Shown here piece by piece: positions 1 through 64,000 of a DNA stretch of 64,000 nucleotides. Position 1 is the stretch's first letter. Each line of letters opens with the position of its first letter. Location: NCBI RefSeq assembly GCF_018811945.1, contig NZ_JACRVU010000006.1:1-64000 (forward strand), given 5' to 3'. The notes under the pieces were generated by a model. That model was not told where the DNA came from, made no database searches, and was given only the letters and a program-made list of their open reading frames with translations. The DNA comes from Gluconobacter sp. P1C6_b (GTDB taxonomy: Bacteria; Pseudomonadota; Alphaproteobacteria; Acetobacterales; Acetobacteraceae). Position numbers and translations under genes: made by a program.

Positions 1-393
1 GCCCCAGCCGCCGCCCCAGCCCGGCATACCCCAGCCGTAACCGAACCAGCCGGGACCGCCCCAGCCGTTCCAGCCACCCCAGCCCGGATAGCCCCAGCCG
101 GCAAAGCGCGGGCCACCCCAGCCACCACCCCAGCCGCCGCCACGGAAACCCCAGCCAGGACGGCCGCCGCCATAACCACCTCCCCAGCCACCACGATAAC
201 CGCCACCACCGGGACCACCACGGAACCCGCCGCCGCCCATGCCGCCGGGGCCCATGCCACCGCCGCCATGGAAGCCACCGCCTCCACCACCGCCATGGCC
301 GCCACCACCATGCTGGGCAAAGGCAGGGAGAGAAATCGAGGACGCCAGCAGGGCCAGCATCAGTGCGGCAGCGGGTCTGTGTGCAAAGGTCAT
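1..393 (-). CDS. Gly/Trp-rich secreted protein (3' end cut by window edge)
   Basis: This is an open reading frame of at least 131 codons read leftwards, with no stop before the window edge. It begins with ATG at 393-391 behind a good AGGAGA ribosome site. The first 25 or so residues form a signal peptide (basic start, Ala/Leu core, AFA-Q cleavage site), so the product is exported. The rest is almost entirely Gly with Trp, Tyr, Arg, Phe and Pro, in repeated blocks such as GGWGG and GWGG. No catalytic domain is visible. Such proteins may be surface or structural, but the function is unknown. It lies downstream of the DUF721 gene on the same strand, with a parS site between them. Confidence 0.7.
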   Translation of the reverse strand, partial: MTFAHRPAAALMLALLASSISLPAFAQHGGGGHGGGGGGGFHGGGGMGPGGMGGGGFRGGPGGGGYRGGWGGGYGGGRPGWGFRGGGWGGGWGGPRFAGWGYPGWGGWNGWGGPGWFGYGWGMPGWGGGWG

Positions 394-483
394 GGCAAGT
401 CTCCTGTGGGAAAGCCTGATCATTTTCCCATATCGGCATTATCAGATCGCGTGGGAAGGTGGCTTTCCCATGACGAAACAACT

Positions 484-499
484 TGTTTCACGTGAAACA
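484..499. promoter_or_regulatory. parS: parS site (ParB-binding centromere), intergenic
   Basis: The 16-bp palindrome TGTTTCACGTGAAACA is identical to the widely conserved parS consensus. It lies between the stop of the DUF721 gene and the start of the Gly-rich gene. parA and parB are in the same window, so ParB probably nucleates here. Confidence 0.88.
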
Positions 500-505
500 T
501 TCCCG

Positions 506-1048
506 TCACCTTCGCCGGCGCCGCGCACCCAGATGTCCACCAAGGCTCTCCAGCGCCAGTCGAAGCTCCTCATCCTCGATATCCGGCACCTCGATCTGCA
601 CCGGTTTCGGACGCTTCGGCGTCGGTCGCTCAAATGCGACGAGATCCTGAACGATCTTCAGACGCTCGATTCCGTATTCCCCCCGCAACCCGCAGGCGAC
701 ATTGATGCGTTCGATGATCTGGGGCGCCAGATGCTGAAGCTCCATGGCGATCGGTCCCGAACACGCCAACGTCAGCGTCCCTGCAGAAAGACGTCGCGGC
801 TCGGTCTGCTTTGCCAGACGCGGTCCGACAAAATCCACCCAGTCCATCATCAGTCGCGCCAGAACGGGCGGTTTCTTCTTAAAGACCGGCTGCGTCAGCG
901 CCTGCACGAAAGAGCCGATCTGCTTCGCGCCCGAGCGGCGCGGCTTCCAGTTCCGGTCTGACGGCACCCAGCCATCAGGCTCCGGTGCGGCTTTCTTTCG
1001 GGACGTGTTTCGTGTGGGGCGCTTGTCCGAACCGCAATCCTTCGTCAT
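506..1048 (-). CDS. DUF721 (DciA-like) protein
   Basis: This 180-residue protein has a basic, low-complexity N-terminus of about 45 residues followed by a DUF721 domain (roughly residues 50-130). The conserved pattern is visible: a W-x-x-x-V-G stretch, then P-R-R-L-x-x-G-x-L and a later E-L-x-x-L-x-P-x-I. In many bacteria without DnaC this family (DciA) helps load the replicative helicase DnaB, so a role in replication initiation is likely but inferred. The ATG at 1048 is the only early Met and leaves just 10 bp to the divergent mutY start. DUF721 next to mutY is a familiar alphaproteobacterial arrangement. Confidence 0.8.
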   Translation of the reverse strand: MTKDCGSDKRPTRNTSRKKAAPEPDGWVPSDRNWKPRRSGAKQIGSFVQALTQPVFKKKPPVLARLMMDWVDFVGPRLAKQTEPRRLSAGTLTLACSGPIAMELQHLAPQIIERINVACGLRGEYGIERLKIVQDLVAFERPTPKRPKPVQIEVPDIEDEELRLALESLGGHLGARRRRR

Positions 1049-1058
1049 ATCCGTTCCC

Positions 1059-2120
1059 GTGACTCCTGATGCATCCGCCCTGCTGCGCTGGTACGACCAC
1101 CATCGCCGCGCCCTTCCCTGGCGCAGCCTGCCCGGCCAGCGTCCGGACCCGTACGCCGTCTGGCTGAGCGAAATCATGCTCCAGCAGACAACCGTCAAAG
1201 CCGTCATAGCCTATTACGAGCGCTTTCTCACGCATTACCCGACAGTTCAGGATCTCGCGGCGGCCCCGCTTGAAGACGTCCTGCACCTCTGGGCGGGCCT
1301 CGGTTACTACGCCCGCGCCCGCAATCTCCATGCCTGTGCAAAACGCGTCTCCGAACGTGGCGGTTTCCCCGACACGGTCGAAGAACTGCTGACGCTCCCC
1401 GGAATTGGCGCCTATACGGCCCGCGCCATCGCCGCCATCGCCTTTGGACGTCCCGTCGTCCCGGTTGATGGCAATGTCGAGCGCGTCACAGCCCGCCTGA
1501 ACGCCATAGAAGCGCCCCTGCCAGCCTCACGCCCTCTCCTTGCCCGACAGGCCGCGCTCCTGAACGACGATCAGGTGGCCCAAAGCCGTCCGTCAGACTT
1601 CGCACAGGCCCTGTTCGATCTCGGCGCTACGATCTGCACCCCGCGCAGCCCCGCCTGCCTGACCTGCCCCTGGCAGACGTCCTGCATCGCCCATGCCCGC
1701 GGCATCACAGCACAACTCCCGGCCAAACAGCCCAGACAGGCCCGCCCTACCCGTTACGGCGCACATTTCCTCCTGCACGACTCCAGCGGCCAGATCCTTC
1801 TGCGCACACGCCCGCCCACCGGCCTGCTCGGCAGCATGGACGAGTTCCCCGGAACCGACTGGCGCAGCACGCCCTGGACGGACGAAGACGCTCTGACCCA
1901 TGCCCCCTGCCTGACCGACTGGGTCCGCAGGGGCGAAATCCGCCATGTCTTCACCCATTTCACCCTGTACCTCACGGTCTACGAGGCTTGCCTTCCAGAT
2001 GGTCATAATGCAGGGATCGATTCCTCTTTCGGCACGTTCCGCTCAGCAAAGCGCGCCGCCCTGCCCGGCGTCATGAAGAAATGCCTGGCCCTCACCAAGC
2101 AGACTCCGGAGACACGATGA
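1059..2120 (+). CDS. mutY: A/G-specific adenine DNA glycosylase
   Basis: MutY removes adenine mispaired with 8-oxoguanine in base-excision repair. From a GTG start the product is 353 residues, normal for the family. Visible features are the catalytic Glu in LSEIMLQQT (about residue 38), a helix-hairpin-helix LPGIGAYTA (about 113-121), the catalytic Asp in VPVDGN (about 137), and the four iron-sulfur cysteines C193-x6-C200-x2-C203-x5-C209. A Nudix-like C-terminal recognition domain follows. The GTG at 1059 places the family's conserved WYD segment about 10 residues in; an upstream TTG would overlap the divergent gene. The stop overlaps the next gene's start. Confidence 0.93.
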   Translation: MTPDASALLRWYDHHRRALPWRSLPGQRPDPYAVWLSEIMLQQTTVKAVIAYYERFLTHYPTVQDLAAAPLEDVLHLWAGLGYYARARNLHACAKRVSERGGFPDTVEELLTLPGIGAYTARAIAAIAFGRPVVPVDGNVERVTARLNAIEAPLPASRPLLARQAALLNDDQVAQSRPSDFAQALFDLGATICTPRSPACLTCPWQTSCIAHARGITAQLPAKQPRQARPTRYGAHFLLHDSSGQILLRTRPPTGLLGSMDEFPGTDWRSTPWTDEDALTHAPCLTDWVRRGEIRHVFTHFTLYLTVYEACLPDGHNAGIDSSFGTFRSAKRAALPGVMKKCLALTKQTPETR

Positions 2121-2761
2121 CTGACACATCCCCGACACTGCGCCTGTGGTTCATGGACTGGCATGGCTGGATGCTCGACCACGACCCGCTGAAAGATGCT
2201 CCAACCCGCACCCCTTTTCAGCCAGGCCGCCTTCCGGGCCTCTGCGCCCTTGTCCCGGCAGCCTTCCAGTTCCCCTGCCGCCCGTTCATGGAAAAACGCG
2301 TGTTCATGCCCCGGGCTTTTCCGGAAATGGAAATGCAGGAATTGCCCCATAACCGGGTCGCATTCTTCCTGCCCAGGCATGAGACCTACCTGATCAGCGT
2401 TCCTTTTGGTTCCGGCCTCGTGGATTACTATTCCCCGTCGCAAAAAGAGTGGGAAACCTTTCTTCCCCTGACTCTGGAAATGCTGCGCGGACTATCCCTG
2501 CTCGTAACGCCCGGCGCCCTGAAGCTGGAAGACGACACCGGCGAAGACCTGCCGACTCCAGCCCTGCACGAGCAGATGATCCTCCGGTTCGGCGAGAGAA
2601 ACCTTCCCCTGTTCCTGAACACCGATGCTCTGACCCGGATCGGCCAGATCATGCCCGGCACGAGCGCTTCGTTCGAGTTGACATGGCAGACCGACACCGC
2701 CCCGACCCCTGTCACCGTGCACCATCAGACGGCCCCGGCGGCGACACCGGAAACACTGTAA
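2117..2761 (+). CDS. Conserved-looking hypothetical protein downstream of mutY
   Basis: This 214-residue protein starts at an ATG that overlaps the mutY stop (ATGA), so the two genes are probably co-transcribed and translationally coupled. I do not recognise a family. The protein is soluble in appearance, with no signal peptide or membrane segment, a Trp- and Pro-rich N-terminal half, and a C-terminal tail rich in Thr and Pro. Codon usage matches the neighbours, which supports a real gene. Position alone is not enough to assign a repair role. Confidence 0.7.
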   Translation: MTDTSPTLRLWFMDWHGWMLDHDPLKDAPTRTPFQPGRLPGLCALVPAAFQFPCRPFMEKRVFMPRAFPEMEMQELPHNRVAFFLPRHETYLISVPFGSGLVDYYSPSQKEWETFLPLTLEMLRGLSLLVTPGALKLEDDTGEDLPTPALHEQMILRFGERNLPLFLNTDALTRIGQIMPGTSASFELTWQTDTAPTPVTVHHQTAPAATPETL

Positions 2762-3076
2762 AATCAGAGAGGCGGCCAGTCCCGGAAGAGTCATCCGGGA
2801 CGTCTCGACGCTATTTCCAGCCTGAAATACCGGAACCAGACCTTTGTGGTCCTCATCCGTTTCAAGGAAGCCTTCCGGCTGTATTCAATTCCCCCTCAGG
2901 AGAAAGGGTTTTTTCAATTAATTGTAATGTTTGATCGATGTCCTTCACAGGCGGGATTTTTGTTCTAAACATTCCTGTGTCTGGAGCAGACAGGTATTTC
3001 ATACGAAGCCGGTCTGTTTTCCGGCTGTCATGGGAAGATATGTCATCTAGAGGTTCTTTTCTTGCCGTTTCTGGGG

Positions 3077-3114
3077 TCCGTCATGACGGAACGGGCCGTC
3101 TCTTCTGTTATACT
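3077..3114 (+). promoter_or_regulatory. Candidate pdc promoter with palindromic operator
   Basis: TATACT at 3109-3114 is a good -10 match. There is no proper -35; instead the perfect palindrome TCCGTCATGACGGA (3077-3090) occupies the place where -35 would be. That layout fits an activator- or repressor-controlled promoter. The start of transcription has not been shown. Confidence 0.35.
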
Positions 3115-3339
3115 ACCCATTATTTAACGACAGAAAATCGCACACCTGAAGTTCCCGGTTTTTCCAACGCCCCTGACGGCACGTCACCTTTCAGCGTCCT
3201 GCTCCAGACACCTGCCCCCGAACTCCGGATGGCCTCATACGCTTTTCCCGGACAGGTCCAGGTTCCTTCCCGACCCCACTGTTGTCCCAATGGCTACGCG
3301 GTCCTTCCGGATACCCGTGACCTGTCACCTGCCTTTTTC

Positions 3340-3393
3340 GGTCAGATGACTGCATGGTCCTGTCAGCAAGTCAGACCATCCAGTCATCTGACC
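3340..3393 (+). promoter_or_regulatory. Large inverted repeat / mRNA hairpin before pdc
   Basis: Two 20-nt arms (3340-3359 and 3374-3393) are reverse complements at 19 of 20 positions and enclose a 14-nt loop. The right arm ends 29 nt before the pdc ATG. No U-run follows, so it is unlikely to be a simple terminator. It could be an mRNA-stabilising or translation-controlling hairpin, or a protein-binding site. Confidence 0.6.
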
Positions 3394-3422
3394 GTCCCTA
3401 TGGCTCCTGAGGTACTGAAATC

Positions 3423-5114
3423 ATGACTTATACTGTCGGACATTATCTTGCCGAACGACTGACACAGATCGGCCTGAAGCATCATTTCGCCGTTGCCGGC
3501 GACTACAACCTCGTTCTGCTCGACCAGCTGATCGAACAGGGCGGCACGAAGCAGATCTATGACTGCAACGAGCTGAACTGCAGCTTCGCAGCCGAAGGTT
3601 ACGCCCGCGCCAACGGTGCAGCCGCTGCCGTCATCACCTTCAGCGTCGGCGCCATCTCCGCCATGAACGGCCTCGGCGGCGCCTATGCCGAAAACCTGCC
3701 GATCCTCGTGATTTCGGGCGCTCCGAACTCCAACGATCACGGTTCGGGCCACATCCTGCACCACACGATCGGCACGACGGAATACAGCTACCAGATGGAA
3801 ATGGCGAAGCACGTCACCTGTGCCGCCGAAAGCATCACGTCTGCTGAAGCCGCCCCGGCCAAGATCGACCACGTCATCCGCACGATGCTGCGCGAGAAGA
3901 AGCCGGCCTACCTCGAAATCGCCTGTAACATCTCGGCAGCGCCCTGTGTCCGTCCGGGCCCGGTCTCGTCCCTGCACGCCCATCCGCGTCCAGACGAAGC
4001 CAGCCTGAAGGCCGCTCTGGATGAAAGCCTGAGCTTCCTCAACAAGGCCAACAAGGTCGCCATTCTGGTCGGTACCAAGCTGCGTGCAGCCGAAGCCCTC
4101 AAGGAAACGGTCGAACTGGCTGACAAGCTCGGCTGCCCCGTCACGGTCATGGCCGCTGCAAAGAGCTACTTCCCCGAGACGCACCCCGGCTTCCGTGGCG
4201 TGTACTGGGGCGACGTCAGCAGCCCGGGCGCGCAGGAAATCATCGAAGGCGCCGATGCCGTCATCTGCCTGGCACCGGTCTGGAACGATTACTCCTCGGG
4301 CGGCTGGAAGAGCATCGTCCGTGGCGAAAAGGTCCTCGAGGTCGATCCCAGCCGCGTTACCGTCAACGGCAAGACCTTCGACGGCTTCCGCCTCAAGGAA
4401 TTCGTCAAGGCCCTGACCGAGAAGGCTCCGAAGAAGTCCGCAGCCCTGACCGGCGAATACAAGCCCGTCATGCTGCCGAAGGCCGACCCGTCCAAGCCGC
4501 TGTCCAACGACGAAATGACCCGCCAGATCAACGAACTGGTCGACGGCAACACCACCCTCTTCGCCGAGACCGGCGACTCATGGTTCAACGCCGTGCGCAT
4601 GCACCTTCCCGAAGGTGCCAAGGTCGAGACGGAAATGCAGTGGGGTCACATCGGCTGGTCCGTTCCGTCCATGTTCGGCAACGCCACCGCTTCGCCGGAG
4701 CGCAAGCATGTCCTCATGGTCGGTGACGGTTCCTTCCAGCTGACGGCCCAGGAAGTGGCCCAGATGGTCCGCTACGAACTGCCGGTCATCATCTTCCTGG
4801 TGAACAACCACGGCTACGTCATCGAAATTGCCATCCATGACGGCCCGTACAACTACATCCAGAACTGGGACTACGCAGCTCTGATGCAGTGCTTCAACCA
4901 GGGCGTTCCGGGCGAGGAAAGCGGCAAGTACGGTCTCGGCCTGCACGCCACGACGGGTGCGGAACTGGCCGAAGCCATCGCCAAAGCCAAGAAGAACACC
5001 CGCGGCCCGACGCTCATCGAGTGCAAGCTCGATCGCACGGACTGCACCAAAACCCTCGTGGAGTGGGGCAAGGCTGTTGCCGCTGCAAACTCCCGCAAGC
5101 CCCAGAGCGTCTGA
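3423..5114 (+). CDS. pdc: Pyruvate decarboxylase
   Basis: This cytoplasmic, thiamine-diphosphate-dependent enzyme converts pyruvate to acetaldehyde and CO2. The 563-residue length is typical. Key residues match bacterial PDC: Asp27 in AGDYN, Glu50 in CNE, the His113-His114 pair in ILHHT, and the ThDP/Mg motif starting GDGSFQ and ending NN in the C-terminal third. The ATG has a GAGG about 11 nt upstream. Bacterial PDC is rare and typical of acetic acid bacteria and Zymomonas. Here it feeds acetaldehyde towards acetate or ethanol, complementing the adhAB genes 15 kb away. It sits alone between a structured leader and a strong terminator. Confidence 0.97.
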
Positions 5115-5143
5115 TCCTTCCCGGATCAGTCCCTGCGACACAG

Positions 5144-5178
5144 AAAACCCCCCGTGCCTGGCACGGGGGGTTTTTCTT
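5144..5178. terminator. Bidirectional rho-independent terminator after pdc
   Basis: A GC-rich stem (CCCCCCGTG pairing with CACGGGGGG) is preceded by AAAA and followed by TTTTT, so it can work for pdc and for the convergent CorA-like gene. Confidence 0.9.
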
Positions 5179-5202
5179 TTGGACGGGCTCTCAATCGAAA
5201 AA

Positions 5203-6267
5203 TCAGAGCAGACGCGCAATCTTCATGAACAGGAACGTCACGGTCATGAAGACGAAACAGACAATGCCCGCTTCCACGGTTCCCATCTGCCCCTGCGCCA
5301 GAAACATCCCGCCGGTATTCATGCCGAAGAACCCGGTCACGAACGTTGCCGGCAGCATCAACGTAGTCCCGACCGAGACGATATACAGACGCCGGTTGGT
5401 CTCTTCCGCCTGATTGGACCCCAATTCGTCCTGCAAAGAGCGCGCACGGTCCTGGAGCGCGATCAGATCGTCCAGCGCCGCATGAACCTGCCGCTCGGCC
5501 CGGTCCCGAAGCTCGTCCTCGGCCCAGTCCGGAAGATCCAGATCCTCGTCCTTCAGAACACGGTCGATCGGGGTCACCACCCGGCGCAGCTCGGTCGCAC
5601 GACGGCGCACCTTACCCACGATACTGCCCAGATGCCCCAGGTCGGAGCGATGCTCGATCAGCAGAAGCACGTCTTCCGCCCGGTCCAGTTCGTCATCCAG
5701 ATGCCCGAGCTGACGCCGCACCGTCCCCGTAAACTCACGTAAGGCGCGGTCAATGATTCCCGCAGGCGTCTTCGGAATCTGGTCCGGCTTGAGCGAGCGA
5801 TATGCTGCGCCCAGAACCGGGATGGGATTGCGCCGCGTCGTAATCAGCAGATCCGGCCGCATCGCAAAGCGCCAGGCGCAGATTTCCCGGTCCTCTTCGG
5901 ACAGCGCATCGTCAAATGCCGGCAGCGCGCCCCAGATCAGATCCCCAAACGCTTCAAGCGCAATGCCATATTCCGTCTCGGCCAGCATGGCGCACACGTC
6001 TTCGGGCAGATCCGGCAGATGCGCGACATAGCCCCGCGCAGAGCTGTGCACCGTATCGAAATGCAGCCAGTACCAGCCATCACTCTCGACAGGACGCTCC
6101 GGCGCCAGAAGCGCCTCGACTTCCGCCGATGCCAGCGTCCGCAGCTCCTGCCCCGGCACGGCATGAACCGCCCAGACGAGGCCGTTTGCAAAAGCGGGGG
6201 CGCCGGTTTCCTGATGTTCCGGGTCCAGAACCGTGAAGGGGAAGTTGTAGGCAGTGCTGTCTGACAC
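5203..6267 (-). CDS. CorA/ZntB-family metal ion transporter
   Basis: This 354-residue protein has a large cytoplasmic N-terminal domain with long amphipathic, charged helices (about 150-290) and two C-terminal membrane segments. The signature between them reads GMNTGGMF, closer to ZntB-type GxNxGG than to the CorA GMNxxxMPE form. It therefore belongs to the CorA superfamily of pentameric divalent-cation channels, but whether it carries Mg or Zn cannot be read from sequence. The start is GTG at 6267 with AGGAGG five bases upstream; an ATG overlapping the spacer is out of frame. It is convergent with pdc. Confidence 0.87.
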   Translation of the reverse strand: MSDSTAYNFPFTVLDPEHQETGAPAFANGLVWAVHAVPGQELRTLASAEVEALLAPERPVESDGWYWLHFDTVHSSARGYVAHLPDLPEDVCAMLAETEYGIALEAFGDLIWGALPAFDDALSEEDREICAWRFAMRPDLLITTRRNPIPVLGAAYRSLKPDQIPKTPAGIIDRALREFTGTVRRQLGHLDDELDRAEDVLLLIEHRSDLGHLGSIVGKVRRRATELRRVVTPIDRVLKDEDLDLPDWAEDELRDRAERQVHAALDDLIALQDRARSLQDELGSNQAEETNRRLYIVSVGTTLMLPATFVTGFFGMNTGGMFLAQGQMGTVEAGIVCFVFMTVTFLFMKIARLL

Positions 6268-6520
6268 GACATCCTCCTGTTCTCAGGGGGTTCAGGACCG
6301 GCAGAACCGGCATGCAGGTTCAACAGAAACGACTGGAAAAGAGACGGGGAACAAATCCTGTCGGCTTCTCGCATGGTCTGCAGACCGACGCAATATACCC
6401 CTCTTTCCGTAAACAGAGGCGTCCCGCGATGCAACTCCGGCCGGGCGCAGCGGTTATTCCAACACTCCCTGATGAGTCAGCCCCTGACGCAGGGGAACTC
6501 CCCTCCGGAAAGGAATGTCC

Positions 6521-6898
6521 ATGTCCATCCGCACATCCTTCTTCGCTGCAAGCCTCCTGATCGGCACCGCTGTCGCCGCTCCGTCCGTTATGGCCCAGGC
6601 CGTGAGCGCCCCCAGCAACGACCAGACGCAGACCTCGACCTCGGCCATCCAGAAGGCCCAGAACTCCACGGTCAGCCAGCCGAACAACAGCCTGCCGACC
6701 AATCCGCGCACGGTCACGGAACAGCCGGACCAGCCGCCCCCGGCAGCCCCCGGCGCCATGAGCCGCACCACGACCGAAACCGGTCCCGTCCCTTCCAACC
6801 AGAAGGACGTGCACAAGCTCTCCCGCAAGCATCACCGCTCGCACCACAAAACGACCACGCCGACCGAAACGTCGCCTCAGACCACGTCGCCGGAATAA
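6521..6898 (+). CDS. Small secreted Thr/Ser/Pro-rich protein
   Basis: The predicted product is 125 residues with a clear signal peptide ending near VMAQA, so it should be exported. The mature part is low in complexity: Gln, Thr, Ser, Asn and Pro, with a basic His/Lys/Arg cluster (KHHRSHHK) near the C-terminus. No domain is recognised. I chose the second in-frame ATG (6521) because AAAGGA then sits six bases upstream; the ATG at 6515 directly abuts that site. Function unknown; a periplasmic or wall-binding role is only a guess. Confidence 0.65.
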
Positions 6899-6992
6899 GG
6901 GCGACAGGCCTATTGCCGGGCCCGCCCTTTCCGCGGGTCCGCCAAGCCTTTATACAGGCAGCCATCCAAAGATGGGCAGCAAGGGCCATTTC

Positions 6993-8288
6993 ATGACGAC
7001 GCAGGATTACAAGGTTCGCGACATTACTCTGGCAGACTGGGGCCGCAAGGAAATCTCCATCGCCGAAGGCGAAATGCCGGGCCTGATGGCTCTTCGCGAA
7101 GAGTACAAGGACTCACAGCCGCTCAAGGGCGCACGCATCGCCGGCTGTCTGCACATGACCATCCAGACCGCAGTGCTGATCGAGACGCTGATCGCTCTCG
7201 GCGCCACGGTCCGCTGGTCCTCGTGCAACATCTTCTCCACACAGGATCACGCCGCAGCAGCCATCGCCGCCGCTGGTATCCCCGTTTTCGCCTGGAAGGG
7301 CCTGACGGAAGAGGAATTCAACTGGTGCATCGAGCAGACCATCCATGGTCCCGATGGCTGGACGCCGAACATGATCCTCGATGATGGTGGCGACCTCACC
7401 ATCATGATGCACGACAAGTATCCCGAAATGCTCAAGGATGTGCGTGGCATCTCCGAAGAGACGACGACGGGCGTGCACCGTCTGTGGGAAATGTCCAAGA
7501 AGGGCACGCTGAAGGTTCCGGCCATCAACGTGAACGACAGCGTCACCAAGTCCAAGTTCGACAACCTGTATGGCTGCCGCGAGAGCCTCGTGGACGCGAT
7601 CCGTCGCGGCACGGACGTCATGATGGCTGGCAAGGTTGCCGTGGTCGCCGGTTACGGTGACGTGGGCAAGGGCTCCGCTGCCTCCCTGCGCAACGCAGGC
7701 TGCCGCGTGCTCGTGACCGAAGTCGATCCGATCTGCGCCCTTCAGGCCGCCATGGAAGGCTATGAAGTCGTCACGATGGAAAACGCAGCCCCGCGCGGCG
7801 ACATTTTCGTCACCTGCACGGGCAACGTGGACATCATCACGATCGACCACATGCGTGAGATGAAGGACCGTGCGATCGTCTGCAACATCGGTCACTTCGA
7901 CAGCGAAATCCAGGTCGAAGCCCTGCGCAACTACCGCTGGAACAACATCAAGCCGCAGGTTGACGAGATCGAGCTGGCTCCGAACCGCCGCATCATCCTT
8001 CTGTCCGAAGGCCGTCTGGTGAACCTGGGCAACGCAACGGGCCACCCATCCTTCGTGATGTCCGCGTCCTTCACCAACCAGACCCTGGCGCAGATCGAAC
8101 TGTGGACGGCAAAGCCGGGCCAGTACGAAGTGAAGGTCTACACCCTGCCGAAGGCTCTGGACGAAAAGGTCGCTGCCCTGCACCTCGCAAAGGTCGGCGC
8201 GGAACTTTCCAAAATGTCACAGAAACAGGCGGACTACATCGACGTTCCAGTCAATGGTCCGTTCAAACACGAAGAATACCGCTACTAA
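6993..8288 (+). CDS. ahcY: Adenosylhomocysteinase (S-adenosyl-L-homocysteine hydrolase)
   Basis: AhcY hydrolyses S-adenosylhomocysteine to adenosine and homocysteine, relieving product inhibition of methyltransferases. The 431-residue product has the conserved [14 protein letters not shown] substrate segment, the NAD-binding GYGDVGKG loop (about residue 220), the T-G-N-x-D-I-I segment and the usual C-terminal tail ending YRY that reaches the neighbouring subunit. The ATG at 6993 has AAGGG eight bases upstream; an earlier in-frame ATG at 6972 adds residues not expected in the family. A small hairpin (6918-6940) lies in the gap before it, but no SAH-riboswitch core was seen. Confidence 0.97.
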
Positions 8289-8363
8289 GACAAGGCGGAT
8301 CAGGAAGGGTGAAACCCCGGTTACGCCTCTTCCGGACTTCCTTTATCAACAGGAGTTACACTC

Positions 8364-8756
8364 ATGGGTCTTTTCAGCACCATCATGTCCAAGATCTTTG
8401 GCCATGCAGAAGCCGCAACGCCGTCCACCAGTGCAGCCCCGGCCGCCACTGCCCCGGCAGCCGCTCCGGCTGCTCCCGCAGCAGCGCCCGCCGCAGCTCC
8501 GGTGGACGTGGATGCCGTCCTGTCCGATCTGGCATCCAAGGCCGGCCAGCCGCTGAACTACAAGACCTCCATCGTGGATCTCCTGAAGCTGCTCGGTCTC
8601 GACAGCTCGCTCCAGTCCCGCAAGGAACTGGCCGGCGAACTGCATTATTCGGGCAGCACGGACGACACCGCGACGATGAACGTCTGGCTCATCAAGCAGG
8701 TCTATGCCGAGCTGGCCAAGAATGGCGGCAAGGTCCCGGCTGACTGGACGCACTGA
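8364..8756 (+). CDS. DUF3597 domain protein
   Basis: This 130-residue protein starts with MGLFSTIMSKIFG, followed by an Ala/Pro-rich linker (about 20-48) and a compact C-terminal DUF3597 domain (about 48-130) with the conserved DLLKLLGLDSS, RKELA and YSGS segments and a C-terminal PADWTH. It is probably cytosolic or membrane-associated through the amphipathic N-terminus. The family's function is unknown. AGGAG lies eight bases before the ATG. The gene follows ahcY by 75 bp and ends in a strong terminator. Confidence 0.85.
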   Translation: MGLFSTIMSKIFGHAEAATPSTSAAPAATAPAAAPAAPAAAPAAAPVDVDAVLSDLASKAGQPLNYKTSIVDLLKLLGLDSSLQSRKELAGELHYSGSTDDTATMNVWLIKQVYAELAKNGGKVPADWTH

Positions 8757-8783
8757 TCCGCGCCCCGTCCGCACGGACAGCAT

Positions 8784-8818
8784 AAAAAAGCCCGGCTGGT
8801 GACAGCCGGGCTTTTTTT
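8784..8818. terminator. Bidirectional rho-independent terminator
   Basis: A-run, stem GCCCGGCT / AGCCGGGC and T-run between the DUF3597 gene and the convergent acid phosphatase gene. Confidence 0.92.
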
Positions 8819-8832
8819 ATGAAATTCCTGTG

Positions 8833-10008
8833 TCAGGGCAGGATCGGATTGCGCGGCTCCAGTGTCTGCATCGACCGCTCCACATGGGACGCCTGCCCCG
8901 CCCGGAGCTCCTCAAGCGACTGGTGGAAAATCCGGACCCTGACTTCCACATGCCGGTCCGGATAACGCCACCGCTCAAACGCCAGAACCGTATCCGGTGC
9001 CGTACTGTCCGGCTGATCGGCGAACGTCCATGACAACCCGAAAATCGCCGCCATGGCATCCTGGTTCGTATCATGCCCCGCCAGTACCAGAAGCCGCGTC
9101 GACGTCGTCACACCGGGAATATCCGTCACCGGACGATCCGCCAGAAACTCCCGGATATTCTGCGCCATAATTCCGTTCCGCGCCTGCGCCACAACCGGCA
9201 GACGCCGCAGGAGCAGGCTTTCCGCCTCATGAACCGGCATGACAGTCTTCAGCAGACCCGGCACATTCTCTTTCGCAGATCCAAACACATCCACCGGAAA
9301 GCCCTCGGAATACAGCAGCAACAGACTTTCAGCCGCCATGCCGCCCGTCGCAACGGCACCAGAAAGATGCGGCGCGGCTTTCTTCCACTCAAGCTGCGAG
9401 TCATCCTGAAGACAGTGCGAGGTAGGCGCACCTCCGTCACAGGCTCCCGGCGCCATCAACATCTGCAAAGCCTGCAATCCGCGTTGCACTTCCACAGTAC
9501 GGGACACAGGCAATGCAGACGCAAACGCCTGCTCCGTCTCCAGTCGCGGTGGCACAGAGCGACCCGCTGCAATGGCGTTATAGACAGGATCCGCACCCCG
9601 CACCTGCCACTGCGCCTTAACAGAACAGTCCGGCGCCACATCCCGCGCCCAGACCTGCCCGGTCTGCTGCGTCCTGTGATCCGCCCCGTCCGCCCAGACC
9701 CGGATCTGATCGGAACAGTTCTGTAACGGTCCAAAAGACAGATGCAGGTAATGCAACCGGACAGCCTGAATCATCGCTCCCAGCGCCGCCGCGCCATGTG
9801 GCGTCATCTCGCCGGGCGCCACGGACCATTCAGGCCAGTCGAACCCGGTTTTCGCTTTCAAAGACGCCGGAGACGCCGTCGGGCTCCGGATCCCATGCCG
9901 GGACAGGAGCACGACTTTTTCCAGAACAGGCCCGGACGACGCAGAGGCTCCGCCCGAACATCCCGTCAGGGACAGCGCAAACAGAAGGACACAGCCGGTC
10001 TTTTTCAC
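8833..10008 (-). CDS. Histidine acid phosphatase, periplasmic lipoprotein
   Basis: The 391-residue protein has a lipoprotein signal peptide with lipobox LTGC (Cys17), so it is probably anchored facing the periplasm. The catalytic signature RHGIRSP lies at residues 37-43 and the proton-donor HD pair at 312-313 (AGHDTN), placing it in the branch-2 histidine phosphatases (glucose-1-phosphatase / AppA phytase type). It should hydrolyse phosphate esters such as sugar phosphates or phytate; the exact substrate is unknown. The start is a GTG whose last two bases overlap the stop of the upstream TonB-dependent receptor gene, so the two are almost certainly one transcript. Confidence 0.9.
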   Translation of the reverse strand: MKKTGCVLLFALSLTGCSGGASASSGPVLEKVVLLSRHGIRSPTASPASLKAKTGFDWPEWSVAPGEMTPHGAAALGAMIQAVRLHYLHLSFGPLQNCSDQIRVWADGADHRTQQTGQVWARDVAPDCSVKAQWQVRGADPVYNAIAAGRSVPPRLETEQAFASALPVSRTVEVQRGLQALQMLMAPGACDGGAPTSHCLQDDSQLEWKKAAPHLSGAVATGGMAAESLLLLYSEGFPVDVFGSAKENVPGLLKTVMPVHEAESLLLRRLPVVAQARNGIMAQNIREFLADRPVTDIPGVTTSTRLLVLAGHDTNQDAMAAIFGLSWTFADQPDSTAPDTVLAFERWRYPDRHVEVRVRIFHQSLEELRAGQASHVERSMQTLEPRNPILP

Positions 10009-12269
10009 GGGAAGGTCGCCGTCATGTTGAAGAACACACTCCGTCCGGCCAGCCGCCAGTAAAGCGGCGCGTCCCCGTAAGACTGGTTGCCCGCAAAATC
10101 GCTGATGGAGCGGTTGTTGAAGAGGTTGGAAATCTTGAGGCTCGGCGTCACATCACGCATGAAGCCACCGATGTTGTGAATGCGCCAGCCCAGGGCCAGA
10201 TCCGCCGTCACATTACCGTGGATCCTGTACTGGTTTTCAAACACCGTATGGCCAGCCGAATTGGTGGTGCTGTCCAGCCCCCAGTGATGCCCGACATATT
10301 TCCCCATCAGCGAGAAATACGGCCCCTTCGGATTTTCATAAAGCAGACCGAACGATGCCAGTGAATCCGGCGTTGTCGCCACACGCACGCTGCTGTGTTT
10401 GTAGCGCGCGTCATTCACGCTGTAATTGCCGTAAAGCGAAAAGCCGTATCCGATGACATACTGCCCTTCGAGTTCGATCCCGCGATAAACCGCACCACCG
10501 CTGTTCACATACGTCGAGGTCGTCCCGATGTTCTCGACATTAATCTGTGCGGAAGCGATATAATTGGAAAAATCGATGTAATATCCATCCAGTGACAGCA
10601 TCCAGTTCTTGCCGTGATAAACCGATCCAACCTGATAATTCAGGGTGGTTTCGGGCTTCACATTCCCCACGGACTGAACCTGAAAAACCGACATCGGCGG
10701 TGCAAGGAACCCACGCGCAATCTGCGCATACGCACTCCAGTTTTTCATAATACGTTGATTAATCGCAATGGATGGCTGCCAGGATCCATAATGCTGGGTA
10801 TCCTTCAGCGGCACCTTTGTCGACTTGTTCATCGCCGCATCATAATCCCGTGTGAACATGGAATATTTCACACCCGGCTTGATAACCGCCCCTTTCCAGG
10901 GATGAATATCGAACTCGAGATAGGGCTGCACCGTCGTGTTCAGATCGGAAATATCATAGCTGTAAGCCGATCCTGTTTTGGATGGAACCGGGATCGCATT
11001 TTTACTCAGATCCAGCGCATAGGTGTAACGGCGATCCTTCTGCACATCCGCCCACACGCCGAACAGAATATCCGCATAGGATGTATGCGCCTTGAACCGC
11101 AACGTATCGCCATAAGAACGGAATTTGGCATCTGCATATTTTCCAGGAATATCATTGGCATAGTTCGCCACTTTCTTCCCGGCCGAATTATAGAACGTCA
11201 CACCATTCGCAGCCGTGCTCGTCTGGCTGGCATCCGTGCTTTCCGTATAATCATGCTCGAACCCGCTCGTATAAAGCTGGTTTTCCATCGTCAGCCACGA
11301 TGCAAGGCGGCTTTTGAGGCTCACATAATCAAAATCGGATGTGTAGGTGCTGGGATTATATCCGTAATAACACTGCTTCGACGGGTCGTTGCACAGCCCG
11401 TAATTCTTGCCGTATTTCGCATATTCCGCGAGCGTCGCACCCTGCGTCGTGTACTGCCATTCCTTGTTATACGTCGTCTCGAATGTCAGCGTCGTCTCGG
11501 GCGCAAGATCAATCACATCCTTGAACATCAGATTGCTCCGGCGCTCGGCCGAATTGGTCAGATAGCCGTTCGTCTCTTCATGCTGCATGTCGAGAAACGC
11601 ACGCCCAAAACGCGTCTTTCCACTGTCGAATTCGATGCCACCGGCACGCGTATTGAAACTGCCATAAGTCCCGTATAGCGACACACCGCTCTTTGCCGAC
11701 GGCGTCTTGGACATGAACCCCATCGTTCCACCGAACGTCGCATTCCCGATCGTGGAGCCAGTTCCGGGACCGCGATCAATCTGCGCCTCCCCCAGGAAGT
11801 GCGAAATAAATAACGATGATGTCGTGTGGTGCAGATCACTGGCATCGCCGAACGGAATGCCATCGAACGTCATGTTGTACTGCCCGTCCTGAAAGCCACG
11901 AAGGCTCATCGCCTCAGCCTTACCCATTCCGGGACCGTTAGGATTTTGCGAGTAGACGCTCGGCTGGAAGCGGATGATATCGTCGATGCTGGCAAGCGGA
12001 ATGATGTTGTTACTCAGAAAGCCAGACTGAATTTTTGATGTCGGTTCCGTAATATCCAGCGGCACCGTCGCAGGTGCAATCCGCGCGGCATGACCAAGAA
12101 CAGTCAGATTTTCCACGCCAGGCGTCGCTGCTTTTTCCTTTTTGGCTTTGTGCTCCTCATGCTTATTCTGTTTTGAATCAGAAACATCTGCGTGGGCGCT
12201 TCCTCCCAGCAACAGGGCACCGGCGAAGCACCCGGAAAGCAGGATATGGTTACGCATCTTGAACGTCAT
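10005..12269 (-). CDS. TonB-dependent outer-membrane receptor
   Basis: This 754-residue protein has a signal peptide (cleavage near SAHA-DV), a Lys-rich spacer, an N-terminal plug domain (about 60-190: LRGF, a DGIPFGD segment, then IDRGPGTG) and a long beta-barrel ending in the aromatic outer-membrane signal FNMTATFP. It imports a ligand across the outer membrane using TonB energy. Ligand unknown; the translationally coupled acid phosphatase hints at a phosphorylated compound, but this is inference. I chose the ATG at 12269 (GGAG upstream); ATGs at 12299 and 12257 are alternatives. Confidence 0.93.
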   Translation of the reverse strand: MTFKMRNHILLSGCFAGALLLGGSAHADVSDSKQNKHEEHKAKKEKAATPGVENLTVLGHAARIAPATVPLDITEPTSKIQSGFLSNNIIPLASIDDIIRFQPSVYSQNPNGPGMGKAEAMSLRGFQDGQYNMTFDGIPFGDASDLHHTTSSLFISHFLGEAQIDRGPGTGSTIGNATFGGTMGFMSKTPSAKSGVSLYGTYGSFNTRAGGIEFDSGKTRFGRAFLDMQHEETNGYLTNSAERRSNLMFKDVIDLAPETTLTFETTYNKEWQYTTQGATLAEYAKYGKNYGLCNDPSKQCYYGYNPSTYTSDFDYVSLKSRLASWLTMENQLYTSGFEHDYTESTDASQTSTAANGVTFYNSAGKKVANYANDIPGKYADAKFRSYGDTLRFKAHTSYADILFGVWADVQKDRRYTYALDLSKNAIPVPSKTGSAYSYDISDLNTTVQPYLEFDIHPWKGAVIKPGVKYSMFTRDYDAAMNKSTKVPLKDTQHYGSWQPSIAINQRIMKNWSAYAQIARGFLAPPMSVFQVQSVGNVKPETTLNYQVGSVYHGKNWMLSLDGYYIDFSNYIASAQINVENIGTTSTYVNSGGAVYRGIELEGQYVIGYGFSLYGNYSVNDARYKHSSVRVATTPDSLASFGLLYENPKGPYFSLMGKYVGHHWGLDSTTNSAGHTVFENQYRIHGNVTADLALGWRIHNIGGFMRDVTPSLKISNLFNNRSISDFAGNQSYGDAPLYWRLAGRSVFFNMTATFP

Positions 12270-12412
12270 GGGGAATGGGCTCCAGTAAATGGCGCGCATT
12301 CCATACGGAAGGCTTCAGCTCAGGAAAACTGCTTTACCGTTCCTGAAATAAAACATTCACACGTTTTACTTCAAACCTTCATACTTATTTTGAAATATTT
12401 CTCGTTCGATAC

Positions 12413-13423
12413 TTAAGGTAACGGTCTTTTATCCGCAATAGGGTCGATCTTCGGCTCCGTCAGCGGCCCTGAGTCAATCACAACCACCAGATCGCCTGCA
12501 ATCTGCGTCGGCTGCCGGTCTTTCGGCAGCAGCGCCTGAAAGCGCGGATCATAACTCGCGGCCTGCTCATAAAGTGCATCGATCAGCCCGTAATGATCCA
12601 TGAATTTATTCATGGTCGCCGGAATCCGGATGCACCCTTCCGACGCCGGATGCCCCAGACGCCATTCCAGGAACTGCGGGTCCGTCGCATGGATTTCCAG
12701 CCGGATCTGCCCGGTTTCATGACGCGGGAGCCAGCCCTTCATCGCCGTCTGCCACCCCATGTCCCACACGCGCGATCCCTTCGCGCCGATCCCGCGGATT
12801 CCGTACTTGTTCTTCGTGCCTTCCGCCCGATAGCCCAGACGATCCGCCGTGTTCTGAAAAACGCCGGTCGGTGTGATGTAGTAATATTTGCGCCCCGTCG
12901 TCCCGGTCGAAACCGGCGTCCCTCCGAGAGACTCCCAGGGCGCATCCGGCAGCGCCAGAACATAATCCAGATGCTGGATCTTCTCGTTGCGATCCACGAC
13001 CATGACAAGCTGCGGCCGTGAAACCGGCATATCCGCCTGCGTGACCGCATCCTTCGCAAGCGTCAGGAATGTCTTTCGACGCTCCGGCGTGTACGTGCTG
13101 AACCCTTTGACATTGTGCTTCATCAGCACCGCCAGACGGGACGCCTCCTGCCGCGCCACCTCGTCCGACACGACTGGCAGATCCGGAATATCGATCGGCG
13201 GCGGTGCAAGATCAGGCTGCGGCGGCGTATCCGTCGGCGGATTGCTGGCGGGCGGTGGCACCGAAGCGCCCAGCGATGGCGTCGTATCCGGCTGATGCGT
13301 CGACAGTTCCGGCCCTGCACTGTCCGGCCGGGCACAGGCTGCCAGCGGTGCCACCCCCACAACCATCGTCGTGGATACACATAGCAGGGCAGCAAACCGT
13401 GTCAGTTTGGAAACATCACGCAT
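12413..13423 (-). CDS. L,D-transpeptidase (YkuD domain)
   Basis: The predicted 336-residue protein has an N-terminal hydrophobic export signal (ending near LAAC), a Pro-rich linker (about 30-75) and a C-terminal YkuD catalytic domain with the motif pair EIHATD ... HPASEGCIRI, which holds the catalytic His and Cys. Such enzymes make 3-3 cross-links or attach proteins to peptidoglycan in the periplasm. The signal could be lipoprotein-type. The start at 13423 is chosen because the signal peptide follows directly; the ribosome site is weak. It points the same way as the receptor gene, with about 140 bp between the coding regions. Confidence 0.87.
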   Translation of the reverse strand: MRDVSKLTRFAALLCVSTTMVVGVAPLAACARPDSAGPELSTHQPDTTPSLGASVPPPASNPPTDTPPQPDLAPPPIDIPDLPVVSDEVARQEASRLAVLMKHNVKGFSTYTPERRKTFLTLAKDAVTQADMPVSRPQLVMVVDRNEKIQHLDYVLALPDAPWESLGGTPVSTGTTGRKYYYITPTGVFQNTADRLGYRAEGTKNKYGIRGIGAKGSRVWDMGWQTAMKGWLPRHETGQIRLEIHATDPQFLEWRLGHPASEGCIRIPATMNKFMDHYGLIDALYEQAASYDPRFQALLPKDRQPTQIAGDLVVVIDSGPLTEPKIDPIADKRPLP

Positions 13424-13538
13424 CTTCAGGACACCATCCTCGGGTTCAGAACAACAGACAGAACGCGAGGGAACAGAGACCTGTCCGGCGTTCAGCGCAG
13501 CAGAGACGTCTTCCAACGCCCCAACTACGCAAAAGGCA

Positions 13539-14648
13539 TCACAGATCCAGAAGCAGACGCCGCGGATCTTCCACAAGCTGCTTGATCCGGACGAGGAAGC
13601 TCACCGCCTCCCGCCCGTCCACGATCCGGTGATCGTAAGACAGCGCCACATACATCATCGGCCGGATCACGATCTGCCCGTCCCGCACGACGGGACGATC
13701 CTGAATGGCATGCATCCCCAGGATTCCGGACTGCGGCGTGTTCAGGATCGGCGTGGACAGCAGCGACCCGAAAATCCCGCCATTCGTGATGGAGAACGTC
13801 CCATGCGACAGCTCTTCCAGCTTCAGTCCACCCGTCCGCGCCCGCTTACCGTAATCGGCAATGCGACGCTCCAGCTCGGCAAAGCTCATCTGATCGGCAT
13901 CATGCAACACCGGCACCACAAGCCCGCGCTCCGTCCCGACGGCAATGCCCAGATTGACGAAGTCACGGTAGACGATCTCATCGCCTTCGATCTGGGCATT
14001 GATCGCCGGATAATCCTTCAGCGCCCCAACCACAGCGCGCGCGAAGAAGGACATGAACCCCAGCCGGGCTCCGTCATGCTTCTTCTCGAACTCTTCCTTG
14101 TACTGGGCCCGCAGCGCCTTGGCGGCGGACATGTCGATCTCGTTGAACGTCGTGAGAATGGCCGCCGTGTTCTGCGCGGCCTTCAGGTTGCGGGCGATCG
14201 TCTGACGCAGACGGCTCATCGGCACGCGACGTTCCCGGGCTTCATGCGATGACAGCTTGGGGGCCGGCGCAACAGCAGCAGGCTTCGGTGCTTCCGGCGC
14301 GGGCGGCGTGACATGCGCAGGAGCCACAACAGGCTCGGGTGCTGGCGGCGGCTCAACCGGCTCGGCAGGCGCTTCAGCCACCGGCGCAGGTTCAGGCGCA
14401 GCCGGTGCCTCTGCCGTCTCGTCCACAGCGCCCAGCAGTCCGCCGATCTCGACTTCCGTCCCCACTGCCACGCAGTCTTCCAGACGCCCGGCGGACGGTG
14501 CCGTCACCTCAACGCTGACCTTGTCCGTCTCCAGCTCCACGATGGTTTCGTCATGCTGCACATAGTCGCCGGACTGTTTCAGCCACCGCGCGACAGTCGC
14601 AGTCGTCAGGCTTTCTCCAAGCGCCGGAACCCTGATCTCGACCGTCAT
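13539..14648 (-). CDS. sucB: 2-oxoglutarate dehydrogenase E2, dihydrolipoyl succinyltransferase
   Basis: E2 transfers the succinyl group to CoA in the 2-oxoglutarate dehydrogenase complex. The 369-residue protein has an N-terminal lipoyl domain with modified Lys43 in [10 protein letters not shown], a long Ala/Pro linker (about 78-140), and a catalytic domain (about 145-369) ending with the active-site H-x3-D-G motif (HRIVDG, about 340-345). The E1/E3-binding peripheral-subunit-binding domain expected between linker and catalytic core is not visible, making the protein about 35 residues shorter than usual. No E1 or E3 gene lies next to it. Confidence 0.92.
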
Positions 14649-14851
14649 GCTGCTTCCCTGTCTTGCGTCCCGCCCCGAAGCGGGGAAATGTCTGTCTGTC
14701 CTGCGGTCCGTTCCAAAAACTGGCCCCCAGAATCACGCCCGGCACCATACCGGAAAAGGTTCGGTCATGCAGGATACTGCATCTTTGCCGCCAGCGGGAG
14801 GCGGAACCATCACCGTCGCCGGACTTTGAAACCAAAACACAGGAGGCCGCA

Positions 14852-15499
14852 ATGTCCCCCCCGCCCGACCGTCCTGAAATTCTGGACTCCGACCACCTCT
14901 CCGCCCGCACCCGCGACATCCTGACGTCCCGGCTTTCAGCCCCCGAAACACATCCCCGGACCCTGTCGCTTCAGGCCTATGCCGTTCTTGATGCGCTTCT
15001 TCCCGTCCTGCTCCCCCTCGACGAAATCCTGCCTCCCGGCACGGACATCAACATGACGGCCCGGATCGACGCTGCACTCTCCGGCCCCCGTGACGGCTGG
15101 CGCTTTGCGGACCTCCCGCCCGATGCCAAAGCCTGGGAGGCAGCCCTCCTGACGCTCGACGATGTCGCAGCCGAACAGCACGGCATCCGCTTCATCCATC
15201 TGGCTCCGGACCTGCGCGGCACCCTGCTCGACGCCCTGATGGCCGGACAGATCGGCCTCGACCGCGACGGCCGCCTTACCCCGCCCCAGATAAAACGCTG
15301 GGCCGGAGACCTTCGCGGCGAGGTCGTGGACTGCGTCATGAGTGACCCGCGCATCCAGCAGGCGCTGGGCATTTCTTCTAGCCTGACCGGCGGCGACACC
15401 GTCTTTCAGGGCTTTACCGAAGTCGGCCCCGACAGCCGCGAAGATTTCGAGCCCAAAGCCACCGCCCCCCTCGCCCAGATGGCAGACTCCAGGGAATGA
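14852..15499 (+). CDS. Small subunit of GMC-type membrane dehydrogenase (gluconate 2-dehydrogenase subunit 3-like)
   Basis: This 215-residue protein is read from an ATG with a perfect AGGAGG upstream. Its pattern (AYAVLDALLPVLLP ... ARIDAAL ... QIKRWAGDLRGEVVDCVMSDP) resembles the small subunit that partners FAD-dependent gluconate, sorbitol and fructose dehydrogenases. Its stop overlaps the start of the GMC gene (ATGA), strongly supporting a complex. Unlike most relatives it has no twin-arginine or other signal peptide, so the complex may be cytoplasmic. The family call is from recalled pattern and moderately sure. Confidence 0.65.
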   Translation: MSPPPDRPEILDSDHLSARTRDILTSRLSAPETHPRTLSLQAYAVLDALLPVLLPLDEILPPGTDINMTARIDAALSGPRDGWRFADLPPDAKAWEAALLTLDDVAAEQHGIRFIHLAPDLRGTLLDALMAGQIGLDRDGRLTPPQIKRWAGDLRGEVVDCVMSDPRIQQALGISSSLTGGDTVFQGFTEVGPDSREDFEPKATAPLAQMADSRE

Positions 15500-17043
15500 G
15501 CAGCACATCCGTCATGAAGACATTCGCAGAAACAGACATCGTCGATGCCGTCGTCATCGGCAGCGGTGCCGGTGGCGCACCACTGGCCGCAGAGCTTGCC
15601 CGCAACGGCAAAACCGTCGTGGTGCTCGAAGCCGGCCCCGCCTTCACCGCCATGGGTCATACGCCTGACGAAATCGCCGCCCGCGAACTGTACTGGCTGC
15701 ACGAACGCCTCTCCGCCGGCACGAATCCGCAGGCTTTCGGCGGCAATAACAGCGGCACCGGCCTCGGCGGCTCCCTGCTGCACTATGGCGCTTTCATGCC
15801 CCGCATGGACGCACGGGACTTCCACCTGCACACCGAAACCGGCAAGGGCGTGGACTGGCCCTTCGGTCTGGAAGAACTACTCCCCTATATCGAGCGCGTG
15901 GAATCCTTCATCGGCGTCTCCGGCCCGGCGTCATATCCGTGGGACCCGAACCGCCGCTACGCCTACCCGCCACCGCCTGCCAATTCCGCCGCGCTGAAAA
16001 TGCGCGAAGGCTGTGACGCGCTCGGCCTGCGCCATGCCGATGGCCCGGCCGCCCTCATCACCCGCGATGTCGAACAGCCCCATTTCGGCACCCGTCATGG
16101 CTGCGCAAACTGCGGCGCCTGTCATCAGGGCTGCCGCAACGGCGCCAAATCCGGCGCGGACAACACCTGGCTCCCCATGGCCGTCGCCCATGGTGCGGAA
16201 CTCCGCCCCGGCTGCTTCGCCCATACGATCGAACGCGACAGCGCCGGCCGCGTGACCGGCGTGGTCTATCGCCAGAACGGTGTCGAACACCGCCAGAAAT
16301 GCGCGACCCTCGTCCTTGCTGCCGGTGCGGTTGAAACCCCGCGCCTGCTCCTGACCAACGACCTCGCCAACAGCTCCGGTCAGGTCGGCCAGAACTACAT
16401 GACGCATGTCTCCACACAGGTCTGGGGCGAGTTCGACGAAGACATCCGCCCCAATCGCGGCTATCCGTCCCTGACCATCACCGAAGACATGATGCGCCCG
16501 AAAGACGCGGATTTCGTCGGCGGCTATCTGATCCAGTCATTGGGAATGATGCCCGCGACCTGGGGCCAGAACCTCGCCCGCAGCACCACAACACGTGGGC
16601 CCGCCTTTGCCCGCGCGCTTGCCGGATATAACCGCTCCGCCGGCATGGGCATCAACGGCGAATGTCTCCCCCGCCCCGAAAACCGCGTGACGCTTTCAAA
16701 TGAGAAAGACGCGTTCGGCCTCCCCAAACCCCTGATCGAGCACTCCTATGGCCCCAACGAATGGGCCATGCACAATCATGCCGCCAGCCTGCTAAGCCGG
16801 ATGTGGGAGGCCATCGGTGCCAAAGACATCCGCGTCATCGACCGCGCTGCCCACATGATCGGCACCTGCCGCATGGGTACGGATGCGGGCAGCAATGTCG
16901 TCAATCCGGAAGGCCGCAGTTTCGATATCGACAATCTGTGGATCTCGGACCACTCGATTTTCCCCAGCGCCGCCGCCGCCAACCCCGCACTGGCCATCAT
17001 GGCCCTGTCCCTGCGCACGGCGGACGCCATGTTGAAAGCCTGA
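15496..17043 (+). CDS. GMC-family FAD dehydrogenase (large subunit)
   Basis: The 515-residue protein starts with an FAD-binding GSGAGGAP dinucleotide fold (about 20-28), carries a Cys-rich stretch C203-x2-C206-x2-C209-x3-C213 that could hold an iron-sulfur cluster as in the gluconate/fructose dehydrogenase branch, and ends with the GMC active-site region (HMIGTCRMG, then SDHSIFP and a conserved Asn-Pro). It probably oxidises a sugar, polyol or sugar acid. It is coupled to the small-subunit gene, but no cytochrome c subunit follows and no signal peptide is seen. Substrate unknown. Confidence 0.88.
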   Translation: MSSTSVMKTFAETDIVDAVVIGSGAGGAPLAAELARNGKTVVVLEAGPAFTAMGHTPDEIAARELYWLHERLSAGTNPQAFGGNNSGTGLGGSLLHYGAFMPRMDARDFHLHTETGKGVDWPFGLEELLPYIERVESFIGVSGPASYPWDPNRRYAYPPPPANSAALKMREGCDALGLRHADGPAALITRDVEQPHFGTRHGCANCGACHQGCRNGAKSGADNTWLPMAVAHGAELRPGCFAHTIERDSAGRVTGVVYRQNGVEHRQKCATLVLAAGAVETPRLLLTNDLANSSGQVGQNYMTHVSTQVWGEFDEDIRPNRGYPSLTITEDMMRPKDADFVGGYLIQSLGMMPATWGQNLARSTTTRGPAFARALAGYNRSAGMGINGECLPRPENRVTLSNEKDAFGLPKPLIEHSYGPNEWAMHNHAASLLSRMWEAIGAKDIRVIDRAAHMIGTCRMGTDAGSNVVNPEGRSFDIDNLWISDHSIFPSAAAANPALAIMALSLRTADAMLKA

Positions 17044-17083
17044 TCCTGAAAAACTGACCCACGCTGACATAGATCAAAGTGTT

Positions 17084-17131
17084 CCGGAGCACGCGCACCA
17101 GCCTTGACACCGGTTCGCGCGCTCCGGTAAT
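17084..17131 (+). promoter_or_regulatory. Candidate rho promoter within an inverted repeat
   Basis: TTGACA (17104-17109) and GGTAAT (17126-17131) are 16 bp apart. They overlap an inverted repeat whose 16-nt arms (17084-17099 and 17112-17127) match at 14 positions. This would leave a leader of about 190 nt before rho, consistent with the known autoregulation of rho in other bacteria, though that is inference here. Confidence 0.45.
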
Positions 17132-17329
17132 CGAAGGACGACTTTCCGGTGACGTCCTGTCACCCGGTCTCCCTTTCCATCCGGATGACGCCCGCTTCAC
17201 TGTCCTGCGAAATCTTTACGGATCCCCGCCTGACACCCGAAGCCCCCGCCCAGTCGCCCTGTCTTCTGTGTGGTCGCGCATCCTCCCCTATCAGGTCTGC
17301 CCCTTACGGCACATCAAGGCGCGTCTTTC

Positions 17330-18631
<1,302 letters not shown>

Positions 18632-18655
18632 TCCACGATCAGCACGGCCGACATG

Positions 18656-18684
18656 AAAAAGGGGAGCTTCGGCTCCCCTTTTTT
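18656..18684 (+). terminator. Rho-independent terminator after rho
   Basis: AAAAA, stem GGGGAGC / GCTCCCC around a TTCG tetraloop, then TTTTTT. It may also serve the convergent ogt gene. Confidence 0.93.
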
Positions 18685-18717
18685 GTGTTCCAGCGACGTG
18701 GAATGAAAGACCGGATC

Positions 18718-19164
18718 CTAGCGTGCGCCTTCCAGATGCAGGAGCGCGTGCTTGTCGGCCACACCCCCAAGCCCCGAATAGCCCCCCAGTCCCGAACGCC
18801 CGACGACACGATGGCAGGGGATCAGGATGGGGATCGGATTCGCTCCGACCGCCCCGCCAACCGACCGTGCGGAACCGCCAACCTCGGCCGCGATGTCGGC
18901 ATAGGTCCGCGTCTGGCCATAGGGAATCCGGCGCAGCGCGTCCCAGACCTTCTGGCGGTACGGAGTCCCGTAAGGACGGTAGGGCAGGGTGTCGAAATCG
19001 ACCGATTCCCCGTCAAAATAGCGCTCCAGAAGGTCGCGGGCCTTCAGAAGAAGGGGAGTCTCCTCCTGATCGCGCCCCCAACCCCAGTCCAGAGCGACGA
19101 TCTGGCCCTCATCTTCACTGATGGTAAGGGCCCCGAAAGGTGAGTGGCAGGATAGCTGTGGCAT
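18718..19164 (-). CDS. ogt: Methylated-DNA--protein-cysteine methyltransferase
   Basis: This suicide enzyme removes methyl groups from O6-methylguanine. The 148-residue product contains the active-site PCHRVVG with its acceptor Cys, the helix-turn-helix YGQTRTYADIA and the Arg-finger region, and a C-terminal GGYSGLGG typical of the family. I chose the ATG at 19164, where recognisable similarity begins; an in-frame ATG at 19239 would add 25 residues, and neither has a strong ribosome site. The gene is convergent with rho and divergent from adhA. Confidence 0.9.
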   Translation of the reverse strand: MPQLSCHSPFGALTISEDEGQIVALDWGWGRDQEETPLLLKARDLLERYFDGESVDFDTLPYRPYGTPYRQKVWDALRRIPYGQTRTYADIAAEVGGSARSVGGAVGANPIPILIPCHRVVGRSGLGGYSGLGGVADKHALLHLEGAR

Positions 19165-19628
19165 GAACGACACGGTGCCCGAGCCGCTCCAAACCGTCAA
19201 TCCGGCGATATCACCACCAGGGCGAGACTTTTTAGCCATGCTAAAAACGCATATCGAGACATATCAATATGCACAAAACACATACTGGACCGCTCATGTA
19301 GGCTTTGTAGCAATATTCTGTAATGTGCTGGAAAACTGCCGTTTTTTGTATTCGAAAAGCAGCCGGAGGATTTCCGGAACGGCAGTGTAATTATTCGGTG
19401 AGCAGCCTCCCGCCCGGTTTCAGGGCAATCCCGCCCATCCCCTCACGGAAACGTCAGAAGCCGTGTTTGTCTTAAGCAATAAAATAGGCTCAGTAAGTTC
19501 TCATGCTGCCGGTGTCCGGTACTGAGTGGTGGATTGAGAGAACGAGGATTATCCCCCGTCCCTTTCAAGACTTCACAGGTCCAGAATATCACAGCGGAAA
19601 CAGTCTTTACAAAAAGGACAGTTGGATC
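19165..19628 (+). other. Gene-free upstream region of adhA
   Basis: About 460 bp without a convincing gene, noticeably AT-richer than its surroundings. It holds a perfect 9-bp inverted repeat ACTGCCGTT (19335-19343) / AACGGCAGT (19378-19386) enclosing a smaller hairpin, and an AT-rich stretch near 19470-19490 that could be a promoter. Expected to contain the regulated promoter of adhAB; no confident -35/-10 pair could be chosen. Confidence 0.4.
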
Positions 19629-21902
19629 ATGACTTCTGGTCTACTGACGCCGATCAAGGTTACGAAAAAGCGCCTTCTCAGCTGCGCCGCCGCTCTGGCG
19701 ATTTCTGCAGCTGTACCTGTCGCTTTTGCGCAGGAAGATACCGGCGCAGCAATCACGAGCTCCGATAACGGCGGCCATCCCGGGGACTGGCTCTCCTACG
19801 GCCGTTCCTATTCCGAGCAGCGCTACAGCCCGCTCGACCAGATCAATACGGAGAATGTCGGCAAGCTGAAGCTCGCCTGGCACTATGATCTGGACACGAA
19901 CCGCGGCCAGGAAGGCACGCCCCTGATCGTCAACGGCGTCATGTACGCCACGACCAACTGGAGCAAGATGAAGGCGCTGGATGCAGCGACCGGCAAGCTC
20001 CTGTGGTCCTACGATCCGAAGGTTCCGGGCAACATCGCCGACCGTGGCTGCTGTGACACGGTCAGCCGTGGCGCCGCCTACTGGAACGGGAAGGTCTATT
20101 TCGGCACGTTCGACGGCCGTCTGATCGCGCTCGACGCCAAGACCGGCAAGCTGGTCTGGAGCGTCTACACGATCCCCAAGGAGGCCCAGCTCGGCCACCA
20201 GCGGTCCTACACGGTTGACGGTGCCCCCCGTATCGCCAAGGGCAAGGTCCTGATCGGCAACGGTGGTGCAGAATTCGGCGCCCGCGGCTTCGTCTCTGCC
20301 TTCGACGCAGAAACCGGCAAGCTCGACTGGCGCTTCTTCACCGTTCCGAACCCCGAGAACAAGCCGGACGGCGCAGCCTCCGACGACATCCTGATGTCCA
20401 AGGCCTACCCGACCTGGGGCAAGAACGGCGCCTGGAAGCAGCAGGGCGGCGGCGGTACCGTCTGGGATTCGCTCGTCTATGACCCGGTGACGGACCTCGT
20501 CTACCTGGCCGTCGGCAACGGCTCGCCGTGGAACTACAAGTTCCGCTCCGAGGGCAAGGGCGACAACCTCTTCCTGGGCAGCATCGTCGCGATCAATCCT
20601 GACACCGGCAAGTATGTCTGGCACTTCCAGGAAACGCCGATGGACGAGTGGGATTACACCTCCGTCCAGCAGATCATGACGCTCGACATGCCGGTCAATG
20701 GCGAGATGCGCCACGTCATCGTGCATGCTCCGAAGAACGGCTTCTTCTACATCATCGATGCGAAGACGGGTAAGTTCATCACCGGCAAGCCCTACACCTA
20801 CGAGAACTGGGCCACCGGCCTGGATCCGGTCACGGGTCGCCCGAACTACGTGCCTGACGCCCTGTGGACCCTGACGGGCAAGCCCTGGCTCGGCATTCCA
20901 GGTGAGCTCGGTGGCCATAACTTCGCCGCCATGGCCTACAGCCCGAAGACAAAGCTGGTCTACATTCCGGCCCAGCAGATCCCACTCCTGTACGATGGCC
21001 AGAAAGGTGGCTTCAAGGCGTATCATGACGCCTGGAACCTCGGCCTCGACATGAACAAGATCGGCCTCTTCGACGACAACGATCCGGAACATGTCGCCGC
21101 CAAGAAGGACTTCCTGAAGGTCCTGAAGGGCTGGACGGTCGCCTGGGATCCGGAAAAGATGGCTCCGGCCTTCACGATCAACCACAAGGGTCCGTGGAAC
21201 GGCGGTATTCTGGCCACGGCCGGTAACGTGATCTTCCAGGGTCTGGCGAACGGCGAATTCCACGCCTACGACGCCACGAACGGCAACGATCTCTATTCCT
21301 TCCCCGCACAGAGCGCGATCATCGCTCCGCCGGTGACCTATACGGCCAACGGCAAGCAGTATGTCGCGGTTGAAGTGGGCTGGGGCGGCATCTATCCGTT
21401 CCTGTATGGCGGCGTTGCCCGCACCTCGGGCTGGACGGTCAACCACTCCCGTGTGATTGCCTTCTCGCTTGACGGCAAGGACAGCCTGCCGCCGAAGAAC
21501 GAGCTTGGCTTCACCCCGGTCAAGCCGGTTCCGACCTATGACGAGGCCCGTCAGAAGAACGGATACTTCCTGTATCAGACGTTCTGCTCGGCCTGCCATG
21601 GCGACAATGCGATCTCCGGTGGCGTTCTGCCTGACCTTCGCTGGTCCGGTGCTCCGCGCGGCAAGGAAAGCTTCTACAAGCTCGTTGGTCGCGGTGCTCT
21701 GACGGCCTACGGCATGGACCGCTTCGACACCTCCATGACGCCTGAGCAGATCGAGGATATCCGCAACTTCATCGTGAAGCGCGCGAACGAATCCTACGAC
21801 GACGAAGTCAAGGCACGTGAAAACTCAACTGGCGTTCCGAACGATCAGTTCCTCAATGTCCCGCAGTCCACGGCCGATGTTCCGACCGCGGATCACCCCT
21901 GA
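19629..21902 (+). CDS. adhA: PQQ-dependent alcohol dehydrogenase, quinohemoprotein subunit I
   Basis: AdhA oxidises ethanol to acetaldehyde in the periplasm, passing electrons to the AdhB cytochrome and on to ubiquinone. The 757-residue precursor has a signal peptide (ends FAQE), an eight-bladed PQQ propeller with repeated A-x-D-x-x-T-G-K-x-x-W docking motifs, the vicinal Cys-Cys pair (about residues 140-141, RGCCDTV) that sits over PQQ, and a C-terminal cytochrome c domain with CSACH (about 653-657). The ATG at 19629 has AAAAAGGA nine bases upstream. It is followed 29 bp later by adhB. This is the hallmark vinegar-type ADH. Confidence 0.97.
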   Translation: MTSGLLTPIKVTKKRLLSCAAALAISAAVPVAFAQEDTGAAITSSDNGGHPGDWLSYGRSYSEQRYSPLDQINTENVGKLKLAWHYDLDTNRGQEGTPLIVNGVMYATTNWSKMKALDAATGKLLWSYDPKVPGNIADRGCCDTVSRGAAYWNGKVYFGTFDGRLIALDAKTGKLVWSVYTIPKEAQLGHQRSYTVDGAPRIAKGKVLIGNGGAEFGARGFVSAFDAETGKLDWRFFTVPNPENKPDGAASDDILMSKAYPTWGKNGAWKQQGGGGTVWDSLVYDPVTDLVYLAVGNGSPWNYKFRSEGKGDNLFLGSIVAINPDTGKYVWHFQETPMDEWDYTSVQQIMTLDMPVNGEMRHVIVHAPKNGFFYIIDAKTGKFITGKPYTYENWATGLDPVTGRPNYVPDALWTLTGKPWLGIPGELGGHNFAAMAYSPKTKLVYIPAQQIPLLYDGQKGGFKAYHDAWNLGLDMNKIGLFDDNDPEHVAAKKDFLKVLKGWTVAWDPEKMAPAFTINHKGPWNGGILATAGNVIFQGLANGEFHAYDATNGNDLYSFPAQSAIIAPPVTYTANGKQYVAVEVGWGGIYPFLYGGVARTSGWTVNHSRVIAFSLDGKDSLPPKNELGFTPVKPVPTYDEARQKNGYFLYQTFCSACHGDNAISGGVLPDLRWSGAPRGKESFYKLVGRGALTAYGMDRFDTSMTPEQIEDIRNFIVKRANESYDDEVKARENSTGVPNDQFLNVPQSTADVPTADHP

Positions 21903-21931
21903 GGCAGCGGTTTGCATAAGGAGCACGTGAC

Positions 21932-23368
21932 ATGCTGAACGCATTAACTCGGGACAGGCTGGTATCTGAGATGAAACAGGGATGGAAACTCGCGGCCGCT
22001 ATCGGCCTCATGGCGGTGTCTTTCGGCGCCGCCCATGCCCAGGACGCCGATGAAGCCCTGATCAAGCGTGGCGAATATGTCGCCCGCCTGTCGGACTGCA
22101 TCGCCTGCCACACGGCCCTTCACGGACAGCCCTATGCGGGCGGTCTGGAGATCAAGAGCCCGATCGGCACGATCTATTCGACCAACATCACACCGGACCC
22201 GGAACACGGTATCGGCAACTACACCCTGGAGGACTTCACGAAGGCCCTCCGCAAAGGCATCCGCAAGGATGGTGCAACGGTCTATCCGGCCATGCCCTAT
22301 CCTGAATTCGCACGTCTGTCCGATGACGACATCCGTGCGATGTATGCCTTTTTCATGCACGGCGTGAAGCCGGTCGCCCAGCAGAACAAGGCACCGGACA
22401 TCAGCTGGCCGCTCTCCATGCGCTGGCCGCTGGGCATGTGGCGCGCCATGTTCGTCCCGAGCATGACGCCGGGCGTGGACAAGAGCATCAGTGATCCGGA
22501 AGTCGCCCGCGGCGAATATCTCGTCAACGGCCCGGGTCATTGCGGCGAATGCCATACGCCCCGCGGTTTCGGGATGCAGGTCAAGGCCTACGGCACGGCT
22601 GGCGGCAACGCCTACCTCGCCGGTGGTGCCCCGATCGACAACTGGATCGCACCGAGCCTGCGCAGCAACAGCGACACGGGTCTGGGCCGCTGGTCTGAAG
22701 ATGACATCGTCACCTTCCTCAAGAGCGGCCGTATCGACCACTCCGCCGTCTTCGGTGGCATGGCCGACGTGGTGGCTTACAGCACGCAGCACTGGTCCGA
22801 CGACGATCTGCGCGCTACGGCCAAGTACCTCAAGAGCATGCCGGCCGTGCCGGAAGGCAAGAACCTCGGTCAGGATGACGGTCAGACGACCGCTCTGCTG
22901 AACAAGGGTGGTCAGGGCAACGCAGGTGCGGAAGTCTATCTGCACAACTGCGCCATCTGCCACATGAACGATGGTACGGGCGTCAACCGCATGTTCCCGC
23001 CGCTGGCAGGCAACCCGGTCGTCCTGACGGATGATCCGACGTCGCTCGCCAATGTCGTGGCCTTCGGTGGCATCCTGCCCCCGACCAACAGCGCACCGTC
23101 CGCTGTTGCCATGCCCGGGTTCAAGAATCACCTCTCCGACCAGGAGATGGCCGATGTCGTGAACTTCATGCGCAAAGGCTGGGGCAACAACGCACCGGGA
23201 ACCGTGTCCGCTTCCGACATCCAGAAGCTGCGCACGACGGGTGCTCCGGTCTCCACTGCTGGCTGGAACGTCTCCAGCAAGGGCTGGATGGCTTACATGC
23301 CGCAGCCTTACGGCGAAGGCTGGACCTTCTCCCCGCAGACCCACACAGGCGTGGACGAAGCCCAGTAA
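21932..23368 (+). CDS. adhB: Alcohol dehydrogenase triheme cytochrome c subunit II
   Basis: This 478-residue precursor has a signal peptide ending AHAQD and three cytochrome c motifs: CIACH (about residue 56), CGECH (about 203) and CAICH (about 340). It is the membrane-bound subunit that takes electrons from AdhA and reduces ubiquinone in the cytoplasmic membrane. The ATG has AAGGAG eight bases upstream, and the operon adhA-adhB ends at a terminator. The small third subunit of this enzyme class is not encoded nearby, as is usual in Gluconobacter. Confidence 0.96.
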   Translation: MLNALTRDRLVSEMKQGWKLAAAIGLMAVSFGAAHAQDADEALIKRGEYVARLSDCIACHTALHGQPYAGGLEIKSPIGTIYSTNITPDPEHGIGNYTLEDFTKALRKGIRKDGATVYPAMPYPEFARLSDDDIRAMYAFFMHGVKPVAQQNKAPDISWPLSMRWPLGMWRAMFVPSMTPGVDKSISDPEVARGEYLVNGPGHCGECHTPRGFGMQVKAYGTAGGNAYLAGGAPIDNWIAPSLRSNSDTGLGRWSEDDIVTFLKSGRIDHSAVFGGMADVVAYSTQHWSDDDLRATAKYLKSMPAVPEGKNLGQDDGQTTALLNKGGQGNAGAEVYLHNCAICHMNDGTGVNRMFPPLAGNPVVLTDDPTSLANVVAFGGILPPTNSAPSAVAMPGFKNHLSDQEMADVVNFMRKGWGNNAPGTVSASDIQKLRTTGAPVSTAGWNVSSKGWMAYMPQPYGEGWTFSPQTHTGVDEAQ

Positions 23369-23396
23369 GCTTCCCACTCCCTGTCAGTCTGACAGA

Positions 23397-23428
23397 AAGG
23401 GCGGATCGGAAACGGTCCGCCTTTTTTC
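23397..23428 (+). terminator. Rho-independent terminator after adhB
   Basis: Stem GGCGGATCG / CGGTCCGCC around a GAAA loop (one G-T pair), followed by TTTTTT. Confidence 0.9.
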
Positions 23429-23494
23429 GTGTCTGCGCGCAAGGCATTGCACAGGGCATTTCACCGCAAGGCCACCTGCACTACATAGAAACCC

Positions 23495-24808
23495 ATGATG
23501 CGCTCATCCCTTCCGGACGCCCCTGACACCACGCCACAGGTCATTTTTGCACTGGCCACGGGCCCATCCCGTGCGGCCATTGCGATCATGCGTGCCAGCG
23601 GGCCGGGCAGCGATACGATCCTGAAAGCTCTCTGCAACGGGCGCCTTCCGGAACCCCGCCGCGTCAGCCTGCGCACCCTGCGCCATGACGGAGAGGTGCT
23701 CGATCACGCCGTCGCCCTTTGGCTCCCCGGCCCCAACTCCTACACTGGCGAAGACGGCTTTGAACTGCATCTCCACGCAGGCCCCGCCATCATCGCCCGC
23801 GTCGCTGATGCCCTGACCGATCTGGGCGCCCGCCCCGCCGAACCCGGCGAATTCACTCGCCGCGCCGTGCAGAAGGGACGACTGGATCTGCTTCAAGCCG
23901 AAGCCATCGCCGACCTCGTGGACGCCGAAACCGAAAGTCAGCGCAAACAGGCACTCCGTCAGGCCGATGGTGCCCTGAGTCGCCTGTACGATGACTGGGC
24001 ACAGCGCCTGCGTCTCGTCCTCGCCCATCAGGAAGCCCTGATCGATTTCCCGGACGAAGAACTGCCACAGGATGTGGAAGACGGCCTGATCGAGGAACTC
24101 TCAAAGCTCCAGACCGAGATGTCCGCCCATCTTCAGGACAATCGCGGCGAACTCATGCGTCAGGGGCTGACCGTCGTGATCGCCGGCGCTCCAAATGTCG
24201 GGAAATCCAGTCTTCTCAATGCGTTATCCGGAACCGACGCCGCCATCGTCACCCATCGCGCCGGCACCACACGAGATGCCATCGCGCTCGACTGGGTTCT
24301 GGACGGCGTGCGCCTGCGCCTGATTGACACGGCTGGCCTGCGAGAGACGGAAGACGAAATCGAGGCCGAGGGCATCCGCCGCGCACTGTTTCACGTGAAA
24401 CAAGCCGACGTCGTGCTGCATCTGATCGGCCCGAATGAAAGTCTCGAATCCCTTTCCGGGCAGGAAATTCCCGTCCGGACGAAAATCGACATCGCGCCCA
24501 CGCCGCCCGGCATGTTAGGGATCAGCACACAGTCCGGCGAAGGCCTCGCTGCGCTGCGTCAGGTCCTGTCCGAACGGGTGGCAGAACTCATGGCCGGTTC
24601 AGCCGCACCTCCGCTGACCCGCGCCAGACACCGCGCTGGAATCCAGGAGGCCGCAACCCATCTGGAGCGCGCACGGACCGCAACCTGGCCGGAACTTCGG
24701 GGCGAAGAACTCCGCCTGTCCATGCTGGCCTTGGGGCGTCTGACGGGACGTGTTGATGTTGAATCCCTGCTCGATGCGATTTTCGGGCAGTTCTGTATCG
24801 GGAAGTAG
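23495..24808 (+). CDS. mnmE: tRNA modification GTPase MnmE
   Basis: MnmE works with MnmG to make the (carboxymethyl)aminomethyl modification on U34 of certain tRNAs. The 437-residue protein has the N-terminal folate-binding domain with EPGEFT, a helical domain, an inserted G domain with G1 GAPNVGKSS (about 230) and [10 protein letters not shown], and the C-terminal CIGK motif whose Cys takes part in catalysis. Tandem ATGs at 23495 and 23498 leave the exact start uncertain. A perfect parS site is embedded in the G-domain coding sequence. mnmG follows after 3 bp. Confidence 0.96.
24387..24402. promoter_or_regulatory. parS: parS site inside mnmE
   Basis: A perfect TGTTTCACGTGAAACA, read in frame as part of LFHVKQA in MnmE. 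It lies about 2.8 kb upstream of parA. Confidence 0.9.
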
Positions 24809-24811
24809 GTT

Positions 24812-26668
24812 TTGAGCGATTTCGATGTCATCGTGATCGGCGGCGGTCATGCCGGATGTGAAGCCGCAGCGGCATCGGCCCGCTTCGGCGCGCGCACCCT
24901 GCTGCTGACCCATCGGCTTGAAACGATTGGTGCCATGTCCTGCAACCCGGCCATCGGCGGGATCGGCAAGGGCCATCTCGTGCGCGAAATTGACGCGCTC
25001 GACGGCCTGATGGGCAAAGCCGCAGATCGCGCGGGCATCCATTTCAAACTGCTCAACCGCTCCAAGGGCCCTGCCGTCCACGGCCCGCGCGCGCAGGCGG
25101 ACCGTTCGCTCTATCGCGCCGCCATTCAGGATCTTCTCGCCGCAACGCCGAACCTGACAATCCTCGAAGGCGCCGCTGGCGACCTGATCGAAGAGAACGG
25201 CCACATCACCGGCGTCATCTGCGAAGACGGTCGCGAGTTCCGCTGCGGCGCCGTTGTGCTGACCACCGGAACCTTCCTGCGCGGCGTCATCCATGTCGGC
25301 CACACCCAGACGGAAGCCGGCCGTATCGGCGAAGCCCCAGCAAAACGTCTGGGCGAACGGCTCTATGCGCTGGGCCTTCAGATGGGCCGTCTCAAGACCG
25401 GCACCCCACCGCGTCTGGCCAAAGACAGCATCGACTGGGAGAACCTCCCGGCCGATCCCGGCGATGCAGAGCCCGAGGCCTTCAGCCCCATGACGACGGC
25501 CATCACCAATCCGCAGGTCGTCTGCCGCATCAGCCATACGACCGCCGAAACCCACAGGATCATCAACGAGAACCTGCACCGCTCGGCCATGTATGGGGGC
25601 GCCATCGCCGGTCGTGGCCCGCGCTACTGCCCGTCCATCGAGGACAAGGTCGTCCGCTTTGCCGAGCGCACATCGCATCAGGTCTTTCTGGAACCTGAAG
25701 CCCTACCAGGAAATCCGGGCGGCGATCTGGTCTATCCCAATGGCATCAGCACCAGCCTGCCCGCTGACGTACAGGCCGCGATGATCGCCACCATGCCCGG
25801 TCTGGAAAAGGCGCGTATCGTCACGGCAGGCTATGCCGTCGAATATGATTATGTAGACCCGCGCGAACTTCTGCCCTCCCTGCAACTGCGCCATCTGCCG
25901 GACCTGTATCTGGCCGGGCAGATCAACGGCACGACCGGCTACGAGGAAGCCGGAGCACAGGGCCTCCTCGCGGGCCTGAACGCCGCCCGCGCCACCGCTG
26001 GAAACGAAGCCCTCACGCTGGACCGGAGCGACGCCTATCTCGGCGTCATGATCGACGACCTGACCCTGCACGGCATCAGCGAACCCTATCGCATGTTCAC
26101 CTCGCGCGCCGAATATCGCCTGACCCTGCGCGCCGACAACGCCGACCTGCGCCTGACGCCAAAGGGCATCGCCGCGGGCTGCGTCCTGTCCGAACGCACA
26201 GCAGCCTTCACGGCCCAGAAAGCCGAACTCGACGCCGCCATGACCCGCGCGGCCGAGACGACCTTCCTGCCGCAGACCCTGCGCGATGTTGGTTTCGAAG
26301 TCTCGCTGGACGGTCGCAGACGCACGGTTCTCGACGTTCTGGCCAGCAATGGCGACCATACGAAACTGGACACGCTGGCCCCCTGGTTCGCGGAGCTCCC
26401 CCTGCGCGTCCGCCGCCATGTCGAGACCGAAGCCCGCTATGGCGGCTATCTTCACCGACAGGATCGTGAAATTCGACAGCTCGCGTCCGAAAGTGCCATC
26501 GCCCTTCGTGCCAATCTGGATTACAGTGCCATCGGCGGCCTGAGCAGCGAAATGCGCGAGCGCTTTTCCCAGGCCCGCCCGACCAGTTTCGCCGCAGCAC
26601 AGCGCGTGCGCGGGGTCACACCCGCCGCGCTGGTCGCCCTGCTGGCCCATGTAAGGACCCTGTCATGA
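24812..26668 (+). CDS. mnmG: tRNA uridine 5-carboxymethylaminomethyl modification enzyme MnmG
   Basis: MnmG (GidA) is the FAD-dependent partner of MnmE in U34 tRNA modification. The 618-residue protein begins with the FAD fold [11 protein letters not shown] and carries the conserved [20 protein letters not shown] segment, the [10 protein letters not shown] stretch with its active Cys, and NGTTGYEEA. The start is TTG at 24812, three bases after the mnmE stop; this gives the standard family N-terminus, and no better start is near. The end overlaps rsmG (ATGA). Confidence 0.96.
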
Positions 26669-27246
26669 CCACCGTTTCACGTGAAACACATGAGAGGCTG
26701 GAGCGCTTTGCCGACCTGCTCGTGCAGTGGAACGCAAAGATCAATCTCGTCAGTCCACGTGACATCGCCCAGCTCTGGCCCCGTCATATCGAAGACAGCC
26801 TCCAGCTCGCGGAACTGATCCCCGAAGGCGCAACCATTACTGACCTCGGTTCGGGCGGCGGTTTTCCAGGCATTATTCTGGCTATCGCAACCGGAAACCC
26901 CGCCACCCTGATTGAATCGGACCAGCGCAAATGCGCCTTCCTGCGGGAAGCAGGACGCATCTGCGACGCAAAGGTCACGGTCATCGCCAAGCGTATCGAA
27001 GCCGCCAGCCCCCCTCCGGCCGACATCATCACGGCCCGGGCGCTGGCTCCTCTTAACAGGCTCCTCGAATGGGCACGGCCATTGCTGAAGGAAGACGGGT
27101 TCTGCCTGTTCCTGAAGGGTCAGAAGGCGCAGGCCGAGTTGACCGAGGCAAGCGCCGACTGGCACATGAGCCACACGATTATTCCCAGCCGCACCGACCC
27201 CGGCGGAGCCATCATCAAAGTCAGTGATTTCAAGCGTGTCGTCTAA
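26665..27246 (+). CDS. rsmG: 16S rRNA (guanine-N7) methyltransferase RsmG
   Basis: RsmG (GidB) methylates G527 of 16S rRNA. The 193-residue product shows the SAM-binding [10 protein letters not shown] motif (about 56-65), the RHIEDSLQL helix and KGQKA near the end. It overlaps the mnmG stop and the parA start, so the whole mnmE-mnmG-rsmG-parA-parB set is probably one operon. A parS-like palindrome lies over codons 3-8 (TVSRET). Loss of RsmG gives low-level streptomycin resistance in other bacteria. Confidence 0.95.
26673..26688. promoter_or_regulatory. parS: parS-like site at the start of rsmG
   Basis: CGTTTCACGTGAAACA differs from the 16-bp consensus only at the first base. It is in frame as TVSRET, a segment commonly seen at the start of alphaproteobacterial RsmG. 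It sits about 550 bp upstream of parA. Confidence 0.85.
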
Positions 27247-28039
27247 AACCGAATCTCCCACCACCCGGATCATTGCCGTCACCAACCAGAAGGGAGGCGT
27301 CGGCAAGACCACCACCACCATCAATCTGGCCGCGGGTCTGGCCCGTCAGGGACAGCGCGTCCTGCTCGTGGATCTGGATCCGCAGGGCAACGCCTCCACC
27401 GGCCTGGGCATCGACTACGACCAGCGCAACACCGGCACCTATGCCGCGCTGATGGTGGAAGCCGAGCCTCACGCCCTGCCCCAGCCGACCGAATTCGACA
27501 ATCTGGCGATCATCACCGCCAATAACGAACTGGCCGGTGCCGAGCTTGAGATGATCGGTGACGAGCGCCGCGAATACCGTCTGCGAGATGCCCTGCGCGC
27601 GCTGGAAGGCGATTACGACACTATCCTGATCGACTGCCCTCCAAGCCTCGGTCTGCTGACGCTGAATGCGCTGGTGGCTTCTGACAGCGTGATCGTGCCT
27701 CTGCAATGCGAGTTCTTCGCGCTCGAAGGCATCAGTCAGCTCGTCCGCACCATCGATCGCGTGCGCCGCGCCTTCAACGCCGATCTGCATCTCGAAGGCA
27801 TCGTTCTGACGATGTATGACCGCCGCAACAACCTGTCCGAACTCGTAGCGCAGGACGCACGCGGCTTCTTCGGCGATCAGGTGTTCGAAACGCTCATTCC
27901 GCGCAATATCCGCATTTCCGAAGCCCAGAGCCACGGCAGCCCCGTGCTGGACTATGACGCCCGCTCCACGGGTGCCATCGCCTATCTGGCGCTGGCGGAC
28001 GAACTGATCAAACGCAACAAGAACAAGGCAAAGGCGTAA
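27224..28039 (+). CDS. parA: Chromosome partitioning ATPase ParA
   Basis: ParA moves ParB-parS complexes to separate newly copied origins. The 271-residue protein has the deviant Walker A motif NQKGGVGKTTTT with its signature Lys, a DLDPQGNAS segment (Walker A') and IDCPPSLGLLT (Walker B). The start is GTG at 27224, inside the end of rsmG; another in-frame GTG at 27236 would remove four residues. Neither has a strong ribosome site, so translation may be coupled to rsmG. parB begins 6 bp after its stop. Confidence 0.95.
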   Translation: MISSVSSKTESPTTRIIAVTNQKGGVGKTTTTINLAAGLARQGQRVLLVDLDPQGNASTGLGIDYDQRNTGTYAALMVEAEPHALPQPTEFDNLAIITANNELAGAELEMIGDERREYRLRDALRALEGDYDTILIDCPPSLGLLTLNALVASDSVIVPLQCEFFALEGISQLVRTIDRVRRAFNADLHLEGIVLTMYDRRNNLSELVAQDARGFFGDQVFETLIPRNIRISEAQSHGSPVLDYDARSTGAIAYLALADELIKRNKNKAKA

Positions 28040-28045
28040 CCGGCG

Positions 28046-28921
28046 ATGGCCAAAAAGGACAGTTCCCCGCGGCTTGGTCGCGGCCTCGCGGCTCTTCTGG
28101 GTGATCAGGCGCCACAGCTCGCCCGCGCCACGCGCGCGAATGCGCAGCCTCAGCAGCATTCCTCCCTGCCGGTGGATGTTCTGGCGCCGAGCCCCTTCCA
28201 GCCGCGACAGGACATGAACCCCGAGCGCCTGTCCGAACTGGCCGATTCCATCCGCTCACGCGGCGTCCTACAACCGCTACTCGTCCGTCCCGATCCCGAA
28301 AAAGCAGGCCATTACCAGATCATCGCCGGCGAACGCCGCTGGCGCGCCTCACAGCTCGCAGGCCTGCACAGCGTCCCCGTCCATATCCGCGAACTGGACG
28401 ACACGGACGCCATGGCCGCCGCTCTGGTCGAGAACCTCCAGCGCGCGGACCTCAACCCGATCGAGGAAGCCGAGGGCCTGCAACGCCTGGTCACGGACTA
28501 CACCCTGACGCAGGAAGAACTGGCCGGTGCCGTGGGCAAGTCCCGCCCGCACATCACCAACACCATGCGCCTGCTCAACCTGCCGCCGGAAGTCCGCGCG
28601 CATGTCCGCAATGGCGAACTCACGGCCGGTCACGCCCGCGCCCTGCTGACGCACCCCGACCCGGTCGCCGCCGCAAAAAACGTCATCGCCCGTGGCCTCA
28701 ACGTGCGTCAGACAGAAGCCCTGACCAGCGGCAAAACTACCCTGACGCCGGCCAAAAAGGCACGGGACGCGGAAATCCTGCAGATCGAAAATGACCTGTC
28801 CTCCCGCCTCGGACTGAAAGTCCATATTTCCTACAATGGAAAAAAAGGTGGCTCCCTGAAGATCGATTACACCTCCCTGGAGCAGTTCGAGAGCGTCATG
28901 CGCCTGCTTAACCGCAAATAA
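28046..28921 (+). CDS. parB: Chromosome partitioning protein ParB
   Basis: ParB binds parS and spreads along DNA as a CTP-dependent clamp. The 291-residue product has an N-terminal ParA-activating stretch (RLGRGLAALLGD), the CTP-binding ParB/Srx domain with GERRWRAS (about 95-102) and ENLQRADLNPIEEAEG, a helix-turn-helix with VGKSRPHITNTMRLL, and a C-terminal dimerisation domain ending in RLLNRK. Its own targets, three parS sites, lie at 484, 24387 and 26673. Confidence 0.96.
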   Translation: MAKKDSSPRLGRGLAALLGDQAPQLARATRANAQPQQHSSLPVDVLAPSPFQPRQDMNPERLSELADSIRSRGVLQPLLVRPDPEKAGHYQIIAGERRWRASQLAGLHSVPVHIRELDDTDAMAAALVENLQRADLNPIEEAEGLQRLVTDYTLTQEELAGAVGKSRPHITNTMRLLNLPPEVRAHVRNGELTAGHARALLTHPDPVAAAKNVIARGLNVRQTEALTSGKTTLTPAKKARDAEILQIENDLSSRLGLKVHISYNGKKGGSLKIDYTSLEQFESVMRLLNRK

Positions 28922-28986
28922 GATATTGAAATAAAAGGTTTTTTCTTTTTTCCAGCACCAAACTGCACGAAAAGATGAAAAACCCC

Positions 28987-29016
28987 TTGCAGCTCAGCGC
29001 GGAATACCGCTATAAG
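28987..29016 (+). promoter_or_regulatory. Promoter of tRNA-Lys
   Basis: TTGCAG and TATAAG are separated by 18 bp, placing the transcription start about 20 nt upstream of the mature tRNA. Confidence 0.6.
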
Positions 29017-29040
29017 CCGCTCCACCGGTAGACGGGCCAT

Positions 29041-29116
<76 letters not shown>

Positions 29117-29160
29117 TGCCCGTCTCCGGTTGTTTCCCAAAAATTTCATAGTGATCTGCC

Positions 29161-29184
29161 AAAGCCCATTACGGGTTTTTTTTC
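29161..29184 (+). terminator. Weak terminator after tRNA-Lys
   Basis: AAAGCCC pairs with GGGTTTT around a short loop, and a run of eight T follows. The stem has few GC pairs but the U-run is strong. Confidence 0.6.
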
Positions 29185-29227
29185 GTGTTTCCGGGCAGCC
29201 CCTGAAATCCAGAGACTGCCCCGGCTT

Positions 29228-29914
29228 TCAGCCTCGGAAATCAGGCAGTTCGTTGACCGTCACGACGCGCCACAGGCAGTCGATACGCTCCAGAATGGTG
29301 ATGGACAGGTTCTGGATCGAAAAGCGCAGCGCCGTATCGGGATGCACACTCAGCGCATGCGCCAGAGCTGCACGGATGGCCCCACCATGGCTGACGACAA
29401 CCATATCCTGCCCTTCATGCGCATTCGCCAGATCCTCAAGCCCGTGTCCCACGCGCGCGCAGACATCCAGCATGCTCTCCCCGCCCGGCGGAAGCTCACA
29501 GGCGGAAATGGACCAGAACGGATTGGGCGGCAGACGCAGCAGGGACATGAATTCCGAATGGGGCGTGCCATGCCACCTCCCGATCGACTGCTCAATGAAG
29601 CGGCCATCAATCGTCACATCCTGCGAAAACGCCCCCGCCTTGCGGATCTCAGCCGCAGTATCCTGCGCCCGCTGCAACGGTGAACTATACCACAGCGCAT
29701 CCTTCGGCAGACGCCGCGCCAGTGTGGCATAGCCGCCCTGCTGGCTCGCCATCGCCTCACGGCACAGCGGCACATCGAGCGCGCCATACATCGTCTTGCG
29801 CGCACTGGCTTCCACAACCGCATGACGGATCAGCCAGAACCGGGTAACGCCCTTCGGCAGTTCCGGCGTATCGAGAAAATGCCCGTGCGGGACCGCTTTA
29901 TCTGTCTGGGTCAT
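29228..29914 (-). CDS. Histidine phosphatase (phosphoglycerate mutase-like)
   Basis: This 228-residue protein has the branch-1 histidine phosphatase signature RFWLIRHAVVE (about 25-35), with catalytic Arg-His, and the second His in VVSHGGAIRAAL. The family includes phosphoglycerate mutases, CobC/alpha-ribazole phosphatase and sugar phosphatases; the substrate cannot be read from sequence. I chose the ATG at 29914, which overlaps the stop of the upstream PLP-fold gene (ATGA), so the two are co-translated and may act in one pathway. Confidence 0.85.
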   Translation of the reverse strand: MTQTDKAVPHGHFLDTPELPKGVTRFWLIRHAVVEASARKTMYGALDVPLCREAMASQQGGYATLARRLPKDALWYSSPLQRAQDTAAEIRKAGAFSQDVTIDGRFIEQSIGRWHGTPHSEFMSLLRLPPNPFWSISACELPPGGESMLDVCARVGHGLEDLANAHEGQDMVVVSHGGAIRAALAHALSVHPDTALRFSIQNLSITILERIDCLWRVVTVNELPDFRG

Positions 29915-31959
29915 GCTAATGGGGCGTAACGGGGGACAGGGTTCGCGTCCAGCAGAACATCCCAGTGTTTCAGGATCAGCTCCAGTTTTCCAAGCACCCG
30001 GCGCGCATCCATGCATTCGCGCTGCAAGCGGCGCTCCTCGTCCAGTCCCTCATGTGACGGCTCACCAGACACAAGACGCGCACCCGCGCACAGACGCAGC
30101 GCGCCCGCCGGTCCGTTCACCAGCGGATGAGGCACCGGCACCGGCTGCCCCAGCACACAGAGCAGGCTGCCCTCGCCTTCCGTCACCCAGGGCGACAGAT
30201 CCGCGTTCAGCCAGCGATGCAGACGCCGGGCATCTTCCAATGCCAGCGGACGGCCGGAAGCATGCGGATCTTCAACTAGGAAGGACAGGATGGTCGGCAC
30301 CGCATCCCAGCGACCGTCATCAAAAGGCGTCCCCATGGGCAGCATGGTGAGAACCGGACGGGCATTAACCATAGCCACGGCCTCCGTCATGAACCGGGTC
30401 AGACGTCCACGAATGACAGGATCGGGCAGCGCAAACAGTGCATCCATTTCCGCCAGAGCCGCATACCAGCGCAGCGCCAGTCCGATATTGTGACCGTTAT
30501 TAAGAGCCGAAGCATCCGCGCCCTCCGGCCACTCATCCCGGTTGCCATAAGCCCGCAGCCCTTTGGGAAGCGGCAGGGACGGCAGACGACTGCGGATTGC
30601 GGGAGGAAGGAGAATTGCCCCGCAGAAAGGTGGGCCGGTAAAGAACTTGGAGCCGGTAATCATGACAATGATCCCCCGCTCCACCCATTCCGCCACACGC
30701 GACGGGCTCAGCCGCGCCTGACAGACATCAACTACAACACTGAGCTGATCGCCCAGCTCCGTACACAATTTCCAGACAAGATCCATGTCCGGTGCCGCAA
30801 GCCCCGTCTTCGACTGGTCCAGCCGATGCAGCAGCACATGCCGCCCCTCCGCCACTTCCCGCCGCACAAGGTCTGCACATTGTGTATTGATCTCGGCCAC
30901 CGGCCGCGCCGTTCCGTCGGCCGCACGGATATCCACACCGATCAGCCGCGTCTCGGGCGAGAAGCCTTCGATCACCTCCCCCTTACCCACCAGCGTGGCA
31001 CAGGCGCTGTCCGTCGCGAAATGCCGCCCACAGGCCGCAAGTGGAACCCCGCTGCCTGTTTCATCAGGGGCCAAGAGAATGGATGTGACCGGTCGATCCG
31101 TTCCGGCCGCCACAAGCGCCAGAACCGCCAGTTCACAGTCCGTCCCGGACGCCGACAACAGAACAGCATCTTCCGGCAGACCGAAATGCGCGCCGATCGC
31201 TTCGCGGGCCCGGCGCACGACGCCTTCCTGCACCAGATCCGGGTCCTGCTTGGCCAGAAGCGCACTCATCATGCCGCGCCGGGCGGCTTCCGCACCACCA
31301 AATCCGCGTTCAGACAGCGAAGACGCCGTCGATGACCCAAAAGTGATCGCCCAGGGGCGCGGACGATGAGAACTTGAATACCGGTTCAGCCCCGTATGCG
31401 GATCAACCGCTAGTCGGGAATCCCCGCCACCGCTCATCAGGCTCTCGGCCGGCGCGAGAACAGGCCACAGACGGGTCAGAACCTTCTGCAGACGTTCGGC
31501 TTCATGCTGCGTGAAAACAGGCAGATCCGGCAGGAACGCGCTCAGCGTCTCCCAGCTCTGCATAAGAGCCGGTGCATCCGGCACATCATCGCTGAAAACC
31601 GCAAGCCAGGCCGGAAGCGGCGTAACCTCACCTGTATCGAGCGCATGAAACAGCGCCGCCACACGCGCTGCGGCAAAGCTGGCCAGATAGGGATTGGCAC
31701 CCGGCTCCAGCAACCTCATCAGTTCGATAGCATGACGCAGAAATGTTGGCGCAAGACGCGGCGCTTCAAGACACGGACCACCTAAAGTAAGCGTGGCCGT
31801 CTGCAGACAGAAAGGCTTCCCCGGTTCCAGCGTTCCCACGATCCGGAATGGGAGCGACAGTGACACATCCAGAACGGGAACCAGCCCATCCGCAATCACC
31901 CGAAGATCGGGCCGCTCCAGAACATCCGTCAGGGAGCGTGTCAAAGTATCAGCCAGCAT
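29911..31959 (-). CDS. Unassigned PLP-dependent (fold type I) enzyme
   Basis: This is a 682-residue protein with no close family I can name. The first 190 or so residues form a helical region without recognised motifs. Residues 205-600 look like a fold-type I PLP enzyme: a Gly-rich phosphate-binding ASGTDCE (about 270-276), D411-x2-Q414 in VVVDVCQA (the Asp expected to contact the pyridine nitrogen), and the probable Schiff-base Lys438 in ITGSKFFTGPPFCGA, resembling class V aminotransferases and kynureninase. It is soluble, with no signal peptide. AGGAGAGG precedes the ATG. It overlaps the histidine phosphatase gene and lies next to the rhamnose cluster, divergently. Confidence 0.75.
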   Translation of the reverse strand: MLADTLTRSLTDVLERPDLRVIADGLVPVLDVSLSLPFRIVGTLEPGKPFCLQTATLTLGGPCLEAPRLAPTFLRHAIELMRLLEPGANPYLASFAAARVAALFHALDTGEVTPLPAWLAVFSDDVPDAPALMQSWETLSAFLPDLPVFTQHEAERLQKVLTRLWPVLAPAESLMSGGGDSRLAVDPHTGLNRYSSSHRPRPWAITFGSSTASSLSERGFGGAEAARRGMMSALLAKQDPDLVQEGVVRRAREAIGAHFGLPEDAVLLSASGTDCELAVLALVAAGTDRPVTSILLAPDETGSGVPLAACGRHFATDSACATLVGKGEVIEGFSPETRLIGVDIRAADGTARPVAEINTQCADLVRREVAEGRHVLLHRLDQSKTGLAAPDMDLVWKLCTELGDQLSVVVDVCQARLSPSRVAEWVERGIIVMITGSKFFTGPPFCGAILLPPAIRSRLPSLPLPKGLRAYGNRDEWPEGADASALNNGHNIGLALRWYAALAEMDALFALPDPVIRGRLTRFMTEAVAMVNARPVLTMLPMGTPFDDGRWDAVPTILSFLVEDPHASGRPLALEDARRLHRWLNADLSPWVTEGEGSLLCVLGQPVPVPHPLVNGPAGALRLCAGARLVSGEPSHEGLDEERRLQRECMDARRVLGKLELILKHWDVLLDANPVPRYAPLA

Positions 31960-32158
31960 ATCTGCCTCTCCTGCCTCCGCACGACTGTGGGATTAGCCCA
32001 TCAGCCCGGACAGCGCGAGAGGTGAAAGCATTTCCCAATGTCACCTGTCCGGCGTGTAAAGAAACGTACCGGCGTTATTTGCGCTGTTTCAACAACGCTG
32101 TAAGATAAAAGTTATTCTGTCGGGGTTTCAGACCCTGATCCAATATCATGAGGTTCAA

Positions 32159-33214
32159 ATGCGGATTCTGCTGACAGGCGGCTGTGGTTTCATAGGATCG
32201 GCCGTTGTACGCCATCTGATCCGGAACACCGAACATTCGGTTCTGAACGTTGACTGCATGACTTATGCAGCGTCGGAAGACACGGTCAGCGAAGTCGCAG
32301 ACGATCCCCGGTATTCCCATGCCCGCGCGAACATCGTGAACGGCGTGGAAATGCAGCGCCTGTTCGAGGAATACCGCCCGGACGCCGTCATGCATCTCGC
32401 AGCGGAAAGCCATGTGGACCGCTCGATCGATGGTCCCGGCGTTTTCATCCAGACGAACGTCGTCGGCACGTATTCCCTGCTCGAAGCCGCGCGGAAATAC
32501 TGGAACACGCTGGGAGAGGCCGAAAAGAAGGCCTTTCGCTTCCATCACATTTCCACGGACGAAGTGTTCGGCCATCTGGAGCCGAACGACCCGCCGTTCA
32601 CGGAAACCACACCTTACGATCCGCGCAGCCCGTATTCGGCCTCCAAGGCCTCGTCCGACCATCTGGTCCGCGCCTGGTTCCACACCTACGGCCTGCCGAC
32701 CTTCGTGACGAACACCACCAACAATTACGGCATCTGGCACTTCCCCGAGAAGCTGATCCCGCTGGTCACGATCAACGCCATCGAAGGCCGCGAGCTTCCG
32801 GTTTACGGCAAGGGCGAGAATGTCCGCGACTGGCTGTTCGTCGAAGACCATGCCGAAGCACTGGTCAAGGCCGTCGAAATCGGCAAGCCGGGCGAAACCT
32901 ACGCCATCGGTGCCCGTCAGCCCCGCACCAATCTCGAAGTCGTCAAGAAGATCTGCGCCGTCCTCGACGAGCTTCAGCCCGATCCGGCTGGCCCGCGCGA
33001 GCGTCTGATCCGCTTCGTGACGGACCGCCCCGGCCATGACTTCCGCTACGAGATCGACCCGTCCCACGCCGAGAAGGAACTCGACTGGAAAGCGAAGCAC
33101 GATTTCGAAAGCGGCATCCGCAAGACCGTTCAGTGGTATCTCGATAACCGCGCCTGGTGGGAAGGAATCCGCTCCAAGCGCTACACCGGCCAGAGACTGG
33201 GAGCAAACACGTGA
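32159..33214 (+). CDS. rfbB: dTDP-glucose 4,6-dehydratase
   Basis: RfbB (RmlB) makes dTDP-4-dehydro-6-deoxyglucose, the second step to dTDP-L-rhamnose. The 351-residue protein begins with the NAD-binding fold [12 protein letters not shown], carries [11 protein letters not shown] and STDEVFG, and has the catalytic YSASK (about 160-164). The ATG has AGG five bases upstream. It leads a cluster with rfbA, rfbC and rfbD and overlaps the rfbA start by 4 bp. Confidence 0.96.
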
Positions 33215-34101
33215 GCACCATCGAGACAAAGCCCATGAAGGGCATCATTCTCGCCGGCGGTTCGGGCACACGCCTGTATCCGATGACGATGGCAGCCTCC
33301 AAGCAGCTCCTGCCCGTCTATGACAAGCCGATGATCTACTATCCGCTTTCCACGCTGATGCTGGCGGGAATCCGGGACATCATGATCATCACGACCCCGC
33401 ATGACATGCCTCAGTTCCAGCGCCTGCTGGGCGATGGCTCGCAGTTCGGCGTCACTTTCGAATACCGTGTTCAGCCGTCGCCGGACGGTCTGGCACAGGC
33501 GTTCCTGATCGCCGAAGACTGGATCCAGGGCGCTCCCTGTGCCCTGGCACTGGGCGACAACCTGATCTTCTCCGAACACCTGGGCGTTCTTCTGCGTGCC
33601 GCGTCGAACCGTCCGCAGGGTGCCACGGTCTTCGCCTATCAGGTCCGCGATCCCGAACGTTACGGCGTGGTCTCCTTCGACGAGAGCGGCCGGGCCCTGA
33701 AGGTCGAGGAAAAGCCGACCCATCCGGAATCCCACTGGGCCATCACGGGTCTGTATTTCTACGACAACCGCGTCGTGGACTTCGCCAAGAAAGTGAAGCC
33801 CAGCGCCCGCGGCGAGCTGGAAATCACCGACCTCAACCGCATGTATCTCGAAGAAGGCACCCTTCAGGTGGATCGTCTGGGCCGTGGCTGCGCCTGGCTC
33901 GACGCTGGCATGCCCGACAGCCTGATGCAGGCCGGAACCTTCGTGCAGACCATCCAGTCCCGTCAGGGCATGCTGGTGGGCTCTCCGGCCGAAGTGGCAT
34001 TCCGCAACAAGTTCATCACCGCCGACCAGCTTCGCGAACACGCGAAGGAAATGGGCAAGACCGAACTCGGTCGCCTGCTGCGGGAACTGGCCGACAGCTG
34101 A
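33211..34101 (+). CDS. rfbA: Glucose-1-phosphate thymidylyltransferase
   Basis: RfbA (RmlA) joins glucose-1-phosphate and dTTP to give dTDP-glucose. The 296-residue protein has the nucleotide-binding [27 protein letters not shown] and LGDNLIF motifs. I chose GTG at 33211, overlapping the rfbB stop, because GGGAG sits eight bases upstream; an ATG at 33235 would start directly at the fold. A strong terminator follows the gene. Confidence 0.96.
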
Positions 34102-34110
34102 TTTCTTCAT

Positions 34111-34155
34111 ACGGTTCCGGCTTCCTGCATCTTTTTGCAGCCGGAGCCGTTTTTT
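34111..34155 (+). terminator. Strong terminator between rfbA and rfbC
   Basis: Twelve-nt arms (34111-34122 and 34139-34150) pair with a single G-T, and a run of six T follows. It lies inside the rhamnose cluster, so it may limit transcription into rfbC and rfbD. Confidence 0.88.
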
Positions 34156-34203
34156 CGTGACCAATTTTCACGACCCCATCTGCAAAACAGGGATTTTCAG
34201 AGC

Positions 34204-34767
34204 ATGAAAGTCGAACGTCTTTCCATTCCAGAGGTCATTCTCGTCACGCCTCCCCGTTTTGGTGACAATCGCGGCTTCTTCTCCGAAACCTACAATGTAG
34301 AGCGCATGGGCGAAGCCGGCATCGACCTGCCCTTCGTTCAGGACAACCAGAGCCTTTCACGCCAGAAGGGCGTCGTCCGTGGCCTGCACTGCCAGCTTGC
34401 GCCTTACGAACAGGGCAAGCTTGTCCGCGTCACACGCGGCGCCATCTGGGATGTGGCCGTCGACGCACGCACGGGCTCGCCGACCTATGGCAAATGGTGC
34501 GCAGCGGAACTCTCCGCCGAAAACTGGTCCCAGCTCTGGATTCCGCCCGGCTTCCTGCACGGCTTTGTCACGCTCGAAGAGAACACCGAGGTGCAGTACA
34601 AATGCACCTCGCTCTACAGCAAGGTCTCCGAACGCGCCGTCATCTGGAACTGCCCGGAACTGAAGATCGACTGGCCCGTTTCCGAAGCTGACGCCATCCT
34701 GTCCGACAAGGACAAGGTCGCACCGCATTTTACCGAAGCCAAGGGCTGGTTCTCGTACGAAAAGTGA
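34204..34767 (+). CDS. rfbC: dTDP-4-dehydrorhamnose 3,5-epimerase
   Basis: RfbC (RmlC) epimerises the dTDP-4-keto sugar at C3 and C5. The 187-residue cupin has the conserved DNRGFFSETYN, the catalytic His in VVRGLHCQ (about 62), LRV-type KLVRVTRGAIWDVAVD and PPGFLHGF. The ATG at 34204 fits the family; the ribosome site is weak. The gene begins about 50 bp after the strong terminator and overlaps the next gene's alternative GTG start. Confidence 0.95.
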   Translation: MKVERLSIPEVILVTPPRFGDNRGFFSETYNVERMGEAGIDLPFVQDNQSLSRQKGVVRGLHCQLAPYEQGKLVRVTRGAIWDVAVDARTGSPTYGKWCAAELSAENWSQLWIPPGFLHGFVTLEENTEVQYKCTSLYSKVSERAVIWNCPELKIDWPVSEADAILSDKDKVAPHFTEAKGWFSYEK

Positions 34768-34769
34768 GC

Positions 34770-35669
34770 ATGACGATGTCCAGCACAGGTCCCATTCTCG
34801 TCACGGGCGGCAACGGCCAGCTTGCGACGTCCCTTCAGAATCTCGGCGACGAACGCATCATCCGCGTCGGCCGTCCGGAATTCGATTTCGACCGCCCGGA
34901 AACCATTGCCGCCACGGTCGAGAAGTATAAACCTTCCGTGGTCGTGAACGCAGCCGCCTGGACGGCCGTCGATCTGGCCGAGACGGAAAAGGACGGCGCC
35001 GAACGCGCCAACAATTCCGGCCCGGCCGCATTGGCCGCAGCCTGCGCCAAGGCGGATATCCCGTTCATCCATGTCTCGACGGACTACGTCTTCTCCGGTG
35101 ACAAGGGCACGCCCTACACCGAAGACGATGCCACCTCTCCCGAGACGGTCTATGGCAGCACCAAGGCCGAAGGTGAGCAGTCCGTCCTGACCGCCAACAT
35201 CAAGAGCATCATCCTGCGCACTGCCTGGGTCTATTCCGCTCATGGCAAGAACTTCGTGCGCACCATGATCAATGCGGGCGCGAAAAACCCCGTGCTCAAG
35301 GTCGTCGGGGACCAGAAGGGCAATCCGACCAGTTCGGACGATCTGGCCGAAGCCATTCTCGCCATCATCGCCCTGATCGAACGCGATGGCTGGAAACCGG
35401 AATACTGCGGCATTTTCCACGCCAGCGGAACCGGTGAAACCACATGGCACGGCCTGGCCGTCGCCGCGCTGGAAGAGGCCGCAAAGCATGGCCAGACCAT
35501 GCCGCAGGTCAACGCCATCCGCACCGAAGACTGGCCCACGCCAGCCAAGCGTCCGCAGGACTCCCGGATGGACAATTCGAAACTCCATCGCGTCTTCGGC
35601 GTAAAAATGCCGGACTGGCGCCACAGCGTGACGCATATCGTCCACAAGCTGTTTTCTCCTGAAGCCTGA
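34770..35669 (+). CDS. rfbD: dTDP-4-dehydrorhamnose reductase
   Basis: RfbD (RmlD) carries out the last step, reducing dTDP-4-dehydrorhamnose to dTDP-L-rhamnose with NAD(P)H. The 299-residue protein has the GGNGQLATSL fold, VNAAAWTAVD, STDYVFSG and the YGSTKAEGE active site (Tyr and Lys). Several starts are possible: GTG 34764 overlapping the rfbC stop, or ATG 34770 (chosen) or 34776. A GC-rich hairpin without U-run (35676-35702) follows. Confidence 0.94.
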   Translation: MTMSSTGPILVTGGNGQLATSLQNLGDERIIRVGRPEFDFDRPETIAATVEKYKPSVVVNAAAWTAVDLAETEKDGAERANNSGPAALAAACAKADIPFIHVSTDYVFSGDKGTPYTEDDATSPETVYGSTKAEGEQSVLTANIKSIILRTAWVYSAHGKNFVRTMINAGAKNPVLKVVGDQKGNPTSSDDLAEAILAIIALIERDGWKPEYCGIFHASGTGETTWHGLAVAALEEAAKHGQTMPQVNAIRTEDWPTPAKRPQDSRMDNSKLHRVFGVKMPDWRHSVTHIVHKLFSPEA

Positions 35670-35675
35670 CTGCCT

Positions 35676-35702
35676 GTTGCCCTCTCCCGGCGGGAGGGCA
35701 AC
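35676..35702 (+). terminator. Hairpin after rfbD
   Basis: GTTGCCCTC pairs with a GAGGGCAAC arm around a short loop. No U-run follows, so it may be an RNA-stabilising or rho-assisted end rather than a classic terminator. Confidence 0.45.
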
Positions 35703-35780
35703 CGACCATCACACTCTCTGCCGTTGCGTCCGAATGATTCCCTTTTCCTTTCTTTCGGCCTCATGCCCAGGTGCCGAAAC

Positions 35781-36719
35781 ATGACACAGAAAAGGGCCGA
35801 ATCTTCCCGTCAGGTCGCCATTCTCCTGTCGCTCTACAATGGCGAAACCTATCTGGACGCCCAGCTTGCCAGCATCCTGGCCCAGACCCATCCTGACTGG
35901 ACGCTTTACTGGCGCGATGACGCCTCAACCGATCTCTCGCGCGAACGGATGCGTGCCTTTGCCGAAGGCCCCGGACAGGGCCGCTGCGTCGAAATCACGA
36001 CCCGCAACGGCCGCCTGGGCGTCGCAGGATCTTACGCGCATCTGCTCGACGCCATCCCCGACACGCCCTATGTCGCCTTCGCCGATCAGGACGACATCTG
36101 GGAACCGCAGAAGCTGGAATGGGCCCTTGATGCCGTCAGCCGTCGCGCGGCCGAAAAGCCGACCCTCTATTGCGCCCGCCAGTATCTGACAGACGCGGAT
36201 CTCGTCATTTTCCAGGAATCCGCTCCCCTGCGTCGCAGACCTGATTTCCCGGCTTCCCTGACGCAAAACATCGCAACCGGCCACACCATCCTGCTGAACG
36301 CCGCAACCCACAGCCTGATGCGGAACACGCCACCCCCGCCTTCGGTCCTGCATGACTGGTGGGCCTATCTCCTGACGGCCGCAGCCGGCGGAGAGGTCAT
36401 TTTCGACAACCGCTGCGTCAGCTACTACCGGCAGCACGCCCACAACACCGTTGGTGCAACCGGTTCCTTCATCAGACGCGCCTGGGCCGCCTGCCGTCGT
36501 GGACCGAAGGTCTTCATGACGATCTTCCACTCCAACGTGACGCATCTGCTGGACCGTCCGGAAAACCTGTCCGCTCCGGCCCGGCGCCTGCTGACGGACA
36601 TCGCCGCCGCCCGCACATTCCGCGCCCGACTGCGCACGCTTTTCAGATATCCGTCCCTCCGGCGACAGCGGTTCTCCGAAACCACCGTCTTCCGGATCTG
36701 GTACCTACTCTCACGCTAG
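35781..36719 (+). CDS. Family 2 glycosyltransferase (rhamnosyltransferase-like)
   Basis: This 312-residue protein has the GT-A fold signature SLYNGETYLDAQL, the nucleotide-sugar-binding DDASTD (about 48-53) and ADQDDIWEP, which resemble rhamnosyltransferases of polysaccharide and O-antigen clusters. Its position right after rfbABCD suggests that it transfers rhamnose, by inference. It is cytoplasmic, with no clear membrane anchor. Start candidates are ATG 35763 and 35781; the latter has AGG nine bases upstream. It ends 9 bp into the convergent HIT gene. Confidence 0.85.
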   Translation: MTQKRAESSRQVAILLSLYNGETYLDAQLASILAQTHPDWTLYWRDDASTDLSRERMRAFAEGPGQGRCVEITTRNGRLGVAGSYAHLLDAIPDTPYVAFADQDDIWEPQKLEWALDAVSRRAAEKPTLYCARQYLTDADLVIFQESAPLRRRPDFPASLTQNIATGHTILLNAATHSLMRNTPPPPSVLHDWWAYLLTAAAGGEVIFDNRCVSYYRQHAHNTVGATGSFIRRAWAACRRGPKVFMTIFHSNVTHLLDRPENLSAPARRLLTDIAAARTFRARLRTLFRYPSLRRQRFSETTVFRIWYLLSR

Positions 36720-37151
36720 ATCCAGATAACGCCGCATGGCCTCCATGAACGAGCCGTCCTGCTCCAGACTGAACGGCCGCGCTGCGTCGTAGTCATAGAC
36801 CGTCCCCGCCGGGCGCGTGGCTTTTTCCGGATCTTCAGAGGCATAGCGCGGGACAATGTGAGTGTGCAGGGATGGCGCCAGATTGCACCAGGTCTCGTAA
36901 TTGATCCGCACCGCGTCGGTGACGGCCAGCAACGCATCCCCGACCGCCGCCATATCCGCCAGATACTGCGCCCGCGCCTCACCCTTGAGATCATTGATCG
37001 TGGGCACGACCGGATCAGCCAGAAGCTGGCAATAGCCCGGCAGAGGCTGGGTCTGACCGATCACCAGCCAGCCCGATTTCATACGCCCGATAACAGAAGG
37101 GTTGCTGCCACATCGTGCGGCAGCAACCCTCTGTGCGATAACATCCGTCAT
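36711..37151 (-). CDS. HIT-family protein
   Basis: This 146-residue protein carries a histidine-triad motif, SLHTHIVPRY, near residue 93, placing it in the HIT superfamily of nucleotide hydrolases and transferases. The conserved block SGWLVIGQTQPLPGYCQLL and ADPVVPTINDL matches a bacterial HIT subgroup. AGGGGAA precedes the ATG. A perfect 12-bp inverted repeat (37098-37130) lies inside codons 8-18. It follows the MFS transporter gene on the same strand with 34 bp between them. Substrate unknown. Confidence 0.85.
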   Translation of the reverse strand: MTDVIAQRVAAARCGSNPSVIGRMKSGWLVIGQTQPLPGYCQLLADPVVPTINDLKGEARAQYLADMAAVGDALLAVTDAVRINYETWCNLAPSLHTHIVPRYASEDPEKATRPAGTVYDYDAARPFSLEQDGSFMEAMRRYLDLA

Positions 37152-37185
37152 GGTCAGTTCCCCTTCTGTATGAAGGGGAAAGCTA

Positions 37186-38670
37186 TCATGCAGCGGCTTC
37201 GGCGTCCCCGTCATCGCTCTGCACAATCCGGGTATTCCCCGGCGTCGGACGGAAGCGCTTCTCAAGGAGAGCCTCTTCAATGTCCTCAAGCGACGCACCA
37301 GCCGTTTCCGGCACGAAGAAGAACACGAAGATCACGGATGCCAGGTTCACAAAAGCATAGAACCACATCGTCCAGCTCAGCCCGATGGCTTCGGCCATGC
37401 TCAGCGCCGTGCTGGTCACCAGAAGATCGGCCCCCCACAGCGTCGCGGCATGCAGAGACGTCGCCTGTCCGCGCATCGACAGCGGGAACATCTCAGCCCC
37501 CAGCAGCCAGCCACAGACCTGGATGCCGCCGGAATTGAACATCATGAACAGCAGCAGGAACACGACGATCATGTAGGCACCCACGCTGCCCGGAGCCGGA
37601 TGGCTCAGGAACATCACCCCAAGCCCGACCAGCGACAGAGCCGCTCCCGGCCCCATGATGAGCATCAGGCGACGACGGCCGATCCGATCCACGAACATGC
37701 AGCCCAGGAACGTCATGATGCAGTAGATCACCGCCACACCCAGCGACGCCAGAAGGGCCGAGGATGTGCCGAAACCCGCATCATTCAGGAAGGTCGGCGT
37801 ATAGTAGATCATCATTTCCAGACCGCCGCACTGCGTAAAGAACGCAACGCCAAGAGCGGCCACAAGTGCAGGGCGCACCCAGGGCTGGAACAGGCCGCGC
37901 CAGCCACGGTTCTTCGGATCGATCCCTTCCGCGTTCTCGCGGATGGTCTGCACCTCGCGGCGGATGGCCCGCTTGGTCGTGCGGATCCGGCCAAGCTGGA
38001 TGATGGCACTCTTCATGCCCTCGTTCTCAGCCGCCCAGCGCGGGCTTTTGGGCATGAAGAACATCGAGATGAACACGATGGCCGCCGGAATGGCCGCAAC
38101 ACCGACCATCGGCCGCCAGCCCCAGTTCACCCGCTCCGTAAAGCCGATGATATTGGCGATCAGAATGCCCAGACCGATGGCCACGTTGAACATCGTAACC
38201 AGCGTGCCACGGCGCTCCTGTGGCGCCAATTCGGAAATATACATCGGCACGACCTGCGTCGAACCGCCAACCGCCAGCCCCAGCACGAAGCGCGCGCCGA
38301 TCAGGCTCCACACATCCGGCGCCAGCGAACAGGCCGTGGCACCCATCACGAAAAGACCACTCACCATGCAGGTGGTATTCCGGCGTCCGAATTTCTCCGA
38401 AAGCCCTCCGGCCGCAAATGCGCCAAAGATGGCACCGAGCAGAATGGCGGATGCAACCCACTCCTTCATGGTGGCACCCAAGCGGAAATCATCCCCGATT
38501 AGCGGCAGCGTGCCGGAGATGATGCCCGTGTCATAGCCATAGAGACCACCGCAGATCGCGGCGACCACAGCGGCCAGAATCAGCATCAGCTTGGCGTTGG
38601 GAGAAACTTCGATGGACGCGGGATCGATGTGGTCCCGTCCGGTTCGGACTGTTTTCGTATCGTTTTCCAT
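37186..38670 (-). CDS. MFS sugar transporter (sugar porter family)
   Basis: This 494-residue protein has about 12 membrane segments and sugar-porter signatures: GYDTGIISG in helix 1, GRR between helices 2 and 3, ISELAPQERRG after helix 4, and the second-half DRIGRRR. It resembles GalP/XylE-type sugar-proton symporters of the cytoplasmic membrane; glucose, xylose or a polyol are all possible substrates. Start ATG 38670 or GTG 38688; neither has a clear ribosome site. The C-terminal tail ends in acidic residues and alanines. Confidence 0.92.
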   Translation of the reverse strand: MENDTKTVRTGRDHIDPASIEVSPNAKLMLILAAVVAAICGGLYGYDTGIISGTLPLIGDDFRLGATMKEWVASAILLGAIFGAFAAGGLSEKFGRRNTTCMVSGLFVMGATACSLAPDVWSLIGARFVLGLAVGGSTQVVPMYISELAPQERRGTLVTMFNVAIGLGILIANIIGFTERVNWGWRPMVGVAAIPAAIVFISMFFMPKSPRWAAENEGMKSAIIQLGRIRTTKRAIRREVQTIRENAEGIDPKNRGWRGLFQPWVRPALVAALGVAFFTQCGGLEMMIYYTPTFLNDAGFGTSSALLASLGVAVIYCIMTFLGCMFVDRIGRRRLMLIMGPGAALSLVGLGVMFLSHPAPGSVGAYMIVVFLLLFMMFNSGGIQVCGWLLGAEMFPLSMRGQATSLHAATLWGADLLVTSTALSMAEAIGLSWTMWFYAFVNLASVIFVFFFVPETAGASLEDIEEALLEKRFRPTPGNTRIVQSDDGDAEAAA

Positions 38671-38803
38671 AGTGGGATAACATATCACAAAACGGATGGT
38701 TTTTCAGGCCCGGGAGAAAACCGCCAAAATTCGACCTGAAACACAGTCAGGAAAACACGATCAGGATTGACTATCACATCCGAAGACCGTCAGGATACGC
38801 CCC

Positions 38804-38932
38804 ATGCAGACACCCGACACAACCAATGATGTTCCGGTTATTGGCACGAAAGCGCTGATCATCATGCATGGAATGCTGGTCGCATTCATCATGCTGATCC
38901 ATTTCAAGCTATCCGGCCTTACAGACTTCTGA
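38804..38932 (+). CDS. 42-residue single-pass membrane peptide
   Basis: A short frame starts at ATG 38804 with AGGA eight bases upstream and encodes a polar N-terminus followed by one hydrophobic helix (about 17-34, ending LIHFKLSG). It overlaps the end of the convergent permease gene by 14 bp. It could be a small membrane protein of unknown function. The ribosome site and the amphipathic layout support it; no family is recognised. Confidence 0.5.
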   Translation: MQTPDTTNDVPVIGTKALIIMHGMLVAFIMLIHFKLSGLTDF

Positions 38933-39725
38933 ACCGACGCCACAGATCGGCCAGCGCATAGGACAGGGCGGCTCCAAGCCCGATCCAGAACGGCACAGGC
39001 GCGTCCGTCACCCAGGACAGCATCAGCCCACCCCATGACAGCCCCAGCGCCAGCCCGACCGAGAGCGCAATCCCGGCCAGCGGCCCAAGCCCGAGCTTCA
39101 GCGCCGTCGCGGCCGGCCCGATCATCAGACTGAACGCCAGAAGCGCCCCGGCCACTTCCGCACAGGCCGCGCAGGCCAGCGCCGCCACAGCCATGAACAC
39201 CACCGAGACCAGCCGCGCCGGCACACCCCGCGCCCGCGCCACTTCCGGCGCCAGACTGGCAAACAGCAGCCGCCGCCCCAGAAACGCCAGCAGCCCCAGA
39301 CACAGCACGGCCACCCCGCACAGCGCCTCCAGAGTCCGCAGATCGATCCCCAGCACATCGCCAAACAGCAGCGTGGTCGCCAGACTGGAACCACGGTTGC
39401 TCATGTGCAGGAACCAGGCCCCAAGCCCGAGACTGGCCGCGAGCACAAGCCCGATCGTGCTGTCCCGCTGGGCCGGAACGCCCCGTTCCCCTTCCCGCTC
39501 GGCCCCGATGACAAACCCTGCCATCAGACTGAACACCACCATCCCCGACAGCGGCGGAAAACCAAGCCACACCGCCCCGGCCGCACCGCTGAACCCGATA
39601 TGCGACAGTGCATGCGCCGCAAATGCCTGACGGCGCAGCATCAGGAACCAGCCGACCGTCCCCGCCAGAACCGACACGACTGCCGCGCCCACAAAGGCAT
39701 GGCGCATGAAATCAAACTCGAACAT
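38919..39725 (-). CDS. znuB: Metal ABC transporter permease (ZnuB/MntB family)
   Basis: This 268-residue membrane protein has about eight hydrophobic segments and the family stretch RRQAFAAHALSHIGFSGAAGAVWLG, typical of ABC-3 permeases for zinc or manganese. It is the last gene of a three-gene operon and starts within the end of the ATPase gene (14-bp overlap). The symbol is by family; the metal is not proven. Confidence 0.9.
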   Translation of the reverse strand: MFEFDFMRHAFVGAAVVSVLAGTVGWFLMLRRQAFAAHALSHIGFSGAAGAVWLGFPPLSGMVVFSLMAGFVIGAEREGERGVPAQRDSTIGLVLAASLGLGAWFLHMSNRGSSLATTLLFGDVLGIDLRTLEALCGVAVLCLGLLAFLGRRLLFASLAPEVARARGVPARLVSVVFMAVAALACAACAEVAGALLAFSLMIGPAATALKLGLGPLAGIALSVGLALGLSWGGLMLSWVTDAPVPFWIGLGAALSYALADLWRRFRSL

Positions 39726-40401
39726 GCAGCCCCCCGTCCGCAAGCTGCATGACCCGCGTCACGACACCCGCCAGCGCCTCGGTTTCATGGGACGTCAGGA
39801 CAATTCCGATCCCCAGACGCGCCGTCAGATCTCCCAGCAGACGCACCGTCTGCTCCTGTCCCGCATGATCAAGCGCCGCCAGAGGCTCATCCAGCAGCAG
39901 CAGATCCGGATTTCCCGCCAGAGCCTGCGCCAGACCGACCCGCTGACGCTCCCCGCCGGACAGCAGCCCCAGCGGACGATGCGCAAACGCCGAAGCCCCC
40001 GTTAGCGCCAGAAGCCGGTCTGCCTCTTCCCGCCGTGGCCGCAGACGCAGCGGCAGCCCCCAGCGCAGACCGTCCACCGCCGCCCGCACATGGCTGACCG
40101 CCGGAAGCAGAAGCGCCGCATCCGTAACACTCTGCGGCATGTAACCGATATGCTGCCGCGCCTGCGCCGGTGGCAGACCATGGGTGAGGATCTCACCGCC
40201 CTGAAGCGGCACCAGCCCCAGCATCGCCCGCAGCAGCGTGGATTTCCCGGCCCCGTTGCGCCCGGACAGAAGCGTCATTCCCGAGAGTGGCACCGTCAGG
40301 GACGCATCCCGCAACACGCAGGTCGATCCTGCCGTCAGCGTCACATCCCGCAGGACCAGCCCCCGCTCCGGCTGACAGCAGACCCTTTTAGTGTCCACCA
40401 T
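39712..40401 (-). CDS. znuC: Metal ABC transporter ATP-binding protein
   Basis: This 229-residue ATPase has Walker A GRNGAGKST, ABC signature LSGGERQR, Walker B LLLLDEP and the switch His in LTSHE. It drives metal import with the adjacent permease and binding protein, with which it overlaps at both ends. The ATG at 40401 lies inside the end of the binding-protein gene. Name by family and context. Confidence 0.9.
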   Translation of the reverse strand: MVDTKRVCCQPERGLVLRDVTLTAGSTCVLRDASLTVPLSGMTLLSGRNGAGKSTLLRAMLGLVPLQGGEILTHGLPPAQARQHIGYMPQSVTDAALLLPAVSHVRAAVDGLRWGLPLRLRPRREEADRLLALTGASAFAHRPLGLLSGGERQRVGLAQALAGNPDLLLLDEPLAALDHAGQEQTVRLLGDLTARLGIGIVLTSHETEALAGVVTRVMQLADGGLHVRV

Positions 40402-41272
40402 CACCCAGCGCCTGCTCCACAGTCTGAAGAATCCCGTGAACCCAACCCTGCCAGGACTGACCGGGAGGCAGCGTCTCGCCAATCGCCACAACCGGCAGCC
40501 CCACCGCCTGCGCCCGATCCACCAGCCGGTCGATCTGCGGGGAATGAATGGCCGGATTGGTAATCAGCATCCGCACCTTCCGCCCGTCGATCAGCGTATC
40601 GACCTGCGCCACATCCCGCGGAGACGGCTCGGCATGGTTCATGATCGCCAGGGCAAAACTCTCATCCACGACATTCAGCCCCGCATCCCGAAGCAGCATC
40701 TCCCCGACCGGCTCGACGGCCGCCACGGGCACGGACTCATGATGCGCCTTCATTACGGCCAGCCAGGCCTTCACACCGTCGAGTTCCTTCAGGAACGCCC
40801 CCAGCCGCGCTTCCACAGCCGATGCCGAAATTCCCGGCTGATGCGCCAGCATGTCCGCAAAGACATGCGCGACCTTTCCCACCGCCTCTGGATCAAGAAA
40901 AAGATGCGGATTATCGCCGGGCTGCCATCCGGCAATCCCCGCCACCACGATCTTTCCGGGCACGGACGCCGCAAACGGCAGCGCCCAGTCATCATAGGTC
41001 GCCCCGTTCACCACCGCGATCGTCGCCCCTGCCATAGCCCGCGCCATGGAAGGCGAAGGCGTCAGATCATGCGGATCGATCCCCGGTGTTGCGAGCAGGG
41101 CATGGGTCTGCACATCCGCCCCGCCGATCTGCGCCGCCACATCGCACCACGCCGCCTCCGCACACACCACGGATACAGGAATTCGAGAAGGCTCGGCCTG
41201 AGCAGCGGCCAAACCGCTCCCAAGACTGCCCAGAGCCAGGCCAGCCAGCAAAAAAGCCGGGAAACAGCGCAT
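40388..41272 (-). CDS. znuA: Metal-binding periplasmic protein (ZnuA/MntA family)
   Basis: The 294-residue precursor has a signal peptide (cleavage near AAAQA) and the cluster A-I metal-binding fold. Candidate ligands are His68 (IDPHDL), His123 (DNPHLFLD) and Glu187 (AAVEPVG). A Glu at the third place is more like manganese/iron-binding relatives than like ZnuA, which has a third His, and the His-rich loop of ZnuA is missing. The second of two tandem ATGs is chosen for its spacing to GAGGAAA. A GTTA-N5-TAAC palindrome lies about 30 bp upstream. Confidence 0.85.
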   Translation of the reverse strand: MRCFPAFLLAGLALGSLGSGLAAAQAEPSRIPVSVVCAEAAWCDVAAQIGGADVQTHALLATPGIDPHDLTPSPSMARAMAGATIAVVNGATYDDWALPFAASVPGKIVVAGIAGWQPGDNPHLFLDPEAVGKVAHVFADMLAHQPGISASAVEARLGAFLKELDGVKAWLAVMKAHHESVPVAAVEPVGEMLLRDAGLNVVDESFALAIMNHAEPSPRDVAQVDTLIDGRKVRMLITNPAIHSPQIDRLVDRAQAVGLPVVAIGETLPPGQSWQGWVHGILQTVEQALGDGGH

Positions 41273-41304
41273 CATTTTCCTCGGGAAAGCGTCATGGGTG
41301 TAGC

Positions 41305-41317
41305 GTTATAAAGTAAC
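41305..41317. promoter_or_regulatory. Candidate metal-regulator operator before the importer operon
   Basis: GTTATAAAGTAAC lies 33 bp upstream of the binding-protein start and resembles Zur-type boxes of other proteobacteria, though only its outer four bases are symmetric. The 12-base word GTTATAAAGTAA recurs at 63196-63207. Confidence 0.4.
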
Positions 41318-41348
41318 ACATCCCGTCTGACCACCTCACCAGAGCCCC

Positions 41349-41756
41349 TCACCCCCGACGGAGATAGAGGATCGCCGCCGCGGCCACCACCTTACGCTGA
41401 TAATCCAGATTGAGCGGCAGCGTCCGGGAATGATAATCCCCGATCGCCTTCATCAGATTGCCATGCTCGTCGTCCAGTGCCCTGCGCAGGATCATGGCTG
41501 CTGCCGCGATGTTGAAACACGGATCAAGCGCCAGTCGCGCCGCCACCTGCGGCACAGGCTGATGGATCATGGACGCGATCGGCAAAATCCAGCGCGAATT
41601 GATCTGCATGAGCCCGATATCAACCGACCCGTCCGTATTCGTACTGACATGACCCATCGTCCCGCCCTCGACCCGCTGGATCGCAGGCAGGATGCGTGGT
41701 GGCAGCCGGTAATGCAGGGCCGAAGCCAGCATGCAGGCCAGCAGACTAGCAGCCAT
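41349..41756 (-). CDS. Lytic transglycosylase (SLT domain)
   Basis: This 135-residue protein has a short hydrophobic N-terminus that may be an export signal, then an SLT lysozyme-like domain with catalytic Glu30 (IQRVEGG), DIGLMQINSRW and a conserved YHS segment. It resembles VirB1-type enzymes that locally open peptidoglycan. No secretion-system genes lie nearby, so it probably acts alone in wall turnover. Confidence 0.83.
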   Translation of the reverse strand: MAASLLACMLASALHYRLPPRILPAIQRVEGGTMGHVSTNTDGSVDIGLMQINSRWILPIASMIHQPVPQVAARLALDPCFNIAAAAMILRRALDDEHGNLMKAIGDYHSRTLPLNLDYQRKVVAAAAILYLRRG

Positions 41757-41864
41757 GGTTGCGGACGAAACGCTGTTGAATCATGGTTCTGACCCTAGCA
41801 TCGGACGCCCGCGCCTGCCATCCTGAACACATGCAAGATGACCGCACAGGACAGGAGGACAAGC

Positions 41865-42341
41865 GTGCAGGACACATCCGCGACCCTGACACTGGACGCG
41901 CTCGGCATTTCCTATGAACGCCATGTCTATGACTACGATCCCTCGGCCGGAAAACTCGGCGTGGCCGCTGCCGCAGCACTCGGCCTGTCGCCGGATCACG
42001 TCCTCAAGACCCTGATGGTGCAGATCGACGGCCGCCCCGCCTGCGTCGTGCTGCCTGCGGACCGCGAACTGGATTTCGCCCGCGTGGCCCAGGCCTTTGG
42101 AGGCCGCAAAGCCAAGATGCTGTCACGCCCCGATGCCGAACAGCGCACAGGCTACCGCATCGGCGGCGTCAGCCCCTTTGGCCAGCGCAGCACCGTCCCC
42201 ACAGCCTTCGAACACTGCGGCATGGACGGCCCGCCCGTCGTCATCAATGGCGGAAGCCAGGGCCTCCTGATCGAGCTTTCACCCCAGGATGCCCTGACCG
42301 CCACCAACGGGATCACGGCCGATCTCGTCAAGCCACTTTAA
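41865..42341 (+). CDS. ybaK: YbaK/EbsC-type Cys-tRNA(Pro) deacylase
   Basis: The 158-residue protein has the family pattern KTLMVQIDGRPACVVLPAD, with its catalytic Lys, and GGVSPFGQ near the middle. YbaK hydrolyses mischarged Cys-tRNA(Pro) after ProRS error. I chose GTG at 41865 because AGGAGG lies six bases upstream; the in-frame ATG at 41838 would be before this ribosome site. It is convergent with the DUF2501 gene, separated by a strong hairpin. Confidence 0.88.
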   Translation: MQDTSATLTLDALGISYERHVYDYDPSAGKLGVAAAAALGLSPDHVLKTLMVQIDGRPACVVLPADRELDFARVAQAFGGRKAKMLSRPDAEQRTGYRIGGVSPFGQRSTVPTAFEHCGMDGPPVVINGGSQGLLIELSPQDALTATNGITADLVKPL

Positions 42342-42352
42342 GCCATCCCAAA

Positions 42353-42380
42353 CCGGATGGTCGCGAACGCGACCACCCGG
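42353..42380. terminator. Hairpin between convergent ybaK and DUF2501 genes
   Basis: Thirteen-nt GC-rich arms (42353-42365 and 42368-42380) pair at 12 positions. There is no U-run, so it may be a rho-assisted or bidirectional end. Confidence 0.5.
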
Positions 42381-42392
42381 AACACGGATGCC

Positions 42393-42830
42393 TCAGAGCA
42401 GATTCTTCGCGCGGCTGAGGACCATGTTGCAGACTTTCTGCTTCATCTGCCCCTTCAGGCTCGACAGCGAAAACGCATTGCTGCCCCCCGTCAGAAGCTG
42501 CCCCTGCTGACCGGCCGTATAATCGCTGGACGACGTCACATCCTGCTTGCCGGTCAGGCTGCTCAGGGCCGAGGTCGCACCGCTGCCGCTCAGATAGTTG
42601 TTCTGCACACAGTAGCTCAGAACGCCAGCGACATTGCCCGTGCTGGCGGAAGAGATGTTCGGCAGCATGCTGCTCATCATGCCGGTGCCACCGGTCATGC
42701 CACTCATGCCCGACATGCCGCTCATGGCATTGCCTGCACTGCCAACGCCCGGAATGGACTGGGCATGAGCCGAGGACACAACAAGACCTGCTGCCGCAAG
42801 AACCGCGAAAATACCGTTTGAGTAACGCAC
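42393..42830 (-). CDS. DUF2501 secreted protein
   Basis: The 145-residue precursor has a signal peptide ending AHAQS, a Gly/Ser/Met-rich segment with SGM repeats (about 35-52), and a C-terminal DUF2501 domain with two cysteines (YCVQNNYL and VCNMVLS) that may form a disulfide. It is exported; function unknown. The start is GTG at 42830, supported by AGGAGA eight bases upstream. Confidence 0.83.
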   Translation of the reverse strand: MRYSNGIFAVLAAAGLVVSSAHAQSIPGVGSAGNAMSGMSGMSGMTGGTGMMSSMLPNISSASTGNVAGVLSYCVQNNYLSGSGATSALSSLTGKQDVTSSSDYTAGQQGQLLTGGSNAFSLSSLKGQMKQKVCNMVLSRAKNLL

Positions 42831-42956
42831 CGTATTTCTCCTTCAGAGAACGTTCAGGGCAGCACCTGCCAGAAGTCGGAAACCGTCGCTGCCAGAATTC
42901 ATACCGACCCCGGGGCCACGCTAACATAGCTGGACAGCAGGTCCACCCTTGCCGTC

Positions 42957-44138
42957 TCAGCAGAACTCCCGCGCCGCACCATAGATATGATAAAGCGAAC
43001 TGGCCGGCACGTCCGGAACGCTCGCCTTACCAGACGCATCAAACCGGTCGATCCACAGAGCACGCGTGCTGTCAGGAATGAACGTCCCGAAGAAATGCTC
43101 CGTCAGGCCCCGCAGGATCTCCGGGTTCTCGTTCCGGCAGATCAGCAGGCGGCACAGCTCGGTCTGCGGCCAGATCCGCGTGGCGTTTTCCAGGGAGCGT
43201 CCATCATCCGCAATGGCATCCCGCACCGCAGTTCCCTGCCCTCCAGACCGCACTCCGTAACGCATCCCGAATGCGAATAGCCCATCCGCAGCCTGCCGGA
43301 TCGCTCCTCTATCCTGCGCCACAGGGTTCAGACGCAGATAATCCCCCAGCAGCCAGGACCATTCGAACAGATGCCCCGGCTCCACCCGGTTTTCTCCCGG
43401 AGCCGCCACCGGCCGCCAGTCCGCTCCGAACTCCTCGGGCAAGACCCCGGACCCCGGCTGGATCAGCCGCTCCAGCGCCAGACGCACCAGCGCCGTCGCC
43501 TCGTCCAGATAAAAGCTGTCCCCTGACACCTCGAACAACACCAGAAACGCCTCAAGCAGATGCATGTGCGGGTTCTGATGCCTTACAACTCCCGTAGCCC
43601 CACCCTCCGTCAGCAGCACTTCATCCAGAAATCCGCCATGCTCCGCCGCGAAGATCTGGTGAAGCTCCACAACCGTCTGCCGCGCCACCGCGAGGAAATC
43701 CGGATTGCCGCTCAACCGGTAAGCCCAGCCATAAGCAAAGAGAATGAAGGCATGCGCATAAAGATCGCGCTGCGTCCCGACCGGCGCCCCGTCGGGCGCC
43801 ACGGAAAAGATCCATCCCGCCTGACCGTCCCGATGCCGGTAAAGCCGCTCGACTTCCTCCAGACATGCCAGCGCCTGCGCCGAAGCATCATGCAGCCCGT
43901 CCAGCGCAGCCCGACAGAACGTCGAGATCTGCCGCGCCTGCACCATCAGGCGCGAGGCCGGCAGAACTAGCGGTTCTCCGGAAAATGTCAGTCGCTCATG
44001 ATAAAGGCACCGGCTGCGATCAAACCCGACGCCGCTCCATACCGGCAGCACCGTCCGCTTAAGCCAGCCGCTCCACAGCGCCCGCTGGTCAGCATCCATG
44101 AAGGTGAGCAAGGGGGCGTGTCGCGTTCCGGTCTGCAT
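42957..44138 (-). CDS. AGE-family sugar epimerase/isomerase
   Basis: This 393-residue cytosolic protein matches the N-acylglucosamine 2-epimerase superfamily (alpha6/alpha6 barrel). Conserved segments are RQNPHMHLLEA with its catalytic-type His, EPGHLFEWSWLL and the final SLYHIYGA. Members interconvert sugars such as mannose, fructose, glucose or cellobiose, so the activity may be mannose isomerase or a 2-epimerase. Start ATG 44138, with ATG 44099 as an alternative; neither has a good ribosome site. It follows tRNA-Ala on the same strand. Confidence 0.85.
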   Translation of the reverse strand: MQTGTRHAPLLTFMDADQRALWSGWLKRTVLPVWSGVGFDRSRCLYHERLTFSGEPLVLPASRLMVQARQISTFCRAALDGLHDASAQALACLEEVERLYRHRDGQAGWIFSVAPDGAPVGTQRDLYAHAFILFAYGWAYRLSGNPDFLAVARQTVVELHQIFAAEHGGFLDEVLLTEGGATGVVRHQNPHMHLLEAFLVLFEVSGDSFYLDEATALVRLALERLIQPGSGVLPEEFGADWRPVAAPGENRVEPGHLFEWSWLLGDYLRLNPVAQDRGAIRQAADGLFAFGMRYGVRSGGQGTAVRDAIADDGRSLENATRIWPQTELCRLLICRNENPEILRGLTEHFFGTFIPDSTRALWIDRFDASGKASVPDVPASSLYHIYGAAREFC

Positions 44139-44239
44139 CCGACTGCCGTATGAGAGCTGAACGCCCGCGTCAACAGATCGCGAGCTTGCTACGGCGGAGC
44201 TGAAACAGAAAATTCAGATTTTCAGGGAAAAAGGGAAAC

Positions 44240-44315
44240 TGGTGGAGCCAATCGGGATCGAACCGACGACCTCCTGAATGCCATTCAGGCGCTCTCCCAA
44301 CTGAGCTATGGCCCC
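44240..44315 (-). tRNA. tRNA-Ala (anticodon GGC)
   Basis: A complete 76-nt cloverleaf on the minus strand. The acceptor stem pairs GGGGCCA with TGGCTCC (one G-T pair), followed by A and encoded CCA. The anticodon loop ATGGCAT carries GGC, and the T loop TTCGATC is standard. Confidence 0.97.
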
Positions 44316-44358
44316 ACATGTTTCAAGCGGCCCCTTTGGGACGGGGCCGGATGAGGGC

Positions 44359-44387
44359 GGTATATCGTCATGATTTCGCCCTGACAA
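44359..44387 (-). promoter_or_regulatory. Promoter of tRNA-Ala
   Basis: On the minus strand TTGTCA and TATACC are 17 bp apart, placing transcription start about 37 nt before the tRNA. Confidence 0.6.
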
Positions 44388-44405
44388 GCCTGAAAAACAG
44401 ATTTT

Positions 44406-45017
44406 TTAGGCCGCAAGGACCTTCAGTTCCCGCAGTTCCTCCAGCAGCGGCAACAGCGGTAGTCCCATCACGGCATCCTGCGCCCCCTCGACAGCCGAAA
44501 AAAGCTGTATCCCAGACCCCTCGAGCCGATACGCCCCCACACAGGACAGGATCGCTGGCCCTTCCCGCTCCAGATAGGCCTTCAGAAAGTCGTCAGAGAA
44601 ATCCCGTATGGTCAGGCGCGGCGACGCCAGATGCTCCCAGACCTTCTCGCCCCCCTTATAGAGAACGACAGCCGTGCGCAGGACATGCGTCCGCCCCCGC
44701 AGCCGGCGCAGATGCTCCGCCGCCTCGGCCACAGACCCCGGCTTGGCAAACGCAACGCCATCCAGATCGAGGATCTGGTCCGCCGCGACCGTCAGTTCAT
44801 CGAACCCCGTATCCCGCGTCGCAAGGTTGGCTTTCGCATCCGCCAGCGCGATGGCCGTTTGGGAAAGCGTATGCCCCTGCTCTTCGCAGGATCGCCGCAG
44901 CGCCTCCTCGTCGAGATCGACCGGTCTGACCTGCACGGCCAGCCCCGCATTTTCGAGCAGCATGCGCCGGGCCGAAGAGCCGCTGGCAAGAATGAGGGAA
45001 GTACTGAAAGACATCAT
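44406..45017 (-). CDS. maf: Maf-like nucleotide pyrophosphatase
   Basis: Maf proteins hydrolyse non-standard or excess nucleoside triphosphates and affect septum formation. The 203-residue product has the LILASGSSARR N-terminal motif, the catalytic-region VAADQILDLDG and SCVGAYRLEGSG, with the E-G-x-G end of the family. Tandem ATGs at 45017 and 45014 leave the start open. It points away from hemE across the probable replication origin; in many alphaproteobacteria maf and hemE flank oriC. Confidence 0.93.
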   Translation of the reverse strand: MMSFSTSLILASGSSARRMLLENAGLAVQVRPVDLDEEALRRSCEEQGHTLSQTAIALADAKANLATRDTGFDELTVAADQILDLDGVAFAKPGSVAEAAEHLRRLRGRTHVLRTAVVLYKGGEKVWEHLASPRLTIRDFSDDFLKAYLEREGPAILSCVGAYRLEGSGIQLFSAVEGAQDAVMGLPLLPLLEELRELKVLAA

Positions 45018-45370
45018 GAAGTACGACTCCGTACTATCGACTGTTGGAACAGGGACGAGTACTGCGGATCACCCGGTGAAGAGATTGCGTCAGTACTGGG
45101 GTACATGGGGATAGTACCTGCCCTTGCGAAAGGAGTACCGAGTACCGTGGATTGTACGGTACACCAGCCGGAACTGGGGGTTGTACACAGGCTCTCTGTG
45201 GGCAATTCGGGATTGAATCAACGACTCCCTTGCAAAGTGCGGCTTCTGGAGTTGTACACAGTGTGAGTAAGACGGGGTACATTTTCAGAAAGCCGGGTAC
45301 CCCGGTATCCACAGGGATCATCTTAACCTCCAGCATTTCTTTCTTTTTTCTTTTATGATTAGTGGGCGGC
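45018..45370. other. oriC: Probable chromosomal origin of replication (oriC)
   Basis: The 353-bp gap between divergent maf and hemE holds no gene. It contains two identical DnaA-box-like TTGTACACA (45181-45189, 45252-45260), a third near-box GTATCCACA (45305-45313), a possible reverse one (45197-45205), an AT-rich, pyrimidine-biased tract (45321-45360) that could unwind, and 14 GTAC palindromes. Three GANTC sites are also present. The maf-oriC-hemE order is established in several alphaproteobacteria. Not proven by function. Confidence 0.7.
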
Positions 45371-46432
45371 ATGATTTCGGAAAACGCACCTTCCTCACCC
45401 TCGTCGAAACCGCTTCTGCGGGCCCTCCGTGGTGAAGCCGTCTGGCCGCCTCCGGTCTGGCTCATGCGTCAGGCAGGCCGATATCTCCCCGAATTCCGCG
45501 CCATGCGTGACAGGGCCGACTTCCTGACCCGGTGCATGACCCCGGACATGGCCACCGAGCTGACGATTCAGCCGATCCGCCGCTACGGCATGGACGGTGC
45601 CATCCTGTTTTCCGACATCCTGATCCTGCCCTGGGCCATGGGTCAGTCCCTTGAATTCATTGACGGACGCGGTCCCGTGCTCGGCGCCATCCGCTCCGAA
45701 GCTGACCTCGCCAGACTGGACCCCAAACGCGTACAGGATGTCGTCGCTCCAGTGCGGGAAACCTTGTCCCGCCTCACAAAAGAGCTTCCGGACGTCACCA
45801 CACTTCTGGGCTTCGCAGGCAGCCCGTTCACGGTCTCGTGCTACATGGTTGAGGGCGGCGGATCGCGGGATTTCGCCGAAACCCGCCGCATGATGCAGAC
45901 CAACCCGGCCCTGTTCGATCGCCTGATCGATACCCTGACCTCGAGTACTGCCGAGATGCTCTGCGGCCAGATTGAAGCCGGCGCGGAAGCCGTGATGCTC
46001 TTCGATTCCTGGGCCGGAATCCTGCCGCCTTCTGCTTTCCGCCGCTACGTGATCGAACCGACGCGCCAGATCGTCGAGTACATCCGTGCCCGGCATCCCA
46101 AAACCCCGATCATCGGTTTCCCGCGTCTTGGCGGCATCATGGTTCGCGAATATGCGCAGAAAACCGGCGTCAACACGCTCGCTCTCGACACTGTTGCCGA
46201 CCCGGCCCAGATCTCCGAACTGGTCTCCGAAGTCCGCCCCGGCCTGACGCTTCAGGGCAACATGGATCCCATGATCCTGTTTTCCGGCGGCGAGACAATG
46301 GTGCGCGAAGCCCAGGCCATTCGTGACGCGATGCGCGGAAAACCGCATGTTTTCAACCTCGGTCACGGCGTCATGCAGCACACGCCACCTGAAAACGTGG
46401 CGGCCCTCGTCGAGGCGGTACGCTCGGTATGA
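45371..46432 (+). CDS. hemE: Uroporphyrinogen decarboxylase
   Basis: HemE converts uroporphyrinogen III to coproporphyrinogen III in haem synthesis. The 353-residue protein shows WLMRQAGRYLPEFR near the N-terminus, the catalytic-region LFSDILILPWAMG, GFAGSPFT and GNMDP. I chose ATG 45371; a GTG nine bases upstream is in frame. It overlaps the HAD gene (ATGA), which in turn overlaps hemJ, making a haem-linked operon next to the origin. Confidence 0.96.
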   Translation: MISENAPSSPSSKPLLRALRGEAVWPPPVWLMRQAGRYLPEFRAMRDRADFLTRCMTPDMATELTIQPIRRYGMDGAILFSDILILPWAMGQSLEFIDGRGPVLGAIRSEADLARLDPKRVQDVVAPVRETLSRLTKELPDVTTLLGFAGSPFTVSCYMVEGGGSRDFAETRRMMQTNPALFDRLIDTLTSSTAEMLCGQIEAGAEAVMLFDSWAGILPPSAFRRYVIEPTRQIVEYIRARHPKTPIIGFPRLGGIMVREYAQKTGVNTLALDTVADPAQISELVSEVRPGLTLQGNMDPMILFSGGETMVREAQAIRDAMRGKPHVFNLGHGVMQHTPPENVAALVEAVRSV

Positions 46433-47133
46433 CAACCGCTCTGGACCCGGCAGGCCAGCTGAAACTGGTCATTTTCGACTGCGATGGCGTTCTCGTGGAC
46501 AGCGAAGGCCCGTCCTGCCGGGCCACGGCGGAATTCGCCCGATCCAAGGGGCTGTCCATTTCGGATGATGAGGCGCATAAGCGTTTTGCAGGCAAGGCCC
46601 TGCCGCAGATCGTGACGGAACTCGAGCAGGAACTCGGGCATTCCCTGCCGGAAGAAACGGCATTCAGATTGCGCGAAAATCTCGTACAGATGATGCGAAA
46701 AAGCGCAGAACCCGTAAGCGGAGCGCTCGAAATGCTGGCAGGCGTCCGGTCTTTGGGAATGCCGGTTCGCGTCGGCTCGAATTCTTCCGTCCGCGAGATG
46801 GAAGCCAAGTTCGAGCGTACCGGAATGTCGCAGTATTTCCCCGAAAACCGCATCCATTCCGCCAATGACATGGGCTGCCCCAAACCCGCTCCGGACGTCT
46901 ATCTGTACGCCGCGAAGGCCGAAGGTGTACTGCCAGAAAACTGTGTCGTCATTGAAGACAGTAATACCGGTGCGGAAGCTGCCTGGAAGGCTGGAATGGC
47001 CTGTGTGCTTCTTCGCCCCGAGGATGTGCCCCTGCCCTCGTTCTGGCCTGTCGAAGGCTCCGTCCGCATCACGCATCTGGACGAGCTGGTACCCCTGCTG
47101 CGCCGGACGCTGGAAAGCCAGAAACACACATGA
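46429..47133 (+). CDS. HAD-superfamily hydrolase (phosphoglycolate phosphatase-like)
   Basis: This 234-residue enzyme has the HAD motif I FDCDGVLVDSE (about 16-26), motif II VGSNSS, motif III Lys in CPKPAPD and motif IV EDSNTG. It is a subfamily IA phosphatase or phosphomutase like Gph, CbbY or YieH; the substrate is unknown. It overlaps hemE upstream and hemJ downstream by 4 bp each, so it is co-translated with haem genes, although a direct role in haem synthesis is not implied. Confidence 0.87.
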   Translation: MTTALDPAGQLKLVIFDCDGVLVDSEGPSCRATAEFARSKGLSISDDEAHKRFAGKALPQIVTELEQELGHSLPEETAFRLRENLVQMMRKSAEPVSGALEMLAGVRSLGMPVRVGSNSSVREMEAKFERTGMSQYFPENRIHSANDMGCPKPAPDVYLYAAKAEGVLPENCVVIEDSNTGAEAAWKAGMACVLLRPEDVPLPSFWPVEGSVRITHLDELVPLLRRTLESQKHT

Positions 47134-47576
47134 CCGACTTTCTCGCGACCTATCAGAGCTGGATCCTGTCCCTGCACATCATGGCGTTCATCGCCTGGAT
47201 GGCCGGGACGTTCTATCTGCCGCGCCTGTATGTCTATCACTGTCAGGTGGTACCGGGTTCGGCCGAGAGCGAGCGGTTCAAGGTCATGGAGCGCAAACTC
47301 CTGCGCCAGATCATGACTCCGGCCATGATCGTGACCTTTCTCGCCGGCGGCGCGCTGGCCTCCATTCCCGGCCTGATTGACTGGAATGCCGGCTGGTGGT
47401 GGACGAAGCTGATCTGCGTTCTGGGGCTCGCCGGATTCCACGGTGCCTGCGGGGCCTGGCGTCGCGCTTTCGCCGAAGACCGCAACCAGCATCCGGAAAA
47501 ATTCTACCGGATCGCCAATGAGGTCCCCACGATCCTGATGATGATCATCGTCATCATGATCATCGTCCGTCCCTGA
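47130..47576 (+). CDS. hemJ: Protoporphyrinogen IX oxidase, HemJ type
   Basis: HemJ is a four-helix membrane enzyme that oxidises protoporphyrinogen IX to protoporphyrin IX. The 148-residue protein has the conserved His16 in LHIMAFIAWMAGTFYLPRL, a Lys/Arg-rich loop with MERKLLRQIMTP, and the PEKFYRIANEVP segment. It ends the hemE operon, joining two haem steps. A repeat element that could act as a terminator follows 10 bp after the stop. Confidence 0.93.
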   Translation: MTDFLATYQSWILSLHIMAFIAWMAGTFYLPRLYVYHCQVVPGSAESERFKVMERKLLRQIMTPAMIVTFLAGGALASIPGLIDWNAGWWWTKLICVLGLAGFHGACGAWRRAFAEDRNQHPEKFYRIANEVPTILMMIIVIMIIVRP

Positions 47577-47586
47577 TAGCGTCCTG

Positions 47587-47670
47587 ATAAAAGTTTTTGG
47601 GTGTCGCCTTTTTTCAAAAAGGTGACGTTCTTTGAAGCTTTTTGGAAAAAGCTTCACCAAAAACTTTTAT
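47587..47670. repeat. 84-bp palindromic repeat-like element (three-armed)
   Basis: Perfect 14-bp terminal inverted repeats (47587-47600 and 47657-47670) enclose two hairpins: 47603-47626 (11-bp arms, one mismatch) and 47633-47656 (11-bp arms, perfect). The whole can fold into a three-way junction. It lies between the 3' ends of hemJ and the convergent SDR gene, so it may also end transcription both ways. It looks like a REP- or MITE-type intergenic element. Confidence 0.75.
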
Positions 47671-47675
47671 TCGTC

Positions 47676-48647
47676 TCAGAGCAGTCCGTATTTGACGCCG
47701 GTCATCTGTTCGGAGACGGTCCACAGACGCTCTGCCAGTGCCGGTACATGCGCCAGAGCCGGAAGCCCTGCGATCCCCGGCACCCCCCGGCGCTCTCCCG
47801 GGCCCTGCGGCCCGTAATAGCCGCCGTCCCGTGCCTCCGGACTGGCCAGCGCATACAGCAGCGGCCATGCGCCTTCCTCGACCGTCTGTCCCATGGCGTG
47901 AAAGACCGGCCCGGCCACACGCCGCGCCAGCCCACGCATGAACCGGGCCGCCCTGTTGGCGGACTGATCGAGACTGCCGTTATTCGCCACGATATCGCTC
48001 GCCGCCCAGCCCGGATGCGCGGCCCGTGAATAGATGGGCCAGGGTGCCTTGAGCGCCCGGCGGTTCAGTTCCAGCGCAAACAGCAGATTGCACAGCTTGC
48101 TCTGCCGGTAGCGGACCATCGGATTGTAGGAATGCCGCGCATTCAGATCGCCGAACGGGATTTCCCCCTTCAGAGCTGCCAGAGACGCCACTGTCATGAC
48201 CGTCGCATTCCCGGTTGCCAGCAGCGGCAGCAGCCGTCCGGTCAGCGCAAAATGCCCGAGATGATTGGTCCCGAACTGAAGTTCGAACCCGTCCTTCGTC
48301 GTCAGCCTTGTCGCGGGTCCCATGACCCCGGCATTGTTCGCCAGAAGATGGATCGGCTCTCCCCGGCTGCGCATGGCTGACGCAAACGCTTCAATTCCCG
48401 CAAGAGACGCCAGATCCAGAAGCTCGAACCGTGCCTTCACGAATGGCACCCGCTCATGCAGCCGCGCCAGAGCCGCCTGCCCCTTGTCATGATTGCGCCC
48501 GCTCAGAAGGATCGCGGCGCCCTGTTTCGCCAGCCCGCAGGCGACCTCAAATCCCAGACCCCCCGTCGATCCGGTGATGAGCGCCGTCTTTCCGTCCAGA
48601 CGCTCAAGGGAATCCGTGGACCATGCGGGTGAGGCGGTCTGTGTCAT
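47676..48647 (-). CDS. Short-chain dehydrogenase/reductase
   Basis: This 323-residue protein has the NAD(P)-binding TGSTGGLG, the LANNAGV motif and the catalytic Ser/Tyr/Lys set (TVASLAA and YRQSK). It resembles the retinol-dehydrogenase-like or WWOX-like SDRs rather than sugar dehydrogenases. Substrate unknown. The ATG has AAGGA about ten bases upstream. It follows the DedA gene by 23 bp on the same strand. Confidence 0.88.
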   Translation of the reverse strand: MTQTASPAWSTDSLERLDGKTALITGSTGGLGFEVACGLAKQGAAILLSGRNHDKGQAALARLHERVPFVKARFELLDLASLAGIEAFASAMRSRGEPIHLLANNAGVMGPATRLTTKDGFELQFGTNHLGHFALTGRLLPLLATGNATVMTVASLAALKGEIPFGDLNARHSYNPMVRYRQSKLCNLLFALELNRRALKAPWPIYSRAAHPGWAASDIVANNGSLDQSANRAARFMRGLARRVAGPVFHAMGQTVEEGAWPLLYALASPEARDGGYYGPQGPGERRGVPGIAGLPALAHVPALAERLWTVSEQMTGVKYGLL

Positions 48648-48670
48648 CGGGTCTGTCCTTCCAGTGTGGG

Positions 48671-49312
48671 TCAGCTCGGTTTCGTATCTGCGCGGGCTTC
48701 GTCGCGTTTTTCGTCCGCTTCGGCTTCCCTGAGCGCCTCTTCCGTCAGGCGTTTCTCGTTCTTCTTGAGAAAAACGAGCGCCCCGATCAGACAGCTCACC
48801 CCCAGAATGGCCATGACCACACCCACTGGACCCGAGATCTTCTCGATCTGTTTGCCCAGCTCATAGGTCACGAAAGCATAGCCTCCCGCCCAGCAGATGC
48901 CGCCCATCGCATTGAAGAACAGAAACGAATGCCAGGGCATCCGGTTCGCTCCGGCCAGCAGCGCCACGAACACCCGCAGCACCGCGATGAAACGGCCGAG
49001 GAACACGACAATCCCGCCATGCTTGCGGAACAGATACCGCCCCAGCATCAGTCGCTCTTCCGTCATGCCGACCTTGTAGCCGTGCTTTTTCAGAATGCCG
49101 TAACCGAAGTGATGGCCGATAAGATACCCGATATTGTCGCCCATGATGGCGCCGAGCACGGCGGCCAGTGCGATCGAGCGGATTTCCAGATGATGGGTGC
49201 TGCCCGCATAGAGCGAAGCGGCGATGATGACGCTCTCCGCCGGAAGAGGAAGGCCCATGCTCTCGAACATGACGATGATGCCGACGACGCCATAGCCGTA
49301 ATGCACCAGCAT
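48671..49312 (-). CDS. DedA-family membrane protein
   Basis: This 213-residue protein has several membrane segments and the DedA/VTT patterns ESMGLPLPAES, GDNIGYLIGHHFG and FLGRFIAVLRVF followed by ALLAGANRMPW. DedA proteins are needed for envelope homeostasis and may act as lipid flippases. The C-terminal tail is highly charged. I chose ATG 49312; the coding similarity seems to begin about ten residues earlier with no usual start codon, so the true start is uncertain. Confidence 0.87.
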   Translation of the reverse strand: MLVHYGYGVVGIIVMFESMGLPLPAESVIIAASLYAGSTHHLEIRSIALAAVLGAIMGDNIGYLIGHHFGYGILKKHGYKVGMTEERLMLGRYLFRKHGGIVVFLGRFIAVLRVFVALLAGANRMPWHSFLFFNAMGGICWAGGYAFVTYELGKQIEKISGPVGVVMAILGVSCLIGALVFLKKNEKRLTEEALREAEADEKRDEARADTKPS

Positions 49313-49420
49313 GTGGTCGAGAAAATGACTGAGGTGAAACAGTGTCCTGGTCCCGTTCAAGCTGTGGCGGAAGAGAGTGCCGCCGGTTACGATACTACGG
49401 CATCGGAGACAGGATGAAAA

Positions 49421-51343
49421 ATGACGACATCGCCTTCCCCCACAGTTTCCCCCCGCGCTCCCGCATCCGCATCCGGAAACTGGCCGTCCTGGGTCACGCC
49501 CGAACTCGTGGCCGGTCGCACCCTGTCCTTCTCCGAACTGCGCACGGCGGGTAACTGGATCTTCTGGCTCGAAAGCCGTCCGGATGAACAGGGCCGCTCT
49601 GTCATCACCGCCCGCGACCCCGAAGGCAAAATCCACGACCTGATCCCGCCCGGATATTCGGTCGGCACCCGTGTGCACGAATATGGCGGCGGCGCATGGG
49701 CTGTGCGTCTGAAGGACGGCGCCCCGCAGGTCGTCTTCAGTGACCGTAAACGTGGCGGCATCTGGTTCAGCAACGGCCCCAGCGCCACGCAATGGGCAAA
49801 CCCGGGCGAAACCCCCGAACACCGCTACGCCGATCTGACCTTCGATCCTGTCTCTGATGCCGTGTTCTGCGTGCGCGAAACCCACGGCGAAGGCGTGCCT
49901 GTTGCAGCCATCGTCCATATTCAGGCCGACGGACGTGAAACCGTGCTGGCTAAAGGCGCAGATTTCTACGCCGCGCCCCGCCCCTCACCCGACGGACGCT
50001 TCCTGGCCTGGTTCAGCTGGAACGACCCGGCCATGCCCTGGACCGTCACAACCCTCTCCGTCGCCCCCTTCGACCGCACAACCGGCACACTCGGTCCCGT
50101 CACCGACCTGACCGGCCCGGAACAATGTAGCATCATCGAACCCTGCTGGTCCCAGGACGGCACACTTTACGCCACGTCCGATGCCGCAGGCCGCTGGACG
50201 CCCATCCGCTTTTCCCATGACGACACAGGCTGGCACCCGCACACTCTCGATGGCGCCAATGCCGAAATCGGCCTGCCGCACTGGGTCTTCGGTCAACGCA
50301 CCATGGCCCCGCTGCCCGAAAACAGACTGCTGGCCCTCGGCATCCGCCACGGCCTCAATCACGTCCTGCTGGAAGACAACGGACACTGGACGGACGTCTC
50401 CCTCGGAAGCCCAGTCAATGTCCCGCAACCGCTCGAAGACGGACGCTTCGCCTGGATCGACGCCCCGTCCGACGCGCCAGCCGCCATTGCTGTCGGTCGT
50501 CCCGGCGAACCGTATGACCGCTTCCGCACCAGCGTCACCCTGCCGTCCGGCGTGACAAAAGCTGATATCGCAACCCCCACTCCCCTGACCTTCCCGACGG
50601 CCAATGGCGCAGAAGCCCACGCGCTTTTTTACACCCCTGCCAGCAGCACCAGCGCGCTCCAGCCCGGCGAAAAACCGCCGCTCGTCGTCATGGCGCATGG
50701 CGGTCCGACCGGTCGGGCCAATCCGTCCTTCGCCTTCAAGGTGCAGTGGTGGACCTCGCGCGGTTTCGCTGTCCTCGACGTCAATTATCGCGGTTCAACC
50801 GGCTTCGGCCGCGCCTATCGCGAAGCACTGGATGGCCAGTGGGGCGTCGCGGACATCGAAGACTGCCTCGCTGGCGTGAAGGCTGTGCTCGACCGCGGCC
50901 TTGCTGATCCCGCCCGCTGCGTCATTCGCGGCAGCAGCGCCGGCGGCCTGACCGTCCTCGGCGCCCTGACCCAGTCGGACCTCTTCGCTGCAGGAACCTC
51001 CCTCTACGGCGTCACCGACCTGCGCGCCCTGGCCGAAGAAACCCACAAATTCGAAGCCCGCTATCTGGACGGCCTGATCGGTCCCTATCCGGAAGACGAA
51101 GCCGTGTATCTGAAACGTTCTCCCATCACGCAGGCCGGGGGAATTACTGTTCCCGTCCTGTTCCTGCATGGCGGCGCAGACAGGGTCGTCCCCCTCTCAC
51201 AGGCGGAGTCCATGCGCACAAAACTCGAACATTCCGCCCTGCACGTCTATCCGGAGGAAGCCCACGGCTTCCGCGCCCGCGACACCATAGAAGACGCCCT
51301 GCAAAGAGAGCTCGCTTTCTATCAGCAGGTGTTTGGTCAGTAA
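49421..51343 (+). CDS. S9-family serine peptidase (acylaminoacyl/dipeptidyl peptidase-like)
   Basis: This 640-residue protein has an N-terminal beta-propeller (about 30-370) and a C-terminal alpha/beta-hydrolase domain. The active Ser lies in RGSSAGGL (about 505), the Asp in HGGADRVVP (about 587) and the His in EEAHGF (about 619). It should cleave short peptides. No signal peptide is clear, so it is probably cytoplasmic. AGGA lies six bases upstream of the ATG. It is divergent from dedA. Confidence 0.9.
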   Translation: MTTSPSPTVSPRAPASASGNWPSWVTPELVAGRTLSFSELRTAGNWIFWLESRPDEQGRSVITARDPEGKIHDLIPPGYSVGTRVHEYGGGAWAVRLKDGAPQVVFSDRKRGGIWFSNGPSATQWANPGETPEHRYADLTFDPVSDAVFCVRETHGEGVPVAAIVHIQADGRETVLAKGADFYAAPRPSPDGRFLAWFSWNDPAMPWTVTTLSVAPFDRTTGTLGPVTDLTGPEQCSIIEPCWSQDGTLYATSDAAGRWTPIRFSHDDTGWHPHTLDGANAEIGLPHWVFGQRTMAPLPENRLLALGIRHGLNHVLLEDNGHWTDVSLGSPVNVPQPLEDGRFAWIDAPSDAPAAIAVGRPGEPYDRFRTSVTLPSGVTKADIATPTPLTFPTANGAEAHALFYTPASSTSALQPGEKPPLVVMAHGGPTGRANPSFAFKVQWWTSRGFAVLDVNYRGSTGFGRAYREALDGQWGVADIEDCLAGVKAVLDRGLADPARCVIRGSSAGGLTVLGALTQSDLFAAGTSLYGVTDLRALAEETHKFEARYLDGLIGPYPEDEAVYLKRSPITQAGGITVPVLFLHGGADRVVPLSQAESMRTKLEHSALHVYPEEAHGFRARDTIEDALQRELAFYQQVFGQ

Positions 51344-51361
51344 TTTTCAGACTGGGTCTTA

Positions 51362-51385
51362 ATGCAGGGATTTCTCTCCCTGCAT
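51362..51385. terminator. Hairpin between convergent genes
   Basis: Perfect 9-bp arms ATGCAGGGA / TCCCTGCAT around TTTCTC. No U-run. It sits between the peptidase and the convergent hypothetical gene. Confidence 0.4.
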
Positions 51386-51401
51386 GGAGCGCTCCGGAAA
51401 A

Positions 51402-51821
51402 TCAGTCGTCCGAAAGCCCGAACTGGCTGGGATAAGGCATCGCATTCCGACCAAGCTTCTTCTTTTTCCAGTCCGCCAGCGCGCGATCATATTCGACATG
51501 CCGCTCGTTTTCGGGATCCATCATGTTCCGTCGCCATCCCGCAGCGATCAGCCAGTATTCCCCGGCCAGTCGCCAGTCCCCGGCCGCATGATGCTCCAGC
51601 GCAAGCCGCTCAAGCCCATGATACTTGTTCTTGGGATTGGCGAGCGCCTCCGGTGTGAGGATGAAATCATCCCCTTTCCAGAGAAAATTCGATTTCATGT
51701 AGGGAAACTGCCGGGTCATGACCCCCGGATCCCCGAAATGCTCCTTAATCAGCATTGGAACCAGCCTGTCGTAAGACCTACGCCATTCGCACTGCACAGA
51801 CCGTTCCCCTGAAAACAGCAT
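51402..51821 (-). CDS. Hypothetical protein
   Basis: A 139-residue frame rich in Trp, Tyr, Arg and Lys, with a C-terminal stretch about residues 70-125 (HHAAGDWRLAGEYWLIAAGW, then basic) that looks like a real soluble domain. No family is recognised. ATG 51821 is the first start; others at residues 23 and 35 are possible. It is convergent with the peptidase and followed upstream by a very AT-rich gap. Confidence 0.6.
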   Translation of the reverse strand: MLFSGERSVQCEWRRSYDRLVPMLIKEHFGDPGVMTRQFPYMKSNFLWKGDDFILTPEALANPKNKYHGLERLALEHHAAGDWRLAGEYWLIAAGWRRNMMDPENERHVEYDRALADWKKKKLGRNAMPYPSQFGLSDD

Positions 51822-52112
51822 TGAAGAGTGCCGCTTCTATAACGGGCGCCTTCACCAGAGTCGATTTTTCCGGCTGAACCGGAACACACCAAAAGCAGGA
51901 TTCAGTGTGAATTAATCACCTTTAAAATGTTATATATAAATAAATATATGTTATTATAAAATATATGCCCAATCATAAAAGAAAATACTCGCCATTACGG
52001 AAACGGGTTTGAATTTCCATAGTACTTCTTCTAAGAAGCCTCACCGAAATTACTGGTGCCCTGTCTCAGGACTGCACGCTTTCTCTTTTCTCCTTCAGAA
52101 TCCCAGAGTCTC
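51822..52112. other. AT-rich intergenic region
   Basis: The gap between a hypothetical gene and a divergent DMT transporter contains an extremely AT-rich stretch (about 51907-51985) in an otherwise GC-rich sequence. It may hold promoters for both genes; no clear operator was fixed. Confidence 0.5.
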
Positions 52113-53078
52113 ATGGACACCAAAACCCTCTTCTCCGGAATGGCCCTGGCCTTCGGAGCATACTCCGCGTTCGCCATCAGCGATGCCTTTTCCAAACTGC
52201 TGGACGGGAGTCTCGATCCCTTCGAGGTTGCGTTTTTTGGCGGAGTGTTCGGGTTTCTCATCCTTCCCTTCATTCGCAAACCGACTGAATCCTATCTCGA
52301 CATCGTGCGTCCGAAACTTCGTGGCATGTGGCTGCTGCGGGCCGTCTGCGTCTTCGTCGCCACGGCCGCCAGCGTCAAAGCCTTCATGCTGCTCTCGATG
52401 CCCGAGGCGCTGTCGATCACGTTCCTGATGCCGCTGTTTGTCACGATCCTGTCCGTCGTGCTGCTTAAGGAGAAAGTGACCTTCTGGGCCTGGCTGGCCG
52501 TTGCGCTCGGCTTTGCGGGCGTCCTGATCGTCCTGCGCCCCGGCGTGCGTCCTCTCAATCTCGGCCATCTGTGCGCCCTCATGGCTGCCTGCGCGAATGC
52601 GGGCAGCGTGATCGCCTACCGGATCGCCAGTAAGGAAACCGTCCGCCTGTCGCTCTTCGGGTCCAGCCTGATGGGCGCCCTGGTTGGCAACGGTCTGCTG
52701 ATGATCGCCCACGCCACATGGCCGTCCAGCACAAAGATCTGGTTCTACCTGTTCGGATACGGCTTCCTGACCGCTCTCGGACAGCTCTGCATGATGCTCG
52801 CAACCGCCCGGGCACCGGCAAACCGCGTCGCCCTGCCGCAATACAGCCAGATGGCCTGGGGCGTTGCGCTGAGCTACTTCCTTTTCAAACAGCCGCTCGA
52901 CCGCTGGACTTTCGTCGGCATTGCGGTCCTGACAGCCTCCGGCATGCTGAACTGGATCCGTCAGCGCATCCGCTACGAGAAAATGGCGATGAAAGAGCGT
53001 CTCGAACGCCTCAAGGCGCGCAAAATCGCCAAGGGCAACCTCAAAGCCGCAAAGAAAACGGCTCTCTCCGCACGATAA
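52113..53078 (+). CDS. DMT-superfamily (EamA) transporter
   Basis: This 321-residue membrane protein has about ten hydrophobic segments in two EamA repeats, with internal motifs VAFFGGVFGF and LKEKVTFWAWLAVALGFAGV. It ends in a strongly basic tail (KARKIAKGN). DMT proteins export amino acids, nucleotides or drugs; the substrate is unknown. ATG 52113 fits the first helix; the upstream AGAG is a weak ribosome site. Confidence 0.87.
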   Translation: MDTKTLFSGMALAFGAYSAFAISDAFSKLLDGSLDPFEVAFFGGVFGFLILPFIRKPTESYLDIVRPKLRGMWLLRAVCVFVATAASVKAFMLLSMPEALSITFLMPLFVTILSVVLLKEKVTFWAWLAVALGFAGVLIVLRPGVRPLNLGHLCALMAACANAGSVIAYRIASKETVRLSLFGSSLMGALVGNGLLMIAHATWPSSTKIWFYLFGYGFLTALGQLCMMLATARAPANRVALPQYSQMAWGVALSYFLFKQPLDRWTFVGIAVLTASGMLNWIRQRIRYEKMAMKERLERLKARKIAKGNLKAAKKTALSAR

Positions 53079-53089
53079 AACCAGCTCCC

Positions 53090-53136
53090 GCCGCTGCGCC
53101 TCCGGGTCAGAACACTGGCTTCAGAGACGCAGCGGC
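53090..53136. terminator. Inverted repeat between convergent transporter genes
   Basis: Perfect 9-bp arms GCCGCTGCG (53090-53098) and CGCAGCGGC (53128-53136). No U-run; its role as a bidirectional end is only likely. Confidence 0.35.
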
Positions 53137-53151
53137 AACCCCAGCAGTTGC

Positions 53152-54537
53152 TTAAGGCTTCACAATCCCCGGCTCCAGCTTCCGGATCACCCGGAACGCC
53201 GTCACCACCGCCAGACTGCCAAACAGCACCACGCCCAGCGACTGCCCGACCAGAATTCCGATCGGCCCGTAAGCCGACCCGAACCACACGAACGGAATGG
53301 TCCCCAGCGTCGCCCTGCCCCAGTTGAAGCCCGTGGAATAGAACGGGTGCCCCAGATTGTTGAACGCCGTATTGGCCACGAACAGCAGTCCCACGAACAT
53401 GTAACTCAGCACCAGCCAGCAGCAGAACAGCCGTACGATATCCACGCCTACACCCTGAAGCTCGAAAAGCTGGATGATGTAACTGTGCGTCGCCGCCAGG
53501 ATCAGCCAGGTCACGCCCACACACAGCGCCGTCAGCTTGAGCGCCGCCAACAATGCCTCCTGCACGCGATGGATCTGCCGCGCGCCAAGGTTCTGCGCCA
53601 TGATCGGCCCTACCGATCCCGTCAGCGCAAAGACCAGCGAAAACGCCACTGGCACAATTCGGTCAATCGTCGCCTGTCCCGAAACCGCATTGAGCCCGAA
53701 ACGCGCCATCGCATGTGTCACGAACAGCGCCCCTGTCGGTGTCGCCAGATTGGTCGCAATCGCCGGAACAGCAATCCCGCCAATCAGCCGCGTCGACGGC
53801 CCGAACGCCGATCGCTCCGGCCATTCCAGCATGGCGTGACCCCGCAGATTCAGGAATCCGCTCGCAGCAATGGCCAGACGCGCCAGAACCGTGCTGATCG
53901 CCGCGCCCTCAAGCCCCAGATGCAGCCCGAAAATCATGACCGGATCCAGACAGGCTGAAACGACGGCCCCTGTCAGCGTCACCCGCATCGAGCGCTTGGC
54001 ATCCCCGACCGCCCGCAGAAGTGACGACAGCGCCATTCCCATACACACCAGCGGCAACGCCGGAGAGACGATATGCAGGAACGTGGCCGCATGTTTCTGC
54101 GCCTCGCCATGCGCGCCCAGCAGCCCGAGCAGAGGCATCGCGAATGTCGCCGTCAGCAACCCCAGAACGGCCGCAATCGCCACCATGACCACCAGAAACG
54201 CCGAGGCCATCCGCCGCGCCTCGGCATGCTGCCGCGCCCCGATCATCCGTCCCGTGCAGGCTCCGAGCCCGATCGTCATGCCAATGGAAACAGAGACCTG
54301 CACGTAACTGACCGCCGTCGCAAACGCGATCGCCGCGGTCAGTGTCTTGTCATGCAGATGGGAAATATAGCCGTAATTGAGCAGATCAACGGCAAAGACC
54401 GCCATCAGCCCGATAGCGCCCGTCCCGGCCATGGTCACGACATGACGCATGATGCTGCCATGAACGAATCTGGCGGGTCTGACCGGAGAATCGTCAGGAA
54501 TACTGGGCTTTTTCGGGTCGTCGTCTGGCTGGGGCAT
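53152..54537 (-). CDS. MATE-family efflux transporter
   Basis: This 461-residue membrane protein has about 12 helices and MATE-like features: a short charged start, GLGACTGRMIGARQH (the first repeat's conserved loop) and a second-half AQNLGARQIHRVQE. It probably exports drugs or metabolites in exchange for H+ or Na+. The first 29 residues are polar. It converges on the DMT gene and diverges from flgE, sharing the upstream gap of about 217 bp. Confidence 0.9.
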   Translation of the reverse strand: MPQPDDDPKKPSIPDDSPVRPARFVHGSIMRHVVTMAGTGAIGLMAVFAVDLLNYGYISHLHDKTLTAAIAFATAVSYVQVSVSIGMTIGLGACTGRMIGARQHAEARRMASAFLVVMVAIAAVLGLLTATFAMPLLGLLGAHGEAQKHAATFLHIVSPALPLVCMGMALSSLLRAVGDAKRSMRVTLTGAVVSACLDPVMIFGLHLGLEGAAISTVLARLAIAASGFLNLRGHAMLEWPERSAFGPSTRLIGGIAVPAIATNLATPTGALFVTHAMARFGLNAVSGQATIDRIVPVAFSLVFALTGSVGPIMAQNLGARQIHRVQEALLAALKLTALCVGVTWLILAATHSYIIQLFELQGVGVDIVRLFCCWLVLSYMFVGLLFVANTAFNNLGHPFYSTGFNWGRATLGTIPFVWFGSAYGPIGILVGQSLGVVLFGSLAVVTAFRVIRKLEPGIVKP

Positions 54538-54754
54538 GCGCGCCCATCATGCCCCCTCCGCAACCGGAGAACCAGAGGTCCCGGGCGTTTTTTCGCGCCC
54601 ACACCCTGCCGTGACAGCCCGCGAATCCAGCGCCAGCAATGGCGAATCCGTCCTTTTCAGGTTTGTAAGGACTTCTTTAATATCCGTCGTGGAATCCTTG
54701 GCCGTGATGCTCGGGCATACGACCCGCAGCCTGTTCCACGTCCGGGAGTATGCC

Positions 54755-55993
54755 ATGTCCTCGATCATCAATGCGGTTCACACCGCCGTCAGTGGCCTGA
54801 ATTCGCAGTCCCACGCCTTTACCGACCTGTCCAACAACATCGCCAACAGCCAGACCACCGGCTACAAGGCGAGCACCACCAGTTTCGAGGACTACGTCAC
54901 CAACAACGAACTGGCCAATGACGGTGAATCCCTGAGTGACAGCGTCGCTGCGACCACCCGTCAGCACACCGACACCCAGGGTATGGTTACGACGTCGACC
55001 AACAGCACCGCCCTCGCCATTTCCGGCAACGGGTTCTTCAACGTCGTGCATGCCACCGGCCAGAGCAATGACAGCACCCCCGTTCTGGGGACGCAGCAGT
55101 ATTATACCCGTAACGGTGACTTCTCGCAGGACAAGAACGGCTATCTGGTCAACACGTCCGGCTATTACCTTGAGGGCTACAACGTTGACGCCACCTCAGG
55201 CACCCTGGGCACGTCTCTCTCTGCCATTCAGGTCCCCTCCAGCGTCGCGTTCCGACCGACAGAGAGCACGAAACTGACCGCAACCGGCACGCTCGACAGC
55301 TCCAGCACCACTCCTGTCGGTCAGGGCACGGATATGAAGGCGACAGCCTATGACAGCACAGGTACGGCCTCGACGGTCGATCTGACCTGGACGAAGGTCA
55401 ACGACACGACCTGGACTGTTAAGGATGCCAACGACACCAGCAACAGCGCAACCGTGACGTTTGATTCCACCGGCGCCGTTTCCTCCGTGACGTCCCAGAA
55501 CAGCGCTGGAACCAGCAGCACTTCCAGCACAAGTTTCGACTATACAGGCTCCCCTCAGGATATGACCGTGAGCCTCAGCGGCGTCACCCTCGGTTCGGCA
55601 AACACCGTTTCCATGACGTCGGACAGCGTGACCAGCGGCACGTTCTCCGGCATTTCCATGGGAACTGACGGTTCTGTCATGGCGACTTTCGACAACGGCT
55701 ATTCCCAGCTCGTCGCCAAGATCCCGCTGACAACCTTCGCAGATCCGAACAGCCTGTCTGCCCAGAACGGACAGGCCTATACCGCCACGTCGCAGTCCGG
55801 GAGCCCGCAGATCAATGCCGTCAACACCAATGGCGCCGGCACCCTGACCACGGGCTCCATCGAAGAATCCACCACGGACCTGACCGGCGATCTCAGCAAG
55901 CTGATCGTGGCGCAGCAGGCCTATGGCGCAAACACGAAAGTGGTCTCCACGGCTGATCAGCTTCTTCAGACAACCCTGGCGATGATCCAGTAA
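54755..55993 (+). CDS. flgE: Flagellar hook protein FlgE
   Basis: FlgE polymerises into the flagellar hook. The 412-residue protein has the N-terminal rod/hook helix (INAVHTAVSGLNSQ with DLSNNIANSQTTGYK), a Ser/Thr/Gly-rich middle (about 90-340) and the C-terminal helix with AQQAYGANTKVVSTADQ. GGGAG lies seven bases upstream of ATG 54755. It starts a compact flgE-flgK-flgL run; hook-capping, ring and filament genes are not in this window. Confidence 0.93.
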   Translation: MSSIINAVHTAVSGLNSQSHAFTDLSNNIANSQTTGYKASTTSFEDYVTNNELANDGESLSDSVAATTRQHTDTQGMVTTSTNSTALAISGNGFFNVVHATGQSNDSTPVLGTQQYYTRNGDFSQDKNGYLVNTSGYYLEGYNVDATSGTLGTSLSAIQVPSSVAFRPTESTKLTATGTLDSSSTTPVGQGTDMKATAYDSTGTASTVDLTWTKVNDTTWTVKDANDTSNSATVTFDSTGAVSSVTSQNSAGTSSTSSTSFDYTGSPQDMTVSLSGVTLGSANTVSMTSDSVTSGTFSGISMGTDGSVMATFDNGYSQLVAKIPLTTFADPNSLSAQNGQAYTATSQSGSPQINAVNTNGAGTLTTGSIEESTTDLTGDLSKLIVAQQAYGANTKVVSTADQLLQTTLAMIQ

Positions 55994-56018
55994 GCCGGAC
56001 TGAAGGGATACCTGCCTC

Positions 56019-57548
56019 ATGGGACTGAACAGCGCACTCTCGATTGCAACGTCCGGCCTGAATGCCGTCCAGAACGCCATGGCCGTTGCGTCCAACAACG
56101 TCTCCAACGCCGGGACAAGCGGCTATATCAAGGAAAACGCCAACGTTCAGTCCACCGTGGCTGGCAACATGGGCACCGGTGTCCGCACTGCCGCCACAAC
56201 CCTGGCCACGAACGAGCAGGTCCAGAAGGCCCTCTACGCCCAGAACGCGGACGTCGCGGCCTACACGGCCACGAGCAATTCCCTGTCCAACATCACCGCA
56301 CTCCAAGGCTCTACCTCCGCCACATCCGGCAGCAGCGGAACCCTCTCTGACGAACTGGGCAATCTTCAGTCCGCCCTGACGTCCCTGACATCCACGCCCG
56401 ACAGCGCGTCGGCCCAGAGCACGGTCATTTCCGCCGCCTCCACCTTTGCGCAGTCCGTCAACACCCTCGCCTCGGCCTATCAGACCCAGCGCCAGACGGC
56501 TCAGGATACTGTCGTGTCCTCGGTTTCAGACATCAACACCGATCTCACCACGATCGGTGCCCTGTCCACCAAGATCATGAATCTCAAAAGCACCGGTCAG
56601 GATACGGCCGCGCTGGAAAACCAGCGTTACACCGCCCTGTCGTCGCTTTCCTCGGAACTTTCCGTTTCCTGGTCCGAGTCCGCAAATGGCGACATGACCA
56701 TCTCCACCGCAAATGGCATGACCCTGCCGACGCGCGATACCAGCAGCACCCAGGGCGCAACCGTCTCCTCCACCTGGCCCCTCAGCACGTCATCAGCCCA
56801 GATTTCGGTCAGCTCGACCTATCCCGCCACGTCTACCGACAGCAGCATTCCTGCCATCACCCTGAACGGCCGGGACGTCACTGCGGATCTGACCGGTGGA
56901 ACGCTGGGCGCGAACATCACCCTGCGCGATACAACGCTCCCGACCATGCAGGCCCAGCTGGACTCCCTGACATCAACCGTTGCCACCCGTCTGAGCGATC
57001 AGGGCATGCCCCTTTTCACATCCGGCGCAGATGGCGACGTTCCGGGCGCATCGCAGACGGACCTCACGCCGACCGGAAGCGTCGGCTTCTCGCAGGTCAT
57101 GAGCGTTTCCAGCGCCTATTCCGATGATCCGTCCAAACTGCTCGACAGCAGCACATCCGGAACACAGACCATCCAGAACGTCCTGAGCTACGGCTTCGGA
57201 ACCACATCTGATTCCTCCGGCACCTCCCAGACACCAGCGCCGAGCACGAACCTCGGAATGACTGGAAACCTGTCCACGGGCTATACGGGAAATCAGGGGA
57301 TCATCTCCCTTGCGACATCCCTGACGGCCAAACAGGCCGCAACTGCCAGCGATGCCAGTAGCGGCCTCACTCTCTCCCAGACAACACAGACGAGCCTGAC
57401 GTCCAACCTTTCAGGAACATCCACGGTCTCCGTGGACACGGAAATGGCCAATATCGTCACCCTGCAGAACGCCTATGCGGCCAATGCCAAAGTCGTATCA
57501 ACCGTCCAGACAATGTTCAGCGCCTTGCTGAGCGCAATCGGAACCTGA
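56019..57548 (+). CDS. flgK: Flagellar hook-associated protein 1 FlgK
   Basis: FlgK joins hook to filament. The 509-residue protein has the N-terminal helix SIATSGLNAVQNAMAVASNN with VSNAGTSGY, a Ser/Thr-rich central part (about 200-430) and a C-terminal helix VDTEMANIVTLQNAYAANAK with VVSTVQTMFSALL. It begins 25 bp after flgE and ends 2 bp before flgL, so they are transcribed together. Confidence 0.93.
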   Translation: MGLNSALSIATSGLNAVQNAMAVASNNVSNAGTSGYIKENANVQSTVAGNMGTGVRTAATTLATNEQVQKALYAQNADVAAYTATSNSLSNITALQGSTSATSGSSGTLSDELGNLQSALTSLTSTPDSASAQSTVISAASTFAQSVNTLASAYQTQRQTAQDTVVSSVSDINTDLTTIGALSTKIMNLKSTGQDTAALENQRYTALSSLSSELSVSWSESANGDMTISTANGMTLPTRDTSSTQGATVSSTWPLSTSSAQISVSSTYPATSTDSSIPAITLNGRDVTADLTGGTLGANITLRDTTLPTMQAQLDSLTSTVATRLSDQGMPLFTSGADGDVPGASQTDLTPTGSVGFSQVMSVSSAYSDDPSKLLDSSTSGTQTIQNVLSYGFGTTSDSSGTSQTPAPSTNLGMTGNLSTGYTGNQGIISLATSLTAKQAATASDASSGLTLSQTTQTSLTSNLSGTSTVSVDTEMANIVTLQNAYAANAKVVSTVQTMFSALLSAIGT

Positions 57549-57550
57549 TC

Positions 57551-58612
57551 ATGACCGGAACCATCTCCAGTTTCGGCTTTGGAGGAATCTCCAGCCAGCT
57601 TCTTCTGGGTGTCCAGAACCTTTCGCAAAGCCAGAGTTCGCTCCAGCTCGAAGCCTCGACCGGCGTGCTCTCCAGCAGCTATGCCGGTCTCGGCGCATCC
57701 CGGACACAGGCCCTCGCCCTTCAGCCGGCCATTACGCAGGTGTCCGCCTGGACGGGCAACGTCACGAACGCCCAGAATACTCTGACTACGACACAGACCG
57801 CCCTGTCGCAGATCTCCACCATTGCCCAGGATCTGACGAGTTCGCTCTCCACGCTCGGCAGCACACTGACCTATTCAACCGTTACGACGGCCGCAACCGC
57901 CGCCCAGTCGGCCCTGACGTCGCTTGGGAACCTGCTGAATACGAAACAGGGCGACAGCTATGTTTTCGCGGGTCAGCAGAACACGACCGCCCCCGTGAGC
58001 ACCGATCTGGGCACATCGGAGCTCGCCACCCGGATCGAACAGGCCGTCAGCCAGCTTGGCTCCACCAGTGCGGACGACGTGCTCAGCACGACCGAGGATC
58101 TGGCCAGCAATACCGCCGTCGGCCAGCCCTTCTCTGCTGCGGTGTCCACGTCCCCCGATCAGGCCTACCAGCAGAAGATGCAGGTCGTCGTCGGTCAGTC
58201 CGAAACAGTGTCCGTGGGTATGGTCGCCACCCAGAGCGCAACCTCGACCTCAACCACATCGCCCATCCGCGATCTGATGCGCAACCTCATGGTAGTCGCC
58301 TCTCTTGGCTCGTCTTCCAGCAGCACAAGTGACTATTCCAGCCTGATTGCAGGGCTCCAGAGCTCCATGGAAACCGTAACGAGCAGCCTGGGAGACATGA
58401 GTGGCCTTCTCGGCGTCCAGCAGAACAGCCTGACAACACAGGCCTCCATGCTGAGCCAGATGTCTTCCGCCCTGACCACCCAGCTCGGGCAGGTCAAGGA
58501 TGCCGATCTGGCGCAGGTTTCCACGCAGGTGACGGACACCAACAACCAGCTTCAGGCGTCCTATTCCCTCATCGCCGACATGAAGGGCATGACGCTCGCA
58601 TCTTACCTCTGA
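57551..58612 (+). CDS. flgL: Flagellar hook-associated protein 3 FlgL
   Basis: FlgL is the second hook-filament junction protein. The 353-residue product has flagellin-like N- and C-terminal helices: QLLLGVQNLSQSQSSL with LEASTG near the start, and DTNNQLQASYSLIADMKG at the end. The centre is Ser/Thr-rich. It starts 2 bp after flgK. The same helix pattern occurs in flagellin, but the length and order fit FlgL. Confidence 0.9.
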   Translation: MTGTISSFGFGGISSQLLLGVQNLSQSQSSLQLEASTGVLSSSYAGLGASRTQALALQPAITQVSAWTGNVTNAQNTLTTTQTALSQISTIAQDLTSSLSTLGSTLTYSTVTTAATAAQSALTSLGNLLNTKQGDSYVFAGQQNTTAPVSTDLGTSELATRIEQAVSQLGSTSADDVLSTTEDLASNTAVGQPFSAAVSTSPDQAYQQKMQVVVGQSETVSVGMVATQSATSTSTTSPIRDLMRNLMVVASLGSSSSSTSDYSSLIAGLQSSMETVTSSLGDMSGLLGVQQNSLTTQASMLSQMSSALTTQLGQVKDADLAQVSTQVTDTNNQLQASYSLIADMKGMTLASYL

Positions 58613-58617
58613 TCGTG

Positions 58618-58646
58618 GTTGAAAATCCGTTTGTGACATCGCATAT
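58618..58646 (+). promoter_or_regulatory. Heat-shock (sigma-32/RpoH-type) promoter of htpG
   Basis: GTTGAAA (58618-58624) and CGCATAT (58640-58646) are 15 bp apart and match the RpoH consensus CTTGAAA-N11-17-CCCATNT at all but two positions. They lie 30 bp upstream of the htpG ATG. Confidence 0.75.
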
Positions 58647-58678
58647 CGAAGTCACTTTCCTGTACGGAGACTGATGAG

Positions 58679-60550
58679 ATGAGTGAAACGAACACCCAGA
58701 AGGCAGCCGAAAAGCACGAGTTCAGTGCCGAAGTCGGGCGTCTTCTGGATCTGGTGGTCCATGCCCTTTACTCGGATCGTGAGATCTTTCTGCGTGAGCT
58801 CGTCGCCAACGCGGCTGATGCCACGGACAAGCGCCGTTTCGAGGCCCTGACGGACAGCGCGCTGGCTCTTCCGGAAAATGCGTCCATCCGCATCAATCCG
58901 GACAAGAGTCAGAAAGAGCTGACCATTTCCGATGACGGCGTGGGCATGACCCATGACGAACTGGCCCAGAACCTCGGCACGATTGCCCGTTCCGGCACCC
59001 GTGCCTTCGGCGAGAAGCTGAATGCTGCCAAGCCGGAAGACCGTCCGAGCCTGATCGGTCAGTTCGGTGTGGGCTTTTATGCGGCATTCATGGTGGCGGA
59101 CCGTGTGGATGTCACGTCCCGCAAGGCCGGCTCCGATGAAGCCTGGACCTGGTCGTCCGACGGCAAGGGCGCTTTCACGCTCACCCCGGCCTCCCGCTCC
59201 ACGCCGGGCACCGACATCGTCCTGCACATGAAGGACGATGCCGACGAGTTCCTCGACAGCTGGCGTCTGCGCTCAATCATCCGCAAATGGGCAGACCACA
59301 TCTCCTGGCCCATCACCCTGCGTGAAACCAAGGAAGACGGCACCACCGAAGACCAGGCCGCCAACGAAGGCACGGCCCTGTGGAGCAAGCCGAAATCCGA
59401 GATCACGCCGGAACAGTATGCCGAGTTCTACCGGCATATCTCGCATGCTTTCGATGAGCCTTATGCGACGCTGCACTGGCGCGCGGAAGGTGTGACCGAG
59501 TTCACAGCTCTGCTGTTCCTGCCCAGCGCCCGTCCGTTCGACTTTATGGAGCAGTCCCGCGAAAGCCGGATCCATCTGCATGTCCGCCGGATGTTCATCA
59601 CCGACGAAGCCGAACTGGTCCCGAACTGGATGCGCTTTGTGCAGGGCGTGGTCGACACCGAAGACCTGCCGCTCAATGTATCGCGTGAAATGCTTCAGGC
59701 CACCCCCGTCCTGGCCCGCATCCGCAAGGCCGTGACCAAACGCGTCCTGAGCGAGATCAGCAAGCGTGCGAAGGAAACCGATAGCGGTTTCAACACGTTC
59801 TGGGAGAACTTTGGCGCCGTTATCAAGGAAGGCCTGTGGGAAGACGCCGAATACCGTACGGAAATCGCCGGTTTCGCCCGCTTCCACTCGACCTATAGTG
59901 ACGATCTGATCACGCTGGACGATTACATCTCCCGCATGAAGGATGGTCAGGACGCAATTTATTACCTGACCGGCGACAGTCTCGATGCGCTCAAGTCGTC
60001 CGCCCAGCTTGAAGGCTTCCGCGCCCGGGGCCTCGAAGTCCTGCTGCTCTCCGATCCGGTGGATGGCTTCTGGCCGGAGCGTTTGTCTTCCTATCAGGAA
60101 AAGCCCCTGCGCTCCGTCACCCACTCCCATGGCGATCTGGAGAAGTTCGAGTCTGTGGAAGCAGACACGGCCGAAGCCGCGGATGTCGAAAAGCTGGTCC
60201 CCGCCCTCAAGGACGCTCTGGGCGATCAGGTCAAGGACGTCCGCAGCACCGTGCGCCTGACGGGCAGTGCCGTCGTCATCACGTCCGATGGTGGCCCGGA
60301 CCTGACGATGCAGCGCCTGATGCGCCGTTCGGGTCAGGCCATGCCCGCCATGCCGCCGATCCTCGAGATCAACCCGAAGCACCCGCTTATCAAGGCCCTG
60401 GCCGAGCGTGTCGCAAAGGGCGAGAGCGTCAAGGACTATGCGACCGTCCTGCTGGATCTGGCCCGCGTGCAGGAAGGCGAGCCCCTTCCCGACCCGACCG
60501 GTTTCGGCCGTTCGCTCGCCACGCTGCTGGCCGGTCCTGCCGCAGAGTGA
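58679..60550 (+). CDS. htpG: Chaperone HtpG (Hsp90)
   Basis: HtpG is the bacterial Hsp90, an ATP-dependent chaperone dimer. The 623-residue protein has the ATP-binding domain ([43 protein letters not shown]), a middle domain with NVSREMLQ and a C-terminal dimerisation domain. GGAG precedes ATG 58679. It has its own heat-shock-type promoter and terminator, separate from the flagellar genes upstream. Confidence 0.97.
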
Positions 60551-60590
60551 GCAAAGACCCGGAGCGTTCCACATCTCCGGTTCTGTTCGG

Positions 60591-60625
60591 AAAAGGCGAG
60601 GGAGTTGTCCCTCGCCTTTTCTTTT
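60591..60625 (+). terminator. Rho-independent terminator after htpG
   Basis: Perfect 13-bp arms (AAAAGGCGAGGGA / TCCCTCGCCTTTT) around GTTG, with T-rich sequence following. Confidence 0.92.
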
Positions 60626-60681
60626 TCATGCGCTCCTGTGAGATATGGAATGCCAGACATGACTGAGGGAGAAGCAGGCCT

Positions 60682-62121
60682 GTGATCGACGATTTCCGCT
60701 TTGGCCGCATTACGGTAATCGGCGACCTGCTGCTGGATCAGTATATTTCAGGCGGCGTCAGCCGGATTTCCCCTGAAGCCCCCGTTCCCGTCGTTCTGCA
60801 TGACGGTCTGCGGTGCGTGCCCGGCGGTGCGGCCAATGTGGCGGTCAACGCCGCTGCCCTGGGGGCCCAGGTCCATCTTGTCGGTCTCGTAGGCGAGGAT
60901 GATTCGGCCGCACGGCTGAAGGAAACCCTGAAACTCTGGCCCACTATCGAGACGGACGGCATCGTCTCGGCCCCTGACTGGACCACCATCACCAAGACCC
61001 GCGTCGTCAGCGGCCGCCAGCAGATCGTGCGCATCGACGTCGAAAAGCTCACCCCTCTTTCCGAAACGGTCCAGCAGCGCCTCGTGGAAGAAGCCTGCCG
61101 TGCGATCGCTGTCTCGGACGTGCTCGTCTGCTCGGATTACGCCAAGGGTGTCCTGACGGATGAGGTCCTGCGCGCCATCATCGCCGCCGGTCGCGAAAAG
61201 GGCATCCCTGTCATCGTTGATCCCAAGCGCCACACATTCGAAGCCTATGCCGGCGCCACGCTCGTCACACCCAACCGCATCGAGGCGCAACAGGCCAGCG
61301 GACTGCCGGCACGCACGGATGGCGAGGTCCTGAAAGTCGCGGAAACCCTGTCCAGCCAGTTCGGCGGCAACGTCCTCGTCACGCGTTCGGAAGACGGCAT
61401 GACGCTCTGGCAGCGTGACGCCAAACCGCTGCATGTTGCCAGCCGCAAATCCGAAGTCTTTGACGTCTCGGGCGCCGGAGACACGGTCGTCGCCACGGTC
61501 GCCGCCGTGCTTTCCGCCGGTCAGACGCTGGAAACAGCCGTCGTCATCGCAACCGCCGCCGCGGCCCTGTCCGTCAGCAAGTTCGGAACCGCCACGGTCT
61601 CGCGCGAGGAACTGTCCCGCGAACTGCTGCAGGAAATGCCCGAAACAGGCGCTCTCGTGCCGGTCGAACAGGCGGCCCGCATCGTGGAAAGCTGGCACAG
61701 GCACGGCGCGAAGGTCGTGTTCACCAACGGGTGTTTCGATCTGGTCCATCCCGGCCATGTCAGTCTGCTTCAGGCGGCGGCCCGTGAAGGAGACCGGCTG
61801 GTCGTGGCTCTCAACACGGACCGCTCCGTCAGTCGCCTTAAGGGACCGACCCGCCCGGTCCAGAAGGAAGAGGCCCGCGCCCGGGTCATTGGCGCCCTAC
61901 GCTCGGTCGATCTCGTGGTGCTGTTCGACGAAGACACCCCCCTGGAAGTCATCCGCACCCTGAAGCCGGATATTCTCGTCAAGGGCGCGGATTACACCGA
62001 AGACCAGGTAGTCGGTGCCGATGTGGTTAAAAGCTATGGGGGCAAGGTCGTGCTGGTGGACCTTGTCGAAGGCCAGTCCACCACCCGCCTCGTCCGGGGC
62101 ATGCAGTCAGCTCCGTCCTGA
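60682..62121 (+). CDS. hldE: Bifunctional heptose 7-phosphate kinase / heptose 1-phosphate adenylyltransferase
   Basis: HldE makes ADP-heptose for the lipopolysaccharide core. The 479-residue protein has an N-terminal PfkB-type kinase domain (about 1-320: GGAANVAVNAAALGA, and GAGDTVVA with the catalytic Asp) and a C-terminal cytidylyltransferase-fold domain starting about 345 with FTNGCFDLVHPGHV (HxGH motif). The start is GTG at 60682. It adds heptose supply to the rhamnose pathway, pointing to a smooth or core-bearing lipopolysaccharide. Confidence 0.95.
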   Translation: MIDDFRFGRITVIGDLLLDQYISGGVSRISPEAPVPVVLHDGLRCVPGGAANVAVNAAALGAQVHLVGLVGEDDSAARLKETLKLWPTIETDGIVSAPDWTTITKTRVVSGRQQIVRIDVEKLTPLSETVQQRLVEEACRAIAVSDVLVCSDYAKGVLTDEVLRAIIAAGREKGIPVIVDPKRHTFEAYAGATLVTPNRIEAQQASGLPARTDGEVLKVAETLSSQFGGNVLVTRSEDGMTLWQRDAKPLHVASRKSEVFDVSGAGDTVVATVAAVLSAGQTLETAVVIATAAAALSVSKFGTATVSREELSRELLQEMPETGALVPVEQAARIVESWHRHGAKVVFTNGCFDLVHPGHVSLLQAAAREGDRLVVALNTDRSVSRLKGPTRPVQKEEARARVIGALRSVDLVVLFDEDTPLEVIRTLKPDILVKGADYTEDQVVGADVVKSYGGKVVLVDLVEGQSTTRLVRGMQSAPS

Positions 62122-62142
62122 TCGGCGCCGTTCCGGTCAGCG

Positions 62143-63015
62143 TCAGCCTGACGATCCCGTCTGTTCCAGCCGCCCCAGCCGTAAGGCGGAACGCTGCCGG
62201 ATTTCCCGAGGGGATGCCCCGAATTTCTGCCGGAAACGCCGGGAGAAATGCGCGGCATTGCGGAAGCCATGGTTCAGCGCGATCTGAGCGATCGGCAGCG
62301 CATCATGGGCCGGGTTCGTCAGATCCGCATGGATCCGCTCAAGCCGCCGGTTGAGGATCCACCCCGCGACCGCCCCGTCCTCGCCATCGAAAAGCTGGTA
62401 GAGCGCCCGGGTCGAAATCCCGGACGCTTCCGCAATGCTCTGCGGCGTCAGATCATGCTCGTGCAGGCGTGTCTCAATATAGTGGCGGATATGCTTCTGC
62501 CGATGCCGCCGCCGCCCTGCGACACTGACTTCCAGTTCCAGACAGTCCAGGATCGTCGTGATCAGCAGATCCGTGACATGCTGCATGAGGCGCTGACGTG
62601 TCTGCGGAATCGTACCTTCCAGCACACCGGCCTCGAGCATGGACCCTGCGGAAAGCAGGAACGCCCCCGGTCCCTTCTCCATATTGAAAGACAGGGGTGG
62701 CAGCCCTGCAAGCATTGGAAGATACCGAAGCAGCGCGCTTCGTTGGACGCTCAGCAGAAAGACATCCGCCGTAGGCTCGACCCGCGGCGGCGTAGCCAGC
62801 GTCGAGAACTGGTACTGATCCAGATAAAGCCTGCCCGTGGACTGCCGTGACAGCACCAGAACCGCCCGCTCCTGCTCCAGAATCTCCGCGACACCCGCTG
62901 ACAGGGCCGTGCTGAGACGAACGACGATCGGGTCCATTCCACGGGGAGGTGCCGCAAGGGTCGCGAGCGGGATGATGCGCTGTGCATTCAGGCTACCGCG
63001 GGGGCTTTCAGTCAC
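62143..63015 (-). CDS. AraC-family transcriptional regulator
   Basis: The 290-residue protein has an N-terminal ligand or dimerisation domain (about 1-180) and a C-terminal AraC double helix-turn-helix (about 190-280): SIAEASGISTRALYQLF and then PIAQIALNHGFRNAAHFSRRFRQKFGASPREIR. It resembles the AraC/ActR-type regulators of sugar or aromatic-compound genes. The start is GTG at 63015. It is convergent with hldE, so its target is unclear. A palindrome with the same word as the metal operon operator lies 180 bp upstream. Confidence 0.9.
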   Translation of the reverse strand: MTESPRGSLNAQRIIPLATLAAPPRGMDPIVVRLSTALSAGVAEILEQERAVLVLSRQSTGRLYLDQYQFSTLATPPRVEPTADVFLLSVQRSALLRYLPMLAGLPPLSFNMEKGPGAFLLSAGSMLEAGVLEGTIPQTRQRLMQHVTDLLITTILDCLELEVSVAGRRRHRQKHIRHYIETRLHEHDLTPQSIAEASGISTRALYQLFDGEDGAVAGWILNRRLERIHADLTNPAHDALPIAQIALNHGFRNAAHFSRRFRQKFGASPREIRQRSALRLGRLEQTGSSG

Positions 63016-63192
63016 GATTGTGCTCCGTGAAGGAAAGTGGGAATGCCGTTAAACACCATTTTTAATAGTAAAACCAGTCAAAACACCCGTGTCAGGATGG
63101 CTATATGGAAAATCAGCTCAAAGGAAAATAGCCTGACTGTATTTCATACTATTTCGTCACCCGGTGTCATTCACGAAACTGCGAAGCATTGG

Positions 63193-63212
63193 AATGTTAT
63201 AAAGTAAACATT
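63193..63212. promoter_or_regulatory. Palindrome upstream of the AraC gene
   Basis: Six-base arms AATGTT and AACATT flank an 8-bp centre. It contains GTTATAAAGTAA, the same 12 bases found at 41305. It lies in the 212-bp gap between two minus-strand genes. Confidence 0.35.
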
Positions 63213-63227
63213 TTTTTAGAAACGGAA

Positions 63228-64000
63228 TTATAGCTTCGTCAGACAGCTAATTTCTTTCGATTGATTTAATATATACCCGTGGTGGGTAAAGAACAGAACC
63301 TGTGTTTTTTCCGAAATCTCCGCCAGAATCTTCAGACCCGCCTCCGTCCGCTCTTCATCAAATGTCACGAACAGATCATCCGCAAGGAAAGGCAGACGGA
63401 TTCCGCGCTCCAGCGCCTGCTCGACCGACGCCAGACGCAACGCCAGATAAAGCTGGTCGCGCGTGCCCTCGCTCATGGCATAAACCGGAACAAGCGCCGT
63501 GTTTCCGGGCCGGCATCCCGCCAGAACCAGCCCGTCCGACCCGTCCTCTTCCGTCGCAAGCCCCACATAACGTCCAAGCGTGAGCCGTGAAAACAGCGCC
63601 CCGGCGCGGGACAGCAGCGGTCCGTGGGCCTGCTGCCGCCCCTGCTCCACCAGCCGTGACAGCATCAGCTGCTGAAGCCTGAGCGAGACATAGCGGCTGG
63701 CCCGCTCGGCAATATCCGCTTCCGTCTCCTGGATTTCCTCGGCTGTCTCATGAACGCCCCGGGCATTTTCCAGCTCGTCCAGCACCTTGCGCGCGGTAAA
63801 CAGACGCTCGTCCACTTCCGACCTGCGGGCGTTCAGCGCCACTGTTTCCGCCTCGATGGCCTCGAATTCCTCTTCAAGCTGTGCCGGATCCGTCTCGCGG
63901 GCCTCTTCCAGAAGAACATCGATCGGCCGGCCATTTCCCGCCTGCAGGATCTGATCGCGCAACTCGTCGCGCCTGTCGCACAATGCAGCCCGCTCGCATG
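63228..64000 (-). CDS. YhaN-like AAA ATPase, C-terminal part (cut by window edge)
   Basis: The frame runs to the right edge without a start, so at least 257 codons are visible. It ends with a coiled-coil (about the first 120 visible residues, with Glu/Ala/Arg heptads), an ABC-type signature SEGTRDQLYLALRLASVE and a Walker B-like LPFLADDLFVTFDEERT, followed by a D-loop/His segment (LFFTHH). This matches YhaN, an SMC/SbcC-like ATPase that usually works with a SbcD-like phosphoesterase, presumably upstream beyond the window. A DNA-repair role is inferred. Confidence 0.82.
   Translation of the reverse strand, partial: CERAALCDRRDELRDQILQAGNGRPIDVLLEEARETDPAQLEEEFEAIEAETVALNARRSEVDERLFTARKVLDELENARGVHETAEEIQETEADIAERASRYVSLRLQQLMLSRLVEQGRQQAHGPLLSRAGALFSRLTLGRYVGLATEEDGSDGLVLAGCRPGNTALVPVYAMSEGTRDQLYLALRLASVEQALERGIRLPFLADDLFVTFDEERTEAGLKILAEISEKTQVLFFTHHGYILNQSKEISCLTKL

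Follow-up and report, generated by a model that had tools for sequence, protein, structure and literature searches.

Does the short gap between maf and hemE in Gluconobacter sp. P1C6_b act as the chromosomal origin of replication, and if so, what would time its firing? The gap lies in a 64,000-nucleotide stretch of DNA (the window) and spans 353 bp (45018-45370) between maf on the minus strand and hemE on the plus strand, as determined by reading the sequence and by Pfam matches. A sequence-only reading had called it a probable oriC, citing two copies of TTGTACACA, one of GTATCCACA, an AT-rich tract beside hemE, the maf/hemE context, and nearby partition genes. The gap and the three boxes are all present as claimed (Table 1). 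Both words occur only on the plus strand and are absent from the rest of the 64 kb on either strand, and none of 2000 dinucleotide shuffles of the gap produced two copies of TTGTACACA. The three sites are conserved but divergent from TTATCCACA, and are best described as putative boxes; for the TTGTACACA sites, this reading depends on what we take to be the DnaA-box consensus. GGGGAT and GTGGAT words at 45101-45117 and 45142-45157, bracketed by GTACs, resemble reversed weak DnaA boxes. The tract beside hemE is pyrimidine-rich, but its AT content is only 62% over 45316-45370, and the 25 AT-richest 60-mers of the 164-kb contig all lie elsewhere. TTAA-N7-TTAA, the CtrA site of the Caulobacter-type Cori, does not occur in 44001-46500. 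Three GANTC sites, presumably of the CcrM type, are found in the gap at window positions 45025, 45215, and 45223.

The parAB genes and three parS sites were also recovered where the earlier reading had placed them, with the parS sites assigned by a 16-mer consensus that we take to be that of parS. Between ogt and mnmE, the window carries two further ORFs (799 and 478 aa, at 19503-23368); the regions fetched from the genomes G104, G030, and G023 gave no counterpart of either.

Table 1. Coordinates of the features discussed, in window positions unless a contig is given.
Feature	Position	Strand	Basis or remark
maf (PF02545)	44406..45017	-	Pfam
GTAC cluster	45001..45300		15 sites, 14 in the gap plus 45001
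Proposed oriC (maf-hemE gap)	45018..45361		Comparison across genomes and skew
TTGTACACA, DnaA-like box with internal GTAC	45181..45189	+	GTAC kept in 106/106 other elements
Second TTGTACACA, DnaA-like box	45252..45260	+	Mostly inside the search motif, so conserved across the 106 by construction
Weak inverted DnaA-like box TTACTCACA	45262..45270	-	Two mismatches to TTATCCACA
GTATCCACA, DnaA-like box	45305..45313	+	One mismatch to TTATCCACA
Pyrimidine/AT-rich tract adjoining hemE	45335..45361	+	Candidate unwinding element
hemE (PF01208)	45362..46432	+	Pfam; ATG start probably at 45371 (second start)
parS, perfect 16-mer	484..499		Presumed consensus
parS, perfect 16-mer	24387..24402		Presumed consensus
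parS, one mismatch, within the gidB reading frame	26673..26688		Presumed consensus
parA and parB	27224..28921	+	
Solitary PF01555 methyltransferase of the window's genome, directly after mltA	G000:C13:48597-49415		ORF reading

The earlier reading missed a dense cluster of GTAC in the gap, and with it the link to a methyltransferase. The sites start at 45001, 45021, 45031, 45059, 45093, 45101, 45114, and 45135, and then at 45142, 45154, 45159, 45183, 45254, 45277, and 45297. Dinucleotide shuffles of the gap gave a mean of 2.2 GTAC and a maximum of 8 (2000 shuffles) versus 14 observed; the next densest 350-bp stretch of the 64 kb has 4, and the 64 kb as a whole has 72 versus 98 expected from trinucleotides. 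When the whole genome was searched for three chained GTACs, 11 of the 23 forward hits fell at the maf-hemE gap, which is the densest such run of the genome, and the others comprised four in a single run (C39:267-362) and eight across six other places. Two conserved GTACs sit inside the TTGTACACA boxes. When all sites are pooled, their flanks are weakly constrained, and a 4-bp palindrome with such flanks suggests a methylation target.

The first sample used to assess conservation comprised 60 Acetobacteraceae sequences from upstream of hemE, picked mostly for similarity of HemE. Most acetic-acid-clade genomes in this sample have a dense GTAC cluster at the junction, deeper lineages of the family lack it, and G089 is intermediate. 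With six further genomes and the window included (67 genomes), 31 acetic-clade genomes, the window's own among them, have between 6 and 15 GTAC within the 400 bp upstream of hemE. The 33 elements gathered without a search motif contain TTGTACACA in all cases (33/33), GGGTACCCC in 29, and GGGGTACRTTTT in 25, and among the rows listed in the element alignment a TATCCACAGG-type box and the pyrimidine tract are also present. A motif from the right half of the element retrieved 109 stretches in named-genome contigs, a scan that may omit records of the window's own genome. Among the matches listed, 80 of 80 records are Acetobacteraceae by title, and the listed genera include Acetobacter, Gluconobacter, Gluconacetobacter, Komagataeibacter, Novacetimonas, Asaia, Bombella, Saccharibacter, Commensalibacter, and others. 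A detected hemE lies within 400 bp of the element in 95 of the 109 stretches, and none was detected in the other 14.

An alignment over 410 bp held 107 elements: that of the window plus 106 of the 109 retrieved, as three lay too near a contig end to be included. Nine GTACs are kept in at least 87% of the 106 others (45093, 45101, 45114, 45135, 45142, 45183, 45254, 45277, and 45297); 45254 and 45277 are part of the search motif and kept by construction, and the other seven are free of it. Mean conservation across the 106 elements is 0.67 for the 15 GTACs of the window versus 0.22 for other tetramers, with six of the 15 kept in just 12-39%, and the median count per aligned element is 13. In the Gluconobacter loci compared, the cluster is retained with 13-16 GTAC. 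The window's genome is close to G. oxydans within Gluconobacter: its HemE matches that of G. oxydans NBRC 14819 at 98-99% and that of G. aidae at 100% (partial match).

Two methyltransferase groups were rejected as partners of the cluster. The strongest PF01555 match, presumably CcrM by a motif we take to be characteristic of it, occurs in 25 of 25 genomes, including cluster-free ones, and is therefore not specific; PF02086 (Dam-type) enzymes are patchy, occurring in 13 of the 25. The PF01555 search also retrieved a second, shorter enzyme in the 18 of these genomes that bear the cluster. This beta-class enzyme is about 270-345 aa long by open frame, with an invariant TSPPYN motif and a DPF(M)G(T)GT motif in 30 sequences, and TSPPY points to N4-methylcytosine (m4C) as its probable product. 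N4-cytosine enzymes are among the solved structures closest to it. NCBIfam offers no fitting equivalog, with PRK11524 and CcrM scoring best below threshold, and the best PADLOC model, the type II methyltransferase family PDLC03295 (261-267 bits), carries no specificity and also matches in 8 of 14 control genomes.

The enzyme gene is directly preceded by mltA in G023, per Pfam, and in the window's genome, per ORFs read within 1.5 kb. Its Pfam neighbors in G023 are MltA, Tim44, a MauG-type peroxidase, and Smr, with the peroxidase gene and then smr following the enzyme; a similar peroxidase-like ORF follows it in the window's genome, and in G118 a Smr-like ORF, identified by eye, directly follows. 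Both tim44 and secB lie near the enzyme gene, and no restriction gene was recognised in the neighborhoods read (by Pfam in G023 and by ORFs elsewhere). In four deep genomes (G062, G009, G098, and G059), the enzyme is encoded 5-9 kb from hemE. Its divergence tracks that of the HemE N-terminus (Mantel r = 0.75 over 30 genomes, reached by 0 of 1000 permutations), and it is mostly passed on vertically.

GTAC is the presumed target of this mltA-linked methyltransferase. In archaea, the persistent orphan GTAC methyltransferases HG10 and HG18 yield m4C (PMC10609329); the present enzyme is likewise solitary and its TSPPY fits m4C, but HG10 and HG18 are archaeal, and the passages cited give them no role at origins. 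The H. pylori GTAC enzyme is described as a gamma-class m6A enzyme (PMC3936762). No methylome for acetic acid bacteria was found in the literature searched.

Enzyme and element occur together. At an identity of at least 51%, an ortholog of the enzyme is found in 60 of 120 genomes of the family, including every one of the 34 acetic-clade genomes in which a cluster was recognised (at hemE in 31, moved in 3). Among 200 genomes of the order, all of one family, and with the element counted at up to two mismatches, the two occur together in 106, the enzyme alone in 13, the element alone in none, and neither in 81; related genomes are not independent, so a Fisher value for this table overstates the evidence. 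Matches at three mismatches only were obtained in G181, which has the enzyme, and in G236, which does not, and both were taken as chance; the reversed motif gave chance matches at a similar rate. The 13 enzyme-only genomes include deep lineages as well as G001, which has a variant cluster of 6 GTAC. Upstream of hemE, GTAC is the most enriched of the 16 palindromic 4-mers in 32 of 46 enzyme-positive genomes and in 0 of 21 enzyme-negative ones. Outside the acetic-acid clade this association is weak, since 12 deep enzyme-positive genomes have 1-6 GTAC before hemE, versus 0-3 in the 21 enzyme-negative genomes.

We considered whether the GTACs are instead sites of an unknown protein or of a DnaA of altered specificity, with methylation irrelevant and with enzyme and cluster both retained as old core features. 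Two of the GTACs do belong to DnaA-like boxes, the enzyme's GTAC specificity is presumed, and given its vertical inheritance, shared ancestry alone could yield the 200-genome table. Nevertheless, the weakly constrained flanks of the pooled sites fit methylation rather than a longer protein site, and the deep enzyme-positive genomes are somewhat richer in GTAC than the enzyme-negative ones. Joint absences also count against it: G061 and G027 lack the enzyme, a cluster at hemE, and any motif match elsewhere, and G102, labeled with the genus of G027, has neither the enzyme nor, at the hemE locus covered, the cluster. G102 has 10 chained-GTAC hits and may carry a moved cluster. A HemE tree of 53 rows, G027 not among them, groups G061 and G102 next to Commensalibacter and within the cluster-bearing clade. 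This implies loss, although their exact place is weakly supported (89/52) and the branches are long. On balance, we consider this explanation unlikely. Genome-wide GTAC depletion was dropped as evidence of methylation: the observed/expected ratio is 0.54-0.68 in three cluster genomes and 0.92-0.94 in G061 and G102, yet four further genomes without the enzyme span 0.30-0.89, with small counts.

In G104 and G030 (one genus) and in G090, the element lies 20-26 kb from hemE, and only 204-265 bp, holding 0-1 GTAC, are left between maf and hemE. The gene order corresponding to 0-84 kb of the window's contig is otherwise largely kept in G104 and G030, where the element sits between the counterparts of the genes at 13.5-14.6 kb (minus strand) and 15.5-17.0 kb (plus strand). 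The maf/hemE context invoked by the sequence-only reading is the weaker argument for an origin, because the element can be elsewhere. The old maf-hemE gap of G090 (L018, G090:C12 near 63073) retains three one-mismatch DnaA boxes and, with its GTAC element now 20 kb away, is possibly a relic origin.

Strand skew was examined in 11 regions of usable length, the window's own included (G118 and G090, with 20 kb only, were left out); as the GC walks cover fetched regions around the element, their minima are local. Four minima lie within 0.8 kb of the element, two at 2.8-3.0 kb, two at 8-14 kb, and three at 30-39 kb (Table 2). The switch thus falls at the element in several lineages, and in 4-kb samples from G173 the skew is -0.074 on one side of it (-5 kb) and +0.050 on the other (+5 kb), with a more gradual rise in G204 (-0.037 at -18.5 kb, +0.003 at -4.5 kb, and +0.058 at +5.5 kb). 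In G030 and G104, the minimum accompanies the element and not hemE. No other single observation speaks as strongly for an origin, though it counts as one event since the two genomes are of one genus.

Table 2. Distance from the local GC-walk minimum to the element.
Genome	Distance (kb)	Remark
G049	0.08	80 bp; same genus as G114
G114	0.31	311 bp; same genus as G049
G030	0.66	659 bp; element displaced from hemE
G104	0.75	751 bp; element displaced from hemE
G117	2.8	
G064	3.0	
G055	8.1	
G042	14.4	
G023	30.3	
Window's genome	37.2	164-kb contig
G020	39.0	

For the window's own genome, the expectation of a skew minimum at the gap failed. Skew is negative on both sides of the gap, as it is at third positions of genes on both strands, and the minimum of the 164-kb contig (G000:C56), itself a local one, is at 82,194, where a sharp gene-level switch occurs near 82.0 kb, beyond the window. 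By eye, this switch is close to a tRNA-like sequence. At each of the 12 loci on the G. oxydans side that have more than 500 bp of hemE, the window's included, the sense-strand third-position skew of hemE is negative. It is weakly positive in thailandicus, japonicus, cerinus, and Gdi (+0.06 to +0.18), and of the 87 loci in all, 30 have a negative value, other genera included. As the reversal is common to the G. oxydans clade, misassembly of the window's genome does not explain it. An inversion containing the origin would retain the sign change there and was rejected as the cause. An origin long displaced in the clade would fit, as would an inversion beside the origin followed by re-formation of skew and back-inversion.

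The same data raise the question of whether the G. oxydans clade starts replication near 82 kb of the contig, about 37 kb rightward of the gap, leaving the cluster as a regulatory or DnaA-titrating site and the true origin only in other genera. The sharpness of the switch at about 82.0 kb, the reversed skew of the whole block up to the cluster, and the clade-wide reversal of hemE skew speak for it. However, the 82-kb place has no GTAC cluster and no AT-rich stretch, with a single weak box (TTATCCCCA at 82877), and 13-16 GTAC are kept in the Gluconobacter clusters. Coarse sampling around the whole chromosome, carried out for G023 and G042 only, placed the G023 switch at 1.84 Mb, 30 kb from the cluster on its single contig, and at genes different from those at 82 kb. 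DnaA boxes and GTAC were searched at both switches (82 kb and G023 1.844 Mb), and AT-rich stretches at 82 kb only, with nothing convincing found. We regard an origin at 82 kb as improbable.

That the gap is an ordinary hemE/maf promoter region, with the true oriC near dnaA as two Acetobacter genome papers place it (PMC3751514 and PMC13209655), is highly improbable, given that the cluster moves without maf and hemE and so is not a promoter of either, that the dnaA locus of the window's genome has no GTAC cluster and a whole-sequence skew of about zero (+0.005 and +0.002) against a weak third-position change in the origin direction (-0.041 to +0.051), and that the sampled G023 switch lies 30 kb from its cluster. 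GC skew at dnaA was set aside as a deciding measure, being about zero in the whole sequence and too weak at third positions.

That the maf-hemE gap carries a putative origin element is well supported by the conserved module, the DnaA-like boxes, and the skew switch that in G030 and G104 goes with the module. We further consider it probable that the gap serves an acetic acid bacterium as its chromosomal oriC and is gated by GTAC methylation. DnaA would bind the TTGTACACA and TATCCACA-type boxes and open the pyrimidine/AT tract beside hemE, and the GTAC words would be targets of the solitary methyltransferase encoded elsewhere. Passage of the fork would leave the boxes hemimethylated, a direct timer. 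With GTACs inside TTGTACACA and around the GGGGAT and GTGGAT words, hemimethylated new origins would bind DnaA, or a GTAC reader protein, differently until remethylated, giving a Dam-like delay against re-initiation without SeqA. GTAC methylation, DnaA binding, initiation, and delay at the gap are inferred, and acetic acid bacteria may time replication by a chemical mark of their own. More tentatively, we propose both that this clock is a solitary GTAC (m4C) methyltransferase whose target lies in the DnaA boxes and gates DnaA, and that the origin module of about 300 bp jumps tens of kb without its flanking genes, leaving zones of old skew behind.

In E. coli, a 4-bp palindrome recurs roughly twelve times among the DnaA boxes of oriC, within 250-300 bp, and the gap has a similar palindrome density mixed with DnaA-like boxes. 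Unlike the Dam/SeqA system, the word is GTAC and not GATC, the mark is probably m4C and not m6A, the enzyme is of PF01555, and SeqA (PF03925) was found in 0 of 5 genomes, whereas E. coli, run as a control, gave a match. The element resembles the Caulobacter Cori in lying beside hemE, but differs from it in having no TTAA-N7-TTAA, in its GTAC cluster, in having no PF03618 gene in the gap, and in being able to leave hemE. A PF03618-like kinase/pyrophosphorylase gene adjoins the Caulobacter Cori, and the deep Acetobacteraceae genome G009 has a similar PF03618 gene between maf and hemE (L247:7602-8465, minus strand).

Clusters of orphan-methyltransferase motifs at putative origins were described by Blow et al. 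2016 for GATC (Dam), TTAA (Arthrobacter), CTCGAG (Nocardia), and CTAG (Haloarchaea) (PMC4752239). As in those clusters, a solitary methyltransferase in the acetic-acid clade is paired with a dense short palindrome at a conserved, non-coding putative origin, and the cluster is tied to the enzyme. The present case differs in the motif GTAC, in the acetic acid bacteria as hosts, in the GTACs inside DnaA-like boxes, and in a putative enzyme target. GTAC, Acetobacter, and Gluconobacter do not appear in the main text of Blow et al. (PMC4752239), so as far as that text goes, the kind of system is known and the gap would be a further member. On GTAC methylation or the oriC of acetic acid bacteria, the literature searched, which left most subscription journals outside, gave nothing on point. 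If the proposed reading is true, it adds a methylation-gated origin with the methylation site inside a DnaA box, and the gap would correct the map of an industrial and symbiont group whose published Acetobacter predictions, those cited above, put oriC near dnaA. The hopping of the bare element would also allow two questions to be studied in natural experiments, namely what makes a sequence an origin and at what pace strand skew is re-established.

The C39 run of chained GTACs (G000:C39:267-362), which lies at a contig end, has six GTAC in 96 bp amid TTCAGGGTGAACACT-like repeats; it is looser than the gap cluster and possibly represents plasmid iterons.
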